From the NCBI GenBank assembly GCA_001630475.1, contig KV419405.1, positions 128,900-192,899 on the forward strand: a stretch of DNA of 64,000 nucleotides. Direction: 5' to 3'. Each line of letters opens with the position of its first letter. Positions within the stretch are counted from its first letter, which is position 1. This DNA comes from Sistotremastrum niveocremeum HHB9708 (lineage: Eukaryota > Basidiomycota > Agaricomycetes > Sistotremastrales > Sistotremastraceae). Shown one piece after another: positions 1-64,000 of the stretch. Made by a program: the position numbers and the translations under genes. The notes below the pieces were generated by a model, which was given only the letters and a program-made list of their open reading frames with translations, was not told the DNA's origin and searched no databases.

Positions 1-2266
1 TGCGACCTTCGAAGGTCCGGCGCCGTCGTCTCGATAGCTTTGCATATACCTCACTTTCTCATAGAGTTTCAGGTTATCGCCTTGGAGTGTTTTTGACTCT
101 GCACGAAGCTCAGAGATGACAGCCAGTTGCTTCCGTAGTTGCTGGAGGTAATTACGTAGTCAGCAGCCGTTGTGATTTATCCAAGGGAAAAGCCTTTATG
201 TTACCTCTTCGAGTTCAGCGTTTCGTTGTCTGAATCGATCCCGCTGGCTTGTTACGATGGGCAAAATGGAAGTCTCGGCGGATGACGTGAATGGGATAGG
301 ACTATGGTTCAAGGTGCGATCATCTTCGCCTGGGCTCCTCGTAGACGACACGTCTGGTGTTCCACGTCCGCCCAGCAAATTGAGTTCACCATTGCTATCA
401 GGTGGTGTACTTGATTTGTGGACTTGCAGAAGATCGAGCTCAAGCTTCTCGTTGAGTTCCTTCTGCTTCTGTAGCTCTGCTTTGTGCTCCTCCAGCTCAG
501 CCGATATTCTCGTGAGCGAGGCTTCCAGCTCTCCATGAAGAACCTAAAGGAAATGAATAAAACGATTTGATGCTCGTTGGGATGACCCACTCTGAACTTC
601 GTCAATTCATCCAACATCCGTTTATTTTTTGATGCTAGAAGGACCTCCAGCGATTTGTTCTGGCCATCACTTTGTTTGGAGGAGTTGGGATTAGGCAATC
701 TTAGGCCGTCGTCCTGATTCTGATCGCCATCAATGTCGTCTTCACTGTCATTGATGTCTGCGCCAGCAAATTCGACGAACTAAAATGCTGATCAGGATGA
801 GACTGAGCATTCCGGCTTTTGGCTCACCTTCATTATCTCTAATTCTCGCTTGATCTCATCGTAATCTGAGAAACGTGAGATTTTTCTCTTCAGATTCTCA
901 ATCTCGGATGCCTGGGACACCGTGAGATTACAGAAAGCACTAAACAAAACTACGCGGCTTACTTTGGAAGACACATCTCGCTCTAACGCTTCTATCTTTC
1001 GAGTGAGCTGGCGTTCGGCGTCTGCGGCAATGTCGCGCTGGTTATCGAGTGCACGAGACAGCTTCTCCTGAGAATTCTCAAGGGATTCAATCGTCGATTC
1101 GAAGGTCTTGATTCTTTCCACAGCAGCAGTATCAATACCAGCTCGGGATGCCTCGAGTTCGGCGCGGAGAATTTCCTGGTATGGGCTGTTTGTTACACTG
1201 GACATGAACTGATCGAACTGCATACGTTTCGTCGTTCGACGGCAGCTACACGGGTGTTAGCCCTTTCAAGGTCTGCCACGATGAGATCGAGTTCGGCCAG
1301 CCGCGCCACCGTTTCTTGATCTAGCAGAGCGAGGATTGCAGAGAATCATTCCTGACCGAGGTTGAGTCCTTACCTTGTCGTTCACTGTGATTGAGTAACT
1401 TCGCGTCCTTGCTCTCGTTCGACGTTCGAAGATCGCGGAGTTGACTCTTAGCTAATTCAACCTGACGAATGAAGTCCTTCTCCCTTGAGGGGTGTTGAGC
1501 CAGCCGCATGTGAAACATAACAGAAACAGCCTGACCTTTCTTGATAGTTCATAAGACGTTCATCATATGTTGCATGCATCTCATTCTCTTTCACAGCCAC
1601 TCTCTCCGCAATCATGACCTCCATCTTCTCCTCGAGAGTTTCCACTCGTTTCTCAGCCTTCTTACGCTCCTTTTCTGTGCTAGATTGAGCGTCCGCCTTC
1701 TTTTTGAGTTCAGCATTCTCTTCGCGCAGTCTTGCTATTTCGGACTCTAGCGAGGAAACTTGAGAGACTTTGACCGTCTGATCAACTGCGAGCTCGAGCA
1801 AAGGATATGGATCAGGGGCTTCGGCGAACACTTTGTAGACACTGAGGAATGCATTCTCAGAGAACTTGCACCGCCGAGTCAAAGAATCAATCTCGGTCTG
1901 ATACGCTGATTTACAGGGCGTTTCAGGACTTGGAATATGGCTCCGGTAGCTCCTCACCTTTCAAAAGCCCTTTGATAGCATTTAGCTTCTCCTCGTCGGG
2001 AATCTTTTTGAACTCTAGACATGGTATGAGATGGTTTGCGAAACAGATACGTTGTAATACCTTTAGTCCTGTCTGCTAAGCCCTTTCTGCCCACCACGCT
2101 CTCTTTCTGATTCTCGACCAACTCGATGCCCTGAGCATCAAGAGTCTTCTGAAGGTCGGTGAGGTTGATCTCTGAAACGAATTGAAATGATTCCTGACTG
2201 AGTCGCAAACCGCCGCTCACCTTTCCATAACGCAAGTGCGTCCGCGAATGAGTGTTCAGAGGACAT
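1..2266 (-). CDS. COY1: CASP/Coy1-type Golgi coiled-coil protein (3' end outside window)
   Basis: This is a Golgi membrane golgin of the CASP (CUX1 splice-relative)/Coy1 family, which tethers intra-Golgi vesicles. The start at 2266 gives MSSEHSFADALALWK, followed by an intron and INLTDLQKTLDAQGIELVEN, the conserved CASP N-terminus. Early exons are 2221-2266, 2061-2171 and 1958-2014, with the next one starting at 1905; all junctions are GT-AG and keep phase. The fourth exon carries FSENAFLSVYKVFAEAPDPY, a strong CASP signature, and the rest is heptad-rich coiled coil. The last residues seen, LYEKVRYMQSY near position 10-60, match the end of the coiled coil just before the family's C-terminal membrane anchor, which therefore lies outside the window. 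It is divergent from the uS9m gene. Confidence 0.9.
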
Positions 2267-2377
2267 AGAGGAAACTGCAGTCTTCGGCGTCTAACAGCGT
2301 TTTGCTCGGCAAGTCGCAACTCTCTTTCTAGTCTCGTACTCTTTGCGCATCGAATTTTGCTGCCGTCCTCAGCGACC
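2267..2377. promoter_or_regulatory. Short shared divergent promoter between COY1 and uS9m genes
   Basis: Only 111 bp separate the two start codons (2266 on minus, 2378 on plus). Both starts are supported by conserved N-terminal protein sequence or frame, so the 5' UTRs and core promoters of both genes must share or overlap this segment. I see no clear TATA box. Confidence 0.6.
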
Positions 2378-3531
2378 ATGAGCGTCCTAGGCTGCTCGAG
2401 ACATGTCATGAAACAGGCGTCGATTTATAGAGCCTACGCCACCACCACATCCTACGTCCCACCCGCAGCCGACATCTCTGAAGCACCTTCAGGTCCTCAC
2501 CAAAAGCTGAAGCCTGGATCGCCGTCGTTCTACACAGGGCGTCAGAATTATCAGGATCAAATCCGCGGTCTTGAATCAGCAGCTAATCTCAGTCGTCTCG
2601 CGTTGAAGAAAATGCACCTCCTCCCTCTTCCTAAATTCGCAGAGAGTTCTCTGCCCCCTGCTCAAACAGCATGGAAATCTAAAATCACGCTAGGCGGGAT
2701 GATCGGGGAAAAGCTGAATACGAGCAGATACCGCAAAGTCACTTCGATTTTAAACGAAATTGATGAGCTGAGGCGAATAGCTCAAGCTGCTGGACAGCAA
2801 ACTTTGGAGGAGAGCATCGCCGATGTCGTGAGCATGTTCGAGCGTGAGGACAAAGAGACCGTTCTCGCTCGCGGACGAAGAAAACCCGTCAAATTTGACG
2901 AGTGGGGTCGTTCCTATACTGTTGGGAAACGGAAAACAAGCTCTGCTCGGGTCTGGATAATCCCAGTGAAAGCGCCACCGCCGCCCGTGAGCTCTGAGGC
3001 GGGCCCTATGGAAGCAGAGGACCATGCCGCAGAAGCAGAGGTCACGAATGAAGTAACTCTTGGACCCAATCCGAATCACTCTTCCGAACCCCCAATCCCT
3101 GTTACCACCTCAACAATCCTCGTCAATGGTTCACCACTGGCAGACTACTTCCAACATCCCGCAGATCGAGAACGGATCGTTCGTCCATTCAAAATAGCTG
3201 GGTTATTGGGTGCATACAATGTATTCGCTCTGGTCCGCGGTGGTGGCACAACGGGACAAAGCGGAGCACTCTCCCAGGGTATTGCGAAAGGTTTGGCTGC
3301 TCATGTTCCTGAGGTTCAAGAAATCCTTAGAAAATGTGAGTCTGCTCTGAGATTGTTGGATTGATTTTTTGACGACATTTCGGCTAGCAAAACTTCTGCG
3401 GCGCGACCCTAGAATGGTCGAGCGTAAGAAAACTGGAAGGGCTAAGGCCAGAAAAGCAGTACGTTTTACCAACGGTCCTCTTTATGTCCCACCCATTCAT
3501 GTGCTCTTAGTATGCATGGGTCAAACGTTAA
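2378..3531 (+). CDS. MRPS9: Mitochondrial small-subunit ribosomal protein uS9m
   Basis: The gene has exons 2378-3335, 3388-3458 and 3511-3531, with 1050 nt coding for 349 aa. It is a component of the mitochondrial ribosome small subunit. The N-terminal roughly 190 residues are the fungal extension, including a basic Tyr/Ser-rich presequence. The uS9 core begins at GRRKPVKFDEWGRSYTVGKR and continues with ILVNGSPLADYF and the Gly-rich LVRGGGTTGQSGALSQGIAK. The second exon gives LLRRDPRMVERKKTGRAKAR. The 21-nt last exon gives YAWVKR and a stop, the universal uS9 C-terminal tail that reaches the P-site tRNA. Splice phases agree exactly. It is divergent from COY1 and convergent with BRE1 (222 bp between stops). 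Confidence 0.95.
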
Positions 3532-3752
3532 GCCAGTGGTTTGTGGCACTATTACTGCCAACGGACGCCCTGCGACATTGTTACTGTAGCCAAAAGCAAT
3601 GTCATTGGATTCTCTCTATCTACCGTCCTTCCTGGCAAAATAATGGTGTAGGTATAGGTACGATTATATAATCAATTACATCGCGTGAACAAGGGGCGCG
3701 CGAGAGGACGTGGACGAAAGTGAGGAGGGAAATTTAAATACTAGCTTAAATC

Positions 3753-6700
3753 TTATTGCAGATAGAGTGGTTGGACCTCTGATTGTGCGAAGGCCATCTG
3801 ACAAGCGGGGCACTTCCTCTGCCGAGTCGATACACGAGCATCAATGCAACTATAGAGTTGTGAAGTTCAGACCAAGTCTTGCACCTGAAAACATCAAAAT
3901 ACCTTTTACAGAATGCTACAACAGAACACAGTCGGTAAGCGATAAGAAAAGAGGCACATATCAACTTACTGTGGAGACACTTTTGTAATAGATGACTACG
4001 CATTGCAAGTTTGCAAGTGGAGCACTTAAGAAGGGTCTACGGAAACCTGTCAACGCATTGAACGAGGAATACGAGGGAAACGTACCATGCAATCCTTCAG
4101 TTGAATTTCAAGATCAGCTTCCCTGGCGCTTGTATTTGCAGGCCGTGTTGATTTCTGCAACAGTCGCTCCCGTTCGAGCTCCTCCTTTACTTCAATGAGT
4201 TTTTCGTTCAGCTCCCTTGTTTCTATCTGTTCCTTATGAAGGCTGTCGTTCAATGAGTTATACGCCTCTAATTTCTGAAGGGAAAAAAGGATTATTGAGG
4301 CCCTGAGAGGTTAAAAGAATGGAAAGTACAATGTCGGCTTCCTTTTTGAGTTGTGCAATCAGCAACTCCAGGGCTTCTTTTTCGCCCAAGATTTTCTCAA
4401 AGCGCTGATTATGATTCTGGAAAGAAGCTTCGTAGGGCCCAATGATCAGTTTATGTGAATCCTGACAATATCAATAACCCTGGGGCATCCCCTTCATCAG
4501 ATAACTGAACGTACCATCTCTTTCCGCAACGTATCCAGTAATTCCTTCTGCTTCTCCAGAAGCTCTCTCTGTTTTTCCACAACACGAGTCTGAGCTTTCT
4601 GTTCGTGCTCCAGTTGATCCTTGACCCGCGATACAGCGAAGAATTTGTCGGCGGTCTTCCGTCTCTAACAGGGTTTCAGATTACGGGAGAAGGGGGAGTT
4701 CCGAACTTACCTCAGTGTCGCTCTTTTTCAGTTTCTCGTGCATGGCAGTCGCATCAAATATTTTATTGTTCATTTGATTATCGAGGGTTTCCCACGCGGC
4801 GGCCAATTGATCAAGCGATCGTTGCAAGTCGCCTACTTCCTGAAATCAGTTAGTACATAGCCTTTGCGTACTCAGACAATTTGTTACCTTCTCCTTTGCT
4901 TCGTTAGCCAATTGCGCAGTTTTTAAACGCTCGGTCAGGGACTGAATTTGCTGTGCAAGGTCATGTATCTCAGGATCAGAGAATACAGATTTGAGCTTCG
5001 CTAGTTCCGTCTCTGTGGCAGACAGTCTTTCCCGTAATTCGACTTCCCTTTTAAGGAAACCATCGGGATCATTCATGGACTCCTCGACAGCTGCTTCCAA
5101 GACCTGCAGCCTGTTTTGCGTCGATCTGTTTATGGATCAGGATCCAACTCAGGCAGAAGACAATGCAACTGACGCCAAGGTCTTTTTCATATAATCCACG
5201 AAATTAGTGCCGGATTCATTGTTTCTCAACAAGAAGTGGCAATAGTCCTCATCTTGTGCGTTGCCAGCCGTTCGAAGCTTGAGGCTACTGATTTCAGATT
5301 CAAGGGACTTGATACGTTCCTGCTCGATCAATGAGTGTGCCGAACCGTCAGTGTTCGAGAGTAATTATTACCTGGCGTGAGGCACTGTGTATCTTGGCCT
5401 GCTGCAACAATCCTGTAGCACTAGGCGCGGAACTCGCTCCTTTTCGTTCCTTGACTTCCGCTTCCAAAGCATCACGACTTTCCCGCAGTCGAATCAGGTC
5501 ATTATTGCGCGCAGTCAATTGATTCTTTAGTTCTTCGATGATAGCAGCATCCGCAGACTTGTATAGCAGGTATGAGATGCGGGATATGAAAAGGTGGGAT
5601 GAAACCTACAGCAAATTCCCGCTGGAAGTCATTTCTTGCGGTGGTCAATTCTGCAAGCTCGCTCTGCAGCTCTGCTTGGCTACCCAACAGACCCTCATAC
5701 AACGTCTTGTACTTAATGGCTTCCTGCCCAAGAGTTTTGTATATCATCGAGCCTGATATTACTGCCATTGTTGGATCCGCTAGCTGAAGGACATGTTCAG
5801 CAACAAGATATGATAGCATACAAGTCGTGGACTGACTTGGCGCCGCAATGCAATCAGGGCCTCATTTTGTTTCTTTTGAGTGAGCTCGAGTTGACTGATC
5901 CGAGTCCTTCGATACTCTAGAAGAGCAGGAGCATTTGACATCTCATACGGAGCTAGAGGGTGCGCGAGCAATTGCTGTAAGGAGAATGAGGGGAACGTCG
6001 TTGTCAGAAAAGAGTCGAAGCCCACCAAATATGACCACTCACTGCCTCCAATCTTTCTGCTCCTAATCTTCTTGACTCCTCCGGTGCTGTTTCAGATTCC
6101 TTCGGTACGGTGGGCTCAACTGGAGATGCCTCTTCTGGTCTTGATGATGTCTTCCCTTTGCCAACGACTTCACTTTCGGCTCGGTCCAGCCGAGATTGAG
6201 CAAGCACAAGCTCCTCCATGCACTTCTGGCCGCGACTTTCCGAGTGTTCGAGATTCGATCGAGAAAGAGCCAATTCCTCCCGCAATAGTGCAACCTGTAT
6301 CTCATTAGAATCTGCAGAGTTTGAATTGATTGAGCACTCACTTCGGCCTCTAGAGAAGTGGTTCTCGACTTCAGTTCTGCAACATCCGGAGCTAATGGTG
6401 GGGCGGAGGTGTCTTGCGTCAAATCAATTAATTCTTGAGTCAGGCGGCTCCTATCTTTCAAAGCTTCGGACAACTCTGTTGATTGAACGCCATCGGTGCG
6501 CAAAGCTAGGTCATACAGTGCTGAATCATATATGTCAGTCTCTGAAAGACACGGACGTTGAGTAATGTGACTCACATGTTGAAGGCACCTCAGATGGTAA
6601 ACGCTCCGTATTCACACGAGCTCGTAATTGTTGGATGAGCTACACCGTTCATGAGATCAAGAAACACGTTCAAAACACCACAGGAGTACATACCTGACTC

Positions 6701-7066
6701 CAGCACGCTTCGATCGCGGCCACATTGGCGTGGTATTGTTTGCGCATTTGTTCTAGTTCTTCGGCCTGAGCTTGTGCGCGACTGCATTCTCGTGCGTAAT
6801 ATTTCATACGACGAAAAATGGCGTCTTTACGAAAGCGCTTCACAAAGAAACGAAGATGAGCATGCCACCTTCGCGATCACACCAAGTAAGGTTCAATGAG
6901 CAAGACGAACCTCGAGCTTATCACCATCAAGTGCCTCGTCTACACCATTCGCCTCGGCTCCATTGAGGTGTACAGGAGAATCAGAAGGAGAGGCTAACGC
7001 TCTTTTCTTTGCTGGGTGTGCAGATGGATCTACTTCCTCAGAAGGCCGTTTGCGCTGAACGTCCAT
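3753..7066 (-). CDS. BRE1: Bre1-type E3 ubiquitin ligase for histone H2B
   Basis: This RING E3 works with Rad6/Ubc2 to monoubiquitinate histone H2B in the nucleus. The start at 7066 gives MDVQRKRPSEEVDPSAHPAK and then KKRALASPSDSP, the usual basic N-terminus of basidiomycete Bre1. The next conserved block, FRRMKYYAREC and then EELEQMRKQYHANVAAIEAC, is the Rad6-binding region. A long coiled coil follows across many short exons. The C3HC4 RING is at the very end, reading KCLHTFCKSCIDARVSTRQR and then KCPACQMAFAQSEV, finishing PLYLQ before the stop at 3753-3755. The RING is assembled from three exons, including a 13-nt exon at 3903-3915. All introns read here are GT-AG. I did not place every exon in the middle of the gene. 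Confidence 0.92.
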
Positions 7067-7223
7067 GCCAGTATCAGTGCAGGCTGACGAGCGTCAAATA
7101 AGAGTTGGGACCCAGTTCAACTCCGAACAATGATTTCGTAATACGTGCCACTCTCCCTCTAACACGCCCAAATCAGATGTTTTGCCTCATTGAAAGGCTA
7201 TATGCTGCATTTTTTATCTCGGT

Positions 7224-9399
7224 TCAATCGAGTGAGGGCAAGGCTACTACCGGTAAACCATTTGCTTCCGAAAGTTCCAAAACTTCGCAATCCAACTTGT
7301 CCCCTCCTCCTATTTGAGTTTCCACGCATGCGAAATCAGTAGGCTGAAACCCGGAAGTCAGAACTTTTGTTTCTGGTGAAGTTTGAACAAGCCTACCTGT
7401 TCCAGCGCAATGATTGGATGGTGCCAGACTCCTGCGTTATATGAGACGCCTTGCGAAGCACTAGCAATGAAAGCCTTCAAAGTGCCCAGATCCGGTTTAT
7501 CGTCCTTCCCATTCAGAGCTACAATCACCAAGTACACTCTAGCATGGACAGTCAAATCGTCTGTGCCAACCCGACCACCAGAACCCATCGGAATGAACAC
7601 TTGATTGTTACATGGATGCCTTTCCAGAACACGAACAGTAAATTCCTTCCCTAGCTCTGCCTCAGACGGAGTTGAGCGGTAGATAGAGACACTTTGAGTC
7701 CCGGCCTTTCCTTCCGGGAACGAAGAAACTATGTCGGCCAGATTATTGAACTTGTTTGCAGTGCCCTGATTTGCAGGGGTGACTTTGATGCCGGGTGGTA
7801 CAGCTTTAAGGTTTCGATAAGCCTGACACACTGAGCCGAAAAGCGCAAATTCATCGTGAGATAAGAATTTGGCCTCATGAACGCCAGATCTCGACACTGA
7901 TGCGTCCACCACTTTAATAGGCGCCGATCCAGCGCCCTGTTTTGGGATTTCCACACTTCCATAAATCCGAACACGTTTAAGCCCGCCATCAGGGTATATC
8001 GTGACTCGGACATGTGTGTATTTTTTGTTCTTGACATTCTCAAGTTTGAACGAATGTATCTGATGTGCGAAGGTCTTCTGCCTCGATAGGATCAAATCCC
8101 ATTTTGCATCAAACGTCGGTGAGTCCTATGCCAGTCGTGAGCTGACTGATCGATATAACAGGAGAAACATGTCACACACAAGATCAGAATTAATGGCATG
8201 AAGTTCACAGCTTTCTGGGTAGTTGCCCTTGAAGTGCGCAGTATCGATGTCGACAGTGTCCAAAACACCGGCACGGGCGCTTTAAGAGTGTCACAAGAGT
8301 TACAGGATAGTTTCGACGATGGTACCACTCACAGCTTGATGATCAGCCATTCCGTATGACCTTTATCACGGCTTCTCCTCGTTTCCCACCCATCGCCCAT
8401 GTCTTTCCCTGGGAGGTGATCAGCATTTTCTCGACGGTTGGGAGAGCCAACGCTCGTACCACGACCGGGGAGAATGACATTGGAGGCAACGCCAAAGTGT
8501 TGATCAGAAACGTTCACCACTCTGCCACCATTAGAGACAAAGGCAAGATCAAAGATTTCACTTGGGTCTTTCGGTTCGTAAGGTGCGACCACTCCATAGA
8601 CTCGGAATCTAGCCTGGCGGGGTCGAATCAGGAATTGCAGAAATGCTGCTTGATTTGTCTTACAATGCCGCCATCAGGATATTGGTTCAGCCTGACCTGG
8701 CTGCAGCCTGGCGCAAGTTGTGATAATTGAAAGAGGTGTCTTGCATCCGGACCGAGGGGGACCTTCGGCAGGATCTCTTGCCACTTTGAGCCAGGCTTAG
8801 GGTCAGACAAAAAAGGAAATTTTTGTTCAGCTCACCTGTCCATTGATGAGCCCATCAACCGATGCTTCCGGGGCCTCGTTGCCTACATACACATGCCAAA
8901 TGAGGAAAGGAAATAGCAGATGGACAGGGGAGCGATTATATGGTACCATTAAAATGAGATGTATCGATGTCGAAGCCAACAATCGAACCGGGGGCACCGA
9001 GTCGAATAATGACCCTGCACGTTCGTTAGGGCAGATCAGCGAGAGTTGAAGACAGTGGACGCACCAGTCGTATGTTGGATTATGTCTCTTGGTCTCCCAA
9101 CCGCTATACAGCGCACCGTTCGGACCGAATTGGCCTTTCATGCTGGGAGCAGGCTGCACAACTGCAAATTAATTCTGCCATCTTGTGATGCGATCTTCAT
9201 CTTCACAAACCTCCACTTTGAGCAGATTAACTGCTTCCGCAAAAAATTCATCTGAAACCGAGACGATTGAGCCGCCGAGAGCGACACTGGAGAGCTCTGC
9301 ATGATAATAAGCAGATTATTGGTGCATTTGGGCGCAATGCTGACCAGTGAAAGAGGTGAGAGTCTTGTATTGCTCCGGGAGGAGAATTTTGTATGCCAT
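7224..9399 (-). CDS. Fused allantoicase-ureidoglycolate lyase (DAL2-DAL3 type)
   Basis: This is a bifunctional purine-nitrogen catabolism enzyme. The N-terminal part has the two allantoicase repeats: repeat 1 reads [20 protein letters not shown] and [18 protein letters not shown], and repeat 2 reads [40 protein letters not shown] and [12 protein letters not shown]. Allantoicase hydrolyses allantoate to ureidoglycolate and urea. The C-terminal part, from about 7760 downward, is an AllA/Dal3-type ureidoglycolate lyase with [17 protein letters not shown] and, in the last exon, [19 protein letters not shown]. That part yields glyoxylate and urea. Start 9399 ([17 protein letters not shown]) was chosen because its exon joins in phase to [10 protein letters not shown]. 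The stop is at 7224. No break separates the two activities, so consecutive steps sit on one polypeptide. Confidence 0.9.
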
Positions 9400-9839
9400 G
9401 AGGAGTACAGCAAGAAGCGGAGCGGGACGCCGAGCATGTTTAAAGATAAGGGAATATCTCCGGAGAAAGAGAATGGCATCAGTTCGCTACCGGATGGCAG
9501 AGCTATATAGATAAGATGCAGTCGGTCTGGCGTGCATGTCCAGGGTGTTGCGGACTTGTTCTGCTATAAAACCAGAGAAAGCGAAGAGCGAGCGGGGCTG
9601 GAGCCGTTATGTCCGCGAAGAAGGCAACACAGCCTCAGGGTCAGTTTGAGTTTACGATCACTGGGTCACTGGCTGTGCTGCGAACCCTGACGACTCTTCG
9701 CAGGCACACTTCTTATTTTGTTTCAATTAAGTGACCGGGTCACTGCCCAGTGCACCAACTTTCAAAATATTCCCTAAAATCAGATCAGATCACCTCTCGT
9801 TCGTTCAGCACTCTCCTTGTTTCCCACTTCAGCTTGCCT
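9400..9839. promoter_or_regulatory. Divergent intergenic region with two GATA boxes near the allantoicase start
   Basis: This 440-bp region lies between the allantoicase fusion (minus) and the zinc-finger gene (plus). GATAAG occurs at 9445-9450 and 9510-9515, about 46 and 111 nt upstream of the allantoicase start. Fungal nitrogen-catabolite genes are commonly controlled by GATA factors binding such sites, so regulation by nitrogen quality is a reasonable inference. The repeated word GGGTCACTG/GGTCACTGG occurs around 9660 and 9735; I cannot assign it. Confidence 0.4.
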
Positions 9840-10903
9840 ATGAACTCCAGCGAGTCTTCGCGCGCAGCTGCTGGTTGGCACCCTTCGTTCTCATCTACAT
9901 CTCCTCAACAGTCCTACTTCGGTCGTGGAAAAGTGGTAGCCCAGGCACCCCCAGACCTTGTCATACCAGACGGAATGATTCAGACCAATGGCCATTACGC
10001 TGCCTATTCGCACATTAAAACCCTCTCGCCAGAAGCAACACTAGCTTCGCCGTCTCAGATGATGGACTATACCCATTTTCCTGCTTCGCCCACCTCCAAT
10101 CACCGCGACGACGCGTCGCCAAAGCACCGAGCAACGCAGCCGTCTTTTGTTCCAAAGAGCCGTCTTGACAATTCAGTCGACGCGTTCGCTCCCAAAGCCG
10201 GCATGTTGTTCAAGCACGCGACTTCCTCGGAATTTCAGCTCGAAAACAGCAACCAACATCTTGGACCCGAACATTATTCGTCCACAGGCTCGCCGCCGCG
10301 TCTTCCGCCCATTCTTCAAGTCGAGAAGCAGCAGGTCACAACCACAGCGACCATGGCAGCCAGCGCGAACAGGAGACGAAACGAGGCAGCGTACAAATGC
10401 CCGGTTCCTGGTTGTGGAAGCACGTTCACCCGAAGGTTCAATCTGCGCGGTACGTTGCCTCCTAGAATGGGCTTTGATGGTGCTTCAACTCACGTTCCTC
10501 TTGCAGGCCATCTCCGATCTCACACGGAAGAACGACCGTATGTTTGCGACTGGCCAGGTTGTAATAAGGGCTTCGCGCGGCAACATGACTGCAAGTGCGT
10601 TTCCAAGGCACAAATCACTCTTGATCATCTCACTTATGCAATTGTGTCAACTCATAGGCGCCATAATGCTTTGCATTCTGCAAAAGCAGGAACACATACC
10701 TGTCCCGGATGCAGTAAGGCTTTCTCTCGGACCGATGCCTTGAATCGACATTGTACGTGACAATTGCTGGCATATTTTTGAGACTGGCTGATCGTATCGC
10801 TCTCGTAGTGAGATCTGATGGTGGCGCCAACTGTCGAAGTTCGGTAGAGTCACCACCATCTGGACGGGTAGAATCTCCAGAAGATTCTGATCAAGATGAC
10901 TAG
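9840..10903 (+). CDS. C2H2 zinc-finger transcription factor (three fingers, Crz1/Rpn4-like arrangement)
   Basis: Exons are 9840-10449, 10507-10594, 10658-10752 and 10809-10903 (888 nt, 295 aa). About 190 residues of Ser/Pro-rich disordered sequence precede the DNA-binding region. Finger 1 is YKCPVPGCGSTFTRRFNLRG with HLRSH, finger 2 YVCDWPGCNKGFARQHDCKR with HNALH, and finger 3 HTCPGCSKAFSRTDALNRH followed by a GGANC cysteine, giving a C2HC-like last finger. This order resembles basidiomycete proteins related to Crz1 and Rpn4, but the target genes cannot be read from the sequence. The tail is acidic and Ser/Pro-rich. Each of the three introns falls inside a finger. An in-frame ATG exists upstream (9750), but 9840 starts a more typical N-terminus. 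Confidence 0.8.
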
Positions 10904-11379
10904 CCTGAGCACACGCCGATGTTGGCGTAACGGCATTCCGGAAACCTCACAACATACCTCTCAATTCGGATTCTCTTTACCTTATTGTCGCCTGCATGTA
11001 TCAACAGTATAATGAACTCCTGTATTTTTGTTTCCTATTCAAATCGTTTGCTACCGTTGCAAGTCCAAGCTGTCCAATTCCGCGACGATGACCGTCGATC
11101 GATTGCATTTCGAGAAATTCAGGTGTATGGGAGCTTTTGGAGACGCGCAGTGCACCCACTATCAATTGAGAAGTGGGCTGCGCATGTCTGGAAGACGCTT
11201 GTGGCAGGTAGTGCATCCACTGCTTTCCAGGGTCTGGCGTGCTCCGACCCCTTATGATTATCGCAGATCTCTGATTCCGGTGGCACTAGGGTCTGATTAC
11301 GTAATTTAGTAGCCGGATATCCGGAGACTCGGCGTTTCTTTCCTCATCCGGTTTCCTTAACCTGCTCACGACGACGACT
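10904..11379. other. Intergenic region before PEX5
   Basis: These 476 bp between two plus-strand genes should hold the 3' UTR of the zinc-finger gene and the promoter of PEX5. I see no further open reading frame of note and no recognisable regulatory box. Confidence 0.5.
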
Positions 11380-13919
11380 ATGGCTCTTCCTATGCTAGTC
11401 AATGGAGGGGCGGACTGTGGGCCAAGTAATCCATTACAGGGACTATCTAAGAGATTTGATCAAGATAGGGGAATTCAGCAGGTACGTTTCTCTGGGACTC
11501 CTGAGTGCCTAGCGTAATAGCCTCAACTGTGGCCATAGGACTATTTTGGACCTGGCCGTGCAAGCGGTTCTAGAGAGGTATACTGATCGCATCTAGTCGA
11601 TTCACTATCTCATTGGATAATTAAGGTCTTTCGAACAGCATCACAAGCGGTAGATGCAAGTCTGCGGAACGAGGCCAAAGCTTTCTTTAATGCCGGACCC
11701 GCCTTCAAAACACCCCAAGATCTCGCAGTACCTGGGCCGACACAGAATTTGCTGTACCCCATCGCGCAGAACCCAGTCGCAGCAGATCTGTCAGGATGGG
11801 CCTCAAGCTTCAAAGCTCGACAAGCGCCCCCGCCAGTGTCGCAAGCCCAGTCAGCACATCCAGGATCGCAAGATCTGGTCCAGCAGTTTCACAATATGAC
11901 TCTGGTACAAGAACATAATAGTGAGAACCGTCCATACCGCGCGCACATGTGATGAAGTCTTGATTGCGCAATAGGTGTTCAAGCTCAGCCACAAACGTCC
12001 CATGCTCCCACCTTCGTTCCTTACCAGCATTCACCCCTGCCGCAACTGCCCTTTCAATCCTTCGCCCCGCCGCAGCCCGTGGCCCACCAGCCAGATCCTC
12101 AAGCTCTGCTAGATCAATTCGATGCCATCGAGCGACACCAGTCTATCTTGGAACAGCCCAACGAGACCCTGGAGACATCCACCCACCAGGCCCCCATTGA
12201 CGCAGACGAACTCTCCAGAACTGCGGCATCTGTTTTAGAAGCCGTAAAACATGAACAGAACCCCAAGTTTCTCCAGAGTTCCTTCTTCGGGCTAATGCGA
12301 GATGTCCGAGATCGCCAGGTCGTAGTGGAAGGCAATACACTGGTCGAAGCTTCTTTGATCGAGTCTTCCGAAGTCTCATCATCTTGGGCGAAAGATTTCA
12401 ATGCCAATGCCCAGAAAGTCGACCTCAAAGGAAAAGGAAAGGCGGTAACCCAACCCATGACTAATTCTGGTCGTGGGAAGTCCGTACATTTCGACCCTCT
12501 GCAGGGTCACACCGCCGTTCAGCGGGAAATAACGGAACAGGTTTCTCAGGCTGGTGTTTTGCAGAACGATTCTGAGCTCGATCAATATTTTCGGCAGGAA
12601 AATGAAGAGCTCCAGACGGTGTGGGGAGAATACGATCGGGCCATGAACGCGGCCAAGACTTCGAGTAAGACACACGTCCAAGATGAAGGAGGACCTGCGA
12701 CTGCTCAGATGGGTGAATGGGACACTTTGCAACATGATTGGGATCGCTTCGAAGCGACAGCCTCTGGCATCAAGCCTGTCGACACGTATGCCTTCCAAGG
12801 AGCCAATCCATATCTCCTTGGCGAAGCTTCAAGGACTCATCATCACGATTATCACAGTGTCGATCTGGGGGTAGGTGAAAATGGTTTCACATTCAGGATA
12901 ATCTTACATTATTCTCCAGAGCGTTCTCGAAAAAGAAGCAGCAGTACAACGAGACCCCACGAACTATAAGGCATGGTTCGAATTGGGAATTAAGCAGCAA
13001 GAGAACGAGAGGGAGGCGAAGGCTATCCAGGCTCTCACTCGTGCCGTTGAGCTCGAGCCATCGTATTTGGATGCTTGGGTCGCCCTGGCGATCAGTCACA
13101 CAAACGAAAGCGACCGTGCTGCAGCTTGCAACGCGATCGAAGAATGGGTTTCGCGAAATGTGGTGTACAAAGATGTGGTTCAGCAGTTCAGAGCAGCTCG
13201 GACCGAAAAGCCAGGAACGCAGACCGAGCGACATGCAGATCTAGTAGAATGCCTGATGACAATGGTTAGAAGTGTACCGGGCGGGGAAGTCGATGCTGAT
13301 ACACAAGTGGCTTTGGCGGTGCTCTTGAACAATGCCGAGGTAATCGATTTCTTGAACATCCAAAATCATTCTGACCATGTTTCATAGGATTATGAGCGTG
13401 CGCAAGATTGTTTCAGAGCTGCATTAGCAGTTAGACCCGACGTGGGTGTATTTTCTTGGGGATAAAAGTTGATCCTGACGTGACCCTAGGACTGGGTGCT
13501 GTACAACCGTGTTGGTGCGACGTTGGCGAATAGCGGCAGAGCTGAGGAGGCCCTGGGATATTATTATCGCGCTCTGGAGCTCAACCCAGGGTACATCCGT
13601 GCCCGATTTAACCTCGGTATATCGTGCATCAACTTGAAGGTACGTGCCCTCTGTCCGTGGATATACAGTTCTCTGACGGACTCTGCAGCGTTATACTGAG
13701 GCCGCACAGTATATCCTTGACGCGCTAGTTCTCCAAGAGAACGACACGATGCTGACGGATATGGAGACCGGATCTCCATCTCGAGGAGTGACGTCGTCTG
13801 TGTTATGGGATAGTCTGAAGACGACGAGTTTGCACATGCTGCGTATGGATCTCGCGAAGATGTGTGATGATCAGGACCTCGCAGGTTTCCGCGAAGAGTT
13901 CTCGCAGTTGGTGGGGTAA
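11380..13919 (+). CDS. PEX5: Peroxisomal targeting signal 1 receptor Pex5
   Basis: This cycling receptor binds C-terminal SKL-type signals in the cytosol and docks at Pex13/Pex14. The N-terminus [20 protein letters not shown] carries the conserved cysteine (residue 13) that is monoubiquitinated for recycling. [15 protein letters not shown] follows after the first intron. Aromatic WxxxF-type motifs for Pex14 binding are visible as WASSF, WAKDF and WDRF. The C-terminal TPR domain starts around [20 protein letters not shown], includes [20 protein letters not shown] and [20 protein letters not shown], and ends in the conserved helix region before the stop at 13917-13919. Small introns interrupt both the N-terminal and TPR parts. 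It is convergent with the methyltransferase gene, with 36 bp between stops. Confidence 0.95.
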
Positions 13920-13955
13920 ATGGAGCTGTAGTGTAGTATTTCTTGGTTGAAAATG

Positions 13956-14821
13956 TCAAGTGCGACCAATGACGGTTCGTGGTATGTCCCATGGGTCATT
14001 CCATAGTTCAATGGAGTGGAACGATCTGGCGTCTTTGAACAGTTTCGCGACCGCTTCGCCTTGTTTGTGGCCCACTTCCACGGCGAAGACACCATCGGGC
14101 GCTCTGAGCAGAGCTTTAAATATGCTCGGAAGTGCTCGGTAGAAGAGCAGACCATCGGGAGAGTCAGCGAGGAGCGCGTCGCGGTCTTCGTAGTCTTTCA
14201 CGCATGCAGGAAGAGAATGGTACTCTGAGGGAGGAATATAAGGCGGGTTGCATGTGATCACATCGAATGTCTGCTCCTGCAATGTTTTTGAAAAATCTGG
14301 TGATAAAATATCGTTCTGTTGAACGCGAAAAACCGGGTGCGAGAAGCCGGCCTCTGCGGCGTTCTCGAGGGCAAGCTGACATGCTAGCTCGCTAATATCA
14401 ATGCCGAGAGATCTGACAGATCCAGGAGGCAGCAATGCAGACAATAGGAGCGGAATGCAACCGGTGCCTGTACACAAATCGAGTATATTCAGTTGTTTTG
14501 AGGGGAAAGTCTGGGAGACAAAACGGGCTAATTTGTACGTCCAATCTTCAGTTTCGGGACGGGGAATCAATGTTGGGGGACGCGTTTTGATAGTCAGAGG
14601 TCCAAACGGTGTGTTACCTGGAAAGTCGAGTCAAAAAAAGTAGGTGATCCCGGGTGCACGGTGGATGAGGCAATACCAAGAATATATTGCAAGGGCTCGC
14701 CAGCAACTCGGCGAACGAGCATATTATGCAATGCTTGTTGGTTTGGTGCAGAATCTCGGAGCCATTTTAGCTCTTGAAGTGAAACTTTTTTGGCTAGATT
14801 CTTGAATGCCGTAGAGGCCAT
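13956..14821 (-). CDS. MTQ1: Release-factor glutamine methyltransferase (PrmC/HemK, Mtq1-like)
   Basis: This SAM-dependent N5-glutamine methyltransferase is expected to modify the GGQ motif of a release factor. The length and the single-copy PrmC fold fit the mitochondrial enzyme Mtq1 better than cytosolic Mtq2. The start at 14821 gives MASTAFKNLAKK. After one short intron (donor after YIL, acceptor before NTPFGPLTIK) comes LIPRPETEDW, the PrmC substrate-side motif. Motif I is ILDLCTGTGCIPLLL, and the catalytic NPPY box is ITCNPPYIPPSE. The protein ends DPWDIPRTVIGRT at 13956. No clear mitochondrial presequence can be judged by eye. Confidence 0.88.
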
Positions 14822-15181
14822 CGGGAGAGACCGGAAGGCAGCCTAACGAGGAATAAAAGCAGAGAGAGCGGAGCCCGACTCGAGGATGGAGCCCGCCGTC
14901 ACCGCCAGCACTATAGTCGCCGCCGTCGTGCTCGCCGATGAGCGCGTCGTTGCGGACGACAGAGAAAGCGTGTCCCGGGTGTCCCGTCGAGAGCAAGTTC
15001 GTGTTCGTGTCGGCTCGGACGGATTTGTTGCGCGGGATTGCCCTAACAAACTCCGAGCGTCTCCCGCTCTCTCCAGCTATTCTCGTCGTCGACGACGACG
15101 ACGGCGGCGCACTCGCCCGCTCCCGACGCTGTAATATTTCCCCTCCCGCCTCCTGTATAATCTCCAGCGGCGCCGGCACCA
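14822..15181. promoter_or_regulatory. Divergent promoter region of MTQ1 and ERT1-like genes
   Basis: This 360-bp GC-rich segment lies between two divergent starts. It contains a (cga)n-like run around 15080-15115 (cgtcgtcgacgacgacgacg), partly self-complementary, and should hold both core promoters. No protein-coding gene is supported. Confidence 0.45.
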
Positions 15182-17262
15182 ATGCAGCAGTCGTCGTACC
15201 ATAACGGCCACGCGTCGGACTCTGTCGACTCGCATTCCGGCCCCTCCCATCCAGTCGCTCCCCAACCGGGTCCATCCAGCTTTATCCCCTCCTTCTCCGA
15301 CGACCAGCAGCAGCGGCGAAAGCGTCCAGCCTCGCCCCATCCCGACGTCCAGAACAGCGACCAGCGACAGTCGTCCAACTCCAGAGATCCACCCAAGAAG
15401 AAGAAGGCGGCCAGAGCGTGTTTTCACTGCCAGAAGGTACGTCTATATGCTATACGCACCCCGCCTCGACCCCAGCTCATTTCGCGTGCATCCTAGGCCC
15501 ATCTCACCTGCGACGACTGTCTGTCTTCTCCCCTTGCTTTTTCTGCCCCTTTTGCTGACTCACACCCATTGATAAGCTCGCCCTTGTCAGCGTTGCATCA
15601 AACGAGGCATAGGAGACAGCTGCACAGAGGGACAACGCAAAAAGGCCAAATATCTTCTTGACGAGCATGAACTCCGTGCGTCCCTTCATCCTCCGCTTGC
15701 ATCCCAGATCTTATCGGAATCTCAGAGACGCTCAAAGTGCAGAAGTCTCACTCTGCAGGCCAACTAGGTATGTCCCACCCATACCAATTTTACTTTTATA
15801 CTTTTATGAAACATCTCTTCATCTGCTAGGATCCGACGTATACTCACCTGGCGCTTCCAATATCCAAGACCCTATATATGATCTCCCCTTCGATAACTCA
15901 TTTACCTTCGGCTCAGAAGGCGCTAATCTCGAATACTCAATGATCAATGCCCTACTTAACAGTGCCACTTCACTTCCTGAAAACCACTCATCGAGACCGT
16001 CACTTGACAGGATATCGACCCCTGTCCGGACGGGCGCATTATCACCATTTCCGAACGCGAATTGGGCGACACAACAGCGACAGGCAGCGCTCCAGGAATC
16101 TGGTCAATATACCCAGCAAGGTTTGAATCAGAGCCCACAAGACCAATATCTCTTCCGAGATGGTGGCCACGCTCAAAACCAGCAGTATGGCTTCCAGAAC
16201 AACGCAGGCCCATCTGCTCAACCTCATTCGACGTCGTTCCTCCGCACCTCTTCCTCACACTCACAGACATATGGTAATGCCGAACCTACGCCTCCCCTCA
16301 CGAACGACATCTCACCAGAATCACCACTGTCACGGAACCAGTTCCAGACGGCCGCTCCCTCACGCTCTCTTAGCTCTAATCTATCGTCTTCTCACTCAGG
16401 CCTCCCTAATAACTCGTTCCCCTTGTCGTCTATGAATGGAAGTGGGAGTGGGATCGACCAGCAGGTCATGAATGGCGCGCCGCCAGATGCAGCAGCAGCA
16501 TATGCTAGTGTTTCACGGCCCTATGATTATACCGCAGGATATCATTATTTAATGCAGCACCTTCAAAACCGAATGAATGGGTTTGAGCTGATATATTAGT
16601 CTTTGTTCAGCAGAAGACTGATTTTCCTACAGGTTCGACAAGAACGACATCTTACGGATAGTCCGGGCCCTGGCCATTTTTCGGCCGTCCTTAATTGCCC
16701 TACAGATGCCTCTGACATTAGAGGATGAAATTTTTGTGGAGAAGTGCTTTCAACGGTCATTGGTGGTCAGTGCAATGCCACTCCTGCGAATTCTCTCATT
16801 GACTTCTGACATGCCACAAGGAATTGGACAAGTTGATATCGATGTCTGGTACCCCCACAGTGGTATGGCGGCGGACGGGAGAGATTTGCCTTGTGGGCAT
16901 GGAATTTTCACTGTTAACTGAGTGGCCGCCTCAGGAGCTTATACGAGGGAAATTCATCTACGAGGTACGCTGTTCGAACTGTTCAGTTCTCGGAACTAAT
17001 GCCTTGGCTAGTTATTCGAGACTCAGTCCACGGTGGAGTATTGGGAGAATTTTGCAGCGCACGCGTTTGAGAATACTGCACGGTCTGTATACTCTCATTG
17101 CGTCCTTCGCAAAAAGTCGGGGAGTCCGGTTCCGTGTGCATTCTGTTTCAGCATCAGGAGGGATCTTTTTGACCTGCCGAGCATTGTCATTGGTGAGTTG
17201 CTCTATTACGATGGTGAATTATTGCTGATGACATGACAGGACAATGGCTACCTATGTTGTAG
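15182..17262 (+). CDS. ERT1: Ert1/AcuK-like Zn2Cys6 transcription regulator with PAS domain
   Basis: This nuclear regulator belongs to the Ert1 family, which controls gluconeogenesis and the switch to non-fermentable carbon. After a Gln/Ser/Pro-rich N-terminus and a basic KKKKAAR stretch comes the zinc cluster, read across introns as [26 protein letters not shown] and [19 protein letters not shown], with all six cysteines present. One exon in the cluster, 15497-15518, is only 22 nt. A long disordered region follows. The C-terminal PAS region contains [40 protein letters not shown] and WPPQELI, and ends IGQWLPML at the stop 17260-17262. Exon phases agree at the junctions checked. Confidence 0.9.
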
Positions 17263-17394
17263 ATACATTACTACTATTGTAATTGTCTCGACCGTCCTTT
17301 TTTTCTCTGGCACTTTCTTTGCACGTGTGTTACATAAGCGAGGAATGTGCACCATCTTCCGTGATCATGACTGAAATTTTCTTCCCCGGGAGCC

Positions 17395-18858
17395 ATGACT
17401 GCCCAACTCACGTCTATTCGAACCGATGGCGACAAGATTGAAATCGTGAATCAACTGTTGCTTCCTCACGTTACAGAGTTCGTTGAGATTCATGACATCT
17501 ACGAAGCTCACGATGCGATCAAGTCGATGAAGGTGTCCGCTACCCGATTAGATAACAAAGTGTTGCCCAAACTGACCAGTCAATCAGATCCGTGGTGCCC
17601 CTGCCATAGCATCACTAGCTGCACTCTCTATTTCGTCCCATCTATCCAGAGCTTTGCGAGAAGATCCACCCCCGGCATTCCTTGCTTCGAATGCCGCACT
17701 TCAATCGCATATACAAGCCAAACTTGATTATCTTTTCAAAGCCAGACCAACGGCCGTCAACCTTGGTGCTGCCACTCGTCGACTGAAGAAGACGCTCGAT
17801 GAAGGTGTTGCAAGTGCTGCTGGTCCCAGAGAAGTGGCCGAAGCGATCATCAAAGAAGGGAAGTTGATCAATGACGAGGATGTTGGAAGGAATAGGAAGA
17901 TGTCAAAGTGGGGAGCTGAGTGGTTGGAGGAGTATTGGAAGCGTTCTGGTTCTGACGCTGGCAAAGAGGGCCTGAATGTCCTCACTGTGTGCAATACGGG
18001 ATCGCTGGCTACATCGGTACGTTGGTTGACGACTGGTCTGGCCCCATGGCTCAACATATATGCAGGGTTATGGAACAGCGTTGGGCCTGATCACTCATCT
18101 ATTTGAAACTGGAAAATTAGGCAAAGCCTACTATACCCAGACTGCTCCATACCACCAAGGATCTCGGTATGTCTGATTTTTCGATTTTTTTTGACCGTTG
18201 ATATATGCCATTCCAGATTGACGGCGTATGAGCTGAAGACCTTGCAGATCCCTTCGGTGATGATCTGCGATACTATGGTCGGATCTTTGTTCCAGCATCA
18301 CAAGATACATGCTGTCGGTTCGTGCCATTATCTCCGCATAAAGCTGATACTGAGAGTTCTTCAGCCGTGGGCGCCGATCGAATAGCGAAGAATGGAGATA
18401 CGGCAAACAAGGTTGGTGCATCCTTGCAGTGTATGCCACGGCGTCTCATCGAAAGCAAAGATTGGAACGTATAATGCAGCCGTGCTGGCTGCTCGACACA
18501 ATATTCCCTTCATAGTCGTGGCACCTATCAGCACCGTGGACTTGGATGTTTTATCCGGTGAAAAGTGAGCCTGGTTGCCATCAAGTTGAGCGCTGGCTGA
18601 TTTATATGCGCCAGCATTCCTATCGAACACCGACCGCCCATTGAAGCTTGCACTGTGAGGGGAGTGTTAACACCGCTGGCCGCGGAACCGTCTGAGCGTA
18701 AACAAGCGGTCGTTATGATGACCCCCGAAGACATTGAAGTCTACAACCCGAGTTTCGATGTCACCCCCGCAGAGCTGATTACAGCGATTGTGACTGAGAA
18801 GGGAGTTGCGACTAGACGGGCAGGGGAGAAGACGTTTGATCTTTCAGAAATTGTATAA
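17395..18858 (+). CDS. MRI1: Methylthioribose-1-phosphate isomerase (Mri1, eIF2B-alpha-like fold)
   Basis: This enzyme isomerises methylthioribose-1-phosphate to methylthioribulose-1-phosphate in the methionine salvage pathway. [20 protein letters not shown] starts the protein. RGAPAIA opens the substrate-binding region after the first intron. The family signatures [12 protein letters not shown] plus GYGTALGLI, and [18 protein letters not shown], are intact; the first Cys and the Asp in these motifs are the catalytic pair. The C-terminal part reads [20 protein letters not shown] and ends DLSEIV at 18858. The motif CNTG separates Mri1 from the eIF2B alpha, beta and delta subunits that share the fold. 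Introns are short and preserve the frame where checked. Confidence 0.93.
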
Positions 18859-19121
18859 AAATATTAGAATATTAGTCTGACAGTGATCGACCGCCTGCCC
18901 CTGAATCTAGCCGCCTCCCGAACATGTCGCAAGGTTACCGCTATTTCCTCTTTCTCCGCCTTCATGGCAATTTCACATAGGGTCGCTGGCGGAGCACGAC
19001 ATTTGTCTGTACGGATAGCAAAGGACGTGCGAAGTTCAAACAAGGCCATCCTGGTCCTCTTCTGCAGGCACGTCGGTTCCTGAAACCCTGAAAACTATGC
19101 GAGGAACCTAACTTGCTATAG
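18859..19121. other. Region before unknown gene, possible unplaced 5' exon(s)
   Basis: Short open stretches on the plus strand (for example an ATG at 18924 giving MSQGYRYF, or one at 18965 giving MAISHRVAGGARH) could be first exons of the next gene. I could not find one GT-AG path that joins them in phase without doubt, so I leave them unassigned. Confidence 0.3.
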
Positions 19122-19665
19122 CTGTCTCATCATCTTTATCAGAGCACTTGCGGGCGTTGGCTATCAGGAAGGCAGCGTTATACCGGCTCCTGGTGTTAAC
19201 GACAAGTCGACGTGGGCCTGGAGACGACTGCTTCATGCCGACCGTGGCTACGAGTGGGCGCAAAGCGGCTCGACAGGGCTAAACAATATGGTCCATGGTC
19301 TCTTAGATCGTGTCGATCAAAAAATACATCGTCAACAACCAGCACTCGACAGACATGAACAAGTCGCTAGAAGGGCGGGAGGGCGTAATAGAGGTGTAAG
19401 GGAAGAGGGGTACAAAGCAGCAGAAGAAGAATACCGAGAAAGCCAACTACCGCCTACGCCTTCAGACGACACATACCATTCTTCGTCGACTGAAGCTGCT
19501 CACGAACCACTGGAGTTGAGAGAAGAGGACCAGGAGGACCCGCCGGTGTTTGTGCCTTCGACAGGACAAGATCCACTGAGAGCACCGTCAGACGATGAAG
19601 ACAGCAGAAGAGCGATGGATGCTGGCCAGGGTTTGAGAAAGGGAGGCATCAAGCAGGACAAGTAG
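19122..19665 (+). CDS. Unknown protein, terminal exon with hydrophobic start and acidic tail
   Basis: A continuous open frame starts just after a plausible acceptor at 19121. It opens with a hydrophobic stretch CLIIFIRALAGVGYQEG and then has WAWRRLLHADRGYEWAQSG and LLDRVDQKIHRQQPALDRH. The rest, to GGIKQDK and the stop at 19663-19665, is charged and low-complexity, with many Glu, Asp, Pro and Ser residues. I do not recognise the family. The first exon or exons are uncertain. The hydrophobic segment could be the end of a membrane anchor or signal, which would put the acidic tail on the other side of the membrane; this is inference only. Confidence 0.45.
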
Positions 19666-19810
19666 CACTATTCTGGACGTTCTTTCATTCATGCATTCTT
19701 TTGTATATTTTCATTGCATATTCTCTATAGAGCGCCATTTCCGGCGTGTAATACAGCTCGTTACTCTAGCGCGCCGGAGACCGACTTTCATCTCTCTGCC
19801 ACCGCCTACT

Positions 19811-20960
19811 ATGGATCTGGATTACATTAAATTGTGGAATATCATCGCAGAGCTCTCAGAGCACTTGACAGCAAATCGTGCATTTGCTCAGGCTCTACAG
19901 AAACAGGCAGCGCAGCTCAAGGTCGCTTCTCTTCCACTCCGTGCCAAAGGTGGTATTCATCCAAGTACAGACACAAGCCGCCGAGAAAACCTCTGTCTTT
20001 GCTTTGAGACGCTACAACGTCGATATCACGAAAGGTTAGATCAGAACATCACTTTGACAACCCAGTTCCTTAATCCCTTGCAGAGACATTCGAGTCTGAA
20101 GTGGAACGAAACAATGCAGCTGCGATCATCGAGAACCAGGCTCTTCTGCATGAGAACAGACAATCCAATGCTTTGTTGAAGGAGTACGAGCAGACTCTAG
20201 AAACCGTGATGGCAAAGTTCAGAGCTCATTCAGTTCGTGCCACCGAATCTTGCACTCCGTATGACATTGACCTCACCTTTTCCTACAGCGTGCAGCTTCA
20301 TTACATGAACAAACTTTGACTCGCCACTATGAAACTCTCCTTGCTTCACGAGAATCATCTACTATTCCCTCATTCGCTCCTGAGCTAGACAGCTCAAGTC
20401 CCAATTACACCCGTTCTTTGACTCGGTTAACACATCTCCTTCGACTCGTCGCTTTATCGCTGGACGGGAAAGATCTTCCGTCCACGTCTGAGGACCCCGA
20501 ACGTGTTGCTATGCCTACACCTGAGGAGCTTTTACAGCTACTTAATGAGGTGGACAGTGAGGAAAATCCACGTCAAGATTGGGCCACCGAACGGGAGACC
20601 GAAATTCAACGACTGGAGAATGAAAATAGACAACTCAGGGAGATGCTGGGCATCTTACCCAGCTCAGATAATGAAGATGAATCCTCAGATTCAGACGTCC
20701 GGTGGAATACATCCCATCCCTCGGAAATTTCAGCGCAATTCCAGAATTCCAAACTCATCTCCTCACCTAGTCATCCTAATATGCAACTCCCCTCTCAAAG
20801 AGCGATGGCAGAGATGCAAAATCTCAGACATCCCAGAGAGTCATTCTGGCTCCCGTCTGCTCTTCCAAGAGCTGGGACACCTCCACTAGCATCATCCCAG
20901 TCTCAAACGCCCTACCGTGTAGCATCACCTCTATCGAATCGACTGGACCTCACAAGATAA
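19811..20960 (+). CDS. SIKE/FGFR1OP2-like coiled-coil protein
   Basis: The protein starts MDLDYIKLWNIIAELSEHLT. Later exons give VERNNAAAIIENQALLHENR, LLKEYEQTLETVMAKFRAHS and EQTLTRHYETLLASRES. The pattern of long helices with ENxxLxxENRQxxxLLxEYEQTLExxMxKFR resembles the animal SIKE/FGFR1OP2 proteins, accessory subunits of the STRIPAK phosphatase-kinase complex, and their fungal relatives. The C-terminal half has a second coiled coil (ERETEIQRLENENRQLREML) and then a Ser/Pro-rich tail ending NRLDLTR. Three short introns are visible. The name rests on the coiled-coil pattern recalled from the family, not on a search. The gene is convergent with the ABC transporter (44 bp between stops). Confidence 0.6.
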
Positions 20961-21004
20961 AAACTATCGTTTGTATTCTGTACTTCAGATCCTACATTGT
21001 ACTT

Positions 21005-23925
21005 CTACAGGAGCCAGCGCTTGGCTTTACGTTGCCGACTTTCCTTTTCCCCCTCGAGGATATTATTCTCTCGGATCACCTTGAGAAACACACTTTCCAA
21101 CCCTATCGGTTCTATTGTGTACTCCGCAAACTGCCCGTGAGCATTCAGAGTGTGAAATATGCTCGCCAGTGTTCGTCCCTCTCTTAGCGGGACTTCGAAC
21201 CTAGTTGCGACATCCTCTGCCAGTTTTGAATCTGAAATATTGGACATCACTTCGTGGGCTTGGACTAGACTTACTCTAGTTCGTGCAGAGAAGTGCACTT
21301 CGTATGCTGCATATGGCTGCACGAGCGAGGCGGTTGTTCCAACTGCCAGCAGCTTCCCTGCCAGGATGCCCACTTTCGTAGCGAGGTTTGATGCTTCTTC
21401 CATGGAGTCTGATACCGGTTTGATAAGTAGTGACCATATTTGAACCTCATGGAACTTACGTGTTGTAATAACTATTGCTTTACCAACAGCTACTCTTTCG
21501 AAAGTTTTCCACATGTCACGCTTAGTTTTCGGGTCAAGTCCCGTTGAGAACTCATCAATCAGGACCACAGCCGGATTGCCTAGAACGCGTCAGATAAAAA
21601 CAAAAAAGGATGATAGAGTTCGTACCCATCAGTGATATGGCCAAAGCCAGCTTTCTCTGATTTCCACCAGAAAGCTTGCTGGCTAATCGGTCAATATACG
21701 GTAGGAGAGCTACGGCAGTGGCAAGTGTCTCTATATCCTGCTCTAGCCTGCCTGCCTTTGACACTCCTTTCAGCATTCCGTACACTCGCAGGTGCTCTCG
21801 GACGGTCAAATGAGGATCAATAGCCGTGAACTGAGGGCAGACTCCAAGCGAAAGGCGAGCGATAGAAGGGTGCCTTATTGCCGATGTTCCTTGGATGAGC
21901 ACCTCGCCCTCGTCTGGAACAACGTCCCCCCCTGGAGCTAATGAGCCTCGGTTTCCAAAATAAAACTCGCACATACGAATCATGTTAAATGTAGTCGTTT
22001 TCCCTGCTCCATTCGGGCCAAGCATAGCGAACACCGTGTTCGTCGACACACCAAAGCTGACATCATCGACAGCTTTCCCTGTAGCGCCGCTGAATTTCTT
22101 TGATACACCTAGAACGCGAAGAGCATCATCCGATTCCATCGCACGAGCTGCTTCTGCTGCCACGACATCGGTCGATGAAGTAGGAACAGGGAGTTTCTCA
22201 GGTAAGTCACGAACTCGGCGTTGGCGGCCACGTAACAATGACCACGAGGGTCGTCGAGACCCCGAGTCCGTCAGGACCAATATGGAGAAGAGGATCAACC
22301 CATAGACAACGAGGTATAAGATAGGCCCTCCGAACTTATCGATAGCGCCAAGCGATTTAGTGGAAAAGGTTCCGTCTGTACATAGAAGCGAGAAGAGGTT
22401 GACTGAGATCAAACACGCCCGAAGCTGAAATCGGATCGTCAGTAATCCACGACCGTGTGTGCGATGGGACACATACAACGCTTGCTACAGGAGATGCTAA
22501 TGATACAGTGAAATCTGACGTCAAAGACATTTATCACAAATTCACTGAAACATGAGCGCTGATTTGACATACGAATAATGGTTATGATGTGTGCTGCTTC
22601 TGACGTTTTCGCATAGGTGAGCGTAAGTAAATACCCAGCAAGATACAACTGGTCGAATAATTCATATTTAGCATCATCCCCCATATACGAGAACACTCAC
22701 GATAAACATAATAACTTGGTAGCCTGCAACAATAGCGAACGCAGCCAACGGCGATTTTGTGATAAGGCAGGCGCAGTAAGCAAATAAAGCAGCAGTCAAG
22801 CCATAAAGTGTCATGATGAGCCACTGTTGTATGAAGAAGTTGATAAGGGTTTCATAACGCGAAGAAAAATGCTTACAAAGAATCCAAGGCCATGAAACTG
22901 ATTAGAAGCCGTCGCAAATACAATGGTGATCAGAGTCGAGACAATTATACAAAAGATACCGTCAAACAAGAGATGACCAAGCCACAGGCCAATCGGGTTG
23001 GATAGACCGTTCGATAACTGCATTGCTTGAACTGATGATCTTCGCTCCTTCGACACATATAAAGCGAAAAAAGCCGGGAAAACGCCCTGTTGCACAGTTT
23101 AGAAAAAATCGGCAGAGAAAGGGAGAGAAAATTCTACCATTGTGGCACCGAAAAACGCGACCCATTTTAGTGCAAATAGCGACCCACCATCAACAGCCGG
23201 CAGACTTTGATAGTTTGCCGAGATAATATTCGCGATATCGAGGTTTCTTCCAGTCGAGTTGAGTGCCTTGTTATACAGCAGATTGCTAACCAAGTTCAGC
23301 AGTGAAGGTCCCGATATACTAGGAGCAGATGCCTCCCATGCAACCAATGCAGAATTGGATGAGAAGTCAACGGACACGCCACCCAAAGTGAGATTGTGGA
23401 ATTCAGATCCGATTGTCTGGACGAATGTAGCGTTATCGATGAGGTTTGTGGTCTGAATTCCGTCTGTTATGTCGCCGAGTAAAGGAAGTAGGTTTGGCGG
23501 TGCAGTGAGAAGATGCGCGAACTGTCCCGCTGTGCCGAAGATAGATCCATAGAGCGGCGAGAGAGGTAGAAAGAGGGGAATGTTGTCCGCTACATCGAAG
23601 TCAACAGCACATGTCTCTTGACGTCCATTCATGAAGAATAATGGAATGCAAGATCCAGCAATTGCGATCACCACCATCAACAGCGGTGTGAACCAGCTTC
23701 GCTTCAGGACGAGCCAGCGTTTATACATTATTGTCGAGGCTTGGCGGAGCGAATTTTGAGCGCAACCATTGCTGAGTTCGAGAGGGGCATGATCATCCGG
23801 CAAGTCAACAGAATCTTCGGAATGCTTCGATTCCACAACCTCGGGTTTCCGGTTTGATTCATCCATCAACCGCACAAATATATCCTCGAGGGTGCTGCCA
23901 TTGATATCATAAGAGACAATTCCGA
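21005..23925 (-). pseudogene. ABCA-type ABC transporter, 3' half only, cut at the LTR element
   Basis: The remaining part holds one membrane domain and one nucleotide-binding domain, matching the second half of a full ABCA transporter. In order on minus are the end of the linker after NBD1 (IVSYDINGSTLEDIFVRLMD), a large extracytosolic loop region, several membrane helices, and then NBD2. NBD2 has Walker A GPNGAGKTTTFNMIR, a Q-loop near GVCPQFTAIDPHLTVREHL, signature LSGGNQRKLALAISLMG and Walker B VVLIDEFSTGLDP, ending AKRWLL at 21005. Introns and frames look intact. ABCA proteins normally have TMD1-NBD1 before this point, and here the gene ends abruptly at 23925 where the LTR begins. The missing half is not found on the other side of the element. 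What remains may be a non-functional remnant, or the gene may be whole in another assembly. Confidence 0.8.
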
Positions 23926-24166
23926 TGTTGGAATTCAAGCTTAGATTACAATTCGTATATAGTGTTCGGACTTAACGGACTTAAGTAGTTAATACTCCGC
24001 GCCCTCGCGCCTACGCTCTTCAGTTGAAACCAGCAACTGAAGAGTAAGTCATTCGTTTATCTTAGTATCGTCGCTCCTTGCTAATAGTCTCTAGTTGCCT
24101 TGTAAAAGGTATTTACACATTCTTTAATACAGTTGAAACCAGCAACTGAAGATTGCCTTGTAAAAG
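23926..24166 (+). repeat. Left LTR of the copia element
   Basis: These 241 bp begin TGTTGGAATTC and are repeated at 28608-28848. Inside it is a hairpin word (ctcttcagttg, loop aaaccag, caactgaagag) and a second shorter copy of the same hairpin near the 3' end. The word TTGCCTTGTAAAAG also occurs twice. The end TAAAAG is defined by where the two copies stop agreeing. Confidence 0.9.
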
Positions 24167-25794
24167 GTTATGAGCCCTGGTACGGGCTAGTCTGACATGT
24201 CGCTATCCGTATCCAACAAGGATCTATTCACGGTCCCCAAGCTCCAGGAGAACGGCGGCAACTGGGTTCTCTATAAAGCATCCATCGAGTCCATCATCAC
24301 CGCGCGAGGCTATGAAGAACACCTGGATGGAACTGTCTCCATTCCGAAACCACCTCCTGCCGACCCACCTCCCTCCGAAACCGATCTCGCGACCTATCGA
24401 AAACAAAGTAATCAGTATAAGAAGGAACGCGAGACTGTCAAATCCATCATCCGAGGTTCTCTTCCGGATTCCCTGCAGATCAAAACCTTGACTGCTGTCT
24501 CTGCTCATGACATGTGGAAAATAGTTTGCTCGCAGTACACGGATCAGAGTCAGCGGACGAAAGTCAGCATATTCTATGCTATGGGAGACATCCGCTGCTC
24601 GGATTCCGAGGATCCTCGCACCACCCTAAACACCCTCTCCCGACTTCGCGAGGACTATGCCGCAGCCGGTGGTACAATCGAAGACGAAATGTACACCGCA
24701 ATCATCATGCGAGCTATGCCCGATAAAGTCCAACCTCTTATCGACGGCCTTAATTCCACTTCCCAACTCACAAAAATCTGCATCACGTCGTCCGATCTCA
24801 TTAACCAAATCACCAAATTCGCCAAAGTCGAAGTCTCCAAGGCCGCATCTAAAAAGGCCGAAGATGACGCTCTCTCTGCTCGCCTCACCGCGTACCTGGC
24901 TAAAAAGGAATCCAAGAAAGGGAAATCCAAGAAGTCCAAGGACGACGACGATGTATGCGAGAATTGCAAGAAGCCGAATCATAAGAAGGCAGACTGCTGG
25001 TCGAAAGGTGGCGGTAAAGAAGGTCAAGGTCCTCGGAGCAAGAAAGGGAAGAAGGACAGCGCTAAAGCTGCTATCTCGTCTGTGGATTCCGATTCCGACG
25101 ACGAAGACAGCGCCTGTTCGTGGCTCGTCACCACCGATTTCTCCCTCATCTCCAATATTCCTCCCGAAAGTGGTTCCATCCGCGTCCTTGACAGCGGAGC
25201 CTCTCGCCACTTCGATCCCTGCCGCGATCACTTCGTCAACTTCACTCCCATCGAACCTCGACCAATCAGCGCAGCCGACGGCCACGAGTTCTTCGCAACA
25301 GGCATTGGTGACGTAGTCTTTGAGACTATGGTTGATGGTCAGGCCAAAACCATTACGCTCACACGCACCCTTTACGCTCCGCAAATGCCCATTGCCCTCG
25401 TCTCTGCCAGTCGCCTCGATAAAGCCGGATTCGCCATTCATATCGAAAAGAGAGTATGCGCAGTCTCAAAGGAGGAGAAGACCTTCGCCGAGTTCCATGA
25501 ACTCAATGGTCTCTACCATCTCTTGTCTCGCACTCCTACGAAGAAGGCCTCCGCCAAATCCGCCACAACCGCTGAATCTGCTAAACCTGCCAAACCCACC
25601 GATCTTCACGTCACCATCTACGAACTCCATAAGCTCATGGCGCATATATCTCCAAAAGCTGCGGAGAAACTCGTGCGGGACGGACTCGTCACTGGCATCA
25701 AGCTGATCACGAAAGAGGGGGAGCCGAAGACGTGTGGCATCTGTCCACAGGCAAAGCAGACTCGGAAACCTCATCCGAAGATCCGCGAGAGCAA

Positions 25795-25882
25795 CTTCAG
25801 AAAAAAATAGACCAGCTAATTCAGCTCCTGAGTACTCAGGAGTACTCAGGAGCTGAATTAGCTGGTCTATTTTTTTCTGAAG
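25795..25882. repeat. Perfect inverted repeat, 42-bp arms, 4-bp loop
   Basis: The left arm 25795-25836 and right arm 25841-25882 are exact reverse complements around the loop cagg. The arms include AATAGACCAGCTAATTCAGC and its complement. It lies in the internal region of the copia element. Such a structure is not a normal part of copia elements and could be a fold-back replication product or a library/assembly artefact. Confidence 0.9.
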
Positions 25883-28607
25883 AAGCGTATGGAGCATTAC
25901 GGTGACCGAGTTCACAGTGACGTATCTGGACCGGCACCGAAGGCCACCAGAAAAGGGATGAAATACTTTGTCACCTTCACCGACGACTATTCACGCGAAA
26001 CCTATCTGGTCCTCCTTAAGAGCAAGGATGAAGTCTTCAAAACCTATAAGGAATACAAAGCCTGGGTCGATAAGCAGCGGAACAGCGTCATTAAGGAATT
26101 CCAGAGCGATCGAGGTGGAGAGTATACCAGCGAGGAATTCTCTGCTCATCTGAAGTCCAAAGGAACTATTCGTCGCCTGAATGTCCACGATTCCCCTTCC
26201 CAGAACGGCATCTCCGAACGTCTCAACCGAACTCTCAAGGAGAAGGCTCGAGCCATGCGCATCGAAGCCGGCCTACCTCTGTCGCTATGGGGAGAAGCTA
26301 TTCGTCATGCTGTCTGGTTGAAGAATCGCACTTCAACTCGCGCTCTACCCGGGAAAACTCCATACGAAATGGTCCACGGGAAGAAGCCAGATCTGTCACA
26401 GCTTCACAAGTTCGGGTGTAAGGTTTGGGTTCATATCGAAGCTAACTCCAAGCTCGATCCCAAATCAAAACACTGTCAATGGCTTGGCTTTGACTCAGAA
26501 AGCAAAGGGCATCGGATTTATTGGCCAGAAACCGGGAGAGTCTCTGTTGAAAGAAACATCATCTTCGACAAGAATGACGTATCTCCTCCGGTTATCATGA
26601 TTGAGGGGGAGTCTAGCGATATCAATCAACCCACTCCGGAAGATACATCATCCAAACCCGGAAATACTCCCTCATCATCGCCAAAATTATCCCCTCGCCC
26701 ATCGCCAACGCTTCGTGGCACCACTCCTCCATCATCTCCCAGCTCCCTTAAACCCCTCGCCGATCTCATGAACGAATTCGAAAACGAGACAACACCATTG
26801 GACGAAACAGAAGAGTCTTCTGCGCCTCTAGGTCGCGGTCATCGTACGAAAACACCGTCATTGAAGTTGAGGGACATCCAATCTGGGATCGGATCATCCA
26901 CAGGTCTAAACCCTCGCAAATCATCAGCTTCACCATCCTCTGATATCCCACAAGCTTCTCTCGCCTACGTCACCGAACTCGAAGAAGACTTCAAATCAGG
27001 GGGAGTATTCGCCTTCGCTGCTACCACCGCTGGTGGAGAACCGGAGAGCATGCGGGAAGCGATGAAGACCAAGGAGTGGCCGGAATGGAGATCCGCGATG
27101 GAAGCCGAAGTGGAAGGTCTTAAAGCACGTGGAGTGTACGAACTCGTACCTCGTCCTCCTGGCGTCAACGTGGTCAGCAACCGTTGGGTCTACAAAATCA
27201 AGCTCGATGCACTCGGAAAGCCGGTAAAATACAAGGCAAGAGTCACAGCTCGTGGATTCACTCAAAAATACAAGGTTGACTACTTCGAAACCACTGCCCC
27301 CGTCGCCAGATCCGCCTCCAACAAAATTCTCCTTTCCCTCGCTACTCGTAACGACTGGGACATCTACCAAGCCGACTTCGAGCAAGCTTTCCTCAACGGA
27401 ACCCTCCGAGAGACTGTCTACATGGAACAAGTCGAAGGCTTCGAAGATCCGGACAATCCCGATCACGTCTGCCTACTGCTTCATCCGCTCTACGGTCTAA
27501 AGCAGGCCGCACGAGAGTGGTACCTGACCGTCCTCAAACTTCTAGAAGATTTGGGATTTACCCGTAGCCAGGTTGATCCCGCCATCTTCTACCGACACGA
27601 GCCAAATGGAATCTCAACATTCCTAGGAATCCATGTCGACGATGTCCACAGTACAGGTAATGACACACCCACACTGTTGGATATTCATCGTCGGATCGAG
27701 GCCGTGTATCCCATCAAATTCCTCGGTGATATCCATTGGCTACTGGGATTTCTGGTCGAACGCGATCGAGAGAATCGGATCTTATCTCTGTCACAGGAAA
27801 GTTATATTGACGCCATGGCAAAGAGATTCAACCTTTCAGATTGTCGACCTACCCATTCTCCCATGGTTCCAGGCGCCAAATATACTCGCAGTCAGTGTCC
27901 CACATCCCAATCCGAGATTGACGAAATGAAGAACGTTCCCTATCTCGAACTCATCGGATCTCTGAACTACGCGGCCACTGGTACCCGTCCTGATATCGCC
28001 TACCCCGTCTCTGTTCTTGCGCAATTCATGAACAATCCAGCTCGCATCCATTGGGAAGCCGCCAAACGAATTCTCCGCTATCTCGTCACCACGAAAGACA
28101 AGAAGCTCACCTTCGGCGCTACCAAGGATGGCCTCTCCGTCTATTGCGACGCCAGTTTTGCTCGCGAAGATCTTGACTGGAAATCCGTCACCGGATATGT
28201 CGTTATGATCGACGGAGGAGCCGTAAGCTGGAGTTCTCGCAAACAATCCATCATTGCACTTTCCACAGCAGAAGCCGAATACATCGCCATGTCCCATGCT
28301 GTCCGCGAACTTCTCTGGGTTCGCATGTTCTTCGAAGATGTCCTTTCCCCTCTCCAATATCCCACAACTCTCTTCGGTGACAACCAAAGTGCAATTGCGA
28401 TGGCCAAGGAACACAAATTCTCACCCCGAACCAAACACATCGCCCTTCCTTATCATTTCATTCGCGAGATGGTCGCTCGTAATCAAGTCATCCTCAAATA
28501 TATTCAGACCGACAGCCAAATTGCCGATATTCTTACCAAGGCATTGGACTCTCCAAAGATAGAGAAATTCTCTCTCGGGCTTGGACTGCATCCAGCTTGA
28601 GGGGGAG

Positions 28608-28848
28608 TGTTGGAATTCAAGCTTAGATTACAATTCGTATATAGTGTTCGGACTTAACGGACTTAAGTAGTTAATGCTCCGCGCCCTCGCGCCTACGCTC
28701 TTCAGTTGAAACCAGCAACTGAAGAGTAAGTCATTCGTTTATCTTAGTATCGTCGCTCCTTGCTAATAGTCTCTAGTTGCCTTGTAAAAGGTATTTACAC
28801 ATTCTTTAATACAGTTGAAACCAGCAACTGAAGATTGCCTTGTAAAAG
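28608..28848 (+). repeat. Right LTR of the copia element
   Basis: These 241 bp match the left LTR at all but about one position and carry the same two hairpin words. The copy follows directly after the polypurine tract gagggggag. The following sequence, from 28849, belongs to an exon of the MLKL-like family. Confidence 0.9.
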
Positions 28849-28961
28849 CCAATGCCAGCAAGAGCCTTTAGGCTTCCACCATGAGGGAACGCTTCGCTGA
28901 GGCTTTGGAGAATCTTGAGTACCTTCAAGAGGTTTGCGTTTGTGTTTGCAGAGAGGGGCAT
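28849..28961 (-). pseudogene. Truncated first exon of the MLKL-like family, cut by the LTR
   Basis: On minus from the ATG at 28959-28961 it reads MPLSANTNANLLKVLKILQS and LSEAFPHGGSLKALAGIG, then stops at the LTR edge. This is the first exon of the family whose full member starts MPLSPDTTANLLNRLKALQS at 63830. About nine codons of the exon and everything downstream are missing. The sequence across the LTR is the ABC transporter, not the rest of this gene. Confidence 0.8.
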
Positions 28962-30379
28962 CGGTGTAAGGAATGGAGAGAGTACGAGAGTGCTGAGACA
29001 TTTAAACCGAGCTTTTCAAAGTTGGGAGAAAAGAATGGGCCGGGGTAGTGTCTTACCCTCCATCGTCGGCAGAGTGGTGGCATCAATCTGTGTAGGGAGC
29101 TGAAATGCACAGACTAGAAAAATTTGAGTTCCTATGAAGTCGATCATAGTCAAATTTGTTGTCTGGTTACCTCAGTCGTCCTACAAAGGATGCCGCAAGT
29201 GGCTACTGCTGGCAGCACGCAGCCCTGAGTCCAAGCCCGATGAGCGAGCTCATCCACCAAGCTGTGACTATATGATTGCCACAGAAGCTCAAATCTGGTT
29301 GTAGTGATGGAGTTGTAAGAGTTCTGGGACGAGATTCGGGCTATATCGGTAAATGTCATAAGAAGATGACCGTGCTGAAGACGCACCTTCACGGCTTGAC
29401 CACATCACTTATGTTCCCTAGTTCAAACGTGCCACCAGGTAGTAAAACCCCTCTGACGATCAACCACAGAGATCTCAAAGATTCGTGAGTCCTTGGACGA
29501 AATCGGTTGACCTGCCCCCTTAAAGCGTCCAGATCGCTGTGTTCATAGGATACACCGAAATTTCCACTCAGAGAGCCGATTGCCAATTTCATATTTTGGG
29601 AGAGAGGAGGCAAGGAACAAGCAGATAGACACCAGCTAGGGAGACTTGGTGAAGCAAGATTGGACACCGTTGAGTCGGCAACTTGGTTCGAGACTCGGCA
29701 AGGCACGACGAGTCGCTGACTAAGCAATTCGAAGGACGAGGCTTAGGCGAGGGCTTTTCCAATGTCGATTCTACTAGTATTTATCGGAGGCGTAGATGCT
29801 CGTGTGAACGCAAAATCAAATGAAAGATCTTTGTGGAAGACTGTGTATGTGCGGTGTGCAGGCGCACGAGTCAACAAGCTCCACTACTACAGTGACGAGA
29901 CCAATGGACGAGACGGTTACAGTACCAAGTTTAAAAGGAGCAGCTACTGACTTGAAGTGACACCAAAAAGTGCACAGTCTTTTGCTCGGAGGAAGTGGAG
30001 ACGCAATCACATTGCGGATGACCGTACGACCCGTGTCGTTGGGGTCTCTGGCCTCAGTTTTTGACAGCACTGATCACAGAAGGTTCAGCCACTTTGATCA
30101 TGGCCGCCATCCAAGCCACAACACTAAGCAACTGCCCGCTTGCGCCTCCTCAGTTTTGAAAGGAACCTGTGTCCAGATAGCACGCCATTTCAACCAGTTT
30201 CAACCAGGCTGCCAAGCGTTGGGCAGAGGATCGGGCGTATTCGGCCCCCCCCCCCCCCCCGATACAGGCCAGTGTATAGAATTTTGGGGTTCGCCGAAAA
30301 GCTAATGTTTGTTCGATTCTTGAATGTTTGAATGGTGGAGAGCAGAGGTTCGCTAGGAGCGAGATGGGTGACATACGGA
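28962..30379. other. Region without a supported gene
   Basis: Short minus-strand open stretches (for example 29389-29727, with HESLRSLWLIVRGVLLPGGT) may be degenerate exons, but I could not connect them or name a family. A run of 16 C lies at 30245-30260. Confidence 0.4.
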
Positions 30380-31280
30380 TTGCTGGTGGACAGGATGTCA
30401 GCATCAAGGTTTCTGCACTTATCTAGGAGACCGAGGCACTCACATGCTCTAAGCGAAGCCATCGGTGCGACGGCCCTCGCCATCCGGGAAGAGAGTTTCA
30501 GAAAATGTCCAGAAACCAGGAGGCTTGGGAAACATATCATCCAGATTACATGAATCAGAGAAGTCGTAGATATTCGGATTCGGAGACTGTTCTTCATAGA
30601 CATGGATACAGATCTCTGCAACAAAGCCTGTCCTCGTCACTGTCAAAGGTTAGATAAATACTTGAGAACACGGGATGACATACTGAGAAGGAATATTTGC
30701 GGATCGACGTCTAAACGCTCATCAATGAACAGCACACTTCTCATTGAGAGCTCCCTCGCTTTCAACGTTTCGGTCAACCCACACCATGTCCTGAGCCGGA
30801 CCTCCCGTCTCTCATCGGCATAGATTCCCATCTGAAGCAGCCTCTTACTTAGCAGTCAATACCGAAAGTATGTGCTGAACATTACCTGATGAGACCGTTC
30901 ACTCTCGTTCCCTCAGATGTCTTTCATTCGCCGTTAAAGAGCTGTTCGGTAGAGGAGAAGTGAAACCAAGAATTGTTGCTCAAGAAGGACCGGATGCCAG
31001 GTTCTGCGTTCCACATATCCGATCTGGCCAGCCGGACTGCGTCAATTTCATCTCGGTAGCAATGGTCGAGCGCAGCTGGAATTCCTGTGAGTTGCTGGAC
31101 GGAAGTCCGTGAAAGCCTGAGGGACGTACTATGCATTTTTGGTACGCATGACTCACCAAGTAGACTGAGACAATCCTTGAGTTCATCGTGCTCGCTTGCT
31201 GCACATGTTCTAGTCGTTTGGTTCAGCCATGCTTCGCGACCACGCTGTTCAACGATATGCGAGCAATCGGTCAATATCCT
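30380..31280 (-). pseudogene. Diverged C-terminal part of an MLKL-like family member
   Basis: Several exons of the family's C-terminal half can be recognised by weak similarity and by matching splice sites. These are 30924-31090 (compare exon I of the full copy), about 30690-30831 (ARELSMRSVLFIDERLDVDP, compare exon J) and 30444-30646 (NLDDMFPKPPGFWTFSETLF, compare PDPPGFWSLSPDPL in exon K). A junction at 30382 follows, where CAATCCGTA after the acceptor matches exon L. A TAG lies in frame just before the exon K donor, and the last exon soon loses similarity. No helical N-terminal exons precede it, so it looks like a decayed copy. Confidence 0.5.
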
Positions 31281-31879
31281 GGGCTGATATTCAACGACAC
31301 CGAGAGAAATGAGACCAGAGGAGGCATACTGAATATAATCGTTGAGACGTCGAGAAGATGGCTGAGATCGAGTCTATCTTTTGGGACAAGACTGCCTTGC
31401 AATTCAGACTTCAAGTCTTCAAGTGCAAATATCGTGGCCCGCGACCCGCAATTCGAAAAGCGACGTTAGGAAGCCTTACATAATCAAGGTACAGAATAGC
31501 TGATGTACAGGGCCGAAACAAGCCCTGCGTTGCCTGCTGCGTCGGAAATATTCCGCCAACTCTCCAGTGAATCAGTAGATTGAGAAACGAAAACTACACA
31601 TAAGTATATCCACGAAGTACAGAGAGCTTGACCGCAAAAGAGTGCACATGCACTTGCGTTCGCAGCAATTCATTTGACACGATCCGGACTCGCGACTCGC
31701 GAGGGACGAAAGAAAAGCGACGCCGACAACGAAGAACCGTACGAAGATATGCAAATCTACATCACGCTATGCGCTATGAGTTGATTTGTTAGTCCAATGA
31801 TCGGAAGTGCAATGGGCACCAATAGAGAGAATTAAAGTCGCGTCGAATAGGGGTTCGTCCTTGGTGGGCCCCGTCAAGC
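31281..31879. other. Spacer between two family remnants
   Basis: There is no convincing gene. The minus strand around 31330-31450 has an open stretch (LEDLKSELQGSLVPKDRLDL) that may be an upstream exon of the diverged copy at 30380-31280, but no family match supports this. Confidence 0.35.
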
Positions 31880-34006
31880 TCATTCGGGTCTAATTCTTCT
31901 TGCTGAATGCGGAGAGGAGAGCATCACCGAATCGTTTCTTGGGCCGTTTCGAGATGTCGATTCGGTCGCATGTTCAGAGACTTCTGTGACGGATGCGAAG
32001 GGCAGGTTGGATGCATCGGTACTATCGGAAACGGGGAGAAAGCCGTATGAACCGAGATCTCGAAGGAGTGGAAGGATGCGGTCATTGAGTCTTTCATAGG
32101 TAAGAAATGGTGCTCTGAATTGGCATTATTGATTGAAGCGAAGGGCAAGAGGTCGGACTTACGCGCAAAATTGAACTTCAGCGGCATCAGCTTGGAAGTG
32201 AAAATCATGACAGAGAGGGTCGGGAGACAAAGACCAGAAGCCTGGCGGATCCGGCGGGACCATCGCGGGGCCGTCGGAGTTGGGATAGGCGAAGTAGTAG
32301 ATAGTTGAGGTCTGTTCATTGGAGGTTCTGAGGGAAGCATCAACTACCAGGCCCGATTGAGACACTACAGACAGTCAATAGATGAGATTATGAGGGAAGG
32401 GGGACTGACCATGGCGAAGCGAATGAACGTCGACCCCAGATCCGCGAGCAAGTGACAGTGCACATCCATAAAAGAAGTCGGTAGTTTCTCTTGTGCCGTG
32501 CGACAGGACAAACGAGCGGAGATAGACTTCCTCACCCGAAGAAACATCGATCGACCATCTAAGACGATTGAGTGGCGAAATCAAGACACTCACAAGACTG
32601 ACCTGGTGAATTCTTCGACCTGTGTTCCCACGATTGTGTCCCACTCTCCGTCGCGCAATCGAGCTGCAGTGAGGAGATATTGTGGTGGCTGTGCAACTGG
32701 TATCTGATGGCGTAGAGAAATCGAATGCCAGACTTTTCCGTCGATCCAGCCAATTTCACCGACTGTCAGCGAAGTTTCAGTTCTTTGCTCTCTCGGACTC
32801 GTTTCGCTCCACTGCTTCAGACAAGTCCACAGATCTCGGGCATTCTTCTCCGTCTTCTCTTCATTGCAATTTGTCACCGATTCCCTCATTGCCTCGAATA
32901 AATCTGCATATTCTTCGAACGACCAACTTCCTCCCGCAGTCGCGTCTGCGCCGATTGAGAAAGGTTTCCCGAGCGCGAAATCCGACTCACCAAATCCATC
33001 CCTTAACTGTCCTTACATCAGCGCTTGATCTTCATGGTCAACGTTCACTCATCCTACAGAATGCTTCCCACGTCCGCGACCCTGAATCCTCCCACTGGCC
33101 ATCCATTCTTCCCAATCCTCACATGCACAACCGCTTTTCCTTTGCACTTAACAGAAAATCATGATACTGTCCAGCCCTGTCACTGGCGGCGTGCCTCGCA
33201 TGTTCCAAATACTCACCCCTCCTCTCCAAGAGCCTCTGTGTTCACGAAGAAACTTGGATCCGGCCTGCCGTACTTAATTCGCTGGTAAATGGTCCACTGA
33301 TCATGACGCACCACATATTCACACATCTACTTCTGTGTTAGTTCAACGTGGACACCAAGAAAGTGATGCGCACAATTCGCGAATGCTCCAGGAAATATTC
33401 GAGTTCGTGTAGATTCTGGAGGTAGTCGTACGCAACAATGGTGCCTTCTTTCACTATTAACCCATCATCTTCCTCATAGTCGTGCCACTCACCAGCCTCC
33501 ATCACAATCATCTTTGTTCTCCGACTGGCAATTGAAATCCCAAGCATTCTCGCGAAAGAAGCATCTCTGCATCCGCCGATGAAATGTCAGGGAGTCGAAT
33601 CATGCGACAAGTATAGAACTCACAGCAGATCACGCCGCAACTCAGTCTCACAATCAAACCTATCTTGAGCTCTGTCTTCGCATGGATCCATCGTTTGAAA
33701 CTTCTTGACTATGACGGCTCTCTGGTATCCAGACTGATCAAGCATTCTGCCTTTAGCGAACCGAACGGTATATCCCCTCATTTTCTGACAGCTAATTTCT
33801 TCCAGGAGCATGATGTTTTCAGTTGGTATACGACGAATCTCACAAGATAGGTCAGTGGATGGTGCTGCACGGCATCTTCGCGATGCACACACCTGATCTG
33901 GTTCCTCTCCAATGACTAGCTTTTGAGAACCGGAGCTCAAGGCCATGGCTCGCAGGCCATTGACGAGCACCGTTAATTTGTTATCAGCAGCAATCGAGGA
34001 CTCGAA
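31880..34006 (-). pseudogene. MLKL-like family member lacking its N-terminal exons
   Basis: Exons D to L of the family are present in order. Exon D starts at 34006 after a TATAG acceptor (FESSIAADNKLTVLVNGLRA) and includes RRIPTENIMLLEEISCQK and RAVIVKKFQTMDPCEDRAQ. Exon E has MLGISIASRRTKMIVMEAG, followed by MCEYVVRHDQWT. Next come CNEEKTEKNARDLWTCLKQW, RWSIDVSSGEEVYLRSF, PPDPPGFWSLSPDPLCHDF and LTYERLNDRILPLLRDLGSY. It is a pseudogene on two counts: a TGA at 33119-33121 replaces a Gly codon of the GGLG motif, and the last exon appears out of frame before the basic tail (KRPKKRFGDALLSAFSKKN in another frame). The helical N-terminal exons A-C are absent next to it. Confidence 0.8.
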
Positions 34007-35589
34007 CTATACAGTCGCGTAGTGGATCCAGTCTTCTCGATGCCTGAAATAACTCACTATTACGAGTTGTAGTATGAAATACGAAAATCGTCCTTCTCTT
34101 GCGAGAGCGACCTGCATCCTTGACAGCAATTGCGAGCTCAATTGATTATATTTAAAATTAAGATTTGTACCGTACATTTGTATTCTTAATATCTCCACAA
34201 TGGCACCTTTCCGATTGATTTTGCATGCGTCCTCGTTGGTTGAGCCCGCATATACTGCATTTTTGGCCCCATCCGAAATCCGGTTTTAAACTCCGCGCCA
34301 GCTGTTTTCGAGCCTCCAAAATTCATGTTAGACAGCGATAGCGGACTCAAAACTTAATGTAAATTCTTATAACTAATTACACGACATGTTGTAAGGTATA
34401 TCATGAGGTCAGGCCCGTTACGCGCATTTCTCCTGCCCCAGAAACCGTTTGATTGTGTGATCGCCGATTTTGAGGCCCAGGTTGGGTTAGGTAGGGTTAG
34501 ATTTGAAACCCCGCCCGCACGTCTGTGACGGTGATTGCGGGCTCAAACATCAAGTTAAATTCACCAAATTTAATCTACAATGTCTATTGATTATCTCGTT
34601 GCTCCTCATCTCACTTTTGTTGTGAAAAATTCTCCAGAAGTTTGATTTCCAGCCTGTCAGTCGTCTCTCGGCGAACTCCGAAATGGCTGTCCGTACAGCC
34701 ATTTCGGCAACTCCCTGCCTCATCTCATCGTGCATCGTCCTGGCACATCTCTCATCTCATTGAGCACAAGCATTCTTTCCATGCACTTCAATTGTGTTCT
34801 TTTGAATTTTGATGACCTCTGGAACTCAAGTTCTCAGACAATACTCAACGTCATCGCCATCTCCTGTCGTCAATCTCCTTGTCGATCTTCAAGTCTGCTT
34901 TCAAGACCTTTCATCGCCTCCCACATTCCCATGAACACCACTCGATCCGTGTCTTATCCGCTCTTTGTGTCGTCTCCTTTATGTCTACTGGCGATAACCT
35001 GAAAGCCTCTTGTCTGATCAATCACCATCATCGCGGTGACATTCCCTTAACAGACCCCCGTTGGGTGTCTGTTACGCAATATGTTGGCGCGAAATTAGTG
35101 CTATCAAGAAGACATCTGTAAGTGCTCGCCAATGCAATAAGTTCGCGACTTCATAATACTTTACGTTATCCAGTTTCTCGTTGAGACCTCGACACAATAT
35201 CAAAGAAAGAACATGTAGATGGAGACGGAAATAAGTTGAAGGTATGTTATCTGCGCACCTCAATCTCCGTCGTTTTCTCATGTCGTCTCTTGCCAGCGTT
35301 TGACGCATGTCATTTTGTCCTCCCTCCATTATGCCAATGAAATCCCAAGCACATCTTTATTCCCTCGTCCCTCGTCCCACTCTGTTGCCTGTTCACCTTT
35401 GAATTGAAAATCAAAGCTGAATGGGTGCATTCGGTAAGTCCTTGATGATTGCGCTGTGTATATCAGAACCTTACATCTGTTTCTAGTTTGCCAACTTTGT
35501 CGAAGCATTGCTGAGGACTCGAAGAGACCACAGGAGAAGATGCTGTGGACGGTAGCAAAACGTAAGAGTTGGTCCCAGCAAGCATGTAC
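34007..35589. other. Non-coding region with degenerate telomere-like words and a fold-back
   Basis: No gene is supported. Around 34481-34500 the words GGGTTAG and AGGGTTAG occur. A perfect fold-back lies at 34678-34707. From about 34730 the plus strand becomes rich in C and T, like other low-coding stretches to the right. Confidence 0.5.
34678..34707. repeat. Perfect fold-back, 13-bp arms, 4-bp loop
   Basis: The arms ccgaaatggctgt (34678-34690) and acagccatttcgg (34695-34707) are exact reverse complements around the loop ccgt. The sequence is not next to a gene end, so it is not an obvious terminator. Confidence 0.8.
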
Positions 35590-35890
35590 TAAGGTTTACA
35601 ACGAGTCCGTACTTGCCGTACTCGGGTACCCGTGGGCGGGTACCCACGCTTTTTTTTTGACCCCCGTACCTGTACTTGCCAATTTTTTTTGGCCAAAATG
35701 CTGTACTCGTACTCGGGTACCCGCGAGTCCCCCTGCCAAAAAACACGGGTACCTGCGTCCGGGTACCCATGTTTTTATTTTTTTCCTCCCACCGGGCCGT
35801 ACCTGTACTCGCGTTTGCTTATGTAAGCGGGTACCCGTACTTGAACACCCACGGGTACCCTTATTTTTGCCGTACTCGTTGGTATCCCTA
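35590..35890. mobile_element. hAT-like miniature element (GTACCCG-word type), 301 bp
   Basis: It is flanked by a perfect 8-bp duplication GCATGTAC (35582-35589 and 35891-35898). The ends are imperfect inverted repeats, TAAGGTTTACAACGAG on the left and TAGGGATACCAACGAG read from the right. The interior is filled with the palindromic word cgggtacccg and related pieces. An 8-bp target duplication with word-rich subterminal regions is the pattern of non-autonomous hAT elements. No transposase is present. Confidence 0.8.
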
Positions 35891-35898
35891 GCATGTAC

Positions 35899-38800
35899 GG
35901 ATTCAGTGCGTCCTTGATTTCTCAATGCGCAATTGATCGCTGATTCTCACATGCACCGCCACCTTCTGACATTCTTTTCGCCTTTGCCAGTCTCATCGTC
36001 CCTCGCCTCGCCTCGCCTCGCCTTCACCTCCCACCGCAGACAACGCGCATCGATCATCCCCCGTCTTCGCGTCTTCGCGTCCTCGTGATCCCTTCTCGAC
36101 ATTCACTAATCCATTACCATCTTACCAATACGTCTCGCACGGCTCGCGTTCAAGATTACAAGGGTAAGTACTTGCCAATGCAATCATTGTCTATAACTTA
36201 CCAATGACATGCTGCCTTCCAGACCGTCCTGAATTCACTAAGTGTCGACCAGGGTGAGCATGTCTTGGCAATATGGATGGAAATTTGAGAGCAGCAACAA
36301 GGACGAGGACTTAAGGTGCGTTGCTACATCCATTCGTGACATGATATGTCTCTGATTGTTCTTCAACGTCCAGATATCCTTCCGACAACATCACCATCCA
36401 ACATTGGCTCCGTCTTGACTCTCATCGAGCTTCCACATCAAGCGTTGGACAGGATTCATGGGCGGACGGTGAGCGAAAGAGGAATGTGTTAAGTGTCGTT
36501 GAGCTACCATTCTCCAGTACGTGTTAAAACTTCCATTGCCCCAAGAAGACTCATGCAACATTGCATCAGTTCCCTAAAGGGATTTGCCCTCCATTGAGAT
36601 GAATTCGCCCTGACTCGAGACCCAATCCGTCACCTTACTATCACCTTTCCATACGCGAACTTTTTCGTGCTCGAAGTCCTTCAAGTCCATTCGACACCCT
36701 CAGGCACATGCTCCATATCTTCTTTAGCATCCCATCTGGGCTAGTCAATGTGCCATCACTTACTGTTATTCAAACTCGACAAGCATGAGAGCGGATCGAA
36801 TCGCCTCGGAGAATCGCCATCAAGCTCTTAAAGCAAAGTAGTACTCGCCTATACGGGAAATTCCTCCGGCGGCTCTTCTCCTTCCGCTTTTTCCCTCGTC
36901 TCTTCAGCGACTACGATTCCCTCCCCGTGTCTCTCTCTCTCGTTGTCGCGGCTGACATCCAGGACATCAAGATCGCACAACTTTTATTGAGAGTCCATCA
37001 GCGTAAGTCCTCTGCTCCGTTGAATTGCACGCACGTACTAACCCATAATTTTCCCAGACGACGTCCTTTTGTGTTGAGAAAAGAGATGGAGTGCAAGCAT
37101 GGTCGAGGAAGAGAGATCTTGCATGGTCCGCTAGTTGGAGAGTGTCAGGTGCGTTACTCAACTCAATCCATCACTCATATTCATCTATAACTATTTACTT
37201 CAGATTTGTTCAACGTCACCTTTCACCCACCCATTCCTCAAACGACATCCCACACCATCCATCTCTCGATCAATTGTCATCGCCATTATCGCCCCTCGTC
37301 TACTTACGCAATCGTCGCCGTTGACGCAGCCCCGCTTCAACGTTTCGACAACAGTATCAACTCCCGAAAACCTGCCGTTTAGAGTACGAAGGGACAGATT
37401 GAGGCTATCCTTCAAAAATCCACTCAATAATGTAACTCTCTTTCCCTCCAAGCATTCCTTCCCGGATTCTGTTTTCAGTCGCCATCCCATTGGCTCAAAG
37501 CCATGTCAACCCTGATTGCTACAGTGGACAATTTCATCAAGCCGACATCACTTCTAAGACATCGTTCCAATGAAGAACACATAATACACTTGCCTCCGTA
37601 TTCGCACGTCGTGGGACCTGTTTACAATCACCGCAAAAAATGAATGGCTTACATCAGTACAACCGACTTCTTCTTTCCTAAGTTCTTCAAAACATGTCTC
37701 GATCTCTCTTCCAACCTGCTCGTCTGATCCGATATAAATCGAACTATCTAGCTCAAGACAAGACGCTGTGAGGGAGAGAAAGGCCTGGTAGAGGTTGATT
37801 GGCTTCATGTTGGAAGCCGAGGGAATGGTCAAGGTGCATCATGGAATACCAGGATCTAACTTGTCGTCCCGCATTACAGTAATTTGTTTGATAAATAAAG
37901 TCGGTCTTTGATCTGAAAGCAATCGCGCGTGCCCATTATTCAACTACCAGCCGCTCATGTCAACGGTCGACGTAACTCCACCAATTTCGCGTTTTGACCC
38001 TCTATTCCACTCTGTTTACCTGTGTTTGACATCGATGCCCATCGCTTTCAATCCATTGTTCTCAATGCATTCCCTGCCTTTTTCCTGTGCTGAGCAAAAC
38101 ATCGTCAACCTAGGGACCTTGCACAAGCAGTTCGATGAAGTTCTTTGCTATAACCCTTCACCATCATTCACCTTGTTTAGTCAGATCGAAAAGGGAGGGT
38201 TGCCCGCATTACTATCCATTCAATCAGCGGGTGCATGATTCCATCAAAGATCCCTAAAAAACACCCTCCTCTTGGCCATCGTCGTCCCACCAGGTGGTAA
38301 GCAGGCATCCACTCCAGAATAATGTGCAGTACTTACAAGACTTCATTGTTCCTAGGTCAATGTCTCTTCGCGAGGTTGTTGAGTGGACAGAATGTGTCAG
38401 ATGGTCGGAATGTCAATGAGGTCGATTTTGTGGTACAGAATCTGGTTAGCAGCGATCGGACTGAAGGTAAGCGAAACGAATTATTCATGAACTACACCAC
38501 ATTGCATCTTTCGTCTCAGGCCATTCGTTTTGTCAAACCATTGGTAGAGACAACGCAGAGACGACCAAAAGAATCTGAGAGGTAATCAAAGCAACGTGTT
38601 TGATAACGTTGACTTTGGTGCGTACTCAATTCTTTTGACGGGCGATCGGTCACTGATTATCCCACCCACCCGTTCCTTCTCCCGTTCTTCTCACCATTCG
38701 CATCTAGACATCCTCTTGGCGACATCGTCGTGTACCGACCGCACTCATCCGAGTCATTCTTGACTCTTCGCTCTCGCCCACAAGATCGACGTCTGCAGTA

Positions 38801-41800
38801 CCGCCTCGCAATCAATAGACTCACTGATGGCTTTTGGATCGTTTCAAGACTTGATCAATGGCGACACTTCTCATATCTTTTTCTCCACTTTCGCATCCTT
38901 CGTCAACGTCAACACTATCTTGTGCATCTCGGTAGGTACTAGTAGTGCTCAGTCCAAATCAAAGGAGCCTGTTGATAGAAGTTGGGCTTCCCGGATACGC
39001 ATGTCAGCTGAACGTTAGCAGAGTGGGGCGATATATTCGACCGAGGTGTGATACAAGAGATGGACAGCCAAGTCAGGTGCGTTGTCGAGATTAATCTCCA
39101 ATTCCGAGTAAGCTGACATACTACTTTCTTTGATGTCTATACAGTCCAGGCTTTATCATTCTCCCCATCATATTCTCTCAGCGACAGCATCTATATTTCT
39201 TCCTAGTCTTGAATCTGGTCTTCAAATCCGGAACCCACAACTAGAAGGACAGAAGGAAAGGAGCATGAGATCAGACGCTACGGTATGCACGAAAGTGCTG
39301 CTGGATCATCGTACACGGTATCCAGACCTACTGCATGAAGCTTGAAGCTAGAAGGTGCCGAAAAGTGTTGCCTAATGCTATCACTGCTATGGACAAAGTG
39401 TACGGTGTCACCGAGTTCCTCGACGGCGAGCCAAATCCTCATCTGTGTCTAACCTTTTTCCGACAAACAGCTCGGGCCAATCCGGCAGCGCTGCGGATGA
39501 TACGATAATAGACAGGCGGAATCATGCCGATTATCACGGCTGCGTACCTAGTTGTTCTGTGAGGACGTTGAAGCTGACCTAGTCCGTAGAGTTTGATTTT
39601 GACCGAGAGTGCTGAGGGATGCAATGAAGTTGGGCTTTCGACGAGCCTATTGAGAACCAGAGGTTCTGAGCCGATATACATTGTACGTGAATGAACGAAC
39701 GTCTGATAGTGTGTTTCTCACTTCACACCTAGACAGCCTTGTTGCTGCAAGTGCATTTGGGAAGCTTGGACATCTGAGAGGAGATGAGATTCGCTAAGGA
39801 CCTACAATAGGTGGATATTAGAAATCTGATCTGGAGTGATTCTAGAGCTGCCAGTAGTGCAATGCCTTCAAACTATATTTCTAGTGCTTTCATTATCGCC
39901 GTGCGCAAAAATGCAGAAATGCAATTATGAACTTGTTCCAACCGTTGCATCGTAGCGCACTCGCTTGCTGCGATGAAAATTGCAATGACATCACTTTCGC
40001 CATGATGGCGGCCAATCCAAGCCTCCGAGCCATCCGCCACAGTCGCCCATGCTATGCTTCCCAGCAAGTCTCATTCTAGCCCCATCACTCAATCTCGGTT
40101 GCAAACACCCGGAGCCGTGACGCGTTGAGAGTCAAAATTGTCTTGATTCATAATTATGCTGCGATGCGCAAAGAAGATCACGCGTAGGTCAGCTCTGCAT
40201 TGCCCTAGACAACTCTCCGAAATGCTGTTCTCCATATATACAATGTCCAAACACCCTTTCAACCCAGCCTCAATGTCATTGATGCACTGCATCCAGGTCA
40301 TATTCCTATCATCTGAACCCCATCGCCGCACCTCCTGGATCATGAAGCGGCCTTAGCTTTTCGTCCGAAGATCGTTACTTCATCCACTGCTACATCAGCC
40401 TCTTGCTCAACATGCTGAGTCTTGTCTCTGGTTGATGTTCGCTGACGCCAGTCAATATGAATGTCCTGCACTCTCAAGTGTCTCGTGGCACCGTTCGCTT
40501 CACAACCATTGGGGCCCGTGCAAGGTTCATGTTACCGGAAGGACGTCAGACAGGGCTGGATTAGAGAACAGAGAAGTTAAATAATGGATGACAGACACGG
40601 ACCATCACAGTGCGTACCCAAGGGTTCTCTTCTTTATCAACGGTTAGCTCAATTGCTGTCTTGGAAGGAGGATTTTATTTTCAGCACGCCAAAATGCAAC
40701 AAGCGCGTTCAGTTTTACATATCAGAGAATACTCAAGCTCCTTGAACGTCGTCGCCGGATTGGCGGAGGGACTGCATACTAATATAGGAACCAGAGGATT
40801 TATGAGGAGACAGACAGACATGTTTGAAACAAAGGTGCGTAATTGAATCTCCCAACAAGGATCTGAATTGACTCACTTGCTCCGCGTGTTCAAAGATTAT
40901 GTAGTGCAAGAGCTTTGAAGAGGCCAAGAATCCCGATCAATGAGTAAACTTTGTATGACAATGATGGGATCGGGAACAGTCGCATACTAGATAAGCAAAA
41001 TTTCATTACTCAAGCAGCTTGAAGCAAGAACAAATGGATAGGATCGATCATATGCAGTCTCAGGTGATATCAAAGAATACAGGTGTGTTCTCCGATCGCT
41101 CAACCGGTGATGAATTGCTAAGCACTCTCTACCTTGGCAGTTGAATATCATTTTCAAAATACTGGCAGACGCCATTATTGACCTGTTTGACTCTCGACCG
41201 GCTCTTTGTCCTCGATACTGCATTGTCGTTATCACCTCTCGACCCCTCCTTGCCCTCAGTGTCTGACATCACGATCGAGGTTTTATTTTTGTGGCGTCCG
41301 TCGCATCCTCACTCACACCTCGAGGCAATCAATGCAGTCGATGTCAACCTGTGAAGGACTTTCAGGCTATCTCGTATTTTTGTTGATCATTATTCACCGC
41401 ATGCTTTGTGGAGCCGTCCAATCCTTAGATGATGCCCTTGGCTGGACACCCTGATCAATCTTAGAGGAGAGAAGTGAAAACAGAAGAGAGGTTGAACGGT
41501 GATATTCAAGGCACGCTGCCTTGACCTTCGAAAGCCGTCTGATGACTGAATATACTAAACAAAAGTCCTTTCACAATCGCTCGTACAAGTGTCATGCCAT
41601 GTTCTCTTTCCTAACCCTTGTCCACTGTCCCGTATTCCTGTCTGATCTCTAAGACCCCTCGACAACTGTCAGCCTAGTCCTCGTCGTCTTCCATATCTGC
41701 TAGCATCGCCTAACGACCAGGCTCGTCATATAGTCGTCTTTGCATTGAGGCGGCCTTTGGCTGGATCGGTACGCTAAGTTCTCTCTTAAAGGCGGTGATT

Positions 41801-42889
41801 GCGATGTTCTGGAGTATTGTAGGTGAGCGCAATGCATGAATAAAAGGGTTAGGATTGGTAGAGAGGCCGAGGGAGAATCAAGCCGACATTGTATAGCAGA
41901 TATAGAAAACGAACGTGATCACGTTGAAAATAAGCGCGCTTGTGTTGACGTAACGGGAAGCTTCCGTGGCTTGCTTTTTAACTGAGCGACTTCGACTTTC
42001 GTTCGCTGGTTCAATCATGTCATATTTTGGAGATTACAGCAGATGTCAGATCCATGATCAACACTGCAGCATGACTTGTGCGACATATCATGCCATTATT
42101 CCTACCCGAATCCTACGTGGCATCACTCTGTCTCTTCAGCACATCGATAATGATCGATGCTATCTGTACGTACTCACTAATTCAGAACGTTAACGACTGA
42201 CTGTAGTCTCACCTTGCTCAGTTTCGCCTCGAATCAACCCACAAGAGAACGCGTAGACGGAGACGGTGCGTTTGTTCACTTTAGAAGGCACATTTGGCGA
42301 CCGATTACGCTATAAAGACTTCACTTGTTCTGACTTGTTCTCCTGCACTGTCATTCGCCGTCAAGGAACACCCAGAATCTCTTCTACTGAGGCGTACCTC
42401 TTCTTCTTCGTGATGCCCAGATGGCAACCAATGTCAATGTTGACTCAGGCTCGCGTCAACGAATGAAGTACACGATGTGACAAAGAGTGTATAGAGAAGC
42501 ATATCGGTCCGGGTCAATGTGATGTTTGCTGGTACGTGACAATGTTTCTGCGCAGTATGGATCGCTCTGACGTGCTGCTTCTTCAGAAGTACTGTACTGT
42601 TCCTGGGCGAATTTCGATAACCGTTAGCTGGCCCTGTTCTCGTCGCCGTAGTCCTGGCGGCCTCGAACACATCTACGCTCCCTCATATTGACCCCACAAA
42701 CGATCAGCTCCCGCGATGATCTATCCACGCCCTCTAAACACTGTCTGACCTTATCATCGGCAACCACTTCTTTCGACTAGATGGACTGCCACGCTCTGGA
42801 CTGAGCCGGGCAGTCTTTCCTTTGTTAAACCTGTAAGCCGTTTCTCGCGTTTGGTCCAAAATTAACAACAAGTGCCTCTCAATTCGAGA
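35899..42889. other. Long low-coding region
   Basis: These 7 kb hold only short scattered reading frames and no recognisable protein. The plus strand is rich in C and T in places, including a (cctcg)n run at 36001-36022. A motif of the form AGGTGCGTTG, resembling a 5' splice site, recurs at about 36313, 37146 and 39073, with related forms near 40842 and 42262. Each is preceded by a purine-rich stretch. This suggests dispersed copies of one spliced-looking repeat rather than genes. Confidence 0.4.
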
Positions 42890-44370
42890 GGTTCAGGTCC
42901 GGCAGCTTTGAGGAGGACCGAACCGAAGTTTGGTTAGCGATTCGGGTCGCTGGCTGGGCAGATCGGACGCGGTCCGAACCGAACTGGACCGCAAATAGAT
43001 GGTCAAGACTATCAAGAATTATACTGAGATTCAACGTAGTTTCTGAGCGAAAAAACGCGTAATGAGCTATAGCTCTGACTCGGAGTCATTTCGGACTCGA
43101 AAATCGTGTCACGGCCGCTATCTCCGTGAGTCCACCAGCGACCACAACGCGTCAGCGAGTCGGCGGTACGTCCTCAGGTCACCACCGTCTCTTCGCCATG
43201 AATCCCACACAGTCTGACAGGTCACTCGTGCACTGAAAGCCACCTCAAGACACAACTTCTCGAACCCAACTGCCATTCGCATCGCTCGGAACCTCACCAT
43301 CATCCGCCAAGCTTCAGCAACGTTCTCAACCTTTGGTAACAAACAGTCGCAATGACAAGCTTGGTGCTTGTCATCCCTCGTGAAATATGAGTGACTTGGT
43401 GTCACTCATATTACCTGTACTTTTGCCTCGAAACCAGTGACTTGGTGTCACTGGTTTTCTTCATCGTTCATCGTTCGCTCGACACGTCAACAGCCCTGCA
43501 ATCGTGCCAATCACTTCCAGCTTCATCTTCCCTCTCTCAATCATTCATCTACATCCTCTTCACTCGACGACGTATCTGCTTCTTCCGTGTCTGTTGTTTC
43601 AAGAGGCCGCGTCATCGTACGATCTCACCAAGCGGTTTGTCAATTCAAGGATCTTTCGTTCGGCTTCTCCATCCTAGCATTCTGTGAGTAAATTCTTTCC
43701 CCGTAACTCACACGTCTCTTCACAATCCGCTGACAATCGTCTTTTTTTCCCAGACTATCATGAAACGTGCGCCGTCGCTTCAAGATCGAGACCACATTCG
43801 TATCAGCTCATGATCCATAGCCAAACAGCTTATCGATATCGGAGAGGTTCAAGGCTAGAAAGGATCAAGACAACGGAGTGAAGAGATGCGGCGAGGGCTT
43901 ATGTCAATGATTAAGGTTCGTCTCCTTGCTATTCGTCTCAAACCTTATGCTAATTATACCTACTTTCGTTCCTCGAACTCTCTCGATTCCGCGATCCTCA
44001 GAACGATAACACACTCGCCGCATACTAATACCCCCGAGTGTCTCCGTCCTGGTTTCTGTCGCATCATCTGTGTTCGTCGGCGGCTCGCTGTGATTCAAGA
44101 CTGTACAGATCCACAATTACCTTCCTCATCGCATCATGGTTCTTTCATCCTACTGCTCAATAAACAGATGTTTTTTCAAATCCTCATCTCGCGCGCGTGC
44201 TATCAAGATTTGTACCGAAAGAAAAATCTTATGATGTCAAATTTGCATGTCAAAGCGTCCGCAAAAGCGTCCGGTTCAGGTCCGGGCACTCAAAGGAGGA
44301 CCGAACCAAAGTCTGGTTCAAGGTTCGGGCTCAAAGGCTCAAGGACCGGACCGAACCGGACTTCGGCATC
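42890..44370. mobile_element. Pair of GGACCGAACC-word blocks, probable hAT-like element or remnants
   Basis: Two blocks of about 100 bp (about 42890-43000 and 44270-44370) share GGTTCAGGTCCGG, GAGGACCGAACC and GGTTCGG words, as in the subterminal regions of the three better-defined hAT-like elements nearby. The right block ends ...cttcggcatcacta, which on the other strand starts TAGTGATG like the hAT-like element at 52774-54011. I could not find a matching left end or target duplication. The blocks may be two separate remnants with 1.3 kb of C/T-rich sequence between them. Confidence 0.45.
43352..43457. repeat. Three successive perfect hairpins with the same TTGGT loop
   Basis: Hairpin 1 is 43352-43374 (atgacaagc / gcttgtcat, 9 bp). 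Hairpin 2 is 43384-43412 (aatatgagtgac / gtcactcatatt, 12 bp). Hairpin 3 is 43431-43457 (aaaccagtgac / gtcactggttt, 11 bp). Each has the loop TTGGT on the plus strand. The stems differ in sequence and are perfectly paired. Confidence 0.85.
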
Positions 44371-44729
44371 ACTACCTGAGAGTCTCGAAAGTGTCACTGA
44401 TGCTTGCACACACCACGTCGGCACATTTGTGCTATAACTTGTCTGAACTCAAAAATCAACTCACGATGCCCTCACACTCTCAGGTCCTTGTTGAATATCT
44501 TAACATGAGAGACTCGGAGAGCACAACGCGTAGAAGGAGACGGCTAGCAAAGTCAAGACTCAAGAATGAGCATGATCAAGATATCAGGTGCGTTGCTATA
44601 TCTATACAAGTTGCTCTCTCATCACTCCTTGACTGATTTCTTGCATGTTTGTTTCGTGAAATCTTGCTCATCACAGTTGATAGCAACCAAAACTACAACT
44701 CGTATTGCCCGTTAGGGTGGCACCTCTAG
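44371..44729. other. Spacer without a supported gene
   Basis: This is short low-coding sequence between the GGACCGAACC-word block and the family exons on the minus strand. It contains a further AGGTGCGTTG splice-like word at about 44587. Confidence 0.35.
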
Positions 44730-45056
44730 TATACATCTGGTAAGCTTCATTCAGCTTATCCAAACACTCCTTTGTCTCTTCTTGTACACTACTTATTCGG
44801 AAGATGTTCTTCCTCTTCGGCGTCGATCCTATCTTTTCCAAGGTCATTGACACGGCTTCCAGAACGCTGCAGGTGATGTTGACTGTCAATTCGGATCGGA
44901 CGACATGAGTAAGGTGACGTACCATTGATAGCGCTCGAGCCGGTCTCTAAGATCCTCGGATAGCTCTTCATCCTCGCTCAATCGCTTCAGCACCGATATT
45001 TGCTCAGCCGCACGCCTCGCGATAGCGGCACATTCTTCCTTGTTTAGACGAACGCT
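44730..45056 (-). pseudogene. Isolated exons B and C of the MLKL-like family
   Basis: Exon B (44923-45056, acceptor AAAG) reads SVRLNKEECAAIARRAAEQI and LSEDLRDRLERYQ. Exon C (about 44730-44866, acceptor CTGCAG) reads VLEAVSMTLEKIGSTPKRKN and IQEETK-like SSVQEETKECLDKLNEAYQM. They are joined in phase through a GTACGT donor. These are the second and third exons of the helical N-terminal domain in the full copy. Neither the first exon nor the kinase-like exons lie next to them. The reading frame is open in both exons, so they are either a fragment or middle exons of a gene stretched by insertions. Confidence 0.75.
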
Positions 45057-45426
45057 CTTTGCGAAGCGTATAACACAGGTATACATTGATTTCGTAGCCG
45101 CGCGTGCTCCACCAAGCGACCGGCGCGCGTCCGTCCGATAGCTCGCCGCGCGACCTTTGCTCGCTCTCCGCGCATTTACAATATTTTCCCTCCAAGACAT
45201 CTTGGAATATCCCGTAGCGTGTAATAGAACTTGAATATTCATCTGCTGTAATTCCCAGTGTGACAACCTGTGACGAGTCACAAGCCAGCCCGTAAAGGAG
45301 GTCTCGGCGATATCGGACGTAAGCCATGCCTCGCGAGCTCGCCAATCCTGAAGGTCGGTCATCGTCTATAGCAGTGAGCGTTGCTGACTCTTTGGCTCAG
45401 CATGGACACTTGAAGGGAGTCGCAGC

Positions 45427-48400
45427 TTGAGGAACGAGCGATGGACGTGCAAACTCTGCGTCGGAAAGACATTCCCAGAACTTCGTCGGGCTCTTGACCA
45501 CGAAAAATCTGAGACTCATCGAAATTTTCTACGGACGAGGCAAGATGCTCATCAAAATCCAGTCCAACAGCATTTTAATTCCGAATGGAACAACCTCTTT
45601 CTGAACCGGCCTGTCGCACCCCCCCTTCCCGTACCACCTCCACCCCCCACGTTCGTCCGATCGCCCTCGCCGGATCTTCACATCGACGAGGACTTTGTAT
45701 CTGATCTGGCTCACACCATGAGCAATGCTCCCGCGGAATGGTTTGGACCTCTCACCACCATTCAACAAAGATCAACGTCGTTCGACATGGATGCAGCGTT
45801 GGCGGTTTGGCAGCGAGAGGACTTCCAGCCGTTGGGGCAGCGAGGGGGCTTGGGAGAGGCTGAGATGAGGGGAAATTCGGATATAGAGGATCAGGATGAG
45901 GCGGACGACGACGAGGAAGGTGGGGAGATTGTCGTGCATGGGCAAGCCGGACCCCATATGTGCTGCACCTCGTCTTTGCGAAATACGACTTACATTGGAG
46001 TGTTGGTTAGCACTGCCGATTCTCGCTGCATCTCGAAGACGAGGCTTACAGGCAGACCCGCTGTGGTTTCCGTGGTCAGATCGTGTAGTGAGTGTGAGTT
46101 CAGAACGTATTGCACTTGCTGATGATGATCTAGAGCTGCACCCTTGATCTGGCGACATCACTCCCCCGATCCGTTCTCTCTGAAGCTGACACGAAGCTGA
46201 TCACATGGCTCTTACGCGCGAATGGAGTTGTGAATGTCCCCACTGTGCGGCAGATCAAATCTGCGAGGGGACCTCTTGATGCGATCAGCGGCATCCAGCG
46301 CACTCGATTTATGGGTGCTTTTGGACATCCTTTCTGGCTCAATAGCATGGGGGATCAAATTAAACAGGTAATTCAGAAATATTGTACACTGTGTGATTAA
46401 TTGACCATTTTGTCAGGAATTTGCGAACCCATGTGTACGTCCCCACATGCGATTTTACCCAGAAGAAGGCAGCCCAACCGTTGAGGAGCCATGGCATGGT
46501 GAAAAATGGCGCAAACGATTGCCGCCAGAGTTTGCCACCCCCATGATTCGAGTTCGCAACAAGGACTTTTATGTGCATGAGCCACTCATGCTGCATTCAG
46601 GCGAAGTTGTAATGGCGATTCGATGGTTCACGAAGCATTCCGACTCCCGGATGTGGGGACATGGCTGGCGGATGAGTCGGCATCAATTCGGTGATGAAGA
46701 TGGATGGATTGTTCACGAGAAAGAAGAAGTTGATTTTTGTGAAGATGAGCTTCAACTGAATGTGCTGAATTTCCAAGACTTGCATTTGGCAATGCAGCTG
46801 CCAGCCCCATTTAACATTTATGGTGCGTGCAAGACAAACCATTTGAGTGTCGTGTCAAGATGACTGATGTGAATTCTTTACATCGAAGGTGTCACAGCGG
46901 AACCTTTTGCGCATCCACTGCCTCAAGTGAGAGATTGGAAATATAAAGATGTAAACGAATGGAGAACGAGGGCTGCAGGAAAAAGAGTTCTAATGGCAAT
47001 GATCTGGCTATACTGTGATGATACATCTGGGAATCGCTCCAAGAAGTGGAATGCTCACAACTCGTTCCTTTTCACACCGGCGAACCTGTCACGTGATCAT
47101 ACACAAAAACAGTATAATGTCCATTTTGTTTGTACATCCAACCTTGCCCCCCCACTGGAGATGCTGGAGGGTGTTGTGGCGGAATTAGAGTGAGTCCCAT
47201 GCCCACACAGACTTGGCCAATGGAGGTTAACAAGTCATTACAGGAAATTGATGAAGGAGGGCATGTTCGCATGGGATTGTGAACTGGAGGAGGAGGTGAT
47301 GTTCTTCATCACTGTCCTAGGATTCCTTGGTGACAATCCCATGCAAAGTGAGTTTGCTTGTCACATTGGGTTGAAGGGGAAAAAATTCTGTCGGTGTTGT
47401 GAGGTACAGGGAAGAGATCGGGGAGGAGGTGAGGCGGACAATGATGCTGATAGTGACGACGAAGACTTGGTGGCATTGGAGGGTGAAGCGCAGGTCGTGG
47501 CTGCGAAAATTGTTGAGTTTATTCAGGTGAGATTCTTCTGCATGGATGTTGGTGAACAACTAAAAAGTAGTAGGGCGGACAGGAGCGATCGCCCATAGAG
47601 TCCGTGCGCGTGCTGGTGGATTTATTCAATCAGGCAAAGGAGGCTGGCACTATGACTGCACGAGCCCAGCTTCGGACCAGCAGTGGCGTTAAGGACACAT
47701 TTCTGAACTACTTCATTGACAAGCTGGATCAAGCGCGAAAAGGGAAATCTGGACCACAGGGGCAAGCCGCAGTTGATCGGTTGCTAAGAGACTTGCCGCA
47801 AATGCTTTTCAGTTCAGTGTGGCGAATACCAGGTGAGTTGCCTCATTGTTGTGTTAGGAAAAATACAATTAACCAGAAGCAATTGACCAGGCCTGAACCC
47901 ACATCTGGATACTCCAACAGAGATCCTTCATGTTATTTTATTGGGGATTGTCAAGTACTTTTGGCGAGATGCGATGACACGGTTGACAGCTGATCAGAAA
48001 ACTACGGTGATCTACCGACTTCAAGCTCTGGATATTGATGGACTGGGGCCAGATGTGCAACGATTGAGTGGCGTAACTTATGTTCAGTATGCTGGATCTC
48101 TAGTGGGGCGAGATTTCCGAGTGATTGGGCAGGTTGCCATTTTTGTGCTTTATGACATGCTCCCCGCCCCAATCCTGGCTGCTTGGGCATCTCTGTCCAA
48201 ATTGATGGCGCTTGCTTGGTTGCCAGTAATCAAGGGAATAGATGCTTATCTCGTAGGAATTTTTCTTTGTTTTGTGACTCTGGCTTAGTTGAGTCACACT
48301 TAGGACACGTTGACAGCAGCGATTGAAGATTTCCTGGTGAAGACTGCCCTATGGAACCCCAAATGGTTCAACAAACCTAAATTTCACATACTCCGACATC

Positions 48401-49473
48401 TCCCCCAACACATCCGTGCCTTTGGCCCTGCCATTCTCTTTGCAACAGAAGGCTTAGAGTCATTTAATGCGACAATCAGAGAATGGAGCATTCACTCCTC
48501 TCGCCAAGCCCCATCCAAAGATATTGGGGTTTCAGCTGCTCGTGCTCAAAGGCTGCGGCATCTGATGTCATGTGGTTCATTTGTGTATAGAGACATCAAT
48601 GGTGCTGGCGAAGAAGTAACTCAACGTCGGACAATTGCTCATGGCCCCCAGGGTCTGATTGCAAGGCCAAGCATTCTCACCGAAAAACTTGGCTTGCCGT
48701 CACACGATAAAACTTCGACTGGTCTGTTTCCCATTATTTCTTCATTTTTCATTCAATGACAAATCTTAACACAGGGTCAGTTCACAAGAGACTCAACTGG
48801 ATTAATTATGACCAATCACTTGCTTGTGTCCATCATGTATCCCCACGCCTCCCACAACCAAGATTACGGTTGGCGGAGGACACAATGTTGCCAAACAAGG
48901 ACAAGATTCATGTCGGCCATGCAGTCATCTTCTCCATTCCGGCAGCACAAGATGAAGACCATGAAAGGGTTGAAGCAGAGGACAATGAACACAGTGTGGA
49001 AGTTGGATTTGTTATGGAGTTAGCTATCACCGATGCGGCTGATTTTGCTCCAGTTACTTGGCTCTTGATCCAGAAGGGCACAGTGGGACCAGTTGCCGAT
49101 CATTACGACATGCCAACAATTATCAGGACAACAAATTACCTCTGGGTTCACATTACGGTATGCACTTGGTGAATGTTCCGTCCACACCTGATCTGATAGG
49201 TGAATCTCTCAACAGCATATCTTGTGCTCTATCAATGTCCAACACAATTGTGCGCTTCACAAGTGCAAGCTTGATGGGATGGCAATCGTGCGGCAAGAGC
49301 GAGAAGACCTTGGGATTACCGTTCCTGCAACGAGACATCTCAACACCGCTGATATGGTTTTGAATGTTGGAAAAATGAGGGACGTACAACATCTCCGGCA
49401 TTTTCATCCCATGATCCCTCGTCACAACATTGCTGTGAAGGCATTGGAAGCTGCAACTAGCTCGTATGAATAG
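45427..49473 (+). mobile_element. Plavaka-type DNA transposon, transposase gene with introns
   Basis: The transposase is read in several exons. An N-terminal C2H2-like finger (RWTCKLCVGKTFPELRRALD with HEKSETH) is followed by DPLWFPWSDRV, LLRANGVVNVPTVRQIKSAR, FGHPFWLNSMGDQIKQEFAN, PFAHPLPQVRDWKYKD, VLGFLGDNPMQSEFACHIGL with KFCRCC, GLNPHLDTPTEILHVILLGI, SLVGRDFRVIGQVAIFVLYD, KFHILRHLPQHIRAFGPAIL and ATEGLESFNATIREWSIHSS. The C-terminus ends at 49473. These blocks are typical of the CACTA-related Plavaka transposases abundant in Agaricomycetes. The reading frames are long and nearly continuous, so the copy looks recent. The exact start codon and the terminal inverted repeats were not found, so the element ends are wider than given. 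Confidence 0.8.
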
Positions 49474-49560
49474 AATTGTACAAATTTTGAAACCAGACTG
49501 TGAGGAAACTTGAGCGTCACAATGTGCAACAAATGAGGACTGAACTGACTGTCCCTGCGC

Positions 49561-50362
49561 TAAGGCTGAACAACAGATCCAGGTCATCCGCAGATTAACC
49601 CGCGGAAATCGTTATCCGGAGCCGCGATGACCCGGATCCGTTATATCCGTGACCCGCGGCTCCGGATAGCGCCCGGCTCTGGGTTTCGATTTCGCCGAAA
49701 TCGGCCTTACCCGCGGATATCCGAGATCCGAGATAAATAATATATTTATTATTTTCGAATATTTTATTCAATTTAAATACCATTTTCCGACTATTTACTC
49801 GAGTTTTGTTTGTCCTCATTTGCATTCGCGATCAGTTCGCGATCAAACATTGATCGTTCAACACCGCGCGCGCACATTTCAAACTCAGCACTTCGCACTC
49901 GGCCTCTCCTTTCATCACCATCCAGCAACATCTCGCGCATCCACCCCCTTCCTCATCATCATCAGCCTCCATCAGCATCTCAACATTGTCAACTAGACTC
50001 AAGATAACCTCTGGAAGAAGAATTGGATGGATAGAAAGTGAAATAGGGGATGGATGGCTGGTTCAGAGGTTGGATGTAGTGCTGGAGGGCTGAGGCAGGG
50101 TGTCGGAAAATAGTAAATAAATTATATTAAATAATAATTAAAGTTTTCGAATATAAAAATGATTAAAATATATCATTTCCGTGGATCATCCGTGATCCTC
50201 GGATCGATCGGAACGGATACGGCTCAATCCGCGGGTTCGGATCCCACGGATACGGATATCGCGGCTCCGGCTCATGTCCGGATCTGGGTATTGATTCTCG
50301 AGATCACGAAACCTGAGGATCCGGATCACGGATAACCCATGGGTGATCCGTGTTCAGCCTTA
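49561..50362. mobile_element. hAT-like non-autonomous element (GGATCCG-word type), 802 bp
   Basis: A perfect 8-bp duplication CCCTGCGC flanks it (49553-49560 and 50363-50370). The ends are inverted repeats starting TAAGGCTGAACA on both strands. Subterminal regions are packed with gatccg, ggatccg and ccgcgg words. The middle is AT-rich, with a C/T-rich stretch at about 49800-50000. No transposase is encoded. It sits directly after the Plavaka transposase and before the hypothetical gene at 50593. Confidence 0.85.
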
Positions 50363-50592
50363 CCCTGCGCGCATTCCCAGTCCAACAGGCATTCAGTTGA
50401 CATCCAGAGCGACCGAATGTGGATGACATCACTGTCGCCGCGCGGAGGGCCGCCTCTCATTGAGATCGGGATGAGGCCAAACGCGGCGGACGCGTGAGTC
50501 ACGTGCAGCAATGTTCAGAAAATGCTGCAATAAAAGGGGGCCGCGCTGCTCACCTGTGTTCGTCTTTCTCCCCCCCACCTGCTCATCGCCCG

Positions 50593-52390
50593 ATGTCCTC
50601 TCAACAGCTTCCTCCCCGTGCCCAAGGCTCGCCGCCACGCGCTTTTCAACTGGCGCATCCACCCCACCGACGCTCTGACCTTCATCACCTCCTTGACGAC
50701 ACCAATACTCACGCATACTCGTCGTCGCCTCGCCCATACACTCCCTCTGACCCTTCGTCCCCTTCGATGATGCCAACAGGTCTGCCACCAATGACCTCTC
50801 ACACACCGATGTTGAGCCGCCATGAGGACATCCTCACCTACGCAACCACCCCAGAGCCCACTATGTCGCATCGCGCGACTCCTTTCGGGGCCTACAGCCA
50901 AGTCGTCAATCGCCAGCCAGTATCTCAGAGCATCAGAGGCACTGAGCGTGCTCAAGACGAGAACAGACGCGTCTCAGGTGTCCCAACGCGTGGAGCCATG
51001 GAGGAGACGACATGGGCCTACAGCCTCTGCGAGCACATGGGCCTCAATGCCGATGATACTGCAGGCGTCGTCAAGTTTATCGCGGTGAGTGATGTGACCA
51101 GTTTTCAGACAGAGTTAACCCGATGTCGACAGTTATGCGAGCAAGACACCATACAGTCCAGAATTCGAGCGAAGGCAATCCACTTCGCCAAACTACAGAA
51201 AGTCAGTCGAGAGATGGAAGAGGCACGCAAGACCCATCAAGAGATGATCGACATCGTCCGTGAGTTGAAGGTGATGACCAAGCAGAACTGGGAAGTAGAC
51301 AAGGGTCTCGGGGTCAGTTATCACCTCAGCAATCCGCCGTCTCGGTTCACTTGCTCCTTTCGCGTGCTGATCCTCTCATCCAGCAAACTCTCTATCGTCT
51401 GGCGAAACATCTCATCGCAGATCCGAACCGCACTGAATGGAACACGATCCCCAAGCATATTATGGCACGTTCTTCAAATGCATGCCATTTAATTCTCTAC
51501 TGACTACCTCTCGAAATCAAATCGTAGGCGATACTCGACAAAGATGCCAAGGGGTATAACGTCGAAGGCCACATCAATAATCCAGAGCACCGCAGCAAGA
51601 TCGAGGCAGTTGTGGGGAAGAAGGTGAACTCGGCAAAAGACCGTGTTCGCAAGATGGTAAGTGCGCCCGAAGCACGATTGTCAGTGTACTGACCGATTAT
51701 ACAGGTGATCGCTTCCCTCCACGGCCACCTCATCCAAACCCTCGAAGATTTCCTCGAAAGCTGGACCACGGATATTCGAATGGCTGAAGGATGCGTCACC
51801 GACACCGTAGGGCTAGACGCCGAGCAGATGAAGGCTCTCATGACCGCTCGGTGCGCTCACCTGGTACCCCTATCTCTTCACCATCCTGTGGCCTCGCTGA
51901 CTCCTCGCTTCCAGCGCTCTTTTACCCTCAATCTCGCTCCAGCCGATGTCAAAGACTGCGAGGAACCTGGAGAGGAGTCCGACAAAGAAGATGCTCTTGC
52001 AAACACTGCTGGTGGTACGAAACCGAAGAAAGCAAAGAAGGCCGCAGCGAAGAAAACGAAAGGCAAGGGTTCGAAGGCGGATGAAGCTCCAACCAAGTTC
52101 TGGAAGTCCTTCAGCACCGCCGTGAAGGAGCTGCAAGTCAAGTTTGCGGGTGACAATGCCGGATATCGACAGTGAGTCTTCTCTTAAGTTGCCGAGCCAT
52201 CAATCCTCAAAAGTGTCGTCGCAGATACATGACCGATCTCGTCAACCTCGATAAGAAATGCGGCGGCCAGCGTTCAGCAATGATGCAGGTCATTGCATCG
52301 CTCAACACGACGACCCAGCCCGCGGTCGACCCTCGCTCTATCCAGTTCAACAATCCTGCACCAGCAAACAGTGAATTTAGTGGGTTTTGA
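50593..52390 (+). CDS. Hypothetical protein with coiled-coil middle and Lys/Ala-rich segment
   Basis: The start MSSQQLPPRAQGSPPRAFQL follows a short leader. About 135 residues of Pro/Ser-rich sequence are followed by a conserved-looking helical region (TWAYSLCEHMGLNADDTAGV, RAKAIHFAKLQKVSREMEEA). Later exons give LYRLAKHLIADPNRTEWNTI, VIASLHGHLIQTLEDFLESW and a basic KKAKKAAAKKTKGKGSKADE stretch. The end is SEFSGF at 52390. Introns are GT-AG. I do not recognise a domain. Placement between transposable elements and the helical, low-complexity make-up suggest a multicopy Agaricomycete family, perhaps carried or domesticated from an element. No catalytic motif is visible. Confidence 0.6.
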
Positions 52391-52773
52391 GCTTGAGAGG
52401 GCGGATGATGCAGAGATGTCAAAAGGATATCTTGGACTCTATTTTATTTCCTGATTTATCGTGATTATCGTACATGGTGTGAATATAATTGTGATTTACT
52501 GCTATCCTAATCGGTACAAAAGGCGAACGAAAAAGGAAATTTAATATATTCGGATGCGACTAAATCGAGAATGAACACGATGACGTCACGGAATGAGGAG
52601 ATATTGAGCTGGAGGACGGGCACGATGGAGTTCACTCTGCGGCACCCTTGGTCTGAAATGCTCAGAGTCCGATTACGAGAGCACGCGTGGAGGCTTGACG
52701 GAGGCGCCGCTGCTAGAAATCCGCCGGAGGACGCGCGGCGCACAAACCGATGTCAACCTGTGTATATCAGCAT
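52391..52773. other. Spacer without a supported gene
   Basis: It probably includes the 3' UTR of the hypothetical gene. The rest has no family exon that I can recognise. It ends with the 8-bp duplication ATCAGCAT of the next element. Confidence 0.4.
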
Positions 52774-54011
52774 TAGTGTTGGACAGGCTCAGGCTCGAGC
52801 CGCGGCTAAGCCTGAGCCGGGCCGACGGCTTTGTGAGCCGAGCCTGAGCCTGAGCCTTGATTTGGTCCGGCCCACGGCCCAGGCTCAGAGGTCGTTGAGC
52901 CGTGGGCCGTAGGCTCGAGCCGCGGCTTGTACTAAATAATATATATATTAATTTAAAGTGTATATAACTGTTACTTCTCATTTTATGGTGGCCTCGTCGC
53001 CATCGGATGTTTCGTAGGCTGTCTCCGGCTGTCTCCGGATGATTCCGTCGTCTCCTCAGCGCATCACGACTGCGCTCAAAGCCTCAAACGCCTCGTTCTT
53101 TCCTTGTCGTCATCCATCCAAGACCTCCAAGACCTCCCACTCCTCTCTTGCGACTATTCATCCTTCCCAATTGCTACTGCCCTTGAACACCATACTGTCA
53201 ACTCATCCATCCAATTCGACACGTCATCGTCGACCCCCGTCAGACTCGTTCTCAATCCAAGTCAAGACGCGCATTCGCGCTGAAGCAACCTCCCTCAAAG
53301 CGATCGGATACCGATAGATGATGATATGAAGGACTTTGGCAGGCCCAACAATTGAATCGTGCGTTTCACTTTTCTTATGCATTTTACTTTCGCTGATTGA
53401 CTTCATATCTGAACTCTCGCATCACTCCCTATCCCATCCCAAACGCATCGCCACGCTCTCTCTCTCTCATCTCCATCATTCACTTGATCTCCGGTTCGAT
53501 CATGCCTCCTGCTTGCGGCCGTCGTCCGTCGACCCTTTCGCACCAACGACTCTCTCGCGTCCATTTCTAAATCGTCGCTGTTTCCATCATCTCCTCAACA
53601 TTGATCCGTATCCGCTCCCACCAGCTTGTGCCTTACCTTGTGTGTGTGCTGAAATTGGTGTCGCATAGTACATTGATCCCAGTGAGATTCACGGTTTCGA
53701 CGATCCGAGAGCTGATGATATAGATAGAGAAACTCTCCGACTCGACTCTAAAACGGGTTCAAGGTATCTTTCTATCAATACAGTGATGGTAGGTAGACCG
53801 GCGTGGCTTCGAGTAGTGTACTATAGCATTATCTAGTGTCAACAAATTTATAAGACTTTTTTATTTGAAAGCCGCGGCTTGAGCCTGAGCCGGGCCTGAG
53901 CCGGCCTGATTGGACGGCTTAGGCTCAGGCTCAGAGATCCTGAGGCCGTGGGCCGCTAAAGCCGGGCCTAAGCCGGCGGCTTTGAGCCGAGCCTGAGCCT
54001 GTCCATCACTA
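52774..54011. mobile_element. hAT-like non-autonomous element (GAGCCTGAGCC-word type), 1238 bp
   Basis: A perfect 8-bp duplication ATCAGCAT flanks it (52766-52773 and 54012-54019). The inverted ends are TAGTGTTGGACAGGCTCAGG on the left and TAGTGATGGACAGGCTCAGG read from the right, differing at one site over these 20 bases. Subterminal regions are built from gagcctgagcc, gccgcggc and ggccgggcc-like words. The interior is C/T-rich and AT-rich without a transposase. The insertion lies 40 bp past the donor of the family exon A at 54052-54189, inside what would be its first intron. Confidence 0.88.
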
Positions 54012-54051
54012 ATCAGCATCGTGTGCAGCATTTATCAGAGAAAGAACCAAC

Positions 54052-54189
54052 CTCAGCAATTTCCAGAATCGTAATGCCAATGCCAGCGACGGCTTTCAAG
54101 ACGCCACCATGAGGCACCGCTTCTCCAAGACTTTGAACAATCTTGAGACTTCTGAGCAAGTTCGCGTGGACATCCGCAGCCAGAGGCAT
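54052..54189 (-). pseudogene. Isolated exon A of the MLKL-like family with intact donor site
   Basis: On minus from the ATG at 54187-54189 it reads MPLAADVHANLLRSLKIVQS, LGEAVPHGGVLKAVAGIGIT and ILEIAE, then GTTGGT. It is the same exon, with the same phase-0 donor position, as exon A of the full copy. The reading frame is fully open. No exon B follows nearby, because a hAT-like element sits in the intron. The next family exons on this strand are B and C at 44730-45056. Confidence 0.85.
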
Positions 54190-55197
54190 CGATTCGAGAA
54201 AGAGAGGGGGGATGAGAGCATAGAAGATAGGCTCTGAGAATGGGAATGAGCGTTAATAATCAAAAATGGGTGGATGCATGGTAGTCGTATGGTGGAGTTA
54301 ATGAAGTCGCAGCAAATCCGAAAACGTCTCGGATCGGCCGGAAATTTAAATTCTGTAGTAAAAGTATATATAGTTTGTAATGAAAAACACATTTCCGCAA
54401 TTTTCAAAAAATAGGCGCCGGGCAGCGCCAAATTTGCCTCAAACTGCCAACCCTAACCCTATATACGGGGTCCATATTCTACTGGTAGACCTCTGGGAGA
54501 GTACCTTGGCGCAAGGTTAGGTTGTAGCGTGGCTGTCCCGTGAATTCCTAAGCACTTGCGACTTGCAACTGAGTGATCAGACGGCAGACAACTATATTTG
54601 GGCACTCGGATATATCGGGTATTACATAATATATGCCTAATTAGGGATATCCGAAGCTTCCGAGGCCGCGGGCAGCGCCAAATCGGTCCCTAGGAAAAAA
54701 TTTTTGAGCAATCAGAATTTCGCCCCAATAGTTCGTTAGTATTGTATCTTAGCTCTTTGTACGCAAAGTTTCAATGCAAATAAGAGTCGGAGTCCGGAGT
54801 ATTAGTGGGTTCAAGGTTGTGGGAAAAACCTTGTCGCAACTTCATTAATTCCACTATACCTTAGAGACGCCGAGAGTACGCCGAGGCGGTATCTTATGTA
54901 GTAGAAGCCCCCTATTTAGCTCAGTGGTGGCATTTCTGGCAACACGAGATGAAATTGGGTGTTGCATAGGTGTTGGTGGCCATGAGTGCCGTTGTGGATG
55001 GCCATGGCAGTAGACGACATGGTGGTCAGTGAGGAAGAGGCCCGGTCGGAAGACCGGAAAGCCGAACTGCTCAGACCTCGGCTGTGACAGCACGTGATGA
55101 ACCGCGTCACTCGTCTGGTTCCTTGTCTAGTTCGACTCTCAGCGACCTTCCCTCGCCGCCACCACCTGTCTATTCTTCGCCAACGCTCTCCCATTCG
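54190..55197. other. Intergenic region upstream of family exon A and kinase-like gene
   Basis: No gene is supported. It contains AT-rich stretches, a CCCTAACCCTA word at about 54459 and the phrase GGGCAGCGCCAAAT twice (about 54419 and 54670), which suggests an old repeat. Confidence 0.4.
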
Positions 55198-56547
55198 ATG
55201 TCTCGTGAGGTCCTAATATGGTATCGACGCGCGGCCCGTAAGGATCCAAATGCTGTTCCACGCCCCCAAGTCGATGATGCCTGCTATAATCCTCCGAACC
55301 CCGAGAAGGAAACCCTCCTCAATTATATCGATAGACCCCCAAAACTTCGAAAACTTCGACTGCAAAAAGTCACATGCTTGGATCACAGTATGCAGGGCTC
55401 GAGTAGCGATGCGCGGAGCTCTATTGATCATCACCCCCCAAACCCTCAAAGGACTCGCGTGTTCAGAGCGTCAGCGCAATGGGAGACTAGTCCTCACGAC
55501 AGACTTGTGGTTCTCAAAATCGTGCGTAATATTCTAATTTTTCAGTCAGTGCCTTATTGACGACCGAACAACAGCTACCCGCTGCAGATCCAACATCGAC
55601 GGACATCTACGCATATGACCAGTTCGAACATGAAGCAGCCTGCTACGCAAGGTTGAGGAAAGCAGGCTTATGCGACGCTGGATACGTACCTCACTGCTAT
55701 GGCTGGTACCAATTTCCCTCCTCATGGGCGACCCAGCCGTCGTTCGCACCCCTTGCGGCTCACCCTCGCATGGCCGATGTGGTCGAATCCAAGACACCGC
55801 CTCGCGCAATCTTGATTGAGTACCTGCGAGATGCTTCGCCAGTCAGCCCTTGGAATATAACGGTGGACATAGCTCATGAGGCTCTGAGGCGTCTCACAGA
55901 GATACATAGTATCGGCATCCTCCACTCTGATGTCTTTCCGCGTAATCTTCTGATCACCGGACGCGGTCTACCGGTTTGGGTGAGCCTTACGCCACCTGCG
56001 GCTATTTGTTGATTTATGCGGCATTTCAGATCGATTTTGGAGTATCCTCGATTACTCCTGTTGACTATCAAGTGAGAAGGGATACCCAAGCTGATGAATA
56101 CGACACTGTTAGCTCCATATTATTTGAATATTTGGTGAGCTCATTGCGCATATGAGTTACGGTTTACCGATTGGACTCGTCCAGATACCTGATCATACTC
56201 GCGCTATTCGCGGCGAGAAAATCCGATATGAAAATCTATATGCTCCTTGCGCTCGGCGACCCCCCAGAAGAGTATCGCCGACGCCATCAATGTCAGATTC
56301 CAGTACAGATTCCGACACTTCTTCAGTTTCCGCAGAGGAAATAGAAGTCGAAACCCTTTTGTTTGATGAACAAAGCGGCACACACACAATTTCTTCTGAA
56401 ACACGGGCTGAGTTATCTCTTATGGTTCCCAGCGCAATCTTCTTATTCTCTCAGTTTCATCAACCAAGCGCTACATCCCTAATCCCGTTCGGTAGTATCT
56501 CTCTTTTGGTCGTGCTAGCATATTGTGTACGGACTGTCATGTCATGA
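55198..56547 (+). CDS. Protein kinase-like protein, Agaricomycete type, with C-terminal hydrophobic segment
   Basis: The first in-frame ATG after an upstream stop is 55198 (MSREVLIWYRR), but an open stretch extends up to about 55084, so an earlier exon is possible. The N-lobe has VVLKIV (likely beta3 Lys) and YDQFEHEAACYARLRKAG (helix C Glu). The C-lobe has HSDVFPRNLLI in the catalytic-loop position, with Asp and Asn kept, and IDFGVSS with an intact DFG. A tail rich in Ser, Asp and Glu follows, then a hydrophobic stretch FGSISLLVVLAYCVRTVM before the stop at 56545-56547. The lysine, catalytic Asp and DFG suggest an active fold of the atypical fungal kinase type. The substrate is unknown. It is convergent with the next gene (75 bp between stops). 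Confidence 0.65.
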
Positions 56548-56622
56548 ATGGATAGAATGTATACTAGTACAGAAAACTACATGAGGTGAAATCCGTGCTC
56601 GTCAACTACAGAAAAGCAATAT

Positions 56623-57934
56623 TCAAGGCGATAGCACCCAATCAGGGTCGTCCTGATCATCTTCGTCCTCCACTTCTTCCTCCTCGATGTCCTCCGCCTC
56701 CGACGAAAGCTCTTCTGCAGCCTCTTCGTCACCCACTTCGCCATCACTCCAGTCGGTTTCGCTAGCGCTGTCAGTTTCAGGTTCGTCCTGGTCGTCCAGC
56801 CACGGCGTACCGTCTGCTGGATTGGGTTGTGGTCCGCGTCCGGTATTGTCTCTGGATCTGGATCGTGCTCGCGAATTGGCTTTACTGGAGCCCAGAGCTG
56901 AAGTTTGCCGTTTGGACTGCAGAAACCACTTTGTGTCTTCATCCCTCTCTCCCGCAAGCATCACCAGATACCACAACGCGAGTTCCATGGTGAGCTTGGT
57001 CTCCCCTGAGGCAGAACGAGGGACACGCTTTGACAGTTCGAGATGTCCCGGCAAATCCTCTCCAGCCTCATTCACCATCTTGCGAACACAGATGAGTTCC
57101 TTATCTGTGATGATGCATCCGTAGCGGCAATTTCGCTGGTCCATGTAGAAGTTTAATTGCGCAAGAACTTGCATGAAATCGACACGAGATTGCTTTTCCT
57201 GCTTGGAACGCCATCTCGCGCGGAAGTTGTACGACGGTTTCACTTCAATCGAAACGCAGCCCGTATTCTTTGGAGTCTTGGCAACAAGGTCGTCGCTGAA
57301 GTTGTTGCCGATCTTGATGACTGTGCCGGAGACAATGTACATGTACAGATGCTTTTCGTCGAGGAGCTTTTGGACTGCTGCCTGCGGAGGGGAGCTCGGA
57401 TCCATCTCATGATGGGCGTGGTCTAAGCCACGGTTGACGGCCGTGATTAGCCCTTTCGCCAGGCGTAGGGAAATTTCGGTTTCGCCCTGGACAGTGTCGC
57501 CCTTGCGATGGGATGGATAAACCTGTCTAGCGGGGCATCGGGTCTTCAGAACGTCTCCATACTTTCGCTGGATATCCTCGAGATGGAAATCAGTCCATCT
57601 GTGCATGCCCTTGATGTCTCCTGCCCTATACTGGGTGCTCGACGTGAGAGACCCGGGGGGTTGTTCTGCCCTATCAGGATTGATCCTGATGCGAGGACGG
57701 GGTTTCGTGAGGTATTGTAGGAGGGTTCTCTTCTTTGTTGTCTTTCGTGGAGGTGTGCTCAGCTGGCAGGGGAACAAGGTCAGTCAAGATCGTTCAAGGA
57801 ACTCCGAGTCGATCCTATGACCACAGTACCTTGGACGATTTGCTCAGCTTTTCGATCTGGTTCGGGCTCCATTCGACATCCCTTCTTCTCTTTTTTGCTC
57901 GAGGTGGAGTCCTGGGCGGACTTGATTGAGACAT
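56623..57934 (-). CDS. PD-(D/E)XK nuclease-like protein with acidic C-terminus
   Basis: The first exon from 57934 (MSQSSPPRTPPRAKKRRRDV, EWSPNQIEKLSKSSK) joins in phase to LSTPPRKTTKKRTLLQYLTK. The middle has a possible nuclease core: SDDLVAKTPKNTG, then VSIEVKPSYNF (the ExK half), then a helix with RVDFMQVLAQLNFYMDQ and a strand GCIITDKELICVRK. D, ExK and a following Gln-bearing helix are the usual order in PD-(D/E)XK folds. The last 100 residues are strongly acidic and low-complexity, ending DDPDWVLSP. No partner domain is visible. Similar proteins are common in Agaricomycete accessory regions, but their substrates are not known to me. Confidence 0.6.
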
Positions 57935-60900
57935 CGCTAAGACCCCTTAGAAATAAACACGCAGAAGTTGCAGAGCTGCGTGGGCGAACAGAGTTGCGAG
58001 TGCTTTGGTATCTTTGATCATCAGATGAAATCTTGATAAGACCTGCACCAAAACGGCAACCTGCATTCTTGTGGGTCCGTGTCGACGTTATTGGCCCGAT
58101 TCGCCAGTCCGGGAGATTCAATGTTTAGTCGGCCATTTGGCCTTTCATTGGCAACGGAGGTCTCGGATGATTATCAACCAGTTTATGGCATCTCAACGCG
58201 GAATTGGATGCTTTGCGTAAAGCCACCTGCGGAGGTGGTGAACTGACCGATATTGCTGAGTAGAGCAAGCTTCGAATCGTCACAGAAAATTCAGTGCCTT
58301 CACCAAAGTGATCAGATTATGAGTCAGGAGGATTGGTGTTGAAGTCCATATAGCCACCTTTTATCGCAGAATTTTCACGCAGACCCGCGAGCCAAATTGT
58401 GACCAGCAAAACCGGCATTGACTAATAATCAGAAGGGACCTGGCAAGATTCAATATTGAGAGCCCCGAGCAAAGACGTGTGACCTGTTGCCCGCGCATTT
58501 CGAATAACAGAGTCACATAGAGACCAGCAGACGACGGCTCATCAAGACATACGAGTGAGAAGTCGTGCGACTTGAACTGACACGGCGTGCCGGTGACAAA
58601 ATTCCCAAAAGATATTGCTGAGAATTCCTTAAGCTTTGGTCACTTTATCCCAAGGTTTGCTCAATTGAGAAAATTTGGGAATTCTCTGGGAACAGCTGCA
58701 ATTCCCCGAGTATTCCCAAAATTCGGCAGAAAACTCACGATTTTCGCAATAGTGATTTAGTAAGCAATTGTTACCAAAGCACAGCGTATTCTCACCCTAT
58801 CCGGCGGAGATTTTTGCGGCCTGCACGCTGTGTGAAAATGGTGGATTGAGAAAGGATGCTGACTAAGCAGCTGCTTCAAGTCGGTCGAACTCTCGTCGAT
58901 GGACTTGTCTCATTGTTCGAGAACAAAGTGGATGCGAAATTGACTGAACGACGGCTCTAGATCTATAATGTTCAAATGGTGTACAGATCACGAATACATG
59001 GTTTCAGAAGTTTTCATGCCACAGTGCATGAGCTTGTCATGATCAGAAACGAAGTCCGAAACAGTTGCTCAATGAAAATGAGTCGCTCAAATCGAAACTA
59101 GAATGAATCAAGATCCGCGGCTGAACGTACAGCAACTTGGATCTTGAGCAAGGCACCACGTTCCGAGATATCCAGGTATGTATAACGGGAGATCGATGTC
59201 TCGGTCGATTGTAAATTGGCGGAATACCGTTGAAGTAGGGTGCCAAGAAATTGATATCAGTTTGAGTGGCTTAGGATTTGATGGCCTCCATTTCTTTGGC
59301 AACCCAGATGTTCTCCAAAGCGTTGTGTAGAACAAGTTACCAGGGCCAAGTCAGGCGCTTGTTAGCATATTGGAAAGGCGTCTCGAGAACTGAATGTCCG
59401 CGAGGTGGACTTGGTGGATTGCTACAACAAGCAATCGGCCACGCATTGATCATTTGCTGTCAGGCCCAAGTCCGAGTCCGCATTGTTACTCGTGTTATTG
59501 AAGTTCAGTGGTCAATTCAAGATTCGCTGAAGCGGACAAGGTAGCTTCTAAAGATTTCAAGAGGTCTTGAAGGTCGCCTAGCCAGAGTACCGAGAGCGAT
59601 GTGTTGCTTTTCCCTATCCTAAAACATGTATGGACCAAGTCGGATCGGACGCGCTTCCACGATTTTTCTTTCTTCTTCACGCCGACGGGTCGAAAGTGTC
59701 GCCGCGTGGCAAGAACTTGAAGGTACTGGGAGCTCCTACGAACAGGCCATCGCGGATTATTGGCAAGCCCCCCTCTGCGCAGATAGAGTCAGTATCTCAG
59801 GATCAAACAATGAGACGGCCTTCACCATGACCTATTCACCACGCCAACATCGCACTCAAATCCCGGACCCAGGGAAATCGAGAACGTTTGGAGTTGTTTC
59901 CAAGTTAACTAAGGTAGAAAGCCAGTAATCCTCTGGCTTTGTTCAAGAACGTCATTCAAATAAGAACGTCGCGGATCATGACTCACGGTCGTCTCACAAA
60001 TCTTACTCGTGAATCGTGACAAAGTTACATCAGGGGTTTACCAAGGCGCAGTTACATCAGGGGTTTACCAAGGCGCAGCAATGCTCGATATAGCTTGAGA
60101 AGCACTATTTCAATCGCTTCCAGGGTTCTGAATGTTGGTGGATCGTATCTTCATCTGAGGCTGTAGGCAAGTCCGGGGTCCTGGACTTGCGATCTGGGAT
60201 CGCATCCATCGTTGAACCGTTGAGTGGACTCACGACGTCGATTGAGTGATTTACCGAAGATATATACTGGATTTCGACTGCAGGGAGAATCCACATATAG
60301 GTCAAATGAAGAAAGTCCAGGATGAAGACGCACCTAGACAAGCGACCTTCCAACGATGACGTCAGGCCTGGTTATGCAGTGCACTCCTGACTTGGGCTCT
60401 CGGTTCTCGACTCTCAACGATGAAGATCTTCAGTACGACCCGTCCCGGAGCCGGAGCCTTTGAAAAATCTCTCAAGTCTCGAAGAGAGATTCATCATCGC
60501 TCGAAAGTGTGCAGGTCGCTCAGGGCATAAGTTGAACCCACGCCGGCAGCTGACATTTCTATGGTCCAGAGCCCGTTTCAAGGATGGGGGCGGGGTCTGA
60601 TTGCTCGACATGAAGAACTATATGAAGATATGTTGCAGAATTTTGTTCAATTGTGGACGACTCGTCTTTTGAAAGCTGCACGGACGTTGTCAAAGCTTCG
60701 CTCACTAAGCGGCATCTTGGCAGCTGACGAGACAAACGCTACCAAACGGGATCCAAGATCAAAATTGATGGTGTTCGTAGTAAAAAATTATCGCCAGATT
60801 ATTCTACACTCCAGGCACAGTCGATAGCCTGAAACACTCAATGAAGCGCTAAAGGAGGGCATGTCGATGTCATAAAAAGGGAACCACAAAATTGGGACAT

Positions 60901-61102
60901 GCCACCAGGCTGTTTCTTACATCTGATTGTCTGAACCAAGGTCTGAACAGGTAGACTGAAGTCCTGCGAATGCGAGTAGTATATGGAACAAACAGCGAAG
61001 CGTGGCAGTTTGCAGCAAACTCGAATGGCCTCTCAGTGGGAGTGAGATAGGAATACATATAAAATGAAAGAGGATCGGGTACGAAAAATGATTTTTGGTC
61101 CT
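57935..61102. other. Low-coding region
   Basis: No gene is supported in these 3.2 kb. Around 58590-58770 the sequence is AT-rich and repeats gaattcc/gggaattc words, which may be another worn miniature element. A two-unit tandem repeat lies at 60023-60076. Confidence 0.45.
60023..60076. repeat. Tandem duplication, 27-bp unit, two copies
   Basis: The unit beginning AGTTACATCAGGGGTTTACC is repeated exactly at 60023-60049 and 60050-60076. Confidence 0.9.
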
Positions 61103-63830
61103 TCAAGGATTTGAAACTTTTCTTTTCCTGCTGAATATCGACAACAGATTCTTTGCACGGTGTTTCTTGCCACGGGCTACAACGGCTGATTCGGTGGCAT
61201 GTTCGGAGATTTCTGCGATGGAGGCGAAGGATGGACCGGACGCATAGGTGATATCCGGAACTGTGAGGAAGCCATGCGACTCGAGATCTTGAAGGAGAGA
61301 CAAGACACGGTCATTGATCACGTCGTATCGGATGTACGGATTGCTGAATGTACATCAGCCGACGAGCCAGACGGGAGGATCCACGTACTCACATGCGATA
61401 GCGAACGTGTGCGGCATCACCACGGAGGTGGCAATCGGAGCAGAGGGGATCCGGAGAAAGCGACCAGAACCCAGGCGGATCAGGCACGCAATTACCGGCA
61501 GTGGGTGGATGAGCAAAGTAGTGGACAGTTGAGGGCTCGAATACCGTGAGAAAGGCATCAACTTGGAAGCCCGTGTTAGACACTACGAACAGTCAGCGTC
61601 GACGTTTATGACAGGTGAAGACTGACGAAGGCGGAGGGAATGAACGTCGATTCCCAATACCTTGGCAAGTGACAGCGCAGATCCAAGAAAGAAGTCGGCA
61701 ATGTCTTCTGTGCGAAGCGATCGGATAAACGTGCGAAGATAAATTTCCTCTCCCGGCGAGACGTGGATCGACCATCTGCGGCGATTGAGTCATCAAATCG
61801 AGAAAATCAAAGAATCTGACCTTGTGTATCCACTGATCCGGGTTCCTACGATTGTCTCCCGCTCTCCGTCACGCGATCGAGAAGCAGTGATGAAATATTC
61901 TGGTGGCTCAGCGAGTGGGAATTGATGAAGTAGAGGAATCAAATGCCAGTCCTTTCCCTCTTTCCACCCAATTTCACCAACAGACCGTGAATTCTCTGTT
62001 TTATACTCAAACTCACTCGAATCGCTCCACCACCGCAGCCAATCCAACAGATCTCGCGCATTCTCTTTCGTTTTCTCTTCATTCCACCTTGTCACTGCTT
62101 TCCTCATTCGCTCGAACTCATCTGCATAGAATTCGAAGGACCTGGTCGCTCCCCAATTGCCATCTGCGTCGAGTGAGAATATGTCTCCTCACAACAAACC
62201 CCAACTCACCTCGTCCCTCCCTCAGCTGTTCCTCCTTCAGCACTGAGAATTTGCAGTCAACGATCACTCACCCTCCAGAATGCCTCGTTCATCCGCCACC
62301 CTGAATCCTCCCACCGACTATCCATTCTTCCCAGTCCTCCCAAGCACAACCGCTTGTCTCGAGCACTCAGCAGAACATCTTGATACTGCTTGAAGGCATC
62401 ACTCGCCGCTTGTCTTATATATACGCGAAACACTCACCCCTCCTCTCCAGGACCCCCTGAGTTCCCGAAGAAATTGATATCCTGCCTGCCGTCCTTTCGT
62501 AAGCCCTGAGTACACGTCCACTGAACATGACACACCACAAATTCACACATCTAGTGCTGTATTAGCTTCACATAGACGCCGAAAGCATGGCACTCACAAT
62601 GCGCGAATGCTCAAGAAAATACTTGAGACCTGGCAAACTTTGGAAGTATTCGAATGCGACAATGCTGTCTTTGGTCATAGTGAGTTCCAGACCTTGAGTA
62701 CAATCAGTCGACGTACCAGCCTCAATCACGATCATCTTTGTTCTCCGGCTAGCGATTGAAACACCAAGCATCCTGGCAAACAAAGGATGTCTGCACCCAC
62801 AACAGACATGGTCAAAGATCGGAATCATGCTATAGGTGCGTAACTCACAGTAGGTCACGTCGTAATTCAATCTCGCTATTGAACGCATTCCGAGCTCGGT
62901 CTTCGCATGCATCCATCGTTTGAAACTTCTTTACAATGACGGCTCTTTTATGTCCAGCCCAATCGATCATTCGAGCTTTTCCAAACCGGATCGTATATCC
63001 TCTCTTTGATCGACAACTGATTTCTTCTAGGAAAGTGATGTCTTCGGTTGGGATCCGGCGAATCTGTCGAGGTGCATCAGCCTCTAGCATCACATTTGAG
63101 TTCACGTGCATGCATACCTCATCTGGCTCATCTTGATTGGCGGGTAATGTGGCATTCGCGCTCAAAGACATGACTTGCATCCGATTTAGGATGCCAGTCA
63201 ACTTGGTATCGGCAGCTAATGAAAATTGAAACTTCACACTGATTAGTGCGCTGTATATCGTCGTTCAGATATATATACGTACCATGTACATCTGATATGC
63301 TTCGTTTAGTCTGTTCAGACAATCTTTCGTCTCATCTTGTATGCTCGCTGTTTTGAAAATGCGCTTCCGTCCCAGTTCATTTCCAAGTCGCTCAACCGTT
63401 GTCGAAACGCCGGTCAAGACTCTACGAAATATCAATCAAGAATCAATGGCGTGCTTCGATATAGAAGAAAGGATAGCACTCACTCCAGATAACGCTCAAG
63501 GCGTTCTCTCAAATCATCAGACAGAGGCTCCTCCAATCCTTCTTCATGATCCAGCCACGATTTGAGAACCAGGATTTGCTCAGCAGCACGTCTTGCGATG
63601 TCACTGCACTCCTCTTTATTCACCCTGACTCGCTATTTCGATATGAGTTGACAAATATAAGAAATATAAAATTGAAGCAGACCGACCTCCGCAGTCTCTA
63701 TCAGTGTAATCCCCACCCCTGCGACGCACTTAACGATCCCACCCGCCGGCGCAGGAATAGCTTCTCCCGCACTCTGCAAAGCCTTCAATCTGTTGAGAAG
63801 GTTGGCAGTCGTGTCTGGTGAGAGAGGCAT
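61103..63830 (-). CDS. MLKL-like protein: helical N-terminal domain plus degenerate kinase domain
   Basis: Twelve exons (63687-63830, 63484-63632, 63283-63421, 62849-63231, 62598-62790, 62438-62550, 62272-62401, 62210-62234, 61821-62163, 61627-61775, 61393-61582, 61103-61343) join in phase through GT-AG introns to 732 codons plus stop. Residues 1-144 are helical (VAGVGITLIE, NKEECSDIARRAAEQIL, QDETKDCLNRLNEAYQMYM), like the MLKL/Cbl-N four-helix type seen in fungal NLRs. Residues about 205-400 look like a kinase: RAVIVKKF (Lys245), EIELRRDLLHPLFARMLGVS (helix C), hinge KMIVIEAG, then YQDVLLSARDKRLCL and GGLG. HRD is absent and GLG stands where DFG is expected, so it is probably a pseudokinase. 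The C-terminal region has WSIHVSPGEEIYLRTF and PDPPGFWSLSPDPL and a basic end. Helical executioner plus pseudokinase is the MLKL layout, so a membrane-active cell-death role is possible but unproven. Confidence 0.75.
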
Positions 63831-64000
63831 CGAATGGAAGAGGGCTGACAGAGCGCTGTAGGAACGAGCCCGGAGTATATGTAGAGAATGGTGGTGAATG
63901 CATGGTGGTGATACCGTCTGAGACGCTCAGGCCGTGGGCTTTGTCTTATGTGCCTGTATCGAAGACTGCGGCGGAATTATCTTCATAAATGGAATGATAT
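63831..64000. other. Upstream region of the MLKL-like gene
   Basis: The last 170 bp hold the presumed promoter of the minus-strand gene. There is no other feature that I can support. Confidence 0.4.

Follow-up and report, generated by a model that had tools for sequence, protein, structure and literature searches.

The 64,000-nucleotide stretch of DNA analyzed here (the window) carries on its minus strand, at 63830..61103, a real and intact gene whose product has an N-terminal domain homologous to MLKL_N and continues into a region that is likely, if short of proven, to be a degenerate kinase (Table 1). A second copy in the window is a decayed paralog, and the genome holds a larger family to which both belong.

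Table 1. Features of the gene, its paralog, and a retroelement, in window coordinates
Feature	Position	Strand	Remarks
Whole gene	61103..63830	-	15 exons, 673 codons; intron positions and phases common to paralogs
Exons 1-5	63830-63687, 63632-63484, 63421-63283, 63231-63118, 63063-62849	-	
Exons 6-10	62790-62717, 62668-62598, 62550-62536, 62485-62438, 62385-62272	-	
Exons 11-15	62225-62210, 62163-61821, 61775-61627, 61582-61393, 61343-61103	-	
N-terminal extension before the bundle	63717..63830	-	place where the available part of PMC9815663 describes an extra helix, hG, in basidiomycete MLKL-like domains
MLKL_N-like (putative executioner) domain	63286..63716	-	residues 39-143, exons 1-3; profile matches and reversed control
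Intron 3 and exon 4	63118..63282	-	linker (residues 145-182) in exon 4, under weak constraint (pN/pS 0.45)
Intron 4	63064..63117	-	54 nt; coding in the first chain
Pseudokinase-like domain	62272..63063	-	residues 183-361, exons 5-10; Lys227 and Glu246 kept; HRD region SWRG, DFG place GLG
Intron 6, at the hinge	62669..62716	-	coding in the first chain; boundaries possibly shifted by 4 nt
Intron 8	62486..62535	-	50 nt; coding in the first chain
Residues 362-651 (exon 11 to most of exon 15)	61172..62225	-	no convincing family match; includes the parts with the gene's highest pN/pS
Basic C-terminal tail and stop	61103..61171	-	residues 652-673 (GKKHRAKNLLSIFSRKRKV...)
Second family copy	31895..34006	-	no executioner exons aligned; one in-frame stop, two frameshifts
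Copia frames	gag, 24191-25810; integrase/reverse transcriptase, 25862-28600		between the 241-nt repeats

Elsewhere in the window, a copia-type long terminal repeat (LTR) retrotransposon (23926-28848) is bounded by 241-nt direct repeats that are 100% identical and adjoins ABC-transporter frames (21555-22484); no clear target-site duplication was seen in the few flanking bases inspected. A single open frame at 7358-8125 (minus strand) matches an allantoicase repeat and, after it, ureidoglycolate lyase, enzymes that carry out two steps of one purine-degradation pathway, and a 386-residue open frame with an acidic tail at 56623-57783 (minus strand) has no Pfam match at E 0.01. Shortly ahead of the window (G000:C12:125-126 kb) lies a kinase-type gene which was considered as a partner and rejected; it has the catalytic loop HCDLKPEN and a DFG motif (IDFGSA) and, by eye, a DYRK/Yak1-type look.

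Gene structure

The preliminary description had joined the gene into a chain of 12 exons and 732 codons. This chain joins exactly as claimed, and its two ends hold, but comparison with the paralogs gives 15 exons and 673 codons. Because the first chain contained two introns of just 36 and 25 nt, it came under suspicion, and the exons were corrected using 24 loci of the same genome, with a spliced protein-to-DNA aligner written for the purpose and with DNA alignments of the copies. Splice signals conserved across these alignments were at odds with the first chain at 6 of the 14 final introns (introns 3, 4, 6, 8, 9, and 10): both ends of introns 3 and 10 and the acceptor of intron 9 were revised, and introns 4, 6, and 8 had been taken as coding. 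The introns of the final model (n = 14) are 44-62 nt long, and two of its exons are tiny (exon 8, 15 nt; exon 11, 16 nt). Its protein keeps 653 of the 732 residues of the first chain; the 79 that drop out came from intron or wrong-frame sequence, and 20 residues are new.

An intermediate model of 14 exons and 689 residues was dropped for the 15-exon model because the stops and frameshifts of several copies clustered in one short variable stretch with conserved splice signals. A stop or frameshift was needed in 15 of the 24 loci under the last pass of the 689-codon model, versus 3 of 24 under the final model. The correction is credible because it was made jointly for all copies and removes the apparent damage of the earlier models; most lesions vanish across the paralogs, and a chance chain of open reading frames would not behave in this way. 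The intron phase pattern (02002100001212) is complete in fifteen other loci and is shared by the window copy bar intron 6, the boundaries of which are ambiguous by 4 nt in this copy, either reading giving 673 codons. Intron 6 of the window copy is also open in frame, so that its retention would escape notice by reading frame alone. By eye, this intron apparently ends in AAG in most copies, versus the usual pyrimidine-AG. We infer the splicing of the 15-exon chain from conservation among the copies; under this corrected model the gene reads from Met to stop without lesion, and the earlier claim of an intact gene stands.

Domains of the predicted protein

Against Pfam MLKL_N (PF22215), the window protein matched over residues 39-143 with an E-value of 0.0004 and 20.4 bits, the curated cut-off being 27; its N-terminal 169-182 residues alone gave 23.7-23.9 bits, still below that cut-off, and E-values for the window copy ranged from 3e-5 to 4e-4 across tests. 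MLKL_N matched all seven copies scanned (one without its first residues; best E, 1.6e-9) and nine of ten rows in the N-terminal set, which contains one duplicate (best E, 1e-10), and one further copy reached 38.4 bits against the cut-off of 27. None of nine reversed N-terminal sequences matched. When a profile of the N-terminal set was searched against all PDB sequences, the first seven matches were MLKL sequences (E, 7.4e-5 to 0.0051), followed by a designed coiled coil (0.16) and the plant helper NLR ADR1 (0.21). The reversed set also found helical proteins (best E, 0.0041), meaning that helical composition alone buys part of the N-terminal signal, and E-values of that size were not counted by themselves. 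Since the best forward matches are better than the reversed ones and all belong to one family, we took homology of the N-terminus to MLKL_N as shown at the level of sequence profiles. The alignments involved (A1-A3; 7, 11, and 10 rows drawn from the 24 loci) were built on the 689-residue model, and a phmmer search of the PDB with the single full-length protein of that model returned weak matches alone (best E, 0.61).

The MLKL-like N-terminal domain of the preliminary description was thus borne out by Pfam MLKL_N in the copies, by the PDB profile, and by the reversed-sequence control, and its probable helical nature is supported via this homology. The kinship that had been put forward was with MLKL_NTD/HeLo-like families; MLKL_N was matched, but the families listed for this protein and its copies (25 of 29 in one scan) did not include Pfam HeLo, Helo_like_N, SesA, or Goodbye. 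Pfam scans of the protein and copies likewise found no NTPase match, i.e., no NLR fusion, in this gene. Ahead of the MLKL_N match lies an extension of about 30-38 residues, conserved in the six alignment rows that include it.

Residues 183-361 contain several kinase-like stretches: AVIVKKF, a helix-C-like FxxEIELRR, a hinge-like IVIEA, and DVLLS...LGGLG. The VIVKK, helix-C-like Glu, and GLG noted at the outset are present, and HRD and DFG are absent as had been stated, at positions that depend on a weak JAK2 alignment. Across the 24 loci, the beta3 Lys position holds K in 6 (the window copy among them) and R in 17, one locus lacking an alignment there. All but one, which has a stop at that place, retain the alphaC Glu (23 of 24), and the HRD and DFG places read SWRG and GLG in most, again as positioned by the weak JAK2 alignment.

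Several tests point to a kinase, each individually weak. Pfam PK_Tyr_Ser-Thr matched the whole protein at E 0.066 in the older model and 0.11 in the final one and matched the isolated domain of the older model at 0.013, all below cut-offs; it also matched 4 of 11 members of an older kinase set (best E, 0.0066). In a Pfam scan of two other copies under the final model, one gave an E-value of 0.037 for the kinase family, whereas the other, scanned as an isolated kinase region, matched no Pfam family; kinase membership never passed a cut-off in any profile test. The final kinase copy profile had 43 PDB matches, of which 42 were tyrosine kinase chains and 41 were named JAK2 (E, 0.21-0.62); these matches are hardly independent because they are largely chains of one protein. 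Nearly all of the JAK2-type alignments extend to the position of DFG. The top PDB match of this profile was a designed coiled coil (E, 0.00023) arising from repeated weak stretches. When scored with a profile of kinases from the same genome, 18 of the 24 copies lay above the best of 24 reversed copies (11 of 24 with the earlier model). When the pseudokinase was compared profile to profile with three active kinases of the same genome, nothing was found, both alignments being shallow; the kinase alignment (A7) comprises 12 of the 13 intact copies (c90_a omitted). On these comparisons the proposed pseudokinase survives as the likely reading of the middle region, though not a proven one.

Some 260-310 residues beyond the kinase-like domain are aligned among the copies, and a Pfam scan of the copies gave no convincing family match for residues 362-673. 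A structure model of a single exon (113 aa) suggests two helices and then strands, at low confidence (mean pLDDT, 56). By eye, the basic tail closes nearly every covered copy end and resembles a bipartite nuclear signal; its sequence would be equally compatible with polybasic membrane binding, and its helical moment was no better than that of shuffles.

Family expansion, constraint, and module exchange

The genome (34.7 Mb, 111 contigs) is of basidiomycete type, to judge by the preliminary description and the kinds of domains in it. A search of it with the gene found 122 matching stretches, arranged in tandem on the window's contig (C12) from the window end onward and also on C65 and C90, and single elsewhere. 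We modelled 24 loci and left seven further match places outside the model set, so the family has at least 24 loci, many of them in tandem. Ten copies were modelled over about 66 kb of C65 (G000:C65:12370-78208), with further matches besides, and two on C90; these copies possibly belong to one broken-up tandem array. In the final model, 13 of the 24 loci are intact from Met to stop without lesion, and seven more (g6, c65_d, c65_e, c65_k, c65_m, c8, and c35) are free of lesions but are part-covered, contain a stretch of N, or end unusually on the 3' side. The remaining four are g2, gW2, and c45, each with a stop or frameshift, and c25, which is clean in the final model because solely its part after codon 230 aligned; gW2 and c25 are without an aligned executioner part.

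Constraint is unequal along the gene. Among the 13 copies out of 24 that are intact (final model; 78 pairwise comparisons), the executioner had the lowest median pN/pS (0.18), ahead of the C-lobe (0.27), the linker (0.45), and the N-lobe (0.48); the three parts beyond the kinase region had medians of 0.67, 0.52, and 0.60, with segment limits that were set after an earlier-model profile had been seen. No segment had a median above 1, and as every median lies below that value, positive selection is not claimed. Median pS fell from 0.70-0.74 in the segments up to codon 255 to 0.36-0.47 between codons 255 and 640 and was 0.62 in the tail; judged by pS alone, the low values in the 3' part fit exchange or homogenisation between copies.

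Most of the difference between copies falls in the linker, in the kinase N-lobe, and downstream of the kinase region. In the N-lobe tree, five copies (g1, g2, c65_d, c65_i, and c65_l), named as a group from their N-lobe sequences ahead of tree building, form one clade with support of 100/99. The executioner data reject this clade (p-AU, 0.0031 for protein and 0.0023 for DNA) as well as the nine-copy union of the five with four more (1.5e-5 and 5e-12); executioner and pseudokinase modules have therefore been exchanged between copies. The 3' data did not reject the N-lobe clade and recovered it with support of 50/41. Rows left out were gW2 and c25 in the N-lobe tree, these and g6 in the executioner tree, and gW2 and c65_k in the 3' tree. 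Tandem expansion, module exchange, unequal constraint, and the long region after the kinase-like domain all lie outside what the preliminary description predicted.

Proposed role and relation to known systems

On balance, and with only modest confidence, we favor the reading that the family encodes self-inhibited, membrane-active executioners of MLKL architecture that would serve non-self recognition or defence. Residues 39-143 would form an MLKL-type helical bundle which, once released, inserts into or disrupts the plasma membrane. On the model of MLKL, restraint of the bundle and reception of the signal would fall to the dead kinase-like domain and the C-terminal region; if these regions change or bind a partner, the bundle may be freed and would then kill the cell upon non-self, be it a fusion partner, a parasite, or a bacterium. 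Through module exchange, a single conserved killer domain could be coupled to many triggers, and the strong constraint on the bundle together with the weaker constraint downstream fits such an arrangement. The role in cell death or allorecognition suggested at the outset is plausible, as it fits the clustered expansion, module exchange, and uneven constraint. A bolder form of this proposal, which we regard as unlikely, is receptor-less, NLR-independent non-self recognition in a basidiomycete by dozens of single-chain sensor-executioners, in which the conserved killer domain is recombined with different pseudokinase N-lobes and a fast-changing C-terminal sensor. If true, ectopic exchange between tandem copies would create new specificities, much like NLR repertoires but on an MLKL architecture.

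The MLKL-like bundle might instead be an oligomerisation or adaptor domain, making the protein a signalling scaffold (e.g., for an NLR or a true kinase) that itself kills nothing, which we think somewhat unlikely. A homologous bundle also precedes a receptor-type frame in the same genome: at locus L080 (G000:C58:39500-42000), an MLKL_N-like open reading frame (E, 6e-5; 23.0 bits, below the cut-off) lies directly before a STAND-NTPase/TPR match in another frame. This is the NLR layout in which the available part of PMC9815663 places basidiomycete MLKL-like (BaMLKL) domains, known here as adjoining frames. The extension before the MLKL match speaks for a scaffold as well, as the same part of PMC9815663 wants experiments before cell-death activity is ascribed to Goodbye-like domains, whose bundle is extended N-terminally, and BaMLKL is extended too. 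The strong constraint on the bundle, however, fits scaffold and executioner alike, and none of the present results separates the two.

We consider quite improbable a nuclear or regulatory role for a lineage-specific family in which the basic tail is the guide and the dead kinase domain is a protein-binding module. By eye, basic clusters occur in nearly all copy ends that reach the tail, and the kinase-like domain looks dead, but constraint on the tail is comparatively low (identity, 0.47; pN/pS, 0.60), its sequence would suit membrane binding equally well, and the MLKL_N homology would go unexplained. Slightly more doubtful still is canonical two-component necroptosis, in which the pseudokinase loop would be phosphorylated by a second protein, an active kinase, in the manner of RIPK3 and MLKL. 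The architecture parallels that of MLKL, and the genome carries many kinase-type matches; against it, no linked activating kinase or NLR gene was recognized by eye in the cluster spacers (ten stretches, five partly covered), and the TKL-like kinase locus L066 has no MLKL-type N-terminus by eye. Both negatives are weak because the genome search with Pfam MLKL_N, which works exon by exon and therefore yielded one place only, missed even the present family. That the copies are a decaying, transposition-spread family with little present function is highly improbable, given 13 of 24 loci intact, conserved splice sites, and an executioner pN/pS of 0.18, even with 4 of the 24 modelled loci bearing lesions or without an executioner part and a copia-type element in the window.

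The favored reading, of self-inhibited executioners, takes its outline from animal MLKL, which the family resembles in having an N-terminal bundle homologous by profile, then a linker, and then a probable kinase-like domain without catalytic residues. MLKL ends after its pseudokinase domain. The MLKL-like layout of the preliminary description therefore holds for the bundle and probably for the kinase-like domain after it but not for the some 260-310 further residues; the family also differs from animal MLKL in the extension before the bundle, in its at least 24 loci, and in having no known RIPK3-like partner. Plant MLKL proteins combine a bundle with a kinase-like domain and act in immunity, a likeness drawn by description and not by sequence comparison; they are named in the available part of PMC12881547.

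According to the same part of PMC12881547, the HeLo/HELL executioners HET-S and HELLP belong to a related four-helix superfamily and are activated via C-terminal amyloid motifs. Unlike these, the present protein has a kinase-like domain after the bundle, with no Pfam HeLo/HELL family among the matches listed. The combination of a bundle with a kinase or pseudokinase in fungi is already on record, as PMC12881547 mentions fungal HELL proteins with a kinase/pseudokinase domain; in the part available, that mention comes without a family name, copy number, C-terminal region, or evolution, and it can be compared by description only. No clustered MLKL-pseudokinase family in basidiomycetes is described in the literature titles and abstract openings among the matches listed. 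PMC11476962 mentions an MLKL of the fungus Basidiobolus, and both it and PMC10197012 give background on the subject. Section 18 of PMC12881547, as far as available, calls for a broader survey of HeLo/4HB proteins in fungi and of the extent of shared necroptosis, and the present family, being large, clustered, and in part intact, with its domains in the MLKL order, supplies concrete genes for that question. With constraint uneven and modules exchanged between copies, the family hints that MLKL-type killers may have diversified in fungi as NLRs did.

Fungal HeLo/HELL and basidiomycete MLKL-like domains are both tied to cell death in the available parts of PMC12881547 and PMC9815663. BaMLKL domains, described in the latter on NLRs or alone and extended N-terminally by helix hG, share with the present family an MLKL_N-like domain with an extension at the hG position. 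Unlike BaMLKL on NLRs or alone, the bundle here is followed by a likely pseudokinase and a further region, in tandem families, a distinction drawn by description.
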